Positions 1-64,000 of a DNA stretch of 64,000 nt are shown piece by piece. Source of the stretch: Paragonimus westermani (Eukaryota; Platyhelminthes; Trematoda; Plagiorchiida; Troglotrematidae); the NCBI GenBank assembly GCA_008508345.1, contig QNGE01002392.1, positions 52,225-116,224 on the forward strand. Reading direction: 5' to 3'. Both the position numbers and the translations under genes were made by a program. A model generated the notes under the pieces. That model was not told the origin of the DNA. It did no database searches and saw nothing but the letters and a program-made list of their open reading frames with translations. The stretch's first letter is position 1. Every line of letters starts with the position of its first letter.

Positions 1-1644
1 GAAAAACTCTTGATATATTTCCACTGCTTAGGCAATCGGTTCATAATTTTTTCAGTTCGAACGCGCGAACGTGATCTCCGTCTCTGTGATGCAAACCAGC
101 GTCTCAGAACACCACACGACGCAAATAAAAAAACAATACCTCAGGGTTCGGTTTTAAAATATGACCTTATCAGCTCAAACAACAAGGCTAGAGTTGGCAA
201 CTTCATATTTTTATGACGTAAGATTCCGTTTTCCTACTTTATCAACTGTAGACTATTTAAAATTGTTTAATTCTAAGGTACGCAATAACGGGCTAGCCAA
301 AAATTAAGGCGCTAACCTTCTTATACAGACACATTTCATTCATGTAGTAACTGTTATAGTCGTGATAATAATCGATGGTTCTGAGACGTATATTGCTAAG
401 CCCGAGTTGCTTATGGGTTTCATTTCAAAAAAAGACAGACACAAGGACGACTCGGGTAACACATGGTCTGCAAGAACATTACATCAGAAAGTAATGTTTG
501 TTACGATAGCTGAGTGTTACTCACAAGCAATTGCATCCATCTGCATCACGTTTCAGTCGTTTGATAAAATCCTTTGGAAACCGTAAAAAATATGATACCA
601 CTAGCTGACAAATAGTATGTTACTTCTATCCGTTATGCTTTCAAGTTAAAAAAGTTCAGGCAATTAACTTGCAATTCGACTTGTGACATTCGCTTATTGT
701 GACTTCAAGGTATGCTGAACAGGATAAATTTTCCATACTTTCACGTTTTTGTTTCAAACTGTCGATGATGCTCCAACTCCTTTTTTATGCAGATTGTGCC
801 GAATTTATCAGCAGCAATCTGTCACCGAGGTGCGGCAGTAATAAAACTCAACACCCGTATCTTATATGCATATGTGACTGTAAATATCGCCAAACAAACC
901 ATTAAGTATGAGGTGATAAAACTAAACGAAGCATAATAGTCAGTATAAATTTTGCATGCTTTCTACACTTTCACAGGATAAAATCCGCCTAGTAAATAGA
1001 ATTTGTCACAGAATATTCGTTCAGATTCACATTAGCTCCAGAATTGTTCGTTTGACACCGAGGTGATTGAATGTCTTGCACATTAACAGGTTTTCTGCTG
1101 CACTACGGGGTGCTCAATATAATCATTTGCGTTCACAATGAACAGCTCGTCAAACACCGATGGGCATTAGCATGCGGAACGAAAAAACTTAAATTAACTA
1201 TTAGGTGCTACGAAGATATGATGTTTAACAGTGGCTTTTTCAATGATAGTTGAACTAAAAGAGAAATAAACACTAACTCGCTAAGCAGAAAATGAAGAAT
1301 GTGCTATCGATTTCTGAGTAACTGCATCCATTGTCCTGGTTTTAAAGCGGTGTTTAAGCATTTATATTGGATTTTTGATTTACTGAGATTTTTCCCACGT
1401 GCAATATCTAGGTTGTGATGTATATTTCTTCTCGATTGTACGGAGCTGATTTCTGGAAGCGTAAATCAGATAAAACCCAAGCATTCATTGCTTATCTCCT
1501 TGGCTACTGCTTGGTCTAGCACAAAACATCCTGAACTAAAACTTCAGTGAACTGAAATAAAATGGTTTATGCAAATGTAAATATTTCTGGATAACGGCTT
1601 GTTTGAATGGATAAATAATTGCATGAAGAAGTCATCCAAAATGA
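1..1644. other. Stretch with no recognised gene
   Basis: AT-rich DNA with frequent stops on both strands. The few open frames are under 80 codons, several start at TTG or GTG, and none resembles a known protein or has convincing splice borders. I see nothing functional here. Confidence 0.6.
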
Positions 1645-1655
1645 CTGAAACCTCC

Positions 1656-1720
1656 CGAAGACGGCTGAGCTGTAAGCGCTCCTGGAGCGGGAAAGACCGA
1701 AGAGGTCTTAGGCTGCTTCG
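1656..1720 (+). other. GC-rich foldable island with two tandem hairpins
   Basis: CGAAG at 1656-1660 can pair with CTTCG at 1716-1720, enclosing two hairpins. The first pairs CGCTC with GAGCG (1677-1689, 3-nt loop). The second pairs AAGACC with GGTCTT (1693-1709, loop GAAGA). The GC content stands out from the AT-rich surroundings. It may be a fragment of a structured RNA or a repeat. I cannot name a family, and chance folding is possible. Confidence 0.25.
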
Positions 1721-1979
1721 TGTTGTAAAATTAATCAGGATTCCCAGTAAAGCTGGTTGGAGATTGATATGAAGCTGGCGGAATTAAACCAGATAGTTGT
1801 TGAATGCTTCAGTAGGTTGCACCTCACAGTTTGTTTACCGGAGGACTAATCTACAATTTCTGCCCAATGATTACCTTAACCGCCCGCAAGATGACCGCAA
1901 CTTCACAGAGCCAACAATATAACGAGTTCGGTCATTTAAGACCCTGAGGACTAAGGTGCAATTATTACGCTGTCTAATG

Positions 1980-2162
1980 CTATTCGCTACAAATCACCAC
2001 CTTGGGCAATCCTTGAGCTGAAATATAATGTAACAACCAATTCAAAGCTTGTTTTCTTGCTAAAGTTGTCTCAGAAAAATCCCTCAAAGAAATATGACCA
2101 CCAACACGAACACTAATGTAAACCGTCGTCATGCCTTGAACCCACAAGTTGGCGGTGATCAT
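1980..2162 (-). pseudogene. Open frame with weak LTR-retrotransposon integrase resemblance
   Basis: A 60-codon frame beginning at a real ATG. Its second half (…SLRDFSETTLARKQAL… then GLPKVVI) has the spacing of the integrase-core stretch of gypsy-type elements, where a substrate-facing segment is followed by a G-[LV]-P-x-x-[IV]-x-S-D motif. Here the expected S-D is replaced by C-S-E and a stop follows at once. The downstream sequence on the same strand has stops in every frame, and I could not trace the remaining integrase or any LTR. It may be a tiny decayed fragment or a chance likeness. Confidence 0.18.
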
Positions 2163-2169
2163 CGATTAA

Positions 2170-5100
2170 GCATAATAAATTTCCTGAATTTTCAACCGTG
2201 AACATTGCCTACAGTTACGCGTGGACTTTCTAAATTATTCATACCGTTGGCAGAACGAGAAAAATATGTTTCATTTTGCCTAGTGTTATTGTTACCTTAT
2301 ATAATAAATATATTTGCAAAATTATCTAGCATTAACGCATATTGTAATGTTCAGCTGTTCCAGGATCACTAAGCCGGTAATTCATTTTTCATTTCGCAGT
2401 AGGATGTCACTACTAGTCATGCTGTAGAGCCAAGTAAAAATGATTCAAATCTAATACCAAACCGGTGATAACCTTGACATATTCTGATCGATTTTCAAAG
2501 CAGTAAGCTAATATGCCTCTGTGGGTATGCATTATAAAAGTCTCCCAGTTCAACGCCAAAAACCATGAAGCATAAGCCATCCAAAGTCGATGAATATATA
2601 ACATACTAAATGCGCATTGTTTTCTTCATTATTCTGTGACAAGTGAACGGATGTTAAATAAATTATTGTGCATTAGTAAATAGGAATATTGATCTCATCT
2701 CTTTTTAACGTCTTTATCTCATCTGTGTGATTACCTGGATGGTAGTGACGGAAAGTGGTGACCTCGACCAAAAATACCTACGCCTGTACAAATCAGTGGC
2801 GTTACATCAAAAACACAATACGAGTGAATTGTGATTTTCATGAATATATAAAGTTGGCCCTCGGCGCAAAAGACGCTTCACGTTGTCTTGAAGTTTGTGT
2901 ATTATGAACGTTCATCCTGATATGAAACGGTTGTTAACTTATGGTGATTTTAGATATGGTGCACAGCTCCCTTAAAATTACAGGCATGCGATATACTCGT
3001 CACAACGCTTCACTAGCTGGCTGATTAGTGACGACCTGTAGTAGATGGTTCGGTATAGACTTACTGATCCTTGTTTCTACGCCTCTGTCTTCATTTTACT
3101 TGTTGTTGCTATAACTGTAGAGAAGACGATAAAGGACGTAACGTTGAAATTTTTAAATCAAATTACAAGCAGTTCACTGAATTTTTTATTGAATTAATTT
3201 TGTATGTTGCTCTTCATACAACCAATTTATGTTGAGTGAAACTCGTGACAGAATATCCGCTAAATCTGCCACCAAATGTAGCTGGTAATTATGTCCTATA
3301 ACCTTAGTTTTAATATTGCCGTTAACCGTGTCCCGAAAATACTCACTATTCATAAATCGTTTAGAGTAATAACTAACCTTTTTATCAGTATCTTCTTCCC
3401 TAAGCCCGCTAGTGGTAAGCGCGTGACGATATCATTATTTCGTGTGTCTAATTGTCTCAAGAAAATTCAAACGGTTCCTTGATAACGTTTTTCAAACACT
3501 ATAATAGAAGTCTTGAAATGCTTCTTCGTGAAGCACGCTATGTTTAATTCACATCTGTACGTATAAGTACTGTTTTTTCAGCAAGAATTTATCCAGGCTC
3601 AGTCACGAACAGATTGTTCCCCATAAACAGTTATGTAGAGCATGCTCAACTTTTGCACCATTATGGTCAATATGAAGTGCGCTTTTCACTCTACAACATG
3701 TGGTTTGTTTTTTGTGGCCCATAATTATTGGCAGTGTGAGGCGGTACACATTTTTATTCTTTATTTATGAAACATAATGCTTTTATCTTGCCTTTTATTC
3801 ACCGGTGTCTCCTGAAAAAGCCATGTCAACTGCAAAATTTGAATGAAGCAATAGTGTTTGGGCATATCACAACTTCTGAGTCTTCAGATCGGACTGGATA
3901 AAGTGGGTGCCCTTTTCATCATACACAAAAAATTTGATTCTATTTAACACGAAAGTGTCAGATTGTCCAACTGATATATGTAGACTGATATGCAACTGAT
4001 ATACAAATGCGAGAAAATCACATTCTGTGCAAAAAACTCACCTATAAATTTCGACGTAAGGGGCCTATATTTTTCTGAACACATTGAAAAGAGATCATTC
4101 CAGTAGTTCTCCCTTAATTCCTCCCCAGTGAACATTTTTTCACCACGAAACTGGCCCACAAGCATTGCTTGTACTATAATATTATAGATTTTGGAAGTGA
4201 TCGACCTCAAACTGCGATTGGTTCACAGTCAAGTAATTCCATTGGTCCGTGACCCCACGTTTTCAAACGATGTAAAGAGTTTGGGTCGATTTGATTGGCA
4301 CTCATTTGTGCATGACGCTAGCGATAGATTGCAGCTAGGGAACAAAAATATGCTTATTTACATTCTGGTATTATTCTGGTTCTACATACCCAACAAGACC
4401 AGTAAACTTGAGTATGGAACTAACAGCACAATGGGGTCATAATACCATCGTTTAAGGGCGTTTTCACTGGTTTTTCATTGAGCGGAAGTTCCTCCTTAAC
4501 AGTTCAATGTTTAGGGGAAATTAAACGAAGAAGATATAAAAAAACATTCACAGAACGCACGGGTTAGGAAACTAGTAGACATCGGACGCTTATCCGGTGA
4601 CCTTGAAAACAGGCTAAGAAGACGGTCAAAACCATAGAGTGCTGGGCACCTCTTACGCGTTTCAGATGAATATGTCTAGTTCCCTGAAAAGCAAAGAGTG
4701 TGAAATGATTCTTTTTTGAGGTGGATGCTCTGAAGCAAGGCAGGAAGTATATGTACGATAGTTTTCCGTCGCGTAGGCTCAGATGTCATTCAGTAGTGCG
4801 ACCAACTTACCACTGGTTTCATTCAGAACCAAACCGTATGTACCGTTGGTACGTCCTATGAAATCATTGATATTCAGTATGCTTACATGTATGCCAAAAG
4901 AAATCTTCGTTATACTCAGGTAAATTGCAAAATTATGCTATGAAGTCAACTGTCAGTATGCATTGGGAAGTGTGCATGGTTTACGCGTCTTTACAGTCTA
5001 TGTTTAGCGGAACGAGTTCATCCTACGCAACCTAAATTTAGGGTTACAATCAAGCTTGCACCATTATAAAAGTCATATAACAAACACCGATTATCTTTCA

Positions 5101-8100
5101 GTATCAAGAAATTGAATTTTTCTCTGATGCCAGCCGTCGGTGTGATAATTACGCGTGCTTCCAATTTGTGCCCGTTTCGACACACTTGATCGGATCACCT
5201 GCAATGTGCCCCATATATACGCACTCATTACTACACAGAGGATTATGTACTGGAACACAACGGAAGGTAATCGGTTCACATACAAATAAGTGAATGGTGG
5301 TAACAGGTTGGTCTCGCGTTTAAGCGCATTCTGTCTTGACTTTTATTTGTTTTGCACCGATTTCAACGTCGATGCTTATATGATGGTTGGTGTTACCTAG
5401 GTTTAGCCAACAAGACGATTTTTGTGTAATCGCTATTGCCCTTGTGTCCTTCGTTTTCAAACTGGTACCACAGATGTAGTCCAGCATAGACTTGCATGGT
5501 TTATTGGACTGTTGGTAATCGACTGCTGGGCTTGCTCACTTATTAGTAACCAGGTGTGAGATCACACCGGAATGATCAGAAACCTCGCTGTTTACCGTAA
5601 ACGTCTCATACAAATGCACACAGAATCCTGATCACTATGGGCGACATTGATGATTGCTTAGTAATTTGATAGCTGATTAACAATGTGCAAAGAAATCTAT
5701 CCGTAAGTTTACTTATCTGTGGCTTGTGTAGACGTGGCTAAGGCTGCTTTTACACTACATGAGAAACGTTTCCGGTAGAACCGCAGCTTGGAGATCAGAC
5801 CAAAACCGTTTCTATAGATAGACCTCCAGCTGTTCAAGTTCTCGTATGTTAAGTAGTGTTCAACACTGTATCAACGAAAGTGGAAGGTCTGTGAGCTGCT
5901 TTGCTGTGCCATGTTCAAGTTGTATTCTGGCATTTTTGCTGGATTTTGACTTTTGACAATATGTATCATTCAGACTTCAATCTTTGCAAGCCCAAGTAAA
6001 GTTGCCCTGTCCTGCAGTTGCAAATAATCTGGTGGTCCGGCCCTTATACGCAATGACCGTGTGCAAAACGAACCGTCACCGTAAAGACCGTTTAACTTTC
6101 ATACTAACTTGTCACTAGGCTAGTCTGCATTAACCGGTTGAACAACTTGAACGTTCACTTGCACTCCTCCTGGTGCTATTTCTTTTGAGTTTACAGTTTA
6201 TGAAGGTTTTTAAACCATATCGCTGAGTACTCATTGCAAGCCAATTGTGGCAGCTAACTTGAGCACTCATTTTGACTTGGGTTACGATAAAAATCTCATA
6301 GGGAAACGGATTTCTTCCCCTCCGAATAGGCATACGCATATTAGGTATTCATAAAGAAGTGTAATCGGGTGTCATTATCCGTTGTTCAAAAGTGATGGAC
6401 AAATGTTGAGCTTGGGCCTAGTAGGTATCAGTAAAAATAAGATTTTATACAAATGGCTGTTTGCACACAAATGTACAGGTGAAGCCCACATCAACCACAC
6501 GAAGTACGAGGTCAGTTCTAGTTTACTTCCCGTATTTATGTTAGGGATTTGCAACCTATTCAACCGATAGGTTTATTAACATGTAGTCAACGTTATTTGA
6601 TAGCTATACATATGGTTAGTCATCTTGCGCACGTCATTTTTATCAACAATGTGGTAGCTGGTTATCCTAGTGGTTGTTTCCAGGTAAGCTGACAACTTGA
6701 ATGCTACATGGCAGTGCTAAATAGAGCAGATATATAACTTTGAAATGGAATTCTGAGTTCAGTCAATCAATCAAAGGTGGTCTTTCCTTGGGTTGTTTCT
6801 CCTTTTTACCTTCAATGTGCATATTCACGTTAGTTCAGAACAAGCAAACGTTTCCTCCTCATTCTTCATTTTATGTTAGATGAGAGGTATGTAATTTCAG
6901 CCAGTTCTTGAATACAAAAAGAAACTTCATGGAAGAGAACTGAAGAAAACTGGGGGAAAGCAGTTTAGTCCGGTATTGTTGTTGTATTATACTAAATAAA
7001 CATTTTACTAGGAAAACATTTCATAACCCACGTGTGCGGTAGAAAGGTAACCAGGAAACGATGTGATCCATTTTTCACATATCCGTATATCTGGAAAAGA
7101 TTGAATATTCTCAGCTAATTTCACGATGACAATATAAATGAGGACTAGGTTGAAATGTCATTAGCTCCGTTTTGTCCTCTTAGCAATTTCGAGTTCATTA
7201 TAACCAAATTTCAGAATATAATACTGTCATCGCCTAACATTGGAACAAGATAGAGAATTACAAATGTTTTTAAGTTAACAGCAACAAGTTTCCACGTAAG
7301 ATACAGAGGGCGAAATCTAGCGAACGGTAAATATTAACTAACACGCAAATTGGTTTGCTTCTGAGCAGTTGGGTTTACGAAATACCAGTCAAAATACTGA
7401 AAAGTTGTACTTACCGACAAAAATGGACACTGCAATTAGAACCGATTATTCTAAGCTGAAACAACATATAAGAGAGTGATGGCGGCTACAGAAAGGTATG
7501 TAACTTTTGACAAAATAATCTTAATTCAAAGTCAAATTATCTGGCTTTTCTTTTTCCAGGTGACATGCTAATTGTCAAATTATAATACATTTGTATTACT
7601 CCGATAGGTTAGGTCAGTTAAACTTGAATGCGATTCTATCAGAAGTCGATGACAGCGAAAAATCTGAATGGAGCACGAAAGGTCAAACATTGCGGAGTCC
7701 TCGACAAACGCAGTCCTGAACACTTGTGATGAGAAGCCAGCATGATATGGGGAAATTCTGGACGGCATACAGAAGCCTGAAAGAGTATCATTCTCACTGC
7801 TGCTCAAAGATATCGCAGTGTTTAAGCTTAATTAACCAGCACTTATCGAAGAGTCGAGCTAGTTCTCAAACTCCCGAAAATAGCGATCAGTGAATTCCCA
7901 TAAGCACTTCCCTGCCAGAGCCATGCCTCCCCAAGGACATACACATCGTTTCTGACTACTGGGTTTGGCGGAAGTACTCTTGGCTACTGTTTTTATTTCT
8001 ACTTTCTCACACTCAATGCGCAAGTTGTCCTCGATAAATTATGCCTCACTGGTGAACGTGGCAACAGACGGATTGGGGAGTTCAATCTTACATTTTTGTC

Positions 8101-9250
8101 AAGCGGTTCCATACTTCAGCTTCATCCGACTGGTCATGCCTACGGATTTCATGGTTGAATTGCAACATCTAAGTTATCAGCTTTTTGGCATGGACAATAA
8201 ACTTTGAAACGGGCCAGAGTTCAAGAAGTAAGTCAATATTGAATGAGATTCTGAATACAGATTGTACATGCCTTTGTCAATTTGATGAAAATGATGATTT
8301 TGCACATAAGTCATGCGGAGTGTGATATATTTTGGCCCGTCTACTTGCTACTGGTGACATTCTGCGTAGACTGAACGTGATTTGGTGCTGTTCCTGTAGA
8401 ATACTTACCAGGTATTTTTAGGGGTCTGATAATAAGCAACGCACTATGAACAACTATTAATACACGCTGAGAATATATATGATCCACCTCTACCGATAAA
8501 TCCGCAAGCTTATGTTGTGTGAGAAGGCCAGAAAATATTGCTCATGAACAAGTCATTTTCATTGCAGACGCTAGCCATGTAATATATCTGCGTTTATGTG
8601 TACGTCAGACAGTGTTGCGAATATAAATATTCCGTCACAAACAAAACTTCAGACTGGATACAAACGACGCCTTTACAGAGTCGGTTATACGTTAATACAA
8701 AATGCTGTGCTCTTTGAATTGTGCATTATACGACTGGCTAGTTGTGCATCCGGAGAAAGCTTGAGTGGACTGACAAGGCATTAGCAGTCTGAAGGTGATT
8801 AGAACCTGAGCTGCTGGGAAATAGGTGTCGTCAACTGACCAGTGTTCTACTCAACGTCTAGCACAAACAGTTGTTTCGCATTTGAAAGAATACCATTGTT
8901 ATACCAAAAATCCTAATCATGTCTACTCTTAAACACTGTGCAAATATTTCATCCTGAATGAATACGTATTCTCAAATATGTGCAGGCTAGGTACTTGCGT
9001 TCGTGTTGCGTCATGAGAATATGAGGTGCACTTGATACAGGCTTCTCGATTTCCCGTGCTGCAATGAAATCATGTGTTTACTTGACCTTTTTTGATCTCT
9101 GTGAAAGCATACTCCATGTTCTGGGCTCTCAAATGCCGCTTGGTCTTATCTGTATACGGTGTTTCGCATTCACGTCAATATACTTAGTTGACATCCGATT
9201 TATCGCAGTCGGGTACCGGGTGCTTCATACAGGTGGTTGAGATCCGGGAT
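2170..9250. other. Long stretch with no recognised gene
   Basis: Both strands are closed by stops at short intervals. The open frames (for example 3944-4210 minus, 6375-6570 on both strands, 7580-7807 minus, 7965-8207 plus) have no recognisable domain, and several lie opposite one another as expected by chance. Short direct repeats of ACTGATAT occur at 3967-4002. No RNA gene, promoter or element end was recognised. Confidence 0.55.
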
Positions 9251-9253
9251 GTT

Positions 9254-9577
9254 TCAAGCAGCATCGCTGGGAAAACCGCACTGCGTGTTTCTACGACAGA
9301 ACGCTCTTAAGGAGAAGACGAATAAACAGCCTTCTGGACAGTATGCTGCCTTGAATTCTTGAGGCAATGGCAATGGTTCAGAAGTAATATTTGGCTGTAA
9401 GGTGGTGTATAACGAAGCTGTGTCACCTCGAAGTGTCTTCGGTGCAAATACACCTAGCCCAAATTTTAAACGGGCGAACCAAACTTTGTTTGCAGGATCG
9501 GGGTGCAAAGCTTTCAAAATGTAGGTAACGACCGTTCCAAATGCTCCTGCTATGGACGCTACTTTGACCTGAATCAT
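9254..9577 (-). CDS. Unassigned 107-codon open frame, possible exon
   Basis: It begins with a real ATG just downstream (minus strand) of a pyrimidine/AG sequence that could be a splice acceptor, and ends at TGA. The amino-acid mix is unusually even for this window (Ala, Gly, Pro and Leu with charged residues, including a stretch of the type LHPDPANKVW), and GC content is above the surroundings. I recognise no domain, signal peptide or motif, and could not find a partner exon. Open frames of this length are expected occasionally by chance in 64 kb. It is recorded only because its composition looks more coding-like than its neighbours. Confidence 0.2.
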   Translation of the reverse strand: MIQVKVASIAGAFGTVVTYILKALHPDPANKVWFARLKFGLGVFAPKTLRGDTASLYTTLQPNITSEPLPLPQEFKAAYCPEGCLFVFSLRAFCRRNTQCGFPSDAA

Positions 9578-9599
9578 TCAAACTTCTCTTTGATCGCTG

Positions 9600-12025
9600 A
9601 AATGCACATGTCGATGCAACAGATTCATTTGACCCACTAAACTCTGCGTGACTGTCTGTGATGAGAAAATGACTTATTGTTTGTATGGCTGCGTTGGGGA
9701 TAACTAACCTACTGCTTCTTCGACAAGCTTTGCTGAGAAGGTTTTCGCCAAGATAGGGCTAAGGCAACAATTCATGGTTACTATTGGGTAGGTTGTATAA
9801 GTGATTTATACTGACCTCTACAACGTCTGAATTGGTGCAGATTCATCACGTTATGATCCATCTGAGCAACATATGTTCACCAGAAAGTGACATTGTTTCA
9901 GTACTCTTGAGAGCATGCAAAGTGATGCAGGCCTGCTGAAACAAAACGGGGCTGCCACAATGTTCCTCAAATCAATACATTCACCAACAGCTACGTAAGC
10001 ATGCACTGCTATAGGCTGAGTGAGCTAGGAATATACCATTGTGGATTAGTGCCTCAAGTTATAGCGATCATGCCGGTGCCCATAATTTTCTTATACTTCG
10101 TATTTCAGGGTGTGGCTCTGCATACATATTACTGAGTTGTCGATCGACAGGGCAGTGTTTGCAGTAAGGTGTAAAAATTACCCTAGTCTATCGTAACAGC
10201 CTCGGCAAATGTTGAAGTATTGAATGGAACGTGAAATTGGTAGTGGTATGGCGATAGCAGATAGTAACGCTATTACAGCCGTCTGTTTTTAGTGTCAGGG
10301 AAAGAACACAAACGCCAAACGTCTGGTTGTAAATCACTAGTCGACAACACTCAGAATCTGATACCCATTCAGGAGAGGGATCTGCGATCTGATAACTAGA
10401 ATCGGATGATGAAAAAAAACACCGATCAGTCCGTATGGGGAATCAAGCAAAACAGAAGCTGAATGCTCCTAGGCAGAGTTGTACATTTTCTATACCTGAC
10501 CTATACGATCCAAATCACTGAGCTCTTAATTAGTGATTCATAGAGACTGAGATGTGTTGAATGCCACCGTCCACGAGTGTATCCCTGAATTTATTTTGGT
10601 AGACCAACACCTCACAATATACATTTTAAGAAACAGGCAGCAACACTGGTTGCGTTTGAACCGTCTGCGTCCCCATGCAATTCAAATCCTGTGACTTCAG
10701 ATGGTGTGCACCAACTTAGAGGAAAAGTAACACCAGACGGCAGGCTCAGTTTGGAATTCCGTTTGATCAACTCTCAGAACTCAGTCGGGTATCAGAGTAT
10801 GCTCACGGGCGGTTCGAAGGCATGCTAGTAGATCTTGAACGTCAACACATGGTTAATTCTTCCATACCAGACATGGTCCTTACTCGAAAACCCACAGATG
10901 CCTTGTACAGACTGAGGTGTCTCATGAAATTTCGTAACTGTGAAGCCAGAATAAACCCTGACGTAGTGGCTCTCGAAAAAGTTGACTGCGTTTGTGGATA
11001 CTCACCAGATTTCGTTGCGTGTGAGCTGTCTATCACCGACTTGATGGGGTCAGTAGATCAATACTGATGTTGACAACACGGAAGGGGACCGTAGATAAAT
11101 CAAGTACACCTCTAGGTCCTAGTTGAAATCATTCATTATACGGGTACAACACCGGAAGTAGTATGCGATTTACGATCAAAATTTGCCATGGGCACACCAT
11201 CTCATTCATGGTTGTTGCCACATATCAGGTCGGTCGACGGGGTAAACTCCGCCTACATGACTACTCACTGAATCAATTGATTTTTATGTTGACATGCCGT
11301 GAATCGGCACAACTAACTCGCAACTGAGTTGTTATCTACAAATTTTAACATCCGCCGTTCTTAATTGAAAATGATTGGTCGGGGCTCATCTGGTAGACAG
11401 CCCGACAAATGGCAAACGCGAAAATGATCGTATGCTCCCGGTTACCTTTGAACACCAAACAAAGTACGTGTATTACCATACCGTATGACAACTGACTATA
11501 TGTAATCAACACATCCATTACTGAATGACACCACCAATTACCGCTGTGATGACCCAGCAGGCAATGTTACCGAGAGTCAAAGAAAAATCCATATTCCAAT
11601 GAACAGCGGTCGTCTACACTCACAGTGTCATGTACTCGCAAATGTATAGCTCCCCGAATGTCGCGAGGTTTGTTCACTTTTGATATCAACAGTATCTTTG
11701 TCTAACTCACCGTAAAACAAGCTAGGAAGGTGGTCTGCCCAACCTCTTCAGCTGGTACAGAAGTCAGTGGCTAGAAGAACGGTGCGAGGTGGTCTTGAGC
11801 CAACTGGCTATCTTGACGTGTTGGGCAGTAAAAACAAAACTTTGACAGCTATGGACATAAGTTCAAGATTCAGACGTTTAATATAATGTCATCATATCAA
11901 CTCAAACCACGTGTACACTGGATTGCTTACAAATAGATCAGAACGTCTACTGGTACTGTCATTTTCCGCGTCCAAATATCAGGCCGTATACAAAAACACG
12001 GTTTTGCTATTAACAGTCCGCTTGA
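9600..12025. other. Stretch with no recognised gene
   Basis: Only overlapping short frames on opposite strands (10822-11067 plus against 10842-11036 minus) are present, which is typical of non-coding sequence with locally few stops. No repeat, RNA gene or regulatory signal could be identified. Confidence 0.5.
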
Positions 12026-12029
12026 CCCT

Positions 12030-12782
12030 ATGTTAGCCAATAATCCCCTGTCAAATTGGAGCAGAACACAGATAGTATCACTAGTCGAGCCCAACTCTCC
12101 TGGCCTTATCTTGTTATCTATCGGCGCTAAGAAAAAGGCAGCAGCCATATATAACTCAGTAATCCAAACGAATTTCAAACTCAGCTTTACCATTAAGCAA
12201 TGGAATGTTTTATCTCAGGTGTTCTTAGATAGTTGCATCTTTCGTAGCAACGGCAACATGCTGTGGATCGTCTACGGAAAAACCCATTTGAACATGGCCA
12301 AATCCGATCGTTCACATTGTGCGTCTGATAACGTACAAGAGCGAATTAGCGGTCATTCTGTTTTAACATGCTAAAGACATGTGCTCGAGAAAAACGGTGG
12401 TCAAACAGAAAATGACCGTTGGCAGACATTTGCTCGGAATTTCAGCGGGCAGAAACTAGTTGTCGCAATGAATTCCACGGTTTCCAAGAGGAACAGCTAC
12501 ATTTCTCTGTCATTACACGGCAACACAAATACCGTTGCGCTGAAAACCGTCCGAAGAAGGCTGAGGCACACATTTTAAATATCCTAGCGGGTCATAGTGT
12601 GTTCTACCACCCGAATCCCAGTACTACCGTCGAAGTCGGCGCTACAGATCAATGCCAAAATTTGCCTCACATACGTATTCTCAGGCGTATACCGGACCAC
12701 TCACGTAGGTAGAAAAAAGCCGGAATTAAGCGTTCGTATTAGACCCCACAGTCCACCTTCCAGTATCGGAAAATGTTTTTAG
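12030..12782 (+). other. Stop-poor stretch with overlapping open frames
   Basis: A 114-codon ATG frame (12030-12374) is followed by frames in two phases (12381-12578, 12419-12712, 12597-12782). That several phases are open at once points to local composition rather than coding. No domain is recognisable in any of them. The region is more GC-rich than its flanks and could be an old mobile-element body, but no conserved motif of LINE, Penelope or LTR proteins could be read. Confidence 0.2.
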
Positions 12783-12789
12783 AGCAAAG

Positions 12790-15700
12790 GGAACCAAACA
12801 ATTAGCAACTCAATATAAGGGCAAGAACGTCATGAGTAAAAACGTACACAACACTCTAACACATTAGTATCACAGTTCTGATATAACAGCTGACCGACAG
12901 TGATGTGTGTAGTGGACAGCGACAAGTGTAAATCCGATTGAGACTGTTTTACGAAAACAAGGATGGAGTATTCAATTGAACGCCGTTCACCTCAGCACTG
13001 GTCGATGTTCGACATCTCATGGTTTTCGACCAGCTGTTTTTGACTCGATGAATCGGATGAAGAGGGGAGGCTGAATTAATAGTGGCATGAATCCACGAGA
13101 TATGCCACCGTTGCGCTGATGAGTCTTTCAGTGATTCACGTCGGATGCTGCTCACGGACATGTCCAGATAAGCATCAGACCACGTGACCAACTTACCTAG
13201 TTCTTCGGTAACAAATAAACATGCATACACAAAAGGACATCTTGGCACATAATATGCAGACTGGGAGTTCAGAAGTGAATTAGCTGTTCCAATTTCGATG
13301 GGTGTGTGAGGATATCTAGTTTGTTTTCAACAATATTGACACAAATATTCAGACGTTTTCTAGTGAGGTATTTTTGGCCGAGGATTATTTCTCCATGATG
13401 ATATGACTTGGTGCGATCAGAAGGCGACAGGCGACAAAGAAGTGGCGTCATCGATCGGTCTGTAGGTGTTCACAAGCCCATCTACCTTACACGTGTACCA
13501 TATGGTTAACTACACTACGTAACAGAACACTCGTGACCTCCGTGGTTCGCCAGGTGCTAGCCAATAACAACTGGAAACCAGTCCTCTGTGTGAAGGCAGG
13601 CATGTTCAACAATCCCAGATTGCCCTGATGCCTGATGCACATTGGTGTTCATGTGGTTACTGACTACATGATTCCTATTTAACATTTACTGCATAAGTCG
13701 GTATAATGTTGTATGTAAGATAAATCGAAATGCTCCCTAGAGATACATGTGCAAGGAACTGGCTCAGACTTTGTCGTTCCAACTGCAGCGTGACTTAGGT
13801 GACTTGACTAGTAGCCTTATATCGTTTTAGCACTTACGTCAACCGTGACCGTAAGGTTTATAATGCATGAGAAATTGAACGGATCATGCAAAGTCAGAAC
13901 GGTGCATATAAACCAAAGTAGTGAATCCGAAATTCAAAATTGGTATAAGAAATCGTTCATCAACGTGAATGCATGTTGCTTTTGAGAACCTAAGTGCGGG
14001 TACAGTCACGCATTCAAAAAAAGTGCAATCGATTTTAAAACATTATCCCCGATAAAGTTACAGAACTTTGCAGCAATCAGATTGGTTCGTAATTTCTCTT
14101 TTTTTTAACTGGTCAGCTAACTCTAATGTGAGCACTCGACCGTAGGCCAAGGACTTCTCTCACCGCTTTGAAATCTCTCTATTTGTTCCCATGGATATAT
14201 ATCCCGCAACGTGAACGCATCACTCCTCTTCACTTAAATTCGGACAACAGCTAACATTTTTATCATATTGGCTCACTGTTTCAACCCGGATAATTTCACA
14301 AACTTCTGAATCGTAGTGCAAAATTCAAAGCGAAAGTTTCAATTCATTCTGGGTTACCGCTAGTCGAGAAGAGGGATAGATTAACTTTGTTGGTTTGTTG
14401 TGTTGGTTCGCACCTATTCAGTATCAGGTATCTTTTGATCACCTCAACTTAGAATAAACAAATCATCTGATGTTCCACGGCTTATTGGTTACACCTCAAC
14501 TATAGTCTGCCGGTGTATTCAATCATTATCTCAGTTGAGGTGATGGATTGTTTGAAATAGTCAGTATTCATCAGATCAACTTGCATTGACAATGTTAAGT
14601 AGTATGCCAAAGATGCGTTTGTATACACGATAGCCAACCGTGGTGTTGAGCCACAAGCAGCAAGAACAATTTAATTTACTTATGACTCAGTTAGGAGTGG
14701 CTTCATTTTAAATAAAATCACGTGAATAAGGTCAAAGTAACGCCTGCAATGTCAGAGATGAAGTGTTTTATCGGAACATCGGTTCTGGTGTTGTATGACT
14801 GGGGTCAGATTGAGAACTAAAAGTTCAATCGAATCAAACGCTTTCTGCACATACAGAATCAGCAGACAGCGGAGGGTACGTTGCCAAATATATTTTGTTC
14901 ACGCAAACCAATTAAACAAATGATGATTGCAGCGGTGTACACAATTAATCGAGGTGAAATGAGGCAAATCATAGAGGTTTGAAGTAAAGATCACAATACC
15001 AATATAAACTATTTCAAATGTAGTCAAGTAAGAGTTATCGAACCTGTGTTTATCTTAGTCAGCTTTCACTGATGTAGCAAAGTAGACCTACAGCATCATA
15101 TTTCGGTCGCGAGTATGAGTCCCAAAGCGATTTTTTTCTGACTTCTGCATTTTTTGACTCAGGGCGATTTGAAGCTGACTCTGGTTGATTCTAGTCTAAT
15201 CAACGGTTGAGAGTATTCCACATATATTAAGATTGCTGGAAAATGTTGTTGAAGATGATAACAGATCACCCAATGAAAATCTGTTTGCCACATTGTACTC
15301 CAGATTTCTCATTACTTACCACCTACTGGATCGATTTACGATAAGTCCGCCTAGAATATTCGCTTTTGTCCAACCGATATTTATTGGATGCAAAGCAATC
15401 TATTTACAAATTAGTCTTAACCTTACTCACACAATATTGCTAGTTAAGGGAGAACAGATTGTCATGATTCTGTAATATTGTATAGACTCGAAGAAGTGAT
15501 GATTAACACGCCTAAGCCAGGGAGGCTGAACTGGAAATGTTATTATTGGGGAGATTTAGATCAGAGAAATTTTGTGAATTAAATCAGCGGATATTAAATT
15601 ATCTTGTCAAATGGGTTGCAGATTGTAACCAACATTTGATTAAACGCGTTGATCCTTTCAGTCATGGACATTTATAAGAAAATAAACACTGAATTATATA

Positions 15701-17580
15701 CCGAACACAGTATTTTGCCAATTTGAGCTCCGCTAATATCCTTCGAGTAAGGCTTCCAATTTGTGCACAGTTCCATGTTCTGTATCACTGAGCTGCACGA
15801 TACACAATGATTATAGTATTTGCCTCTTACTAGTATAACCGCCTTCTTATATTAAGCATCGTTGCTCAAAAAGCTACTGACATGTTAAATAGGCAATTGG
15901 TTTTGACCGAATTGAGGAAACGTTATGTCAAGCTACCTGAAAAAAGATAACGAGAACATTATTAAGTGTGCTATCTGAATAACTGAAAACCAAATTATTG
16001 CTAATGAGCTAAAGTGATCTGGTGCTTGAATGAACCAAGCCAAATGAGGTCAGATGAGGTAGTGACCCAAATTTCCCCAAGTAAACAATTCAGTCGAAGT
16101 CTAGCTCCTCGTTTTGGCAAATCTAAACATTAATATTAAAGCAGAGCATGGATTAAACCGGTATTTGGTGATTATTTACCAAAAACATTGTAAATCATCT
16201 CTCTGGATTGAAAAAACATGATCAATTTTATGACGTACGTAGGCAACTTTGCTTTGTTTCTATGTAACTTCCCCAGACCGGAAGTTTACTTTGAGAAATG
16301 TTAGATGATTTTTTCAGTGCAACATGCACGACAGTATACAATGACAAATCAGGTGCTCCAACGTTTGCGTTCACTCACACTACGATAGATACACGGATTA
16401 GAATTCATTCGACAAAGTTTCACAATCAAAAGTTCTCATCTATTTATTCGCGTTAGTCGTTATCCTTCAAAGAACAAGTTTGCAAACGATAGAACACTTG
16501 AAACTATTCGGGCCTGATAGTGTGTTAATGATACATACCTGGACGTTCTTGTGAAAAGTAACAGTCACTGTTCAGTTGTAATTCCATTTCTTAGAATACA
16601 ACTATGCCGCGAAATATATGCCATGCTTCATACGTTCCACGTAGTTCTGGCTGGTAAGTAAGTCTTGAATCAACCACTGAAAATACAATTCCTAAATGAG
16701 TTAAAGCCAGCAGTAGATAGTGTCGAGAACTTCTGCAACTAGTTTGTCGCCATTTTTGGCATCCACGTAAGCACAGGGATTTCAGATCTCGGAGTTGGTG
16801 ACAATTGTTAAATTCGTGATCTGTTTAGTTTCTTTACCAGCAAGACAGGGAAATGACTTCTGAGGAGTTGGAAACAGGTGTTTCCCCAAATAAATCTGTG
16901 GAATAAGTCAACGCTGAGGTCGACTGAACAGATTTTAATAAGGTAGGCAGAGAAGAGCGCTAGAGAGGTACATTCTGACCAAAAGGAACACATGGCTAAG
17001 ATGAAGAACCTTCTTTAAGGTATCGGCAAACTTTGGCAGGACAAAATGACCGATAACCCAGAAAGATGTCTGGAGAGTACTTTGGAAACTTCTTAAAATA
17101 CATTTCATAGACAAGACAAGTGCAAGCTTTGTGTCGATCTGTGATACGTTAGATATGGCCTCCATCACGACGTTAAAATAAACCAGCTTAATATCAGTCT
17201 CTCGGATGAAGGTGCAGCTATTTTCAAAAACAAAATCCTACCGTCTTTGCTGGTTCCAGTCTAGATACCAGGCCAACCATGTAAGTAAAACGGGACAACA
17301 GTTGGGCAGGTGCGTATTCAAAAATGTTTCAGCCTGATATGTAGGAAAAATTGAACAGACCCCGTTGTTGCGCAACAAGTACGTTGCCAAATGCCAGCAC
17401 CAGCAATCTCACGTTAATTTCTGATCACTAAACATAGGACCACTTCTACTCATGCCTGCACAATCATGGACGTAGCCAACAACCGACGACTGCCCCACTT
17501 TGTTGTTATTCTCACATTGTAAGCATTATTCCGCCAAAAAGTATGGTCATCAATGAGAAACCGTGGTGATAAGTGAATTT
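12790..17580. other. Long stretch with no recognised gene
   Basis: Stop-dense on both strands. Frames such as 12949-13248 minus, 15233-15475 plus and 16808-17168 minus have no recognisable motif. The sequence around 14.1-15.2 kb is especially closed. I see nothing assignable. Confidence 0.55.
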
Positions 17581-17585
17581 CACTG

Positions 17586-17640
17586 TTTGTGTGTGCGTCC
17601 CTTGTTTTGTGTGTATGAGTTGTGCGTGTGTGTGTGTGGT
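17586..17640. repeat. Degenerate GT microsatellite
   Basis: GT/TG dinucleotides dominate this segment, with a pure run at about 17622-17639 and interruptions before it. A simple-sequence repeat, likely polymorphic between individuals. Confidence 0.75.
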
Positions 17641-18011
17641 CACACCTTCCTCACTAATTTTGCTCGATCGTGCTGTATAAACACCAAAATTACAGTGTGT
17701 ACCTGATAAGATGCAACAAAGTCTTTGAACAATAAATTTGCGCAGCCTGTTTTTGACTTCCGCTTACAAGCTTCTTTCGAGAAACAACTGTTTACTCTTT
17801 ATAAAACACGTATTGTTTCAACCAGCACAGTGTCCAACCATATGCAATCTGAGCGCAATTACTAGCTGTGTGATACTTGCAGAAATCGATTTATAGGATG
17901 ACATAAAAATCCAGTTAACTTCACCATCCGCGCCAACTGCCTTTTGCAGATTATATCCATAGTATCCAGTTACGGTTTTGAAGATCCAATCCTTAAATAT
18001 TCTGTATTTAC

Positions 18012-18204
18012 CTGTAACAAAAATATTCTTTGTGACAACTCCGATAATCAAAATGGTGACCACAGTTTTTGGAATGGTAGTGATTATGCTGCAGGAGAAC
18101 ACAGGTGTTGCAGATGCTCGCATTCTGAAGGCATCAGGATCACAAAAATCGGAATTATCACATGAAACTCCCGCATTAAAACAACACATTCCGAAAGGGA
18201 AATA
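18012..18204 (-). CDS. Candidate internal exon: Cys-rich segment then a hydrophobic helix
   Basis: On the minus strand a pyrimidine-rich acceptor (…TTTCCACCTTAG) precedes a 193-nt open segment that ends at a strong donor (CAG followed by GTAAAT). The encoded peptide starts with an FPFGMCCF-type segment, has Cys at four close positions (CC, then two more within 11 residues), and continues into a hydrophobic stretch (TVVTILIIGVV) long enough to be a transmembrane helix. This order, extracellular Cys cluster then membrane helix, would suit a surface protein, but no family is recognisable. The open frame happens to continue past the donor to 17818, so splicing is not forced by a stop. No neighbouring exon was found. 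Confidence 0.3.
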
Positions 18205-18214
18205 CTAAGGTGGA

Positions 18215-20200
18215 AACACTTTCAAACGTTTCTGATGATTGACCATGAAAATTTGAAACAGGAAAATTTACTGTTCCTGCCAAGACTAATTGCAAAACAT
18301 TGATGAAAGACTTTTTGAATGTCGCGCCTTATTCCGTGCCGCACCTCAGGTCTTGTCTCAGCTCGTGTGGTTTTTCAAGATTGCGAAAAAACCTTCAAAT
18401 TGTTCCCACGAGTGTCGGCACGGGCCCTAACTAAGAGATTTTTCATATAACTATGTGTCTGAAACTTTCTTTCAACATTTTCTCGGAAAGAGGGTCTTAC
18501 CTTTAGGTGTGCGGCTTATTTACATTCCGTCATTTTCAATGGGCACACAACCCTGACGTTCCAGTATGTGATACCTTTTGCCATAAATTATTCCGACTTG
18601 AGGGTTTTCACTTAGAATTTACCACCAAATGTTTTCACCGGAAATTATATGGTATCGAAACCAGAGGCAACGATTAAGTCACAATATGTTGGCGATTTTG
18701 AGTTCTCATAGACATCTTGAATAGATGGCGTTTATTCATGCTATTGAAGCTTGAAAATGTTACACATGGAATATACTAATGATCTACATGCCAGAGGTGT
18801 TCGCGTGACCACTGTTCTGAAGTCTGAGAGAGCTGAAAGGTAAGCACCCTCAACTCAGTTCTCCCAAATCTAATTCATAAGTCAATAAGAAAAGAAAAAT
18901 CATGATGGATTGTCGGTCCGGGCATAAGCGTTTTTTACATTATAAATCCTACAATTACTGCAGAAAACGATTTTTCACGACGTTCATGCAATTACTCTTC
19001 CGTGCATAAGAGAAAAAACAATTTCTTAATACTGTAAAGAAAATCATTACGTTGATTTTATGTGTACATCAATTTTCAAAACGATTATTGCCTGGACCAG
19101 CAGAAAAACAATACCCGTCAAACTAATGTCACTGGTGAGTCCTGTCTAACAACAGCAAGCAATTTGGTGGCAACATGCCAGAGGATACCCAACACCCGGT
19201 CTTCACGGGCTCATTCTAACTGTTATTCCTGTCAGTAGAATTGCCAATTTTGCGTACCGACACAAATCATCGCAATTCGCAGATGGCCATCTATCCAGTC
19301 AACATTATTACAACTTCCAAATCCACGTGATCAGTAATAAGCTTATGACGATGTATAACGTTGTATCACTTCGTTTGTAGTCGTTGGTTTTAAAATTTTG
19401 TCTTCCTGCTCTCATCTAGAAGGCTTAACGCGTGCTTTCACTTTCTATTATCACTAATCAGTCAATAGATCATAAAGCTGCTTGTAGAACTATCTCGGCA
19501 GGCGTGCTAATTTTCTGAATGGCAAAGGTTCAAACAGCACATCAATTTTATTTAAAATCAAAGATTTCCAAATGTCGTTTTTACTGTTCTTAACCTAGCT
19601 TAAGTTTACGCATGAATTTTTCTATATAATTTTCCGGTTCTTGTGTGGTTGAACTCAACTGTACACTAGAGGAAAGTAGACGAATGAGCATCCAACAGCA
19701 AAGAGATCTTGCTTTAAATGTATTCGATACGTCGAGAGATATTCACTATTCATATCTACCACTTCCTCACTGAACGAAGTAAGCTACCGTTACACTTGAG
19801 TGTCACGATGTGAAGTCTGTTTCACTACTCACATGCAAGGTCCATTAACGTGGTTATCATCATACAGAATGGTAAACGAAAATCAAAATTACCTATCCTG
19901 AAAACTCGTTTGACCTAATGATTAACTAGTCAATTACATTGAAGGCCACTCCGGCTGTCCATGTCGCGGTTTCTTGTAAGGTACTAGGTCATTCTCTGCA
20001 GCCTTTAGCCGTTTCATGAAAACGACGTTTTAGCCCGTTTCAGACGAGTGGAAGAAAATGTTTCGCGAACTGTTATTGCTTTGTTTTTGATCCACCAGCG
20101 GCTGTTCCTAACGTGTACTTTGGTAAGCAAAAAGAAAATAATTGACAGAAAATAACTTTCATTCGGAGACCAAGACAGATTTTTAGTGATGGCATTTACG
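18215..20200. other. Stretch with no recognised gene
   Basis: There is no open frame worth noting on either strand over nearly 2 kb, and no repeat or RNA gene was recognised. Confidence 0.6.
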
Positions 20201-20206
20201 ATGGCT

Positions 20207-20233
20207 GTATGAGGTTACATTGTATGAGGTTAC
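20207..20233 (+). repeat. 13-bp tandem duplication
   Basis: TGTATGAGGTTAC occurs twice, at 20207-20219 and 20221-20233, separated by one base. A small local duplication with no implied function. Confidence 0.6.
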
Positions 20234-20289
20234 TTGCTCTCTGGTTGTCCGGGCAGATACATTTTTGAGCGGACATCGAGAACAGGCCG

Positions 20290-20390
20290 CCTTTATCGTG
20301 TGATTGTCGGTAGGGACTCAAACCAGCATGAAACATTTTACAGTTTAACCACGTGAAATCACTTTACTGGTAAGCTGACTGGAGGTGCGC
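20290..20390 (-). mobile_element. tRNA-like short repeat (SINE head), minus strand
   Basis: Read on minus, a box A-like segment (CACGTGGTTAAACTG) is followed about 20 nt later by GGTTTGAGTCC, a good match to the pol III box B consensus. The arm around box B does not fold as a full tRNA and there is no acceptor stem, so this is not a tRNA gene. It resembles the head of a tRNA-derived SINE. The same box B, GGTTTGAGTCC, recurs near 34.05 kb. Confidence 0.4.
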
Positions 20391-20399
20391 GCATAACCC

Positions 20400-22040
20400 A
20401 CAAAGCATCATCGTGGTAACCTCTTTGGCTCCTCTCTGTCTCACTGGGTTCAGTTTACTTAACTCAGTGTTTGCTTTTAATCTATAACGTGATAGTGAGT
20501 TACACAAATACATGAATATGCATTTAGAAGTAAAAGTTAATAAGCACGTTCATCGTCAGAGATTGTGCGACACGGACACACTGACTGCTGACCTTAGCTT
20601 TTGCAACGTTCGCTGAATGACGGCTCACGTTGTAATGACTAGCTCTTTAAGAACCCACAACTGGCTTAAGTGTTTTCCTCTGGGTATGTTTGTATGCCTG
20701 ACGAGGAAAGTGGATTCCTATTGCCAGTGAACACTGTGGATAAACAAACTTCTTCACAACCGTTTTACAATTGCAATTATGTATGTTTTGTTCAGTAGAA
20801 CAGCAGATAATCGAAAATCGAAAAACAATATCACCACAGTCATTGGGCAAAACCACGGCTATTTTTTCACTCATCAACTTACTGAATTTCTCGGTTGCGC
20901 AAGGTAATTTTGAAAATATCATTCAAATTCAATGGCCAAAAGACATGGGGCGGACCTGAACTACGTTGTGGTTTTCACTCCCTCATTAGCTCTAAGTTGA
21001 CGGCAAACTTGGGTCATACACCTTATTGAAGGTAACAAAGATTCCGATCATAGCACATTTGCGAGTAATATAAAATTTCGCTGTATAATTTCCCATCGAA
21101 ACTATTCAAATAACAATCGGCATGCAACCTGAACATCAATAATTTAGTATGTCTCACAATCCTCCCTGGCTGTCACTGTTAAATCCAAAATGTACGATCG
21201 GTTGACGCCTAGGTTAAACCAGTCGAGTACAGTTGGAATAAACCGTACTCGGGCCTTAAAGCTTTTGACCATGACATGAGGCATTTTACTGTTTTAAACC
21301 ATTCACATAATCGACGCTGCGGAACTTTTCAATCCGATGTGGATTACGTCTATCTACAGTGAGGGGTTTAAACAAACTGCTTTTACATTACAATAAACGC
21401 TTATTAGGAAAGAGGTCGACCGGTTGGACGTCTCGTTTAGTATTCTCATAGTGTTCCCCATCAGATTTTCACACAGACCACATTTAACCGATAGGTCCAA
21501 AAATGGCGAAATTTAGCCTTAAAATGTCGGTTTAAGGGTAAAATGCCATAAAAAGAACAATCAGCATTTTCTACGCATGTGGCACCGTACAATACAAAAC
21601 CTGACATTTCTGTACAAGCCGTATTTATTCCCATTGAACAAGTGTGAACAAGTTCTAATGCAATCACTAGTTTTTGTTTACATACATAACGACTTCAGAC
21701 TACTCAGTATGAACAACTTTATGTTAATGAGCTACATCTGTAACATCGTCTTTATTGCTTAGTTGCCCTGGAGCAAGAAATTCAACGAACACCGGTTTGT
21801 TCGGCTTCTCTTCAAACGACTGGTGGTTATAATGTAGCAAAAGAGAGAAATCAATCAATCAGTAAAATGAATGAAAGCATTCGCGCAATCAGTTGAACTG
21901 AGCTTTGCGAAAGGCCTGTGATCAACTGGAAACCGTTTTTAGTAATCACATTTTGGTTGTGACTCGGGTGTTCCTAGAGCTAGCACTGAGACTGAAGTAC
22001 AGAATTTTCACCAAACGCCCATAGTGGTTACTTAAAAGCT
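20400..22040. other. Stretch with no recognised gene
   Basis: Open frames 20647-20922 minus and 21461-21762 on both strands have no recognisable domain. The segment lies just upstream of the decayed Penelope-like element. The 5' reverse-transcriptase part of that element could not be read here, so the element appears 5'-truncated. Confidence 0.45.
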
Positions 22041-22049
22041 ACCCCCGAT

Positions 22050-23020
22050 TTGTGAGGTTTCGAACAATCAAACATTTTTCAAAAACTGGCACATTAGTTC
22101 ACAGTCGTTCTAAACAGGTAGTAGATAACCTAGTACAGCGCCTGACTAACTGTCATCTTACTATGAAAGTTAGTTGTGAATGTGAGTTCAACAACTGCCT
22201 CCCATTTCTGTATATCCTAATAAGTCGTCGGAAAGATGGCTCGATTAGAATTGTTCATAGGAGACCCACGTAGTCAGGTCAATACCTGGAATTCGATAGC
22301 TTCACACAGGTCCAACAAAACCGAAAACTACTAGTACTCTGTTCACACAAGCAAGGCAAATCTGTATTCACGACAGCCCTGCGGAAAAACTAGATCCCAT
22401 TAGTTGTGTCCCACAAAAAACGGTTACCCCTGAAGATTCATAGATAGGCACGATGGACAAAAAGTACCACCCGAAGAGGTGGTCACTGCAGAGAAAAGAG
22501 GGTGGTCTATATAGAGCTACTTTTCAGGGGTGATCATATAATGCATCAATTAACACACCGTTTGAGAATCTCAATTGGGCGAACTCTCGGTGCAACTGAA
22601 CTCCGTGTAATCGCTTCGTCTCAGAAGTGACCAGTGCTTTCAATCACAAGAAGTCAGCCTATCGGCGCCGTTTTACATTGTGTTTATTAATTTGTATGTA
22701 ACTGCGAAGAACGTTGCATATTCAGAACCGAGAGGTTCTTGAGCTCCATAACAAGGCAAAGACTACTTAAATACATGCAGATGTCCCTGTTATCTGAGTA
22801 AGGCAGTGTTGCTGAAACGCGTAAAAAGGCAGTTTCTTCAGTTGCTAGACACGTCCTGACCACCTGTCAAGCTATCGATCCAACTTGCACATTCAGAATC
22901 CTGTTACACGCTTCTAACCTGAGATTTCAACGGGTTTCCTGAAGCAGTTGCAATCAATCGACTCGAACCACCTTCCTTTGTCATGAAACAACAGTTTGTA
23001 AACTTGGCCCTTGCTTAAAC
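22050..23020 (+). pseudogene. Decayed Penelope-like element, RT thumb to GIY-YIG endonuclease (copy 2)
   Basis: Penelope-like elements encode a reverse transcriptase followed by a GIY-YIG endonuclease. This copy keeps the C-terminal half. A frame at about 22060-22270 gives the post-catalytic RT segment (…TNCHLTMKVSCECEFNN, then LPFL at about 22199-22210 and RRKDGSIR). GQYL (22277-22288) and ALRKN follow after a TAG at 22271 where Trp is usual. The linker (…LLFRGD) leads into the Y-x-F-x-C-x-C signature (22677-22703, one stop), then RTER (22724-22735). Next comes the conserved C-terminal stretch with SVARHVLTTCQAIDP and CTFRILLHAS. At least five in-frame stops make it non-functional. The catalytic RT motif region is not recognisable and the 5' part is missing. 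The minus-strand frame at 22914-23144 is only its shadow. Identification is by motif order read by eye. Confidence 0.72.
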
Positions 23021-23029
23021 TTAATCGGC

Positions 23030-25190
23030 TCGGGCTAATTGACTGAGTTGAATCGGAACTTGCAAACAAAATAAGCTCGTGTATATTTGTACGTTCTTCC
23101 ACGAAGAGGTTGAGCAACGCGTACCAATAAACCAATGATCCCAAATATTCAAAACAAGTTTGGATCGCAATGCCACGGTACTACTGAACAAATTATCAAA
23201 GTGAATATTCAGACAACCTCAACAGTGTCGATCGACAGATCGTTTTCAGGGAATGGGTTACAATTTGTTGCTGAACGGGCTAAATATGAACCATAATCAC
23301 ACAATAGGGCATTCATACCCAAAAGAGCTCTTCCGAGTAGTCAACAGGTTCAAAACAATGGGGATTAGCCGAGCTTCAAAAAAGGGGTGCACGCACCACT
23401 CAACTAAAGTACAATGCTCGACAACCAGTTATTCGCACAACTATCAAATTGACGTGACAATACAAAATCGTCTAGGTCAAGGTCCAATTAGCGTCCACAA
23501 ACAGGGGAGGTTGAATGCAGAGGAGTGAATATTTAAGAGAATGGGGTTGGGTCGAATTTCCACATGATTGTAGTTCAAAAATTCGATACAATATTGTCAA
23601 ACAAAATTACGAAGTGGGTTAAAATACTAGGGTGGATGCATGGACCATGATTGTACGAACTCTCTCTTGAAGGTTAAAAATCAAAAGATGCCCTCTGACA
23701 TGCACTGCAAGCAAGACAACACCCTGAGTCGCTGAGTATTTATTGGTGCATTTCGCAGTCCAACTTGTCTAAGTGTGTCAGAAGTGACAACAATTATTAC
23801 GTAATACTTTCAATGTGGAGGACAACAGCAGATGACCGTTATCAAAGCAACCATGATGGTTGTCTCACAGGTGGTCCGTTTGTCGCTCGCGATCAATCAC
23901 CCATTCAACCAGGTGACCGTTGATTGTTGTCAGAAATTTTCGTCGCTATCCGGGTGTGTACAATCCAAAAAGTTGATTCCCTAGTCAGAATATTCAACTG
24001 GCCAGTCATAATGAGTGACAGAGATGGACGGTTACCTTCTTTTGGAAGGAATACGACTGTAGTTTAAAATGACTCAACCTCGGTTCTGCTAAACCAGGTA
24101 AAAAATTGATAGTCCTCACAAAACTTCACTTCATTGCGTGGATAAAATGATGACCTCATTACAATTTTTACTTTCAATTCGTGCTTCTTTTGTTACTTCT
24201 CGAGCAATTTTTGTAATGTCATGTTGAGTTGGCCTTCAGTGAGCGGATAACACAGTAGTATCTGACTTGCCTATGAGATCTTTCATTTAAAATTTATGTT
24301 AAAACTATACACCTTATCAATAAAGCGGAAAACTGGATCAACAACTAGTTAGTCGCAAAAACCAATCTCCAAGCACATGAATACGTATTCTCTTATTAAC
24401 CATCCACAAATTACATTCTTAGAGTTAGTACTTGTGCGAATGCATACATTGAATCGCAACAAAAAGTTTGCCATTTCAAATATTCAAAATCAACACCTTA
24501 TGAATACATAGAAGATCGTCACCAGCCGTGTTGTACTGACTGAAGAGTATACAGGTCAACCAAATATGACTATTTCATTCCAGAAAAACAGTAATTTTAT
24601 CAGCTTAACTCAACCCGAAATCCCAGGTTCTTCGGTCTATGGGGTGCTAAAGCACAGGGAAGCGTTTATGCTCGCGCTTTTCAGTACACTTTTGGTCGCA
24701 GAAAACTCTTGTTGGGCAGCTCACAATGTAAAGCCTAAATGGCTGACAAAAAATGACAGAATGATTCAATGAAGTTATTGGTTGCAATCGTCTCAGGAAC
24801 GAAGAATAAAAAAGAGGGAAACTCACTGAAGAAACATTCAACCAGATGTGTCTAGTCAATGACCAGTGATATTGAGCTGGAATGACGGTCAAGAAGCTTG
24901 TAATATAGGTCATATCTTGCGTGTGTGCTTTCCGAATAATGTTTTAAAACTCCCAACCGATTTAACTGATTTAACGACGCGCTCCAGTATGAACAGGTGG
25001 CAATTCTGAGGAGGTTTTTTCTGCAAAGTAACCAGCCTATCCCTTACTCATTTTCGGCGATTGACTGCGTAAACGCCTAACTTTGTTTAGTGGAAAGAAG
25101 TGTGCTAGTGGACGACAGGATTAGGATGACTTTGTAGGTGATAATTAGGGTCTTTATTGGGGCACTTGTAATTCATTGACAACTGACCTG
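23030..25190. other. Stretch with no recognised gene
   Basis: Frames at 23253-23528 and 24566-24772 plus, and 24647-24913 minus, are short and unrecognised, and the last two oppose one another. No repeat or RNA gene was identified. Confidence 0.5.
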
Positions 25191-25193
25191 TTT

Positions 25194-25401
25194 CTACCAG
25201 TCTCTGATGACAAGGCCCCATACGGCGTCTAGCGGTCCGTCTCTTAACACTTTCAACCACTGCCGAATCATTTCAAGATGAAGAGAATCAGCCTGCAAGT
25301 TTTTATCAGTTGTGGAGGCCGTCGGATCCACCACAGGGTGGAGGGCTGTTAAAATTTTACCTAAAAGATTCGGGGCTACATGTACCTCCTCTTTGTCGTG
25401 G
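25194..25401 (-). CDS. Candidate terminal exon of unknown protein
   Basis: On the minus strand an acceptor-like sequence (…GCATATTTTGCAG) is followed by about 69 codons ending at TAG. The predicted peptide is hydrophilic and balanced, including segments of the type HDKEEVHVAP and LHLEMIRQWLKVL. The second segment would form an amphipathic helix. No family is recognised and no upstream exon was found. A further GTAAAA donor-like site occurs 41 nt after the acceptor, so a much shorter exon is also possible. Confidence 0.25.
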
Positions 25402-25429
25402 CTGCAAAATATGCAAAACACAGATTACT

Positions 25430-27380
25430 TGCCTCTCTGGTTATTACATCTCGTTCGCGTGCTGACAATAGTAGCTTTCTTTCAAGAGGATGGGGCTGAA
25501 TACGATTTTAATAGTTGGTAGGTATGACTTCACATTTTTGGGTACTTGCAGGAAAGTTATTTTCTACGGACCACTAATTTTGACGGTTAAAACCGGTCCG
25601 TATGTTTATCTTAACTCCCGGTACTCTAAAACTTGTCGGGGTTATATCATCGGCATGCAGTAGCTTGCATCACTGATGAGTCTTCAAACATATGGCTGGG
25701 CTAAACCTAGTCTACTGGTGGTGAACTACCAAATATAAAAGTGTCAAACATGGTTATTCAGTAGTGTCTAAGTAGACGCAGCGTTCAAAAGAGTTGCTTA
25801 TTGATAAGATAAGTCAACGGCTGAAACTCAGTCATGACAAACGAGACTATAGGCGGGCGACTCGTGCCTGATTCAAACAGACATGGGTGTCGTTTTTGAA
25901 GGGATTGGAAAACGAAAGCTATTATTACCTAAATCCCTGATTAATTACTGGTCAAACGAGGAACTCATTACGAGTCACGCCGTATAAGTATAGCCCAGTG
26001 ATTCCAACAGGCGAAGTTGATTAGCTTAAATAACGCCCACAGATGTCATATGCTGTCAAACGGAAGTTACCAAACAGCCAGTCGACCGATAAACGCATAA
26101 GCAAGAACAGTCCGGATGTGAACTTTATGGTCCTTGTTGAACCACCATGTTCCTGCTTATTTTGAATCGGTCTAAGCTGAAAATATTTTGTAATGTGTAA
26201 CAAACAAACTCGATCATGCTCTTCTCATCCATGGCAACCCTATTTTGTGTAGATCGTTCTTGTTTACACCCTTTTCACTTGGATCTAAGCGAGCTATCTG
26301 TGTGCTTTGTATGACCGCAACTGGAAGATACACCTTCATTCATGCGTTCACATCGAAAACAGTGTTTTAGCAGCGGAACGGCTACAAATGGAAGTGCGTA
26401 AGGATTGGTAAATAATAATCAAAACAGAAGTCGAATTTAAAGGACGTATTAAACAGTTTGATCGTTGTAGTCTGATCGTAAGTGATTCACAGAGCCCTCC
26501 ATTCATTGCGATTTCTGTCATGTTTGACGGCATATAGATTATGCCTCTAGTGGACAAGATAGCACTACAATTTCAGCGCTAATCTACGGAATCCACTGAG
26601 TCTGAATAGAACGCCGAACCAACTCACAAATGAGTTGGTTTCTACAGTCCACTAGGCAGTCGTTAGCAACTTTTGTCACGTTAGCACCCGCCAAGGAGGG
26701 CGGAAAGGAGTAAAGAACGAACATTTACCAGCTTGCGACAGAATTTGATATTCACATAGATGCTACATCGTTTCAATGTTTAAAGTGAGAATGAGCCACA
26801 GTGACAAGCTACATCAGCATGCTGCTTTTGCGAACCTGTATAGATCAGAGTTCTCTTCTTATCTATGCGTCTAGCTTTCAACAGATATATAAAAACTTGT
26901 GAAGCATCCATAACTCTATTATCTAGTACGTACCGGGGTGGAAAAAGTGCGCCTTGGTAATTGCTGTCTCGAAATTAACACATAAACAGCTAAATCCACG
27001 TATCTCCGAAATCTTAGTACTCACAGTTCGCAGTGAAACACTTTTTGGCTCGTATAATGATTTTATTTTTGACAGCACCTGTAGTATGTGCAGTCATTTC
27101 TACTTAGCGATGCTAATTATCGCACATCTTAGTTAGTGAAAATGTTTTCATGGGCCCACTGTTATTCAACAAATCGCTGCAAATAGAACGAGTGAGCACG
27201 ACTACGGGAAAGCCCACCGACAGATTGCACTAATACACACGTAAGAACACTTAAACGTACGCTAAAAGACAGCTGGGTCATAGCGATTTTCGGCTTTTTT
27301 GTTATGTATCACAGTTATTTGGAGTGATTGAATACAGAATCCTCCGACTAAAACTAAGTGTTTTTCAAATGATGTCTAGC
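25430..27380. other. Stretch with no recognised gene
   Basis: Frames at 26021-26203 and 26348-26557 minus, and 26954-27136 plus, are unrecognised. No RNA gene or repeat was seen apart from the boundary with repeat copy A at 27387. Confidence 0.5.
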
Positions 27381-27386
27381 AATAAC

Positions 27387-27640
27387 TGATGCGTATTCGG
27401 GAACTTGATTAATTTCAAGTTGAACATCGCTCACATTTGATCGTAGCCTTCGCATTCAGATAAACACTCCAGCCAGCCTCTCTCGAAAAGAAGCACTAGA
27501 CTTGAGGTACGCTCGCGTTAGAGCTCGTTAGTAATGCATGCCCCTGCCGAGACCAAGATTCAAAATTCAGCCACGCTTTCATGAGGCAACCGTGTCGACC
27601 ACGGCGCCATTGACCTCACATTAAGTACGACCGAATTATT
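27387..27640 (-). mobile_element. Hammerhead-carrying tRNA-promoter repeat, copy A (partial)
   Basis: Aligns by eye with copies B (29904) and C (46975). The copies share the CAAGTTGAAC…ATTCAGATA block, the ribozyme block, box B and box A, ending with TGACCTCACATTA at 27611-27623. On the minus strand box A reads TGGCGCCGTGG and box B TTTTGAATC, separated as in a tRNA. The roughly 200 bp that follow (plus sense) in copies B and C are absent after about 27640, so this copy is truncated on its promoter-proximal side. A tRNA-derived, pol III-type short retroelement is the best description. Confidence 0.65.
27493..27537 (-). ncRNA. Hammerhead ribozyme, copy A (mutated core)
   Basis: A 45-nt minus-strand unit. 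Helix I, GCATTA with TAGTGC, pairs over 6 bp including one G-U. Helix II is GCTC/GAGC. The cleavage triplet GTC (27499-27501 on plus as GAC) is intact. The core has CTAACGA instead of CTGANGA and GTAC where GAAA is required, so this copy should be inactive. Helix III would be tiny, as in minimal retroelement hammerheads. Confidence 0.55.
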
Positions 27641-27678
27641 ACCGGTAAGTAAATCGGTAGAGATCTACTTCTGATGAG

Positions 27679-27927
27679 CTAGTTTGTGATCCTTGCAACG
27701 AATATGGTTGAATCGCTATGGTGAATAAAGAGAAAACCCATAGAAGACCAGTAATTCTCTTGGATTCTCAGTGCGTTCATCACGTTAGCAGAATTCACTG
27801 TCCAGCAAACCATGAGTTTTTCATTGTCACTTGTGAGAGAATTACATAAGCAGGAATGACCATTCGTGATAGGTTCAAACAGAACATGATCAAAAACCGC
27901 AACACATAACAGAAATAGGAGTTCCAT
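27679..27927 (-). CDS. Unassigned ATG frame with hydrophobic N-terminus
   Basis: An 82-codon frame from a genuine ATG. The first residues are hydrophobic (MELLFLLCVAVFDHVLF), as in a signal peptide, followed by a Cys-containing stretch. No family is recognised, there is no supporting splice or promoter evidence, and its length is compatible with chance. It lies directly beside repeat copy A. Confidence 0.15.
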   Translation of the reverse strand: MELLFLLCVAVFDHVLFEPITNGHSCLCNSLTSDNEKLMVCWTVNSANVMNALRIQENYWSSMGFLFIHHSDSTIFVARITN

Positions 27928-27929
27928 TC

Positions 27930-29900
27930 AAACGGTTAGTTACTTAAACCTACATTTGTTCAATTGCTGTTGTGGGCGTGGGGCGAAATGTATGATTTTA
28001 ATGACTGGTTTATTTCCTAATGTCAATCAGTTGTTTATAAAGCAAACTGAGACCTGTAGGCGGTTAAACACATCTGTCTCAATCCCAATTTGGTCGATCA
28101 AGTTGTCAGAACTCGGTCCTGCTAACGTTGTTTTATAAGTCTAGTAGACCGTCGGGCTCAGTGTGTGGCGCACATGCAATTACATTTACGTCCTGCATGG
28201 ACAAATCCGTGTTAGGGTTGCAAGAACGGTTCAGGAATCGGTGGTTTTCTGGTCACTCTTTCGCTGTGACCTGATGTTTTTAATGTGCGTCATCCCGTAA
28301 GAAAACTGACGTCAACCCCCAGTTTTTTAATGTTGCAAGTAGATGGTAATCACGTGTCACTTGTACCAAAGGGAAAACCAAGATCGCCATCGAAAAGTTT
28401 GCTCTGGCTTCCGTGGTTCCAATAGATTTCTGCAGTTCTTCGTCACGATAGCTTAACGCTTACGGGAGAAATCTTGCACATTGCTATATGTGGGCCTTAA
28501 ATATTATCGTGGTCTGATTTCGCGACTGTAGTCGTAAATTTTCGTCCACTGTTCACTTGCAGGAAGGCGGCCGATGTTTTGTTTTCTTTTAATTCTGGGT
28601 GTTACGTAATTGCCGAGTAGAAACGTTTCAAAAGTCCCAGTTGTGTATAGCTCATCATCAGATTAATTGAAACAAACTTTTGTATTTTGACATATAGTAA
28701 CCTGATACCCTTCATTTATAAAGTGACCATCATTGTCTCAAGTAACAGTGTTCCATTAGCCAGATCGTCTTCGTCATCTTTACGACTAACAAAAGAGTGT
28801 CGAGGGTGTCCGGTTTGTTCGTATGTGTGTGCATACTTATGTCTGTAACCGTTAGAATGCAGCAACTACCACTCGCTTCCTTAAAAGCGATATGTAGGTT
28901 TGATCACTTTTGTTTAATAATATCTCAATGCTGGATTTTGGTTTTTCAACGAAGGCATAATGTACACACCGCTTCTCTTTTTTTCTAAAGGCTGAGAGCA
29001 TTTTCAAAGACCGAACCGTGTTTGTGTTTTTTGTAGCCTTTACGTGAATATCTATTAAGAGGTCATGGGAAGCTAAAAACATGTAGATATCCAAGCAGTA
29101 CCTCCATTATGAATGATATTTAGATCCCATCTTGGCCAGATAAGTTTGATTTGTCGTGCTGTATCACACAGAAAGTGTCGTCTGTATGATATGAATCATC
29201 ATCCTTCACAAGCGATGGCTCTCCTAGATAGAGCACCTCCAAATTGACATCGTCCGTCCTGGTCGATTTGTCTAACTGGTGGTTACCATATGTCACGAAA
29301 GTAAGTCCGAAGATCAAAATGATATAACAAGAAGTATACCACAGATGAACAGACCAGTGCGTCGTTGATAACAACGGGCAGGTACTATCATTTGGCCAGA
29401 AAATCAAACCCAGATAATGTGTAACCAATGGAATCGGGTGTTCCTTCATAGTTCTCTCCGTGCAACCGGTTGACTAACCTGTCGATGGCCTTTACAGCTG
29501 TCGATATTGGACTCTTGACGTTTACGATTCTGAAGCAGACACAGGCAAGCATACTTCTAATCACCTAATTATCAACACAACGCTGGAAGCCTGTTCGAAC
29601 CTTCGATTTCGGGCCCTACGGGAGGTGACATTGATAATAGTTTGGCTGCAAAATCCTTACTCAAGTTTCATTTGTTTCTATCTGATGGCATAATCGGTTG
29701 ACAATGAACAATCAAAATACGGTGTATTAGGTTCAATAAATGCATCTATCTGTCTAATAAATCGCTTATGAACTGAGCAGTCAGACGTGAATGGATTGCA
29801 CAAATATTTACGTATATGTAATGACAACGTTCGGGGTTTGAATCACTCCCACTTACGATTGACAGTGCTGGATAATATACCAAAGTCGTCAGTCTTCTTC
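27930..29900. other. Stretch with no recognised gene
   Basis: Short frames only. The longest (29120-29449 minus, 109 codons) contains a hydrophobic stretch and an acidic tail but matches nothing I know. No RNA or repeat was identified until copy B. Confidence 0.5.
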
Positions 29901-29903
29901 TCG

Positions 29904-30332
29904 CTGATGAGTAGTCGGGGATTTGGTAAATTGCAAGTTGAACTTCACTCACGCCTGATCGCAACTGTTACATTCAGATAGAACTTCCACTGAGCCTTTT
30001 TAAAAAACAAGCACTAGACTCGAGTTTCGCTCTAATTAGTGCTCCTCATTAATGCGTATATCTGCCAAAACCGTGATTCAAACCCCAGTCGCACTCTCAT
30101 GAGGCAACCGCGTTAACGACTGCATCACTGACCTCACATTAGACACAAGCGAATCATCATATCTGAACGCTTAACGACTTCGTTTGTGAGCAGTGATCAG
30201 GTTGTCTGTTCGTTCCGAGTGGAGACCTAAAAACCGTCCCATTAACTCCAACCGATAGCCCCGCGATTAAGACTTTTGAGGCAAATCGAGATCATTCGTT
30301 TCATTAAACCTGCTGGGCGTTATTTTAGATTA
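29904..30332 (-). mobile_element. Hammerhead-carrying tRNA-promoter repeat, copy B (full unit)
   Basis: The most complete unit, about 430 bp. Reading plus sense it runs: start motif GAGTAGTCGGGGATTTGG, the CAAGTTGAAC…ATTCAGATAG block, the ribozyme (30011-30055), box B (30074-30085), box A near 30115-30131, TGACCTCACATTA, then about 200 bp shared with copy C (…CCTGCTGGGC). On the minus strand the pol III-like boxes therefore lie in the middle, not at the 5' end as in a classic SINE. The start motif recurs directly after the unit at 30338, giving a tandem junction. Divergence from copies A and C is substantial, so the insertion is old. Confidence 0.7.
30011..30055 (-). ncRNA. Hammerhead ribozyme, copy B
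   Basis: A 45-nt minus-strand unit. Helix I GCATTA/TAGTGC is complete. Helix II is GCACTAATTAGAGC with one A-A mismatch. GAAA and the cleavage triplet GTC are intact. The core strand reads ATGAGGA against CTGANGA, a single loss of the essential C, which should abolish or greatly reduce activity. Helix III is the 2-bp AC/GU with loop UCGA. Confidence 0.65.
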
Positions 30333-30415
30333 CTGAAGAGTAGTCGGGGATTTGGTTTATTTTCAAGTCTATCTGAATGTGAAGACTGCAATCAAATGTG
30401 AGTTGTGTTCAACCT
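30333..30415. repeat. Tandem start of a second repeat unit joined to an inverted fragment
   Basis: CTGAAGAGTAGTCGGGGATTTGG (split here as CTGAAGAG at 30333 and its continuation) repeats the start of copy B in the same orientation up to about 30368. The sequence then switches to CTATCTGAATGTGAAGACTG…GTTCAACCTG, the reverse complement of the 29938-29980 block of copy B. This is a tandem junction fused to an inversion of the same repeat. Confidence 0.6.
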
Positions 30416-30419
30416 GAAA

Positions 30420-33400
30420 GTTTTGTTCTTGGCCATGTTACGGCAAATGTGTCGAATAATATGTGACAAAAACCTTCTGTTTAAATGGCTGTACGACCGC
30501 CTCACCAAGGGGTGCGTGTCGTTGACTACCTGGAAGAACGATGAGAATAAACATGTGCTCATCACCCTTTGCGAATTTGTGAGAAGATTTCCCAAGCTTC
30601 GTCTGTCGTTGTCGGTTATATTCAAAAACAGTTCCATTGGCCTGAAACCATGGAACGAATGATTATAAGTCGGATTAGTGCTAAATGTAGTGGGTACTGG
30701 ACTAAGTTGAATAGTCAAGTTGCAAGAAATTCACAAACGAATTTATTCTGGCCATTTGTCGTGTGAAGTTTCACAAGACGAACACGTTGTTGTTTGCTGC
30801 GACGCCTCATTTTGGGCCTCATCATGTTGCAAAGTTAAGCCTAGTTTTTCTGTGAACCTTATCACAGTAGATTCTTACTAGAAGCAGCTGTCACCAGTAT
30901 TAGGAACCCGGTTTATCTTGCGTGGCATACTCAAATAAAACGGAACAGCAATAAAATAGCAAACGATTTGACGTTTATGGGAGTTTCCAGCCGCGTGATA
31001 CGAGAAAATGAACCATTTTCACTTGACCAAGTGTGTCCGGACGAAATAAACAAACGATTTGAAAAAATATATTAGAGTATTCGACCGATAATGAGTTTGC
31101 GCCTCCAATGCTTCCAGTGTTCCATTGAACTAGTGAGGAACGGACCACCAAACAGCTGTCTAATGAGAAGACAACGACTCTTTCGTTCATTTTTTACACA
31201 GAGGAAACCAGCTAAACTGCCTGTCACTCGGCCTTTCGAGGTAATTGGTCCAAATTAACCACAAGACAATCACTAGATGTTTGTGCTGCGAAAGCTTTCG
31301 TACAATCAGTTCACAAAAACGTAAGCAATAAATTTTCAAAAACTGTTTAGTATACAATTCAGCAAGACGTTATGTTTAAATATATGAAATTCTTCATAAT
31401 CTTCTACCGCTGCGACATAACTCTATGATTTATTTGCAAAATTTCTTATAACCCTGAGCAGTGTGCTATTCCACGTGCATATCTCTGGAAAAAAAATGTT
31501 ATCAAACAGTAGGCTACATTATAATATATCAGCTAGGAACAACTGCAACGTGATTGTCCGTTCATTGTATCGGTACATCACTATATTAGATATTACAGCT
31601 GCGGTGGGTCGCCAGAAATGTGTAATGTCAAATCTTCGGTAAGAATGTTACATTTTCTTCGTGATCAGCAAATTTGTTATTATATTCCCACATCCTTATA
31701 GCGTTCAGTACGAACGTAACTGTTGCTACCTAGTTGATTGCAATGTTTTTCTTATTGACGCTAAGGTCGACATTGCATAACATGGAATTGCTTGTTGAAT
31801 TCTTTGATTGAACGTTTTGCAAACATGATACAATTGACGCCAAATCAACTCCCATATCCTGGTGTCATCCCTGCACACATCAAGAAAGACCATCCCGCGT
31901 ACAACACACACACTGGAGAATATTCATTCAATTTATTCTTGTATTTCAAAATTACCACATTCGGATTGTCCTGTAAATCGGATGACTGCTGTCAAAAGAA
32001 CACAGTTCGATCATCTTTCTGTCCGTTACACGAAACAAGGACTTGCTCGAAAATATCAATCGAACGCATAAGAATAAAAGGTAGTGAACATGGATTGTCT
32101 GCTATGTTCGATCACCAGGCTAACAGCAACCAACTAACGAGAGAAAGTAACCAACGGGAATCAGGACAAGATGGAACGGACTTGTTAATACACCCAATTT
32201 CCGGCACATTCGTTCATCTGGAACTGCAATTTCCAGGCTAACGTACATAAAATTCTGCTTTTGAAGCCCATCTCAGGTGTTTGCAAATCACTCGATAAAA
32301 TATAGTCAAATTATTTGCCAATTCTCTCAAACCCACTAGGTCAGAACTAGCGAAATATTTACGCTGGAACACATTTCAGCTGTCTCAGCTTCTGCTAGCG
32401 ATAACCGGTTATCTATGTAGTTAAATCGAACCCACTACGGTACAGGTACACTTTTCGAAGGTTGAGGTGAGAAAAATGCTGGTGTTCTACACAGTCTCCG
32501 CTGAACACCACACGAACACATAGGCGATGTCGTACTCAGCTTTCATAGAGGGGTTCTCTTAGCTGACGTTCTCATGAGCAAATTACAGACCGTTCTGCTG
32601 AGTGAAGTTGATGAAGTAGTTAGACTGATAGTGTAAAAGGGGACTTACGTAGATGAGCGTTTTTCCTCATCAATTTGGACTCAATTTGAAACAGTACTGT
32701 GCCACAGTGCATAAGAGTACTACATTTACTAAGGGGTCAGTCAGTAGCTGTCAAACAAATGTTGTGGATGCTGGGGTAGCAGGAAAAAACATTGTTCAAT
32801 CTAAGGGGCCCTGTGAAAGAAAAATTCTTGGAGTTTTCGGTATGCTTATCTTGGAATATCCCCTCCGTAACCTCAGTAACGGAACCACTTGAAGTGTGTT
32901 GCAAGAACAGTGCTAGAGGTTTTGTGCCGTTGACAATTCACAGGCTTGGCCAGGTTTCTACAAGAACTAATTACGCACAACAAACACCCAAGCTACCTCT
33001 TATAAATAATACATGTGTATTTATCAGTCTTTCATTAAAGGGCTGTTTCGTAGCTGAATTCATCGAGAGAAAGCCTAAAATGCTCTTCAAAACAAACGAG
33101 TTTGCATCTCATTTATGCCAGAGATTCTGTTCAACCTCAACCGGCCCGTCAGAACTCAAAGGCAATAGTGAAAATATTACCGTGGGCATTTTGCATTTTG
33201 TAACAAGGATCACACATTGGTCCCAGTAAAACTCGATTGTCCACTGAAGTACGTGAACACCGTCCTCAGTGCTTAAACAGTGGTTCTTGACTAATGCTTT
33301 CGAAAACTTTTGCCATCCTCTAGGTGGTCAACCTAAAACGATGGGATTTCTGTGTTTATTAATGTCGAGGCCAACATAATTCGACCATATAAACCCATCA

Positions 33401-34005
33401 TACGCACCCAGAAGTTTGTGCGGATAGTTAAACTCTCTTTTTCACCGTCTGTCAGATGTAATAAGTGGAACAATGATTGCGTAAATGTGGGTAAACAAGC
33501 CGTCTGGAACTCGAAGTGTTGGTCCGGAAAATCACCAGCGAAATGGTGGGGCTGTTATTTCGGCTTTAGTGAGTAGTAGCATTACCGTGCACACCGGAAA
33601 CTGGAACGCCTAACTCGTGAAAAAATTACTAGACGGTATGTTTCGTTAACTCAAAAATACAAAAAATGTATAGCCGTGGAAGGAGGAATTAGCTGAGTTA
33701 GGCCACTTCATATGATGCATGAATAGCCTACACACTTGAGGCTAATGTATTCGGGAACACCAGGATTTCCTGTAGGATGATATGAAGCGCACTGATTAGA
33801 AGTCCTTAACAAATGAATGCATTCCGATTAGAAAGCTGTACGGCTCATTAGTTCTGCGAAATTTTTGCGAGATCTACGATATGTGCTGCCAAAAATTCGA
33901 TGAACAAAAATGTGCTATCTCTAACCGCTCAAGGAAATTTGGATTACAACAGTTTAATTAACTGCTTTACTGCTAATGAGTGGTTTGGCTAATTTATTGA
34001 TTTGG
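30420..34005. other. Stretch with no recognised gene
   Basis: Several overlapping plus frames occur (30405-30766, 31792-32241 of 149 codons with a TTG start, 32653-33229, 33352-33576). None has a recognisable domain, and phases overlap as in chance ORFs. Helical or motif content of retroelement proteins could not be traced. Confidence 0.4.
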
Positions 34006-34008
34006 ATG

Positions 34009-34110
34009 TGACCCAGTAGTGATAACCCAAGTATTCAGCTGGACTCAAACCAGCGAGAGAAACGACGTCTCAAATCGACAAGCACTGTACCAGCTCTACC
34101 ACTGGGTCTC
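34009..34110 (-). mobile_element. tRNA-like short repeat (SINE head), minus strand
   Basis: On minus, GTGGTAGAGCTGG (box A-like) is followed by GCTGGTTTGAGTCCAGC. This folds as a perfect TpsiC-type arm (5-bp stem GCTGG/CCAGC, 7-nt loop) and matches box B. The ends GACCCAGT and ACTGGGTC are complementary, but they do not sit where a tRNA acceptor stem would. I therefore read a tRNA-derived repeat, not a tRNA gene. Confidence 0.5.
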
Positions 34111-34314
34111 TTCTAAATGATTGAATCCGCCAAACTACTCTCTAGTAATACAGTTTCTACGCTGAACAGCGGTGTTGGTGGAATCTAACGTGAACTGTTC
34201 AGAGAATCCTGCCAAGACAGTCGATGAGCTATATCATTTGGTGGATTCTTTATAAGAAATTAGGATGAATGGATAAAAGAGTCCAAGTGTGAAACTTCAG
34301 AGCCATCGGCATGG

Positions 34315-34395
34315 CTTCATAGCCCAGCTAGCTCAGTGTTTACTACGTTTGGGTAGGCCGTTTTTGTTAATGGTTTGAATCCAGCCGAAGCTTCG
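34315..34395 (+). mobile_element. tRNA-like short repeat (SINE head), plus strand
   Basis: TAGCTCAGTGT (box A) at about 34329 and GGTTTGAATCC (box B) at about 34372 lie at tRNA-like spacing. Downstream CAGCCGAAG…TTGGGTCTC resembles the tail of the 34009-34110 repeat, so both probably belong to one family in opposite orientation. No acceptor stem or CCA-ready fold is visible. Confidence 0.45.
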
Positions 34396-34829
34396 ATATT
34401 TCGCAATTGGGTCTCGTCAGAATTACGTTAGTGTAATAGAAGATTAGCACAACCTCATTTTTTGAGACTCCAGCAGATCCAGACCTTTGATGGCAACCGC
34501 GTGACCTTCCCTCTGTATTCGCTGTATGGAAATGATCACACATGTTAGGCTTTCATCAGTCTTTATCCAAATCACAATAAAACATGGCACAACTACCAAC
34601 AGAATTACATAAGAAAGGGCGCACGTCATTGACTGGTTGTAACTCGTTCAACAACAGTCGAGATGAGCATCCTGCATTATCGTGATTTAATTGGGGCAGT
34701 GGTCCATCCGTGAAGCGTAAAACTTCACTGTGGATACGGTAAACGAAACATTCCTCTACGCTGAATTTACATGAAAAATAACCACGCACCAGTGTTTGTC
34801 GGTGACAAGCATTTGACTCATCAGCTAGT

Positions 34830-35165
34830 TCACGCCAGAAACAGCGACTGCACTTTATTCCCGTTTGTCGTACGAGGCAGGGTCACAACTTTTGTAGGTG
34901 CGCCGCGTTCCTGATTCCAAGTGTTGTTTTCCGCTCTCAACCTGATGAGTGTGCTGTCAAAACTCAGAAACCACCCTGCTGGACATTCCTGTCCAACATG
35001 TGATTTATCAGTTCCTCCGAATGAGTGTTTTCTTAAGCATAAGCCAAACAATTTGAACAAGAGGACTACCAACCGAAATGATAAGCAAACGAACCTCCCA
35101 AGGTTATCTATTGCGTAATTCATCATGGGAACATGCCACGACACCAGTTCGGTCGAGTCCCACAC
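34830..35165 (-). CDS. Unassigned open frame, possible membrane-protein exon
   Basis: 111 codons on minus. The central part is hydrophobic (FVCLSFRLVVLLFKLFGLCL), enough for a membrane helix, followed by a Gly/Lys/Cys stretch and a basic C-terminal region. The start given is not an ATG, so it could only be an exon. It sits within a run of minus-strand frames (34444-34629, 34556-34789, this one, and 35196-35468). No domain is recognised. Confidence 0.17.
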   Translation of the reverse strand: MWDSTELVSWHVPMMNYAIDNLGRFVCLSFRLVVLLFKLFGLCLRKHSFGGTDKSHVGQECPAGWFLSFDSTLIRLRAENNTWNQERGAPTKVVTLPRTTNGNKVQSLFLA

Positions 35166-35195
35166 CTGTTGGCTGCCGACACTTACATCTCTGGC

Positions 35196-35468
35196 CTAAA
35201 CGATAATAGGGTTTTCGATTGCTAGGTTAGCTTTCCCTGTGTCTGGCCAGACCTTTTGATTTACTTGGCGTATTCCTGTCAACACAAGACGTCGACGGTG
35301 TCCGTCTGTACTGTTGGCTGATCCACTGTACAAAGCTGCCTGTGGTGAGCAGTCGTTTTGCAGGCGTACGATAAGCTGTTGGAAATCACCTGTGTGAGTC
35401 GATACGTGTTTCAAATACACAAAAACATTTCCATCTGGGGATTTCAGTTGTATATGGGTAAGCAAAGT
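35196..35468 (-). CDS. Candidate exon of unknown protein
   Basis: On minus, a pyrimidine-rich acceptor (ACAAACTTTTCTAG) is followed immediately by about 90 open codons ending at TAG. The peptide is hydrophilic and evenly composed, with segments such as LKSPDGNVFVYLKHV and QQLIVRLQNDCSPQ that suggest beta strands. GC content is locally higher. No family is recognised. A GTAAGT donor lies just past the stop, about 12 nt downstream, which would fit only if the frame shifted. Confidence 0.25.
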   Translation of the reverse strand, partial: TLLTHIQLKSPDGNVFVYLKHVSTHTGDFQQLIVRLQNDCSPQAALYSGSANSTDGHRRRLVLTGIRQVNQKVWPDTGKANLAIENPIIV

Positions 35469-35479
35469 CTAGAAAAGTT

Positions 35480-38400
35480 TGTTCACAACCCGGTAAGTTA
35501 TTTAGTATACCGTTGGTAAAACCGAATCGAACTGTTAGTAAATCACATTTCTTCACGGGGAATGAGAACCCGGTGATCTAAAAGCACACACCGTACTGAG
35601 TGATTTTCTAGGTTCACTGGTTAACCAGGTTTACTCTTACTAACTAACCAGTATACACAAGAAAATTTTGCTTAAACTCTAGTTTGCCTTGTACACTGCT
35701 AGTGTTGCAGATCCCCGATTTATCTGTGGTCGCTCATCGGCCAGACCCGAGATAGGGATTGTGTAAGTGTTCATAATGATCCGGTTTGCAATTATTATTT
35801 TAATAAAGGTGAATGACAGTCACATCAGAAGTGGATTCTCTATTCAATTTTCCCAACGGCGGCTTTTGGTGTTTGACAAAAAAGGACTTGTTTTTTAATA
35901 TCAGCCGGCTGGCTTAAATTGGACAAAAAAGCGCTGGTCTCTCTCGTGCTGTACTACACTCTTGTTTATGCATTATTTCAATGCTTATCCACACAACTTC
36001 AAATAGGCACATTGTTTAACCACGGTCGCTAATTTCTTACCACCGATCAACTATCAGTCTTTCACCGAATGCCTAACATTCAACAGGTCACCGCCTCATT
36101 CCACTTGGAATAATCCCATCGAACTTGGCGTGTAAACAAAAAATTCTGGGATTAGCTGCGACATGCAATAAAGACATTTAAATGCAGAAATTCAGGTGGA
36201 TTAGTACATGGGTAACGACTCACTGATCAACAATCTGACGATCACCCAAATTTTCCTACAATGTGTTATGAGGATGACTTAGTCCACAATTGGCCTGTTA
36301 TGTGACCATTTAGGTCAGCGAGTTGGCCTTTGTGGTTATCACTGTGAGATGTTCGTCCGTGTTATTGTCTTCCCGAAATTATCGGAAATATCAAAGTTCT
36401 ACTGCTCTGACACACCAGTGACGCCTGGCATAGAACATTTAAGTAGCCTAAAAATCTCAGAATGACATCTCATAGAGTACGTCAGTCATCCATGATACCT
36501 ATTAAGACTGAGAGGCGACAGGTACATAGTTTCATGCAAAAATCGAATTACTGTTCATGAGTGTTATTTACCGAAGACAGTCAGTGCACTTCATAGAGAA
36601 AACCAGGTGTATATATGCAAATTTGCTGCAATTTTGGTGCAAGAGCCACGCCGTCTTCGAATCTTGTCCTTGACAGCTAAAAAATGCTGGCCAACACCAA
36701 CCCGTTGTTTCGTCCATAAATTTTCATGTTCACATGTGTTCTGTGAAGGCTCGAAGTTGGAGGCTTCTTTTCTTCCGGCTGCAAATTATTTTGCTTCCAA
36801 TTATCTTCTAGAGACTTTGGTATTACTGAGGGTTAAATTAGTGCATATGTGACCTAGTATGTCTATTCACTTTACATCGAGACAGTTGCTCGAATGCGGA
36901 AGATTTTTCTACCTTCAATTTTTATCATCAACGGTACTTGCACTCTCGAAAGTCTGATAAATATTTTAGTCTTGTTTTATCCCATAACATCTTCGATGGT
37001 CATAGCATATCAGTTGCTCACTCAACCTTTCATGACATCATTTTCGCTTCACATATCACACATGTAACAGGTGATGGTTGACTGCTATAAAGAAAATTGT
37101 ACCACCAAATTAACCTAATGAGATAGAGTTTACTTTTATGGGACGAAACATTGTCTCAGAGATCAAGGAAATTGCTATGCTATATCTCTCAACAATGAAA
37201 ACGATTGTGATACAGGTCTCTGGATGAAATTAACTCCTCATACTTTTTTCCCTTCAAACCCTCGAGGTCTCGACTGTTCAGTGGCTAAGAGTAGAGAAAA
37301 TACGGCTGGTTTGCATGCAGCTTTTCTTCCCTCAATTTCCATCGACCGAATCCTTTTAATAACAAGTTAGTTTGTCTTGCACAAATCAAGTCAGCGTCAT
37401 CACTCTATGTGTGCTAAGTAGCTGGTTGATCAAATGAATCTAAGTTTGCGGTACAGGAAAATATATAGCAAGCAGCTCAACTTGACCCAGCGAGCAAACT
37501 AAACCTGCTGTGACTGATATCCAAATTAAGCAACTTTGAATTCAATACGCATGCCATCGAAACAACTGTCATATTTCCAAATTCCCATTCTAGTTACTCC
37601 CCAGTTGAATGAGCATGCCGGGTTTACATTATCCCGTCTGTGAAACAAACTTTAGGGACAGAAACAAAATTCTATATGGCCTGCTTAACTGTGACCTACC
37701 GGTCACCTCTCATGAGCTCAGCAATACTTGCATCTTCCTCTTCGTGAAAATAGCTTCAAACCAAAAAACGCGGTTTGTTCGTAGTTGGCTTCAGAAGTTT
37801 TCAAGCACCAACAATGTGTGCACGGACGTAATATCATATTGCTCTTGAAGTCGATCGGTTGGGATCTTTGTTCGAGTAGGTCTTTTAAGACTGAGAATGG
37901 ATACAAAGCGGACCACCGTGACAAAGCACTATGTGAATATCAACTATACCGACCGTGTTATTGCTTACATTAGCCGACTTGTTTTCTAATTATCCCTTGT
38001 CTACTACAGACTAGTTTTCTATGTCAGCATGTTGGGAGCATAACAACAGGAATGGATAGATTTCTAACAAGCTTCGACACAGCATTTTGGCGCAAAAAAT
38101 CAATTGCTGAAAATGCACTAAGATCAATGCGTTCTACTACAGAGGGAAGGCGTGAACAAGTTGCAGCTACCAGAACCGCATTCTAATCGACTTCTTTCAC
38201 AGCTATTTTACGTAGTTTACTCCGGTCAACCAACAAGATAGAGTCATCAGTACGTGTTCTGCTACCACTGACCTTTATCATCCTGATTAGTGCGATATTC
38301 CATCGATGAATGCAGTCTGTGAATTCCACAGAAGACAGTTAGATCCTCAAAGTAACTTGACAGTATCCAAGAGTTCACTCAAGTAACAATGTTTTTTATT

Positions 38401-39525
38401 AAGGATGTCCCCAATATGAATCGGGGAAGGACTTAAGCAGACAGGAAATAATATTTACATTTTAAAAATAAGCAACCTATTTACCTATGACAGCTGTTTG
38501 GCCCTAAAGGATTTCAGTGCATAATCACGGGAGACATTTTACAGCCTCACAGACACATTCAACATGAAGTTATCAGATACGGAAGATCATAACTATCTCT
38601 GTAGTTATTGCATTTCCAGGCCGTCACGTAGACATAGCACGCTCACAAGTGCCTCGTATTCCTGTGTATTGCACGTCATATGTGTTTGTAAGCAGCTCGT
38701 TTAAATGCAACTCGTAGAGTCAACTGCGGGCTGTATGTCTACCTTGGCTAGCACCTAAAAATGACTGTGTTACCATTTGGGCAATCGGTTGTTCAGCAAA
38801 GCCTTGTCACTTCAGTGTGGCAGATGGGATATCTCATCGTTTAGCCAACGTAGCCATGCAAACACTCCCTCAAGGAATGTGTGGTATATCATATGAAACC
38901 AAATTCTGGTCATGATAATATTATATTTTGGCAGTTCAACGCCGTAGCTGAGAAATAATCAGTGTGACATGCACAGAGTTGGCGCTGGTCATTCATTACA
39001 CCTTACGGCGTGCTATCCACAGTCTGAGTTACCTTTGTTGAATACCGGTTAATCTTTGATTTGTCACTTGTGATTATGGTATAAATGTACGTCAAGACTA
39101 CGACTGATACTACAGCTACATCACAAGACACCTCGAAAAAGACAAGTGGTTAACAAATATAAAAATTTGATATAAATTGGTTGCATTTTCTTACTCATTT
39201 ATTCAACAATATTGTGCCGACTGCTCTGATTTCTTTTAGTGAGTCCAAACACATACTCCAGTTTTGTTAACCCTCGTAGCTTCGGGAGTGTTATGCATCC
39301 ACACATGACAATTTAGAGGCTTTTCTCTTACGGAGTTTACACTCTCACACTTTTTACCTATAGAGTGCGGGGTAATACGGGAAACTTTCGTGAGCTTTCA
39401 TAACCCATTGCTAGCACAATGTGTTCGCGTAATGTAGTTGTCCCTGCAGTCGTCATGTGATGGGACAGCCTGGCAACCATAAGATGCTAGCAGAAAAACT
39501 GTTTGCGTGTGCTTGTCCTGTGAAC
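35480..39525. other. Stretch with no recognised gene
   Basis: Frames at 36607-36852 and 37609-37973 are short and overlap in phase. A segment near 37.77-37.85 kb loosely recalls an integrase core but lacks the catalytic pattern. No RNA gene was recognised. Confidence 0.5.
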
Positions 39526-39530
39526 AATCT

Positions 39531-39548
39531 ATATATATATATATATAT
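39531..39548. repeat. AT microsatellite
   Basis: Nine uninterrupted AT dinucleotides. Confidence 0.85.
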
Positions 39549-39549
39549 C

Positions 39550-41755
39550 GGAATCAAACCTAAAAGATTTTGTGAAAATTTCATACAATCCTGGAATCGA
39601 CTGGTGGAGTCCAGTCGATAAGCACCACGTCTTACGACTAAATGCACACGAAGTGTCAATGTTAATCAGACAAAGGTTTAACAAGAAACCAAGTAAGGTT
39701 TGCAAGTCTAACTTTTCTATCCCCAAAACCAAAGACGGGTGTGAAATCATTGGTTTACTACTGCATCCAACTGAAATTTTTTAGGAGCACTTCATCTCTA
39801 CAAAACTAATAAGAACAGTGATGCATGAAGTCAGAAAAAACGTCGACAGTGCAGCCAACACGGTCAGGAACTGCAGGAATGGGACCGGGGCTACAATCAA
39901 TATACGAGTACAGTTTTGAGCAGAAGGCAATTCAGCGATTCAACAAGTATGACACAAATCTCATATAAGTTTGAAGTGAAGAAGCCGGTCAGTGGACGGG
40001 AGGTGGATCAACGGGACACATGAATTGGTTCTAGAAACCGGTATTTAGTAATAAAATGTCGTTGATACGGAGTCACAATTCGTGATGGAATCAATAAAGG
40101 CATTGACAAAAAATTATAACAAACGGATTACCGTCTGTTGTAAACAACAAAGACCTTATCCCTCGATGAACAGTGTATAGCAATAACTACGCACAAACGG
40201 CCTTTGAACTTTGTGGGTTCATTTCTGAGACAGAAGTAAGGAGAGAGTGCTGAAACAAGAAAGCATGAATCACAACTAGAATCAGAACAATCCCGGATTT
40301 CAGATCAACAATCCGTAATCGGAAGGGTAGGATAAATTTTGAGAATCAGCATTATCCCAACAAACATTCACAACGGACGGCCGCAAATCAAGAGCGAGTT
40401 TGTGTTTTTCCCCCTCCTGATTGTTTAAAGGACATGAACAATCGTGTAATTTTTAAAAAAACATTATTTGTACGGTAAGATAAATTGACAAACTTGAGAG
40501 GGGTGGTCGCTCGTTAGAATGGGGTGTTCCACTATTTGAAGGTAATTATATAAATCGTAACCACAGCACATCGAGGCAGTTGGCATACTATCAGCAACAC
40601 CTTATAATAGGCGGATAAACAAGGTAAGCTTTTAAGTTATCACGATGACATTCAGGTTACATATATGAAAAAATTCAACCGCAGCAGAACCAAATGTTGG
40701 AGTAATCTTCTAGCACGGTTGACGGTGAAACCATATGTGCACGTTTCACCTCAAAATTCGTATACTCCGGTAATAAAGAACTTCGTGAACACCTTTCCGC
40801 TTTTGTCAAACATTTTTTATGTCTACATTGTTGCACCGTTCCAGATATTTAGCTGCCATCCACAGGCATGTTTCGAGGTTCATTCCAACTTGATAATCAA
40901 CCTTATCCAGTTGTTCCCCTTTCCGTTCATTACTCATTTGGGCTGTTTTTGTTCTTGTACAGCTGCTCCGGAAGATTCGTCCATAAACGTCACCACTGAA
41001 GAAGTTCTTTCAAGAACGCTCACGGCAAGCCGACCGAAGACTTGTAGTTTACAACAAAGTCTTATAATAATTCATTTCCACCAGCAAGACATTGCTAAAC
41101 GGAGAAGTCACTGTAAAACATGATTTGCGAATGACGTCCTGAGAACAAACTAATGTTGACTGTCCGATAGTGCTGTACTTGCTGTGGCTGATGGAAATGT
41201 CGTAGTGATGGACCTTGATGATCTGTTGCTAAGACAATCCCAATGAGTCTCTTTCGTGAAGTTACGATTACCAAGACAATTCAAATAGTTTAAAAAAAGT
41301 TAAAATGATGCCGGGGCTGTCTTTCTATCCACCAAGTCGAGAGTGGGATTGGAACTTGTAGACAAATCCGCACTATGTTAGCTCACTCAATCGTTACTCA
41401 CTTGTGAATAGGTGGGTTTTGAATTCGAACGATGATATCTACAGAGAAGTCTGTTTTGTGTGCTGGTGGCGGAACTGGAAAAATACCAAGTTCTCAGGGT
41501 GAGTTTTGTGAAGAAACTGCAAATAGGAAACAACCGTATGTCTGCTACCAAAATAAGTTTGCAGAGCAGCAGTGATTCCAGTGGGTTTGCTTTAAGTATA
41601 CGGGCCAGAAAGCAAAACGGGATTGGGTTCGCCTAAATCTATGTTGTGTGCTAAGTTTAGGCTATATTAAAAGAACAAATATCAAAGTGCAAAATCTATG
41701 TGGACAACCGTTTAATTTCAACAGAAACCATTCCACGTCTTTCCCGCTGTATGCT
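39550..41755. other. Stretch with one long unassigned frame
   Basis: An ATG frame of 152 codons (40665-41123) is present. Its middle holds a pyrimidine-rich run ending in TTGTACAG at about 40961, so its second half could be an exon. It has no recognisable domain, and a frame of this length is expected about once by chance in a 64-kb AT-rich window. Nothing else was identified. Confidence 0.35.
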
Positions 41756-41760
41756 AGCAG

Positions 41761-42101
41761 ATTCCAATAAGTCCGGAGTAAACAATTAATACAACTAGCG
41801 GCAGCACGGTAAATGTGACAACAGCTTTAATCTGTTACAGTGCCCCTGATAGACAAGTTGGTCAACAGTGTGCCGCTACACGTCAACGGAAAGATTGTTC
41901 CAGATAGCCCGTGGGGCACTGCTTGCAAGACAGAAGTTCCAAAATGTCCCAAGTAAACAGCTAATTAACTAGCGGTACAAAGTGTGACAACGTCCACAAT
42001 CTGTCAGTGCTCTTGATAGATAAGTTGATAAACAGTGTGCCGCTACACGCCAACGAAGTGATTGTTCCAGATTGCTCATGGACACCGTTTGCAAGACAAT
42101 A
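41761..42101 (+). repeat. Diverged tandem duplication, two units of about 170 bp
   Basis: Unit 1 (41761-41935) and unit 2 (41936-42101) both begin TTCCAA-A-GTCC-AGTAAACA and run through ACTAGCGG, GTGTGCCGCTACACG and GATTGTTCCAGAT to GCAAGACA-AGTTCC. A fresh GTTCC at 42102 hints at the start of a third unit that then diverges. Identity looks to be about 80% by eye with several indels. The conserved core GTGTGCCGCTACACG is itself a near-palindrome. It may be a relic satellite or part of a repeat element. Confidence 0.75.
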
Positions 42102-42109
42102 GTTCCTTA

Positions 42110-45100
42110 TTTTGTTTAGTCAAAAGTATTTGCTTTACAGGTTAAAGCTGCCACAAGCCAGTTCATCTTCCACCACACATGATTGGGTTTGTGGTAGGTC
42201 CCCTATTGCTACGCTTCTGTCCAGCTGATAAAATAAGATAAACCACTCAATTTAAGACGGCGATTTGAATGTACTGAGGAATTAAATGTAATAATCCGTT
42301 TTCATACCCGCATTTTGACCTCTTCACTACGATCGACAGAAAATCATGTATGAGAGAGGGGTTTAAGTAGTTGACCCAAGATTTTGGCACACAGCATGAA
42401 AACTACGACGGGAGGTCACTTGGATGGGCGCCGCCCAGTTAACGCCTACTCTATCTTGGAAGTGAGCAAATACTGAACATCCCTTCACACTGGTTCAATC
42501 GCGTCTTGCCTGAAGCAAGCCGAACCAGCTTGACTTCGGTATTGCTGGAAGCCATTTGTAACCTCAAGCACTTGATTACCTGTCATTCACTTTGGGAGAT
42601 GAGCGATTTGCTGGACAAATGTATTGATGAAGCTGCGTAGACTGTGCTACCCACGCTCAATACAAAGTAAGCTCAGAATCTGGCAGCAGGTGACTATGTC
42701 AAGCTGGGTGTCACCCGAAGACGTTATCACAGGTCGGGTTAAGTTTACCTGCAACACTGATCACACAAGTAAAACCCACTGCAAAACTAATGACGTTCCA
42801 AAGGAAGAGTGAATAACGTTTACTGGTGATCAACTTTAATTTAAAACAGTCATCTCTGTTGGGTTTATCACACGAACACGTCCCCATTGCTAATCTGTTG
42901 TTCCTTGATCAGCAGATTCAGTGGTGGCCATCCACTGTCCACTTCATCACACTAGCACTACACTTTTTCCAGGTTAAGACATCACGTTATAACTTTCGTG
43001 TGTTTCAATTTTAAATCAAGATAAGTTTCAGTGGCAAGCAGAAGCACAGGACCAATCTGCACATGGGTAGGCTGAATAGCGCACGGATTGGTTTGCTCCA
43101 GCAGAGTGAGAGGTCGCGGTCCAGTTAGGTGCAGAGAGTAAACAAGGTTAGGTCCTCTGAACCCAGTTAACTGGTACATCTTGATTTGACGTCCAGATAT
43201 ATTTGCTTGGAAAAAGTGTAGTTACAACATCTTGCACCGGTTACGCAATCACAGTGAATACAGAAGTGAACAACACGGATATCGACACCTATGCCGTAAT
43301 AGCTGAGGATCGACATAAACCCTGGAGTCCAGAATCACCCACTTTTAAACATGATAATGGAGAAACAAGACTTATAAATTATTCCCTTACTCCGCTAACC
43401 ATTATGACGAACTTCCAGAAAAGTATGAAAAATAGCCTGAAAAAGTTGAGTGATATAACCCTGTAATACTGAGGTGAAGCATCATCGGCGGCCAATAGTG
43501 AACTGTACTGAAATAACGTTATTTTTCAACTGTGTAATTTGTAGCCCTACCCGCTTCTCTATCAAAATAACACTATAAATCCTCGCACAGTGTTACTTGG
43601 ACTGTTTAAATTAATATAAAAAATGACTCCTTTTGACTATTTAGCGTTCTCCAAGTTTAAACCCCATCAAGGATATAAAGGCATGGGGGGAGTTGTAGCA
43701 TTACACAACACTGGCAGTTCTGCTCAGCGTGATTTCGGTAGTTCGAGTATCACACCAGTTAGATACTGACGAGTTGGAGTGCTCGGCCAAGGTGTGTTAG
43801 CTCTAAAATCTTTGTCCAAATTGATGAAAAAAACACATTACACGGAAAAAAGTAACGGAAGGTTCACCAGAACAGCATCTTGCACATTTTCCCATCATTC
43901 ATCAATTTATCGAAAAAATGCCACCCAAATGCCTCATATAAGAGCATTGTTCACTCTCCAATGGGTTTTTATCAACTGGTGGAATACGGACGTTTCTGTT
44001 TTCTACACTTATCTGCTGCTAAGTAAACTTCATAACGTCGACTTATTCCATTTTTTCCGCACCCTTCATCGATAATTTCTGTCCTTCGGATCTGTGTGTA
44101 TGCACGCCACCTTTATCACTACTGCTAATGATCTTAAGTGGGTATGAATAAAAACCAGAGTAACAGACTATAACATTAAAACACCATTCTGCCTATCCGG
44201 CTTAATGCTGAGTTCCAAAAAAGACACTCTCATAGTACCCGATGAGTTTTCTAAATCCGCTTTGAAAAAAACAATGCAATCCGTGAGTGCAATTTGTTTC
44301 ATTGTCAAACTTTTTCCTTCGCCGAACTAAAAACCTTAATTAGATTACTATGAAACTCAAGTTGGATAAATCCTTTTGTTAAGCTGTTTATCGTTGTCAC
44401 TCTTACTGTTCACCATGCAGGTTCAGGGGAGTTCTGAATTTACGCGTAGCTGGTTCAAGTTCATTACACTGATTAATGCTTACCAGGAGATAACGTGTAC
44501 CATACAAAATGGAAATCATGCATTGTGGCCTAACGGTAAATTTCACTTCATAACGCTATCCGTGTGTTTATCTGAATATTTCATTTCCATCAGTGTGGAA
44601 TACGTCTGTCTGAAAGACTTAATTTCTTCCGACTGTCTTTGCTGTCGTGAAGTTAATTTCATTCATTTTTCTAAGTTGAACAAACAACTCCTTGCTGGTC
44701 TACATAGATTTGCAAAGAAAACTATGAACAATAAATATCGTGGATTTGTGGAATTCGTATTGATGCACGTAACAAATGCATACGTCAACAAATGTATAAA
44801 AAATTACGGACTAGAAACGAATTTCACGTTCTATATCTCGTCGTATGCCCAAAGTGTGTTTCGGTCACGATAATGTTAATAAGCAAAATTTAACAAAATC
44901 CATTCGGATAGCTTTCTGTACATTTCTTTCCGCGATAAAATGAACCGGATTACAAAATGTAAAATGTGTGTACGTACATCTGAAATCTTCAGACAAGTAG
45001 AACTGAGGAGTCGACCTGTGCGTCATTGCATGGAAACGAGGACGTTATGAAAAATTTTGAGGAATTGGTTTGAGTTCAGATAAGCTAACTTTAGTTAACT

Positions 45101-45330
45101 AAAACAATTCCCGAACTAAGTAAGAATGATTCGTGAAGATTGAGTTTGAATTCTACTATTGCAAATAAAAACAATAACTGCAACTTCTTGACATTAAACT
45201 AGAAAAAATCAGCGATCAAGTAATCATGCAGAACATAACATCCGATCACAAATTCTTCAAAGTAATTCCATTACAGTGATACATTCACTGGTAAAACCAG
45301 TGCAAAAACTTAGGTAGATTGTTTCAGAAG
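42110..45330. other. Stretch with no recognised gene
   Basis: Frames at 42624-43014, 43203-43466, 43779-44075 and 44376-44873 are unrecognised. The last is the longest in the window (165 codons), but its first codon is TTG. Its first ATG is at 44416, directly after a pyrimidine run, so it could be an exon at best. No RNA gene or repeat was recognised. Confidence 0.4.
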
Positions 45331-45413
45331 TAAGCATCTCCCGAAGACGAAGAGGAGTTATCTGATTCAGAGGCCAAAAAATTAGTCGCTTCAGTCGTTC
45401 CAAATTATGAACC

Positions 45414-45579
45414 ATGTCAGCCTGGTTACAAATGGTCGAATATTCGCCTCAAGGGCTAGAAGAACCCAGTCCAGATGTGTCTTACCTTTTTAATGAAATC
45501 AAATTCCTTCCCAATTCCCCAGTAGTTTCCCACATCCTTTCCATAAACGAGGTCTGGAATATACTATGCCACAAAACAG
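45414..45579 (+). CDS. Candidate exon 1 of an unknown gene or pseudogene
   Basis: An ATG (GAACCATGT) opens a 55-codon segment that stops exactly at a strong donor, ACAAAACAG followed by GTTAGT. The TAG lies within the intron start. The peptide is well mixed (for example EEPSPDVSYLFNEIKFLP). Upstream, in a different phase, 45338-45460 is also open and acidic, and looks coding (SPEDEEELSDSEAKKLV). This suggests one ancestral exon broken by a single-base frameshift near 45455. Joined directly to the next candidate exon it would meet a stop after four codons. Either the locus is a pseudogene or these segments splice to other partners. Confidence 0.35.
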
Positions 45580-45709
45580 GTTAGTCTCTAACTTTTAAAT
45601 AAACATATTTAACATCGTGACCGCTGTAACAAGCTAACTTGTGTATGCGTATTCATAAAACGTTTCTGGATATCTTTCTAGTTCTTGAAACGGTACTCTT
45701 CTCTTTCAG

Positions 45710-45909
45710 CGGAGAGACCTTAACAAATACAATTATTGCTATTTGGATGAAGAAGACAGTAGACTGATATTGCACGAGTTACATGCGGACAAATTTCGCT
45801 GCATCTTTACGAGTGCATACTACAGACCATTTACATATCAGTATGAAAAACCGAACGAGATACCAGAGAAAGCCAATTGTCAGAGTGCACAATCATTGTC
45901 ACTACCAAG
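45710..45909 (+). CDS. Candidate internal exon of an unknown protein, with a related exon at the window end
   Basis: A textbook acceptor (a pyrimidine tract ending TTCTCTTTCAG) and a donor (CCAAG followed by GTAGCA) enclose 200 nt that are open in only one phase, giving 66 codons. The peptide is polar and aromatic-rich, with NYCYLDEEDSRLILHELHAD near residues 8-27 and AYYRPFTYQYEKPNE further on. No family is recognised. The DSRLILHE-type motif recurs at 63963-64000 in a similar splice context, which supports a duplicated gene or a repeat-borne coding segment. No start, stop or further exons were assigned. Confidence 0.4.
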
Positions 45910-45910
45910 G

Positions 45911-46970
45911 TAGCAACAACCCTACAAACAGTTGTTTTTGAACACCAACAGCGGTTTGAACCTTCGGAATACAGTCGCTTCAGCATAGCGCAGTGTTCGC
46001 CTGTGAGTAGATAACGCGAAATGCCGTTGTGGGATCACAATGGTGTTACGTTACTAGAATACGACACGTAATAGACGATGCAGGCTCCTTGTTTCTGTGC
46101 CCGGTTGTGACATCAGGTGTTTGCGTAATCTGTTCCTTGACCCATTTCGGGATGTGCTCCGTCACCCTGGTTCGTAACTGGGGCTGTCAGTCACGTGAGT
46201 GTTGGTTTGAGCCTAGTCGCATGCAAGCCAAGTAGTCAGGCCCTGTCCATTCATCTTTTGTGTCATGTGATGGCCAACAACTCGCTTGATTCTTCAGCCT
46301 TAGAGCCGTCCTCATTACGCGTCTCAATTCACCCTTTGTTTTCTTCAGTTGCCCTGAAATCCCCTTAAGATATAAATGCCGATGTTATGTTAAACATTCT
46401 TCACATACATAACTCACAAACTCGTACATAAAAATGTGTGTCCCAGTGTGTACACAAGTGGTTCGAAAAATCTTTTTTTCCCTTCACTTCCACTAAATTC
46501 TCAAAAGTTACTCCTTCTCTCCCTCTTCCTGACTGTGGTGTTGTTTTATTTTAATGTCAACCACTAATGTACTAGCCTTACTAATATAAAAGAGATGATG
46601 TAACAAAACATAAATGAGTTGAGATGCTTCACACTATCCTCTGGAAATAATGATGATGTAAACTTCTGCTAAACTTCCGTTACAACCTGCGCATCTCTGC
46701 TAGTTTGCAACAGTTATGGCCAAAGTTTCAAAGGTGACATACTGTCATCACTGTAAATCAGTCGCGGTTAACATCTGGGAGCCGTTCTCCCGGTAAGGTT
46801 GACCTTCGAATTTAACTTACACAATCATTACTTTCCTCTCGTTAAGGCTCACCAGAAGAACATACTGCACGCTTGTTTTAACCGCACCGCCACTGCTCTC
46901 ACAAAGCACAGGAACAAATCCTCATCATGGGCATACACACCACATAGACCGCAGTTAACCTTACTCATGC
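45911..46970. other. Stretch with no recognised gene
   Basis: A frame at 46029-46235 is unrecognised. GGTTTGA box B-like words occur at about 45953 and 46205 without a matching box A. Nothing else is evident. Confidence 0.45.
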
Positions 46971-46974
46971 GTAA

Positions 46975-47398
46975 TTGATGATTTGGTAATTTTCAATTCG
47001 AACGTCAATCACGTTTGATCGCGGCTGTTACATTCAGATAGGGTTTCCACCCAGCGTTTTTCGAAAACGAACATCAGACTCGAGTTTCGCTCTCACTAGA
47101 GCTCGTCAGTAGTGCATATCATTGCCACGGCCGGGATTTAAACTCGGGCCATGCCGTTCATGATGCAACGGTGTTGACCACTGCGCCATTGACCTCAAAT
47201 TAGGCACGACCAAATCATCAAATGTGAACGCTCAGCCACTTTCGCTCGTGAACGATTATCAGGTTCTACGATCGTCTCCAGAGGAGACAAAGTAACTGTC
47301 CTGTTAACTCCGATGGATAACCCCTATATTAGGATTTCAGGGATTGGTCGAACTCTCCAATCTCACTAAGCCTGCTAGACAATATTTGATAATAGCTG
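46975..47398 (-). mobile_element. Hammerhead-carrying tRNA-promoter repeat, copy C (nearly full unit)
   Basis: Matches copy B over its whole length, including the roughly 200 bp on the far side of the promoter boxes (…CCTGCTAGAC). On minus, box A reads TGGCGCAGTGG (about 47178-47190) and box B GAGTTTAAATCCC (about 47134-47147), both close to the pol III consensus. The ribozyme follows at 47071-47115. The start motif is damaged. No tandem partner is visible at either end. A pol III-transcribed, non-autonomous retroelement is the best reading. Confidence 0.7.
47071..47115 (-). ncRNA. Hammerhead ribozyme, copy C (canonical core)
   Basis: A 45-nt minus-strand unit with every core element in order. 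Core CTGACGA lies at plus 47103-47109. Helix II GCTCTAGTGAGAGC (47089-47102) has a 5-bp stem and loop AGTG. GAAA is at 47085-47088. A minimal helix III is AC/GT with loop TCGA, and the cleavage triplet GTC is at 47077-47079. Helix I is GCACTA with TGATGT, which keeps A-T, C-G and G-T pairs with one mismatch. This is a type I hammerhead with a very short helix III, like those of Penelope elements and animal retrozymes. Weak helix I may limit activity. Confidence 0.78.
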
Positions 47399-47399
47399 G

Positions 47400-50300
47400 T
47401 CACCGGAAGAAAGATACTGCGCCAGACATATTGATCAGAATGTCATAATCACTTTCACATGAGTGCGTTTTACTGTACACGGCAAGAAGTGCACCTTTGT
47501 GATAACTTCCTGATCTGGGTCAAACAACTGGGTAATCATTTGGTCAAGAAGGTGTTCTCAGTGGTTCTCATCAGACTTCTAGAATCAAACATTTATGCGC
47601 GAATTTATTCTGAAAACTGGAAGAAGTGGAGCACTTCCGTGAAAAGATGCGAACACTGGTTATCGCATTAGGTTACTGAACTTGCTTACCGTGAGACACT
47701 CGTCTGTCTGTGTCAAGTGGCTTGCACTTAGGTGGCAAGTGCTTCCGGAATAACTGACCAAAGGGGCTTTACGGTTTGCACGAAATGGTTTTCCAAACAC
47801 AAGCGATCGTTTGGCAGCTTGATGACAAAGGCCTCTGTTGCGCTATGACAACTCTGGACTGAGTTTGACAAACCATATACATGATTCAAGAAGTTTTATC
47901 CACATTTAGCTGATGGTTAATGTTAGTCAAGGAGAAACCAAACGCGCTGGAAATAGGCTTTCTTGAAGCGCCACCAAACCAGTTCAAAGGGCTTTGGCAA
48001 GTCCTTCTCGAGAACTTGCTGTTGAGTCTCCAGAAGAAGCTGGCTTCAAGACAACAGATGAAAGAAAAATATAGGACGGAGAAGGTAAATTTGGCAAATG
48101 CTACTCACTGTGCTCAGATGTGAAACGATCAGCTAGCCCACGCTGCAAGACAATTACCCTGAAATGCACTCCAAATTCGGGTGATTTCACTGCTTTATGA
48201 TGAAATGATTAAACTGGGCGTTTTACTTTCTGACTGAATGAGTTCGTGCTTTATCGATAGTTGTATGTTCATACCTAAAAGCCCCTGGAGACACCCCCTT
48301 AGTCCTGTAAGACAGTCCATGTGCAGATCTGTTATGCTGTAACTTCCAGTTGATTAACCTGCGCCCTTGTGTTTCAACAGATCAAAGCTTAGAAAGTGTA
48401 CGCACGAATCAGCCTGCGTTTTTATTCCTCCGAACTGGCCTTTATACTAGGCTACCCAGTGGAAAAAACATGGCAATCATTAGGTTTCAGCCTGTGAAAA
48501 CTGAACGTCCAACAAATCAGAGTGGAAATTAACGAACCTCCTTGTAATCACAACCTTGCCATCTTTTGCGTAGGCTTGTGGATTACCATCCCGATACTAT
48601 TCATGGACCGGGGCATGAATCTCCGGATGCCTTTAGGCACACCAAGGGACATGTCGACAAAGCAAAACGGATCAGGTTTAATGAGTGCACATTCCACAGC
48701 TGTCGTTTTATGAGTTGGAGTCAACTGAACTTTTCGTCTCTGTTTCGCTGGATGTTCTGACTCCACCATAATTATTAATCAAGTGATTTAAGGAAGACAT
48801 CAGGTGGCATTCGGTGTGGAATATTGGTGAAAAATGAGCCATAAAAGAGTGAGCAGTTTTCAAAGTAGCCGGTGACTGACATTATATTATGACTACAGAC
48901 AAGCATCGCCACCTGGTTATACATGGATCGACACGTATATTGTGCATTTCGAATTTCAAACTTTCGGGTTATATAATACTTATGTATAATTTAATAACCT
49001 ATATGATACGTTTGATCAGCATAGCTCCGATATGTGTTTCAGTGATGCATCTTTGATAAGTGTTTAATTCAATGTAAATATCGTGCTGCCTGATGCAGTG
49101 AAGGAGCTGTATCTGCTGTGTTCAACAGTATCCGTAGGTCTAAGTAGTTTACGCCTGCTCTATCAAGTTTGTACTAAAACGTAAAGCGAGTTTCAGCAAA
49201 GAATAATGTACGCGATCACTAATAAACAGAGAATTTCTTGATATTTCAACCCCCACCAAACTACAGAAGTGGGTCGACCCAGTATGATCAACGGTTAACA
49301 ACTTTGCCAACAGGATCACTGAATGACCCAAATGAATGTTGAGAATTAACCAAAAGATAACAGGTGCCCACATAATTCACGAAGATCGAAGGAAAACGGG
49401 TGAAGTGGGAGCCAAGACCACGCAAACTGTTTGAAACTTTCCAAACTAAAAACAGTATGCTGATTTTGGTGCGCATGTGAGATGCGCAGCTTGGGATGCC
49501 AGCGAACTTTTTCACCTGCTTCATGCTTGTTGTTATAAATACGTAAACAATCTGGTTAATCGTCTTCGGCCTTCAGAAAGCTGTTTTCATTCGCACGGAT
49601 CTTCTATCAGTACGATATCGACTATGAGCCGAAAGTAGCAGTGTGCTTCGACATGTCCAGTTAAACCACACAGTGCTGTCAGCCGAACTAAACACTCAAT
49701 ATTGTCTTGAGTATCATGAACACATTCAAAACTAATAAACGAACAAGTGTAAAAACCTGTTAGTTGGTCATTTGGACAACATTCGATCATCAACTTATTG
49801 TGACGTTCAGCTCAGATCGAAAGAAAGAGATTCCGGTAGAATATCGACTGTTCAACCCTTTCTCATCTTTCTTCATTATGCTCGGTTTGCAGACAAACAA
49901 TCAACACTAGCTTATCGGCACGTTTTTCAGATATTATTCATGTCGCCAAATTTCTATACGAAATACACTGCACTGTGATCACAACTAGCTGAAAGTCTCG
50001 AACTACAGTCTACTGTTGGAAGAGTTGTTTACAGTCTTGCCATACATTAACTGCTCTCGACACACCATCGTTCTCATGACGAGCTTTTGGAGGACATTAT
50101 CTTCACCTAAGTAATCGCGCTAAATAGGTCAAAAACCGACAAATTTGGACGAAGCATCACATTCTAGCTCTTTCAAAAGTTACGATATTTAAATAAACTG
50201 TCTTTAGGTGCGCGGTGTTTCGGTGGGCAAGCGAACGAGTAGGTGGTTCGTGAGGGTTTGGGAGTCCCATACACAACCTACAGCAGTACGCTGTAGTTAC

Positions 50301-50890
50301 ATCACAGGGACATCTTACGGTCCACTGTGCAGTTACAAACTCATTTCAGATAAGTCTGTTAAGATTGCTACCAAAATGAAACGCCTGAGTCCATCTTTTT
50401 CTCTGGCTCAACTCTCACTGTGTATATTGCTGTATGACGTTGAATCTGACGGTGCGCGATCCATGGGCTTAGAACTGATGCACAATTTCTTTAATGTGGT
50501 ATTACATTCAATTTGGCGTATTTCGTGGTCAGTTTGTCGATTTAGCCAATCAGAATCTGGCTGGCTAACAAAGGTTCACGTTAAGACCCGTGTCTACCGA
50601 ATACTCAGCAGATTACTTCATGCATTTTCCTAAACGTATTGCCAAGCCTGTAGGGGCATGTCGACCTGACTTCCTCGAAAAAGATTATTAAGTAGCTTGT
50701 TTCACCCCAGGTGAAAGTATGAAAGGTTTGAGTTGAATGCAAATCGCTCAGGAACACAGAACATTTCGTGAAGCCTGTGGTTTAGGAGAGAGGAAAAGCT
50801 TAGCGCGTAATTTATGTAAGCTTGTTAACTTTCCGCGTTAAAGCTGTGCTGCACACTTTTATCGTGTAAAACTGTGGATATCACTTTTTT
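47400..50890. other. Stretch with only unassigned open frames
   Basis: The best frame is 47920-48123, an ATG frame with a helix-like segment (LLENLLLSLQKKLASRQQMK) and a possible donor GAGAAG/GTAAAT after 48085. Frames around 48522-48769 are open in three phases at once, a sign of chance. The minus frames 49149-49524 and the 50208-50633 plus frame (GTG start) are unrecognised. No RNA gene was recognised. Confidence 0.4.
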
Positions 50891-50894
50891 AACA

Positions 50895-50950
50895 CTATAT
50901 AATATATATAATATATAATATATATATAATAATATAATATAATATTTAAT
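50895..50950. repeat. AT-only simple-sequence island
   Basis: Runs of TATAATATA and AATATAAT with almost no G or C for about 50 bases. It lies 270 bp before the large inverted repeat. Such islands can extrude cruciforms, but no function is implied. Confidence 0.8.
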
Positions 50951-51217
50951 GTTTCTGGAGACAGGGACGTGGTTGACATTGTTTGCCAGTTCAATCGTAA
51001 GCCTTCAAAAAATTATAGAATGATAAGTTTTGAAAGAAACAAACAATGCAAATAATGACTATGAAACCTCTGTTTGTCAAAGTACTATTCAAAACTCACT
51101 GAGCCGCAGAATGATCAACTAACACTTTCATCCAGAGAATCCGTATGCCCTGTACCACAGTTGTGTATCATATTCATTTAAACATATCCACAGTTGGTTC
51201 CCTCCATAAATTTGAAC

Positions 51218-51789
51218 ATAGCAGTAAAAAGACGGACATTGGTAGATGCTAGCATTTCGTATTGCCTCTTCAGTACCAAATAACAATAACCAGGAACATA
51301 TATATGACACTAATTGGGTGGGGGTGGTGAAGAATAAAATAGCAAATGGGGTGGAGAAACAAGAGGACAGAATGATTAAGTCCATGGGAGTCTGAGGCTT
51401 ACATATAATTGCTTTTGTACACACAACACTGGCTTGAGACGACTAATCGCGACCGCCTCAGCAAAACGCCACTGGCCACCGGATTAATCCAGAATTAACA
51501 TTCAGAATTATAATGCGCCACGCTAATCCGCGTTTCCTGCGTTTTGCCGAGGCGGTCGCGATTAGTCGTCTCAAGCCAGTGTTGTGTGTACAAAAACAAT
51601 TATATGGAAGCCTCAGACTCCCATGGACTTAATCATTCTGTCCTCTTGTTTCTCCACCCCATTTGCTATTTTATTCTTCACCCCCCCCCCCAATTAGTGT
51701 CATATATATGTTCCTGGTTATTGTTATTTGGTACTGAAGAGGCAATACGAAATGCTAGCATCTACCAGTGTCCGTCTTCTTACTGCTAT
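51218..51789. repeat. Large inverted repeat: two 250-bp arms, 71-bp spacer
   Basis: The left arm 51218-51468 is the reverse complement of the right arm 51540-51789 with about seven substitutions and one indel by eye (about 97% identity). The spacer (51469-51539) is unique apart from a small TAATCC repeat. The arms differ mainly in a homopolymer: a pure run of 11 C on the right against an interrupted tract on the left. ATATCCACAGTT occurs in direct orientation outside both arms (51184-51195 and 51788-51799). The frames on opposite strands (51128-51424 minus, 51544-51897 plus) encode the same peptide segment only because of the palindrome. It could be a fold-back element, a recent inverted duplication, or an assembly artefact. 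Confidence 0.9.
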
Positions 51790-51799
51790 ATCCACAGTT

Positions 51800-54700
51800 C
51801 TCTACTTCACAACTCATCTGCATGCAACTGTTTCACTCCTTTTTTTGGAATACATAGTACGGATCGAACTTCATTTTCCTTCTCAGCCGGAAACTGATCA
51901 CTGGACCAGCATTACGTAGCAAGAACTGTTTGTTTTGGCGCCACGTCTAGAGTAGTTTCAAATCTGACCAAATCAAGCGACGAGTTAGCACAATATAGTG
52001 AAGTAAATCAAAGTCAGAAAAATATCACATTTATTTTCTTTCTTTCTACAAAATAAGTCCGACCGAACTGAAAATCATCTCCCCATACTATTTTACTAGC
52101 TTAAAAATAAATGATCGAAACCGCGTATTTGCCTACATACCTCTGTTCTTGTAAATCCCATAGGCACATTTGAATATTTGTAATTGTTCATCCAGAAACA
52201 AAACTAGATGACACTCCACAGTGTACATCTGAATTAACTAAAGTTGTCGCAGTCTCCACACACTACAGCATTGAGTAGACATATCGTGATAATAGCACAT
52301 AATTGTCATCTTCATCCAAAACGCTATCCAATTAGTTGAAACGAAGATATACCTACAGTTGAGAACCACGTGACATATCATTTCTTGACTTTTTGATCTG
52401 AGCATTCCCGGAATCTTTTATCGCGGAGATTGCTTATCTTTTGCTCATTTGCGAATGATTCTCAATGTTGCGTGCTTGTGTTTTCAAAATGAATCTGAGT
52501 GGAATTGAAGAGTTATCAGTCTCCTGGCTTCGGTTTGCGTCACACGGGTGAATTATCGCGAAGCTTCCTTCGGAAGAGAGAGGAATTATGCGTTATTCAT
52601 TCCAAAAGTGTAGTCTCTAGCTTTGATTAGTGTACCTTCCGCGGGTTACGATATGGTTTCGGTTCTTTGTTTGAACTTACTACCATTTACGTGAATAATA
52701 TTCATATTTTAGTGTGATTTCAGCAGTGACTAATGGCCAGCGTGTATATCGGAAATCAGAAACAAGTGGTTCAATACTCACGTTGAAATTTGTCGTTTGC
52801 ACTAGTCATGGGCCATCAACTCAAAAATTTTGTTATAATGTTGGTAAGATCTCTGTGCATTGAGCATGTTAGTTTATTGATATACCTAATCTGGCTTGAG
52901 GAAGATTCTGTGTCAGAGGTGAAATCTTACCATTAAATTAAATCATCGACTGATCGCAAGTCTTTCTCAACTTATGAACAGAATAAGTCTCAACTAAATT
53001 CAAACTAATATCCTCATATTTCGTACCTCCAGCAAATATATGAAACCCAAATACGTGAAATTTGGACAAAAAATATTTAGCTATAGCTCAAAATGGGCAG
53101 ATAAAAAACAAACACAACTCTCTTGTAGTTAGAAACATGAATAATGTTAAATTAAGGACAATGCATCTGAACACGAAACCTTTTAATTAGTTAAAAACAA
53201 TGGGCAAATATGTCACGTACTTGTGTATGTTATCTGAAAGCCTTAGTGAAATTAATTAAAAATACAGAGAGGTTATAAAAATCTCGTATTCTATTTTGTT
53301 AAAACAAATTGTGTCTGCATCGTTTGTTGTCAGGAGCTTTTGTAGTTAACAAGGTACATCGTGTTTGACAGTAAAGGTGAGAGACATAAACTGGTTCCCA
53401 TACGTCGTGTGCACATACGGAATGGTCAAAAATGAGCTACTGTAAAATTCGAATGCTTTCAAACGACCTGTCTTTTGGACCGGATGACAGATCTATACAT
53501 GTGCACTATATTAAGAAAATAAAGGAGATGATAGATCGGTTAGTTTCATAACAGAAAGTCACTGAACAGAAGCTAGTGTTCAAAACATGCCTGTCAGGAA
53601 TGCTGAGTGCAGGAGAAGACATTTCAGATTCATCAGAATATTTGGCAATTTGTCAAAACATTTTCTTTTTCTTAACGTTACATTGGCTATTTTGATGAGA
53701 AGTCTCATCCATCATGCCTTATCACTTCTTAATAGCTTCCAGATGTATGCTGAAAGCTAATACCACCATCCCATATTCATCTATTACAATTACTCATGAG
53801 CGTGAATTATCATCATTCTGCATGGACTGACCAATAATATACGTCTACTGGCTTTTATACCTATCATGCTGTTGTAAATTCCAAACACACCCATTTACGT
53901 TACGTCCCCTGTGATTTCTCTATTCAGTTAATTTTCAATGTGACCTAATATCGGCGTAACCAGAAGAAAACGTATTATTTGGTCAAAGACAATTCAAGCT
54001 GATATCCTTCACGTGACAATCTTATTTTAACTGTCTGTCAATGAAGGCCAGACTAACAGGTAACACAAACCATATCATCTGATAAGGCTACCATAATACC
54101 ACCGTCTGGTTACAGATGCCCAACTCAACCCTCATCAGTACATCGCCTCATGAGAATTTTCTTCTGCCAACTTCTGTCCGCCGATTTCGGATACAATTAA
54201 ACGTTCAGAAGCATTTTATTTGAAACTTAACAATCTAATATACGATGCAAATGGCTTTGACTGACAGCAGGTTCAGCTGTAAAGTTAGATAATTTTTGTA
54301 AAGTGGTAAAACGCTACTAGGTTTAGCATGTAAGCATCACAGTTACATGAAAAACTGCTCAGTGTAAGCAAAAGTCAGCAGTTTTCAAAATCTGTAGAGC
54401 ACATCCCAATGAAACAGCGGTTCACTATGTTGTTTTCCATCGCTTGCGTAAAAAACCAGACTCTTACGAGGTTTTGTCATGTATAACTACCATTTTAATG
54501 CGTCTGAAAAACCAACAATTTAGTGTGCAATTACGTTAAACAACCTAACGAAGCTTGCTGGTTTCAATCTTGGAAAGCTGAACATTTAGTGAACTCCGAA
54601 ACATCTACGATCAATTCAGAAATTCCAAATCACAGTCCACCATGACTAATAAGATTAAAACAATTCTTATTCTCCAACAGTATGCGATTCAAAATGCTAA

Positions 54701-54985
54701 ATCATCGCCCAGAAGGATAGCTGTCAAAAGACTAAAGTATTAAAGGTTATTGTTTATTCAATAACAGCAGAAAAATTCATGCTGGTACAGCACGAATCGA
54801 CTCCCAATGCTGTTCAGCATCTATCTTTGTTTCTTTATTTTGCGATTTAATAATTTCTTTATAAGAAAAGCTATTGTTCAGTTAAACTGCGAGCAGATGG
54901 ATTCACTTCCCAAGCAGACAGTTAAAATCAACCTCATCAGCACATCAACGCCAATCACAAAATCTTCTGTCAGGGCTTACTAATG
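51800..54985. other. Long stretch with no open frames
   Basis: Over 3 kb without a usable open frame on either strand, AT-rich throughout. No repeat, RNA gene or splice-bounded exon was recognised. This is the most clearly non-coding part of the window. Confidence 0.6.
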
Positions 54986-54999
54986 CAACTAACCTTCTG

Positions 55000-57900
55000 T
55001 TGTACCTTGTCGATTACTTCTTGGATTGCCTACTTGCACTGGCGTTGGATGTGAGAGCCTAAGATATCCACGTGGCTTCATTGTGTGCACCCACACACGG
55101 ATTGTGAAATCTAGCCAACAGCAAGTTGCATTACGAGCCAAAGGTCTTATCTGAACATTTAACAGTTCTATTGATGTTTGCGCCATAACTTTGGCGTGCT
55201 GATCAGATATGTAAGATGTTATGGTCCAGAAGGGTACGCCGACTAGGACTTCGGCCAATAGGTAACAGTCGGAAGAAAGGCAGATGCACTCACAGGATTG
55301 TATGTGGCATTATTGGTCCCCTAGAAGCTCTTGGGTAGTAAAGCACGATCAGATGCGGCACTTCTGTATCAGGAAAACATGGGTTGGAGGGTGTACCTTC
55401 GAACAAAGAGCACTCCGGTCTTTCAACGGTTGGCCGTGACCGTCACAAGGTTTCTGCCTTCACTGTGCCTTCGGGCGATAATTGTTAATTGGTCAACACA
55501 GGTGTCCTCAATGTCCGCATTGTCCAACAAGTCGCTCATTAAGTTGCTCCGACAAGAACTATCGCAAGTCTAATGCCTGATGTGTGTTACATGTCCGAGA
55601 CTCCAGTATACGATTCTAACATAGTTCTTCAATTTAGCTCAACCCCAACTAAGGGGTGATGCACGCGCTCCTGTCCCAGGGTTTCTAGTGATGCCGAAGC
55701 TAAATGGCATGGTCAAGTAGGAGTGGGAGTTGCACTGAGTTCCGGAGCAGAACAATGTTTCCTTGATTAGATTTCAGTGAACAGACATTTGTACGCTATC
55801 GGACCACTTATACTGGTTACACTCTGTTAACGTAAATCAGAAAAGCGTTCTGCATTGATCATTTTGTCGCGCACCCTAAAGGAAGGTTGTTCGGATGCTG
55901 CCAAAGACTCTTTGATGCAGAATGAACACTCAGACATCAGCAAACCAGCCGGCAATTTTAACGCTCAGCTTAATCCTATTTCTCCAGAGAAGAAGCGATT
56001 GCAAGGTAAGTTTGGTGTCCGGGCACAACGCACAGTGAAAGACTATTATAATTCTGCGCCTCTCACTGTCTTTATATTTTGAGTATTGAATTACACCATG
56101 TGAAGAGGCATAATGCTATAAGCACACCTCCCTGTGCTTCTCAGTCATAGGCACAACTCGATGGCACAGCAAGTAGTTACAGATAAAGCTAATTTGTCGA
56201 AGATTGAGTATTTTGGACCAACCATCTGGACTCCCATTACGGTGTTGTGCGTGCCCGTTCCGTTTTTTTCATTTGCCCACAGCTCATACATTCGTAAATG
56301 TAAAACCCATTTGGCATTCGAATAATGAATGTGTAAAGGATGCTTACCAGGAAGCATCTGTGAATGAATTGCCCAGTTCGAGTCAGGCAAGAGAGCCTAA
56401 CGATCAACGGCAGCTACGAAAGCTTGTTGTGAAGAGTTGTGTTCCAAAGGAGGTGTATAAGTGGATTTCCGTTGTGTTGATAAACCTGGTGAATCAGCGT
56501 CATTTGATTCCACCTGCTTTCAAATGTGACGACGACCAGTGAGGACACAAACGCGAACTAACTGAAAGCTTGCGCAAAGTCTGCGTGCACAAAGTGATCA
56601 AGCGGTCAAGGGAGATGGAGAGAGCCCTCCTATCTGCGGATAGCAAAAGGCTTTCCTCCTTGATGCGTTGCTGTAGTGTCCGTCGGTTCAGCGTGAGTGA
56701 AAACATATGTGAGCAATATGGCTCATTTATCACTAGTGAAAAACGTCAACTTGACAGATGTGCTGCACATTTTGAGGAACATTTTAGCTGGCTTTAGCTG
56801 GCGATGATACCTGAATGTTCAGTTATTCAGTTCCAGACAACACTCAGTCGAAGGCAGTAGTGGCTCTGGAGCTTAGATTACTGGGGAGCAACAAAGCTCC
56901 TGGACCCGACCTCCTCTCTCTTTCTACTTTTACGGATGGTGAGAAAAGGTTGGTAGCAGAACCTAAAAACTCCCAAAACGGTTTGGGAAGAGACACCAGG
57001 TGACTGGTATCTATCAAAATTGATTGTCGTCTCTTAAGTGACAACTAGAGAGAGTTAAGTCTAGTGTCTCGGGCGGGTGTTCGTCAAGAGTGTCTGATCT
57101 CACCCTTTTTGCTCAGTTATTTCGAGGACAACATTCTAGAAGGCGCGCTCAAGGAATCCATTGAGTTTAGTGTTGAGCCGCTTACCAGAGCTAGATTGAC
57201 CGATCTGGAATGTACGGATTACGTCGTCTTCCTTAGTCTCGCTGCGAAGACATGCAGAACAAAATGAGTGATTGGTAAGGTGTACGTGGAATGCTTCCAG
57301 CGTCTACGAAGTGCTTTTTCAAGCCAGGAGCATCGTTACTCCTGTTTTCTTCACTGTAGGTAATCCGTTTGAAATTGTGTACATTTCCAAACACTTGATT
57401 ACTATTATCTTGTCAGTTTGTAATTCTGCCCATGAGATATCAACAGAGATAACAAACGCAGGAGTTGTCTTTGATGGCTTTCGTCATCTTTGGCGTCAAG
57501 CAAAATGTTTGGATGTCGCTGGAAGGAAAAGTATATAATGCTTGTGTATGTCTTGTTTTGCTCTGTTTCACATATGTAGCCTGTTTGTGACGGAAATATA
57601 AGCGGACTTTCTGTGTTAGACAACCGTTGTTTCCGCCAATTAGCTGACATTAAATGGACCATGTGAACAATTTCAGAGTTTATCGATGAGTATTGCGAAA
57701 CGGGTCAACTAATCAAGTTGCAAAGCCTGCAGAGGTTGGGTCTTGTACTCCGTATGCTAGCTGACTGATTACCATACCGAGCGTTATATAGTGAGACCAT
57801 CAACAGTTGAATGGAACGGCATGATATTCGAGCAACAAGCTGATCAAGAAATATGAGGACACTGACTGTTTCACTAAGAAAAGTGGGTAGGTGTCACCTG

Positions 57901-58140
57901 CCTGACTGGGGTTCTCGTGATCACTTATCCGAGATGGTGGTGTGTCGCAGTCAATGGCTCACCTGCATCCTTACCATTTCTAGTTTTGTCGCCTACTATT
58001 TATTAATTTTCAACCGTCTTAGTAACGTTTTCTACTAAAATATTGAGATATGCGGCGGTTCGGGTAACCGCACCATCCGGTCAAACTCAAGGCTATCACG
58101 GTGATGAGGATGACGATGGTTTGGTGATGCAGTGAAGATG
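55000..58140 (+). mobile_element. Nearly full-length, decayed non-LTR retrotransposon (schistosome-type RTE/CR1-like LINE)
   Basis: GC content rises at about 55 kb, and the segment 55000-55480 (open on minus as a 89-codon shadow) is probably the element's 5' untranslated part. The ORF2 remnant runs from about 55480 to 57990. A perfect hairpin GCGGTT/AACCGC (58055-58071) follows, and then a tail rich in GATGA/GACGATG units (about 58100-58140), as many RTE-type elements end in short tandem repeats. No target-site duplication was identified. The next element begins within 150 bp. Confidence 0.65.
55480..57990 (+). pseudogene. LINE ORF2 remnant: AP-endonuclease, reverse transcriptase and C-terminal region
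   Basis: ORF2 of such LINEs nicks target DNA and reverse-transcribes the element RNA. Here the family landmarks appear in order across shifting frames. An N-terminal endonuclease start is at about 55480-55600. The endonuclease motif GNFNAQL is at 55951-55971 (consensus G-D-x-N-A-Q). The linker has …SADSKRLSSLMRC and QLDRCAAHFEEHF (to about 56790). RT entry SNKAPGPD is at 56888-56911. GVRQECLISPF is near 57076-57108. The catalytic box reads CTDY (57211-57222) where YADD is required. The thumb/C-terminus has FRHLWR, NRCFRQLADIKW (about 57625-57660), LQRLG…VLRM (57720-57762) and SQWLTCI (about 57945-57966). An internal deletion removes most of the RT fingers and palm between about 57030 and 57065. 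With the catalytic loss, stops and frameshifts, it is inactive. Clade (RTE against CR1) is not settled. Confidence 0.8.
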
Positions 58141-58285
58141 TATGGCCATAACAAGCAATGTGTTATCTCACTGCTTCAATTCCTTGATTTTTCAATAGCT
58201 GTGTATTTTGCAGATTCATTTCCAGCAAGCAGTTTATTTCCATGGTTTGCATATTTCTTCACAATAACATGTATACAATTTTGAT

Positions 58286-59820
58286 ATGTGTCGTTGGTCG
58301 AAGCCAGTCAAACTTGTTGAAAAACCTCTTGTAGGACATTTCACTGGTCATTCAACAGCGAAAGCAACTGTACCTACGGGTTTGTCTACTCCACAACTGT
58401 ATGGCTTGCCCAAAACTCCACAAAATCGGCTTAGCTCTGGAGCCGACATTTTCATGTCTCGTTCACCACTAAATTAACAGACAAAGTGTTCGGCCCAATG
58501 TTTTCAATCTTTACTATATATTCGATGGTTCGAAAAACGTTGAGACAACTTTGGGGTGATCGGGTTACTCGTTGTTTTGGACTGTAACAGCAAACTTGTG
58601 GCCAGTATGAACATATCGTTGTTCACAAATGTTCCTCTGTTGCAAAAAGTTGATTTAAACTGTCAGTATATTCACTCATGTCGTCTGTCGGCAGGAATGC
58701 CTACATGTGAGTTAGAATGTCTTCTGCTCCTACGCACATAGAACTTAGAACTCCATTCCTAGGGAACAGAATAAACACAAATTTAGTTTGCTGCCAAAAG
58801 TATTCCACTCGGTTCTTTTGCTAGACATTACTTTCGTTGTTGACGGGAGAGACCACCGATGCTGTCACCAATCAAGCCCAATCTTATCAGCGTTACGTCG
58901 ACTATATTCTGCTATTCACGGACACCGAGAAGACGGCAGCAAGTACACTCGACCTAATAAACAAGCTGAACTCGAAGATCAATAATACCGTTCAACACAA
59001 GTTCGAGATAATGTTTTGGATAGCTTCGTGAATCAATTAAATAGAGGCTACTTAATGCGATCCATCCACCGGAAACACTGGGATTGGAGAGAATCAGAAC
59101 TTTCACTGTTCTGTGCCAACCCAGTATAATCCTGGTCTAGTGAGAACTCTGTTTTGTCGTGTAAGACTAATCTTTTCTAGAGAAACACTGACCAGAGTAG
59201 CACAGTGATTGAGAACCACTATCAAGGAGAATGGTTATCCATCTGCGTTTGTATGAGAAATTCAGCAAGCAAAAGTCAGCTGTAGCGTTGGGTTCAATAG
59301 CTCCCAAGGTGAACGTCTAACTTCGTTTGCCTTATAGGGGTAATGGCATTACTACTCCGCTGAAATCCCTTCTTATGGCAGCAGATGGGCACATTTTCTG
59401 TGCAGCTCATCCGGCCGTGTTATTTTCTTCCACATGAACTCTCTCACCACCGCTAAGAACATCGCAAACGCTCAATTTCAAATAATACACTTGTGAATTT
59501 ATATACGATTACTGGGCCGCCTACACACATTTGGATCAGTCAATCCATTACGGTTCGGGTCCACGAAACGATCTTGTATGCCACAATGCCGGACTCAATT
59601 CACAACGTGACAATTCACAAGGGGCCGCCATCATCGACTACTCCGTATTTATTGAAATGTTGAATTCAACTGAAACTGCAGAAAGACTTTTGGATACGTT
59701 GTGCAGCAAAAATCGAAGGTTTCTTTTGTTCGCGGAGGCAATAACAACTAACAAACGAAAGCCAATCCTTTGAGTACAGAAACATTTGTTCATCATTTTG
59801 GGATTGCTCTGGAAACTGAT
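58286..59820 (+). pseudogene. Decayed Penelope-like element, RT plus GIY-YIG endonuclease (copy 1)
   Basis: Penelope-like landmarks in order: LYGLPK (58394-58411); MSRSPLN; the RT motif ISLFTNVPL (58613-58639, consensus SLFTNVPL); the catalytic box RYVDY (58891-58905), where the second Asp of YVDD is lost; thumb residues LINKLNSKI; linker RVRLIFSRETL, then ENGYPSAF (59227-59250); LPYRGNG (about 59327-59347); a degenerate GIY-YIG signature around 59486-59524; and the C-terminal EAITTNKRKPIL followed by VQKHL (59731-59790). Stops and frameshifts break it at many places, and the segment between the LFTNVP and YVDD boxes is shortened. The N-terminal part is absent: the sequence starts right behind the LINE tail, so it is 5'-truncated or was interrupted by the LINE. 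It shares family with the copy at 22.05 kb. Confidence 0.8.
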
Positions 59821-59829
59821 GTACACTAC

Positions 59830-62800
59830 TGTGTGAGATTAGTGAGTTTGTTGTTTGGCTCCGCAGTGATCAGTGAACTAAGCTATGTAAACTCGTAGAC
59901 TGGTGGTCTGTACTTGAGAAGATAAAGGGAAAATTGCTGGGTGGGTACACTGTGCAAAAAACTGCTTCTGACACCTTTCCAAATTCAATGCGATAAAATT
60001 TTTCCCGATAATGCATCCTTAAAGACGGTTAGTTGTACTGAGCTGCGTGGTTGAAATTTGTATATACTTCAATCGGAACAATAATATTTCCCCGCTACTA
60101 GCCACGATCTTGTATTTTGATATGTTGCAGTGTACGATATTTCGTCGAAACATACCCACGCGCTACTTGTCTTAACCATGTAGACCACGTTTTCGTGGTG
60201 GTTATGTATCTTGAAATTTGTTCACCACCAAGCTCTTCTTAAAGTGTCCACTGTTCAGATGTTCTTGTGTTGGATTACCAGGTAGAATGTGATTAAGATT
60301 AAATCAACAAAGTGCAAATTATTTCAACATAACTCATCTGTAAACAGCAGTAAGTAAACAAATTTTATAAAAGGCAACCTGCGGAATATATAATGCAAGG
60401 AAATGCGGTTAAAATGTTCTCAACTCGGATAAGAAGAGAGCGGAGGATGGTCCGTAAAAGTACTCATCTTCATACACCTAACACCCTAAGAGAACAAAAC
60501 AAGACGGAGTGTTCTTTGCGAGCAACAGTCTAACTAGGTGAGTACTTTGTTCTGAGACCTTCTTCAGGTTGGCCCCGATGAGTTGCCTTCCACCATGTTC
60601 ATAAGCGGCCATAGGTTAGACCTGTGGACGTATCCGTTTATTTTGAGTTTATTAGAAATACCTGGCGAGGGCTGTGCTCACTGAGGCACACTGTATTCAC
60701 TCACTTATAATATGGTGCTCTTTCACTGCTTTACCATAATAAATTCTCTCTGCTTTTAAAAAAGTCTCGGAATGCCTGCAGAATTTGTAAATGATATCCA
60801 TCAAAAACAACGATCCACTAAAGGAACTGTTGAAGATATAAAACCGGCTGACAAAATATAGCTTTATGGAACAAAGCAAGCAAAAGCGAAAATAGGAGAG
60901 AACATTCAGTAAGCCAACAGGAGGGTTGGAATAACCAATGGAATGAGTTTCTTCTGGGAATAACCTCGCCCCAGTGGTCGGCAAGTCACATTTGTTGTTG
61001 TTTGGAGAGTCTGTCATTGCATTATGGCTTTAATGGCGTAATGCTGTTCATTGAATACTGCTCAATAATTCGGCGGAATTTTTTTTTCGAGCGGATCCTT
61101 GCATGAGCAATATTACATATTGAAGGAGATGTACGAGAAAACGTTCACATGAGCTGTACCATGCTGGACTATTTGATTGTTAAAAAGTGACCGTACAGAT
61201 TTTATGAGTTCACAAAGTCCGTGATACACAGCAGCGACTGTAATGTATCATACAGCCATGACACATTAATCACCGACTACGGATTGCCGGCACTCGGTGT
61301 AACAGAAGCGTTGACCAAACGTGTCCTGAGATGACAATGGCCAGAAGAAGAATCTCACCTTAAAAAAGGAGGTAGTCGTGAGTCAATGATTCAGAAGACT
61401 TCAAACACAATATATCTATTGGCACTCTTGAAAATAATCAACCGACAGCCCACTTATGAGCTCAATACGGGCTTTTTTTTCATAGACCTAACCCTAACTC
61501 CATGGGACAAAAGTTGCACGTCATAAGACAATTCGATCAACCGTTGACTATAGCAAGTGGTATCCTGTCAGCTTTTTCAATCCTTCTCAACCTGCACTTG
61601 GAAATAAGAAATACTCCAAAACTTAATTCGATTGACATGGGAACCAAATTAATTTATCTGTCTGAGTTGAGTTTTCATGCTAAATTTGTCAAACTTCCTA
61701 TCACCTAGGTGGATTTTTGAACATTTTCATTTTTCACTGCACATAATTTCAAGCCAATATTTTCACAATCGTAATACAGAATTATTAAGCACAAAACTCT
61801 AAGCATCTAATTTACTCCGATATGTTATTCAAATTTAAAGAAATTATACATGCACTAATTAGCCTGACTTTTTTCTCTACAGTAAGTGAGGATAACTTGT
61901 TTCCGAACCACAGCGCATTTCACTGGTGTTACTGCACAAATTATATCACCCGGAAGGGTTTAAATGGCGCAGAAGTGTTCAGCGAGAGCACGCTACGCAA
62001 TAAGACGTTAAAGACCATTTCTTACCAAGATAATAAGTCAACTGAAGTGTCACAGTTTGCTTATGCGTGTTGAGTCCATCATTCCTAACGACAGCCCAGT
62101 GATGCATCGGCTAATTCTGGTTCACGCTTGCATATAACGAAGTTTCATACCCACTGAGGATAAAGGTACGCATAACGAATCTGAATTCAACCATACCTGC
62201 CTACATAAACCTAAGTCGCTCGCAACTCGCATTTAGGCAGGACACCTCATGGTCTAAAAAGTCAAGGTCGACGGCCCTTAACGGACTCACTGCTTACTGT
62301 GGACAACCAAAGGTAGATCACAGGTATGCTGTCCATAAGATTAAGCAAATGACACGTGAACGGATACTGGATGTGTGAAAGTTCAACCAAACCCATTTGA
62401 TATTGCGGAACACCCAAGCCAGCAGAGATTACTGGGACGACCATAAGCCTTAAAATAACTCTACGAGGTAGTCGCAATTCTCTGCTTATTACCCACTAGG
62501 GGAGAATTAAAACAAGGTTGGCCAACATGACTTTGCTATGTCAGAAGATCTCGAAGCGGATTTGTCACGTCAGAACAGGCGCCTTCTAACAGCTGACAGC
62601 ACTGATAAACCGGGGTGACCAGTCCACTACAAGAAGTACAAGACCAGTTACTGGCTCTTCGGACTCATTGCCCTAATGTAACAATCAGTGCAGCATACCT
62701 TGAAACCGGAGTCTGAGGCGACTCTCAGGTCAACACCCAAGTGAAAATATGAGCACAAACCTGAACTAAGACAACAGTGTAGAGAACCATGAAGTAAGTG

Positions 62801-63915
62801 CTCGACAGTCATTCTTAAGATCTATACAAATCACTGAGATATACAAAACTAATAAGACTCATTCGAGGCAACAATGATTTTGACATAACCGGAGTTGCCG
62901 AATATTAGATGAGACCGGATATCATTTTCCGGATCCTTTGCCCACCGGGATACACGGTCTGCAGAAAGAAACAGCCTATGAAGAAACTCTGCTTCTGGTT
63001 TTTGTTGTTATAGAAAGAGAACAGGGGGCAAAATTACCACGTAAACTTGCACGCGGTAGCTCTATATATATCCAGATATTACACAACAGTCGTTTGCACA
63101 TATCCCACAGATAGTAAGGCAAAAGAAAAGCTGTTTCACCTGAAAGAACCACTCAACGCAGATGGTGAAATTCACATTCCAGAAAAAATTCCACTTGCCT
63201 AAACTTACCCAAATAGAAAGACAAACCTGAACGGAGAGCTTAATGGAATGCCACATACTAGTTCTCTCGTCCAACTTGTCAACCAAATACTACGTGATGA
63301 ACCGGATAGGCTTTAACAACAGTGGATTCCTATTTCAATGCCGGTCCAAATGACTCTGAGGGCTATGTTCTAACCTTCACCAAGTTAGAGCCGTCCCAAA
63401 TGTTGATATTATATTTACAGAAAATGGTGCGTACCTGTTTCATTGGTTGTATAGGACATGTATAAGAACGGATATTACACAGGTGAGGTATGATGGGTGA
63501 AGTCTGCTGCGACAGCCACGTAAACGAGAGCACATAGGTTAAATGATAGAAGAGTAACACCCAACTTTATGATACCTCTGATATATTTTTTCACTCTTAG
63601 TGATAAACGATACATCTTGCTCATCGGCACTGTAATGCAGCAAATTAGCAGACAACCCAACCCAATGTGTAACAGAGATATGGGCTCTCATGAGGATATC
63701 AAAGATTTATCGAGACTGAACAAGCTTACAACCAAAAATGTTAGTAACCTTCACGCTTTGCGTATGAAGTGTGCTGCATAAGAAGGCCGAAATTCCCGCA
63801 CTGGGTTCGGAAAATGTCTACTTGATGAAAGCCACAAGAATACCTGCAGACCGTGTTGGAAATGAACAACTGCACGCTGCAAAAATAATACATGTGAAGA
63901 CGAAGATTTTACTCT
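59830..63915. other. Stretch with no recognised gene
   Basis: The first few hundred bases may be the 3' flank of the Penelope-like element. An ATG frame at 60697-61017 minus (106 codons, with a hydrophobic middle) and frames at 61502-61708, 61822-62073, 62262-62477, 63062-63286 and 63363-63781 are unrecognised. A ribozyme-like fragment at 60541-60567 is treated in the findings. No RNA gene is evident. Confidence 0.4.
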
Positions 63916-63917
63916 AG

Positions 63918-64000
63918 TCCCTTGGAGAAATAAACTTCTGGGGTACTATGAAATCAGCAAGTTTGAATAAAGAAGACAGTAGGCTGATGTTGCACGATTT
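63918..64000 (+). CDS. Candidate exon cut by the window end, related to the 45.7-kb exon
   Basis: An acceptor-like GATTTTACTCTAG precedes an open segment that runs to the window end. It encodes …FWGTMKSASLNKEDSRLMLHD. The last 34 bases match 45751-45784 at about 30 of 34 positions in the same phase, so the two share a coding motif (EDSRL-x-LH). The exon continues outside the window. Function unknown. Confidence 0.35.

Follow-up and report, generated by a model that had tools for sequence, protein, structure and literature searches.

The window, the 64-kb stretch of Paragonimus westermani DNA analysed here, carries three minus-strand copies (A, B and C) of a hammerhead ribozyme motif, each lying within a copy of one repeat (Table 1). 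The original prediction had placed all three correctly in position and strand and had taken them for diverged members of a single repeat, which our comparison confirmed: the copies share 72–75% pairwise identity over 253–375 bp. The common 45-nt layout ascribed to them holds in outline but not in the core: three core bases are missing from copy A, and copy B retains 12 of 13, with one changed. Copy C does keep every core base, as had been claimed (13 of 13, with 12 of 13 pairs), and helix I is indeed fully paired in copies A and B. The differing helix II sequences had been read as covariation among the three copies; this reading fails, the differences being mutation. Copy B has one broken in-register helix II pair, and the CTAATTAG pairing cited in its favor lies in a shifted register.

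Table 1. Hammerhead motifs and associated features of the repeat in the window
Feature	Position	Strand	Details
Hammerhead motif, copy C	47071..47115	minus	RF00163 24.6 bits, model 1-45
Copy C helix I	47115-47110 paired with 47076-47071	minus	
Copy C after helix I: CTGACGA, helix II, GAAA, self-complementary ACTCGAGT	predicted cut after 47077	minus	
Copy C of the 431-bp repeat unit	46961..47387	minus	unit 4-430, 82% to consensus
Copy C A-box-like TGGCGCAGTGG	47178..47188	minus	unit position 202
Copy C B-box-like AGTTTAAATCC	47134..47144	minus	unit position 247; family consensus AGTTCAAATCC
Copy C TTTT, shortly past hammerhead	47064..47067	minus	site of the unit consensus's only T4 run
Hammerhead motif, copy B	30011..30055	minus	RF00163 28.5 bits
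Copy B arm	29904..30368	minus	80% to consensus
Inverted arm, head-to-head with copy B	30365..30419	plus	unit 345-399, 85%
Hammerhead motif, copy A	27493..27537	minus	10/13 core bases, three lost
Copy A of the repeat unit	27382..27639	minus	unit 172-431, 83%

In a 401-base scan, the Rfam model RF00163 (Hammerhead_1; gathering score 34 bits) matched copy C from end to end (24.6 bits, E = 9e-4). When the whole window was scanned at E ≤ 1, copy C was absent from the matches and copy B (28.5 bits, E = 0.007) was the sole hit. Copy A was unmatched in either scan covering it, and a gathering-threshold Rfam scan of the 64-kb window gave no match of 34 bits or more. Copy B belongs to a head-to-head insert. 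Its tandem arm measures 467 nt, with unit tail 392–431 continuing unbroken into the next unit (1–427); of the two arms, one terminates at unit 399 and the other at 427. Flanking repeats sought around copies A, B and C did not exceed 5 nt. Three copies per 64 kb is not unusual for this repeat (family 1), its density being ~77 per Mb (12 copies in 155,222 bases of flanks of 58 loci, a sample perhaps richer in repeats than the genome average).

Genome-wide searches covered the 823-Mb assembly. The DNA searches each scored the best 40 of 759–3083 candidates, and two of them yielded 60 loci, including two of the window copies; young and long copies are over-represented in these searches, because candidates were scored best first. 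The consensus of 35 family-1 copies has a period of 431 bp, a GC content of 47.3%, a complete hammerhead core and all three helices. Within this unit, an A-box-like 11-mer (202–212) and a B-box-like sequence (247–256) stand at tRNA-like spacing just upstream of the hammerhead (275–319), whose predicted cut falls after 313. The A- and B-box-like labels, here and in family 2 below, follow the general consensus of these boxes. ARAGORN at default settings found no tRNA in the unit, and the Rfam tRNA model, run on 20 loci at E ≤ 0.5, left the unit unmatched; for these two reasons we call its head tRNA-like rather than a tRNA. A separate Rfam tRNA match above cut-off (35.8 bits) occurs at L019:5-85, in a locus shared with family-1 copies. 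The sole T4 run of the unit consensus lies at position 323, 10 nt past the cut site, and on this account RNA polymerase III may not transcribe the whole unit; the corresponding TTTT of copy C is possibly a weak terminator for that polymerase.

The original prediction had proposed scoring the repeat with Rfam hammerhead models, and the outcome is divided: the window copies stay below 34 bits, whereas other copies of the same repeat exceed it. Scanning 20 loci revealed 14 matches in 12 loci above the RF00163 cut-off (34.7–36.3 bits) and 15 further matches for which the related HH9 model gave the top score, all under that model's cut-off of 52. Across the genome, RF00163 matched at least 42 places at E ≤ 0.001, at least 35 of them above cut-off, with the best 74 of 136,546 candidates scored. 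We fetched 40 stretches around these matches and sorted them according to motif and unit similarity, obtaining 27 of a second family, 9 of family 1, 3 of a third family and 1 unassigned; some family-2 stretches duplicate one another's sequence. The locus L164, not assigned to a family, has a hammerhead match of 33.3 bits, just under the cut-off. With a family consensus that has the full core and three helices, boxes upstream and above-cut-off copies elsewhere, the proposal of a hammerhead in a dispersed, tRNA-promoter-like repeat stands.

Families 2 and 3 came to light initially through the structure model. Family 2 (within L126–L165, with L135 left out of the consensus because its core was not located) has a unit of ~311 bp with A box TGGTCTAGTGG and B box GGTTCGATTCT, helices GTGGTG/CACCAC and GACC/GGTC, and hammerhead scores of up to 47.5 bits (e.g., L127:401-445). 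Its head resembles tRNA-Glu. Family 2 is older than family 1, and a comparison of the two units revealed no similarity at E ≤ 1. Family 3 comprises three copies (L136, L142 and L145, near 401–443), in which a 43-nt motif with helices CTCCAC/GTGGAG and GTCC/GGAC follows a B-box-like sequence. In each of the three families the consensus has a complete core (13 of 13 bases) and all 12 scored pairs; in family 3, the second pair of helix III would require a dimer.

Core preservation among genome copies, another point raised by the original prediction, is borne out in family 1, with the whole core kept in 103 of 146 rows (which include both arms of some inserts). The family-1 core changes at a substitution rate of 0.034, against 0.058 outside the hammerhead, and the free position of CTGANGA at 0.274. 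Rates as low as that of the core occurred in 0.14% of 5000 matched position sets from the rest of the region, and in 0.06% of matched sets confined outside the hammerhead. The family-2 core was not clearly slower than its matched sets (0.133 versus 0.159, with 11% of sets as low), and it is intact in only 5 of 33 DNA-found rows; the family-2 result counts against present-day constraint there. The decay of the window copies to below the Rfam cut-off and this lack of clear core constraint in family 2 would suit a hammerhead-like string that arose by chance or survives as a relic devoid of any role in the repeat. Given that young copies score above the cut-off, that the family-1 core is slow to change, and that three families of different sequence carry a hammerhead downstream of B-box-like sequence, we regard such an origin as very improbable.

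Covariation, which had likewise been suggested as a check on genome copies, appears as paired changes between families and is absent inside families 1 and 2. Comparison of the three family consensus motifs shows both partners replaced in 6–7 of 12 pairs, with no pair altered on a single side, families 2 and 3 having been found by the structure model. In 60 DNA-found copies, a random draw of 30 among the 77 distinct family-1 rows plus 30 distinct family-2 rows free of gaps, the two sides can pair in 88.3% of pair cells, compared with 75.4% in shuffles and 21–43% for slid partners, and 145 cells have changed on both sides versus 63.8 ± 12.9 in shuffles; this pairing excess is mostly the difference between the two families. 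No covariation was detected inside family 1 (146 rows; 97 broken pairs versus 5 double changes) or inside family 2 (64 broken pairs versus 5 double changes). At L007 (1932–1976 and 2380–2424), two arms have G-C in place of the A15.1-U16.1 helix III pair; we give this apparent replacement no weight as covariation, both cases being neighboring arms.

Helix III is minimal in all families: two pairs close a self-complementary tetraloop in families 1 and 2 (TCGA and AGCT, respectively), and one pair closes the self-complementary CCGG in family 3. Cofolding two copies yields a predicted double hammerhead at −34.1, −34.3 and −33.7 kcal/mol for families 1, 2 and 3. As a palindromic stem III and dimeric cleavage are already described for repeat-borne hammerheads (PMC3088659, PMC6155905), the dimer trait is one that the lung-fluke families share with these and not a novelty.

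Family-1 inserts are truncated at scattered 5′ points, arranged in unbroken tandem, or joined head-to-head, and they occur on many contigs, mostly as one or two units. Flanking repeats of at least 9 nt border 12 of 52 clean-flanked inserts, against 0.6% of shuffled pairs; with repeats of 8–13 nt, the count is 16 of 52 testable inserts, against 1.1% of shuffled pairs, and 36 of 52 have no flanking repeat of 8 nt or longer. Tandem units, as at L004, L038, L054 and L055, could be taken to mark a satellite DNA spread by recombination and not by reverse transcription. This we find scarcely credible in view of the many contigs involved, the prevalence of one or two units, the scattered 5′ truncation, the preferred 3′ sites and the flanking repeats of some inserts.

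The 3′ ends of the inserts are concentrated at two positions. Main arms in 58 loci end at unit 400–406 (16 loci) or at 420–23 in circular numbering (42 loci), the preferred sites lying 30 nt apart, 88 and 118 nt past the cut. Among 40 loci selected on unit 320–425, 22 arms end at 426–431, 11 at 1–13, five at 72–73 and two elsewhere. The third end, at unit 72–73, is found in L087, L097, L117, L119 and L121 and is reached across the unit boundary. Family 2 likewise has two preferred sites, ~119 nt apart and 39 and 158 nt past the cut, with 12 of 34 arm ends at 168–193, 20 at 292–310 and 2 elsewhere.

Head-to-head inserts, present at 37 of 97 family-1 loci, distribute their arms between these sites. 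Both ends could be classified in 26 of them, of which 23 have one arm per site, 2 have both arms at ~431 and 1 has both at ~401; the remaining 11 have an end that is cut short or located elsewhere. Were each arm to take either site independently with equal chance, at least 23 inserts out of 26 would show one arm per site with p ~4e-5 (calculated by hand). The count excludes L010, L027 and L056 (an arm below 85% identity) and L017 (gap over the limit), of which L027 and L017 would also show one arm per site. In family 2, 11 of 24 loci are head-to-head, and all 8 classifiable inserts have one arm per site, as judged by eye on loci found through the structure model.

An Sm-alpha-like, tRNA-derived SINE moved by an ordinary LINE offers one account of these inserts, with twin priming on A-rich stretches generating the two 3′ ends and the head-to-head arrangement. 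The A and B boxes of the unit, the 5′ truncation, the flanking repeats and the AAAAT stretch at each family-1 3′ site are all consistent with it, as are LINEs being the largest repeat class of the P. westermani genome (PMC6329441). However, none of 30 inspected junctions bears a long poly-A or simple-repeat tail. The arms of head-to-head inserts both end near 3′ sites and commonly overlap in sequence; from the behavior of L1, a single twin-primed LINE RNA would not give overlapping arms that end near 3′ sites. Together with the one-arm-per-site pattern, which families 1 and 2 combined show in 31 of 34 classifiable head-to-head inserts, these features make a LINE-moved SINE unlikely.

The length of the arms bears on the form of the RNA template. 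An uninterrupted arm exceeding one unit was found at 15 of 58 loci, the longest reaching 987 nt, and these long arms cross the cut site. That maximum belongs to L004, where more than two family-1 units stand in a row beside an inverted arm, with three hammerhead matches. Hammerheads lie exactly 431 nt apart in the tandem loci L038 and L054. The 5′ ends do not pile up at the predicted cut, none of 35 falling within 1 nt of unit 314, and 11 of 35 lie at unit 282–323; 5 of the 40 loci are left out of these counts because their 5′ end runs into N or the edge of the locus, and the L088 arm start, printed as 312, could equally be 314, two bases being shared at the junction.

In a strict retrozyme cycle, hammerhead cleavage and ligation would produce a 431-nt RNA circle as the only insertion template, following the model published for animal retrozymes (PMC7229834). 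The unbroken arms that cross the cut site and the exact 431-nt spacing of tandem hammerheads are what such a circle would leave, and the circular family-1 unit folds better than its shuffles (−139.8, against −120.1 ± 4.8 in 60 shuffles). Uncleaved multimeric transcripts explain the long arms equally well, however, and an Anolis Penelope element took unprocessed RNA in vitro (PMC11167929). Moreover, copies from cut linear RNA are under-sampled here because the searches favored long matches. We therefore hold the circle as sole template to be a possibility worth tentative consideration, on balance doubtful.

The Anolis Penelope-like element PAc provides the closest published parallel for insertion at two sites (PMC11167929). 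Its reverse transcriptase initiates internally at two neighboring positions, and the 30–40 bp separating them make up a tail that genomic copies may or may not carry; the target is cleaved on both strands and each is extended, without any strand difference in start site (PMC11167929). The commonest start lies 111–118 nt into the ORF, or 85–92 nt after the hammerhead cut at 26 (PMC11167929). The spacing of the lung-fluke sites agrees with this two-site scheme in family 1 (30 nt) and disagrees in family 2 (~119 versus 30–40). In vitro, PAc used unprocessed RNA and its hammerhead cleavage was dispensable for insertion (PMC11167929), so the role of the ribozyme may lie elsewhere.

A query with a Penelope-type reverse transcriptase fragment returned at least 150 matches at 41–47% identity from the genome (the best 150 of 12,406 candidates), many of them in open frames of 400–890 aa. 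At L197, Penelope elements stand in exact tandem, 2609 bp apart and identical over 792 overlapping bases. The L197 copy has reverse transcriptase motifs, a Pfam RVT_1 match just under the cut-off and a C-terminus that is GIY-YIG-like by eye, in which Pfam detected no GIY-YIG domain. It shares no sequence with the units of families 1, 2 and 3 at E ≤ 1, and the Rfam hammerhead search found no match in it at E ≤ 1. Near the frame start, at L197:1296, there is a CTGATGA...GAAA...TC string with no clear helix II. The family-1 unit, only ~431 bp long, contains no reverse transcriptase and GIY-YIG coding sequence of its own. With its reverse transcriptase and GIY-YIG-like C-terminus on one side, and no sequence common to the three units on the other, the L197 element renders a Penelope partner plausible, not proven.

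A genome search with the GIY-YIG model PF01541 matched a single place among the best 150 of 281 candidates scored, and its reading frame presumably belongs to host SLX1. The scarcity of PF01541 matches is uninformative about a Penelope partner, because Pfam misses the GIY-YIG-like C-terminus of the L197 element. As a separate observation, the cox1 gene on the assembly's mitochondrial contig (20,273 bp), translated with the flatworm code, matches P. westermani at 100% identity over 444 residues. Further cox1-like stretches occur on contigs C7067, C3990 and C30, one of them on a 15.5-kb contig and containing 7 TGA codons; they may represent a second mitochondrial contig or nuclear copies.

Collectively, we consider it likely that copy C is a decayed type I hammerhead copy in a ~431-bp retroposon with tRNA-like boxes. 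Self-cleavage of the retroposon RNA is predicted, probably in dimeric form, and a Penelope-type enzyme likely reverse-transcribes this RNA, in which case it would start at two internal sites. The DNA itself supplies the starting points for this interpretation, as read from sequence: the motif and its consensus, the boxes, the tandem and head-to-head inserts, the two 3′ sites, the partial flanking repeats and the Penelope-type reverse transcriptase genes. Tandem copies would be transcribed by RNA polymerase III or from a neighboring promoter. Cleavage by the hammerheads, spaced at 431 nt, would then release RNAs one unit long, and these may circularize by analogy with animal retrozymes. At the target, a Penelope-type protein would nick the two DNA strands, and cDNA synthesis would be primed from each DNA end at unit ~401 or ~431. 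A single priming would leave a 5′-truncated or tandem copy, and two primings a head-to-head insert.

A variant of this scheme gives the ribozyme a second function. If two-template integration is what leaves head-to-head inserts with an arm at each site, the ribozyme could act as a dimerization device as well as a self-cutter: self-complementary hammerheads would join two unit RNAs, a Penelope-type protein would cut both strands, and each DNA end would prime one RNA at its own site. We hold paired integration of this kind to be distinctly improbable.

The comparison with schistosome repeats and Penelope elements offered in the original prediction proves apt, since the host is a trematode and the insertion pattern resembles that of a published Penelope-like element. 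Sm-alpha and Sj-alpha of schistosomes are described as SINE-like elements with a hammerhead (PMC2770079), and PMC4918200 assigns a tRNA to the schistosome repeat, as tRNA-Gln in the body and tRNA-Glu in a figure legend. The lung-fluke families share with them a trematode host, high copy number and a type I hammerhead, the Sm-alpha unit being 335 bp (PMC2770079, PMC4918200, PMC8490949). Compared by description only, they differ in host family and in their units of 431 and ~311 bp; unlike for the lung-fluke families, two-site 3′ ends and head-to-head inserts go unmentioned in the available portions of the Sm-alpha and Sj-alpha accounts. The W-element hammerheads of Schistosoma mansoni are also similar, being satellite-like repeats with minimal hammerheads and a very short stem III, but they are W-chromosome satellite-like elements, some present on autosomes too, with no tRNA head mentioned in the accessible text (PMC8490949).

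Animal retrozymes have tandem units of 150–450 bp with type I hammerheads, and Penelope elements are their proposed movers (PMC7229834). Metazoan non-LTR retrozymes resemble the lung-fluke families (431- and 311-nt tandem units) in the type I hammerhead, in a self-paired unit RNA, in a GC content below 50% (here 47.3%) and in target duplications longer than 4 bp (here 8–13 nt, in 16 of 52 inserts) (PMC7229834). The lung-fluke unit departs from them in its tRNA-like boxes, the retrozyme group having noted tRNA only in schistosome repeats in what is available of PMC4918200, and its inserts are mostly dispersed, of one to two units and in many cases head-to-head. PAc shares with the lung-fluke families a hammerhead upstream of the reverse transcription start, priming of both strands, tandem copies and two start sites, its tail of 30–40 bp matching the 30-nt spacing of family 1 (PMC11167929). 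In contrast to PAc, which encodes its own protein and starts alike on both strands, the lung-fluke unit is short with tRNA-like boxes, and its head-to-head arms usually end at different sites.

Among the titles listed in openly licensed literature, none reports a Paragonimus hammerhead ribozyme, a listed paper containing both words being a land-flatworm mitogenome (PMC10991399), and a narrow literature search turned up no description of the one-site-per-arm pattern. For the entry of animal retrozymes and Sm-alpha-like elements into genomes, Penelope elements figure only as a proposed partner in PMC7229834. In P. westermani, two tRNA-headed hammerhead families, whose units have no detectable sequence similarity, both show a Penelope-like two-site signature in their inserts, and the genome also contains Penelope genes with long open frames. 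These families bring lung flukes, besides schistosomes, into the range of tRNA-headed hammerhead retroposons. They fit the Sm-alpha and animal retrozyme kind, and the feature they add is a tRNA-like head combined with a Penelope-like two-site, two-arm insertion pattern.
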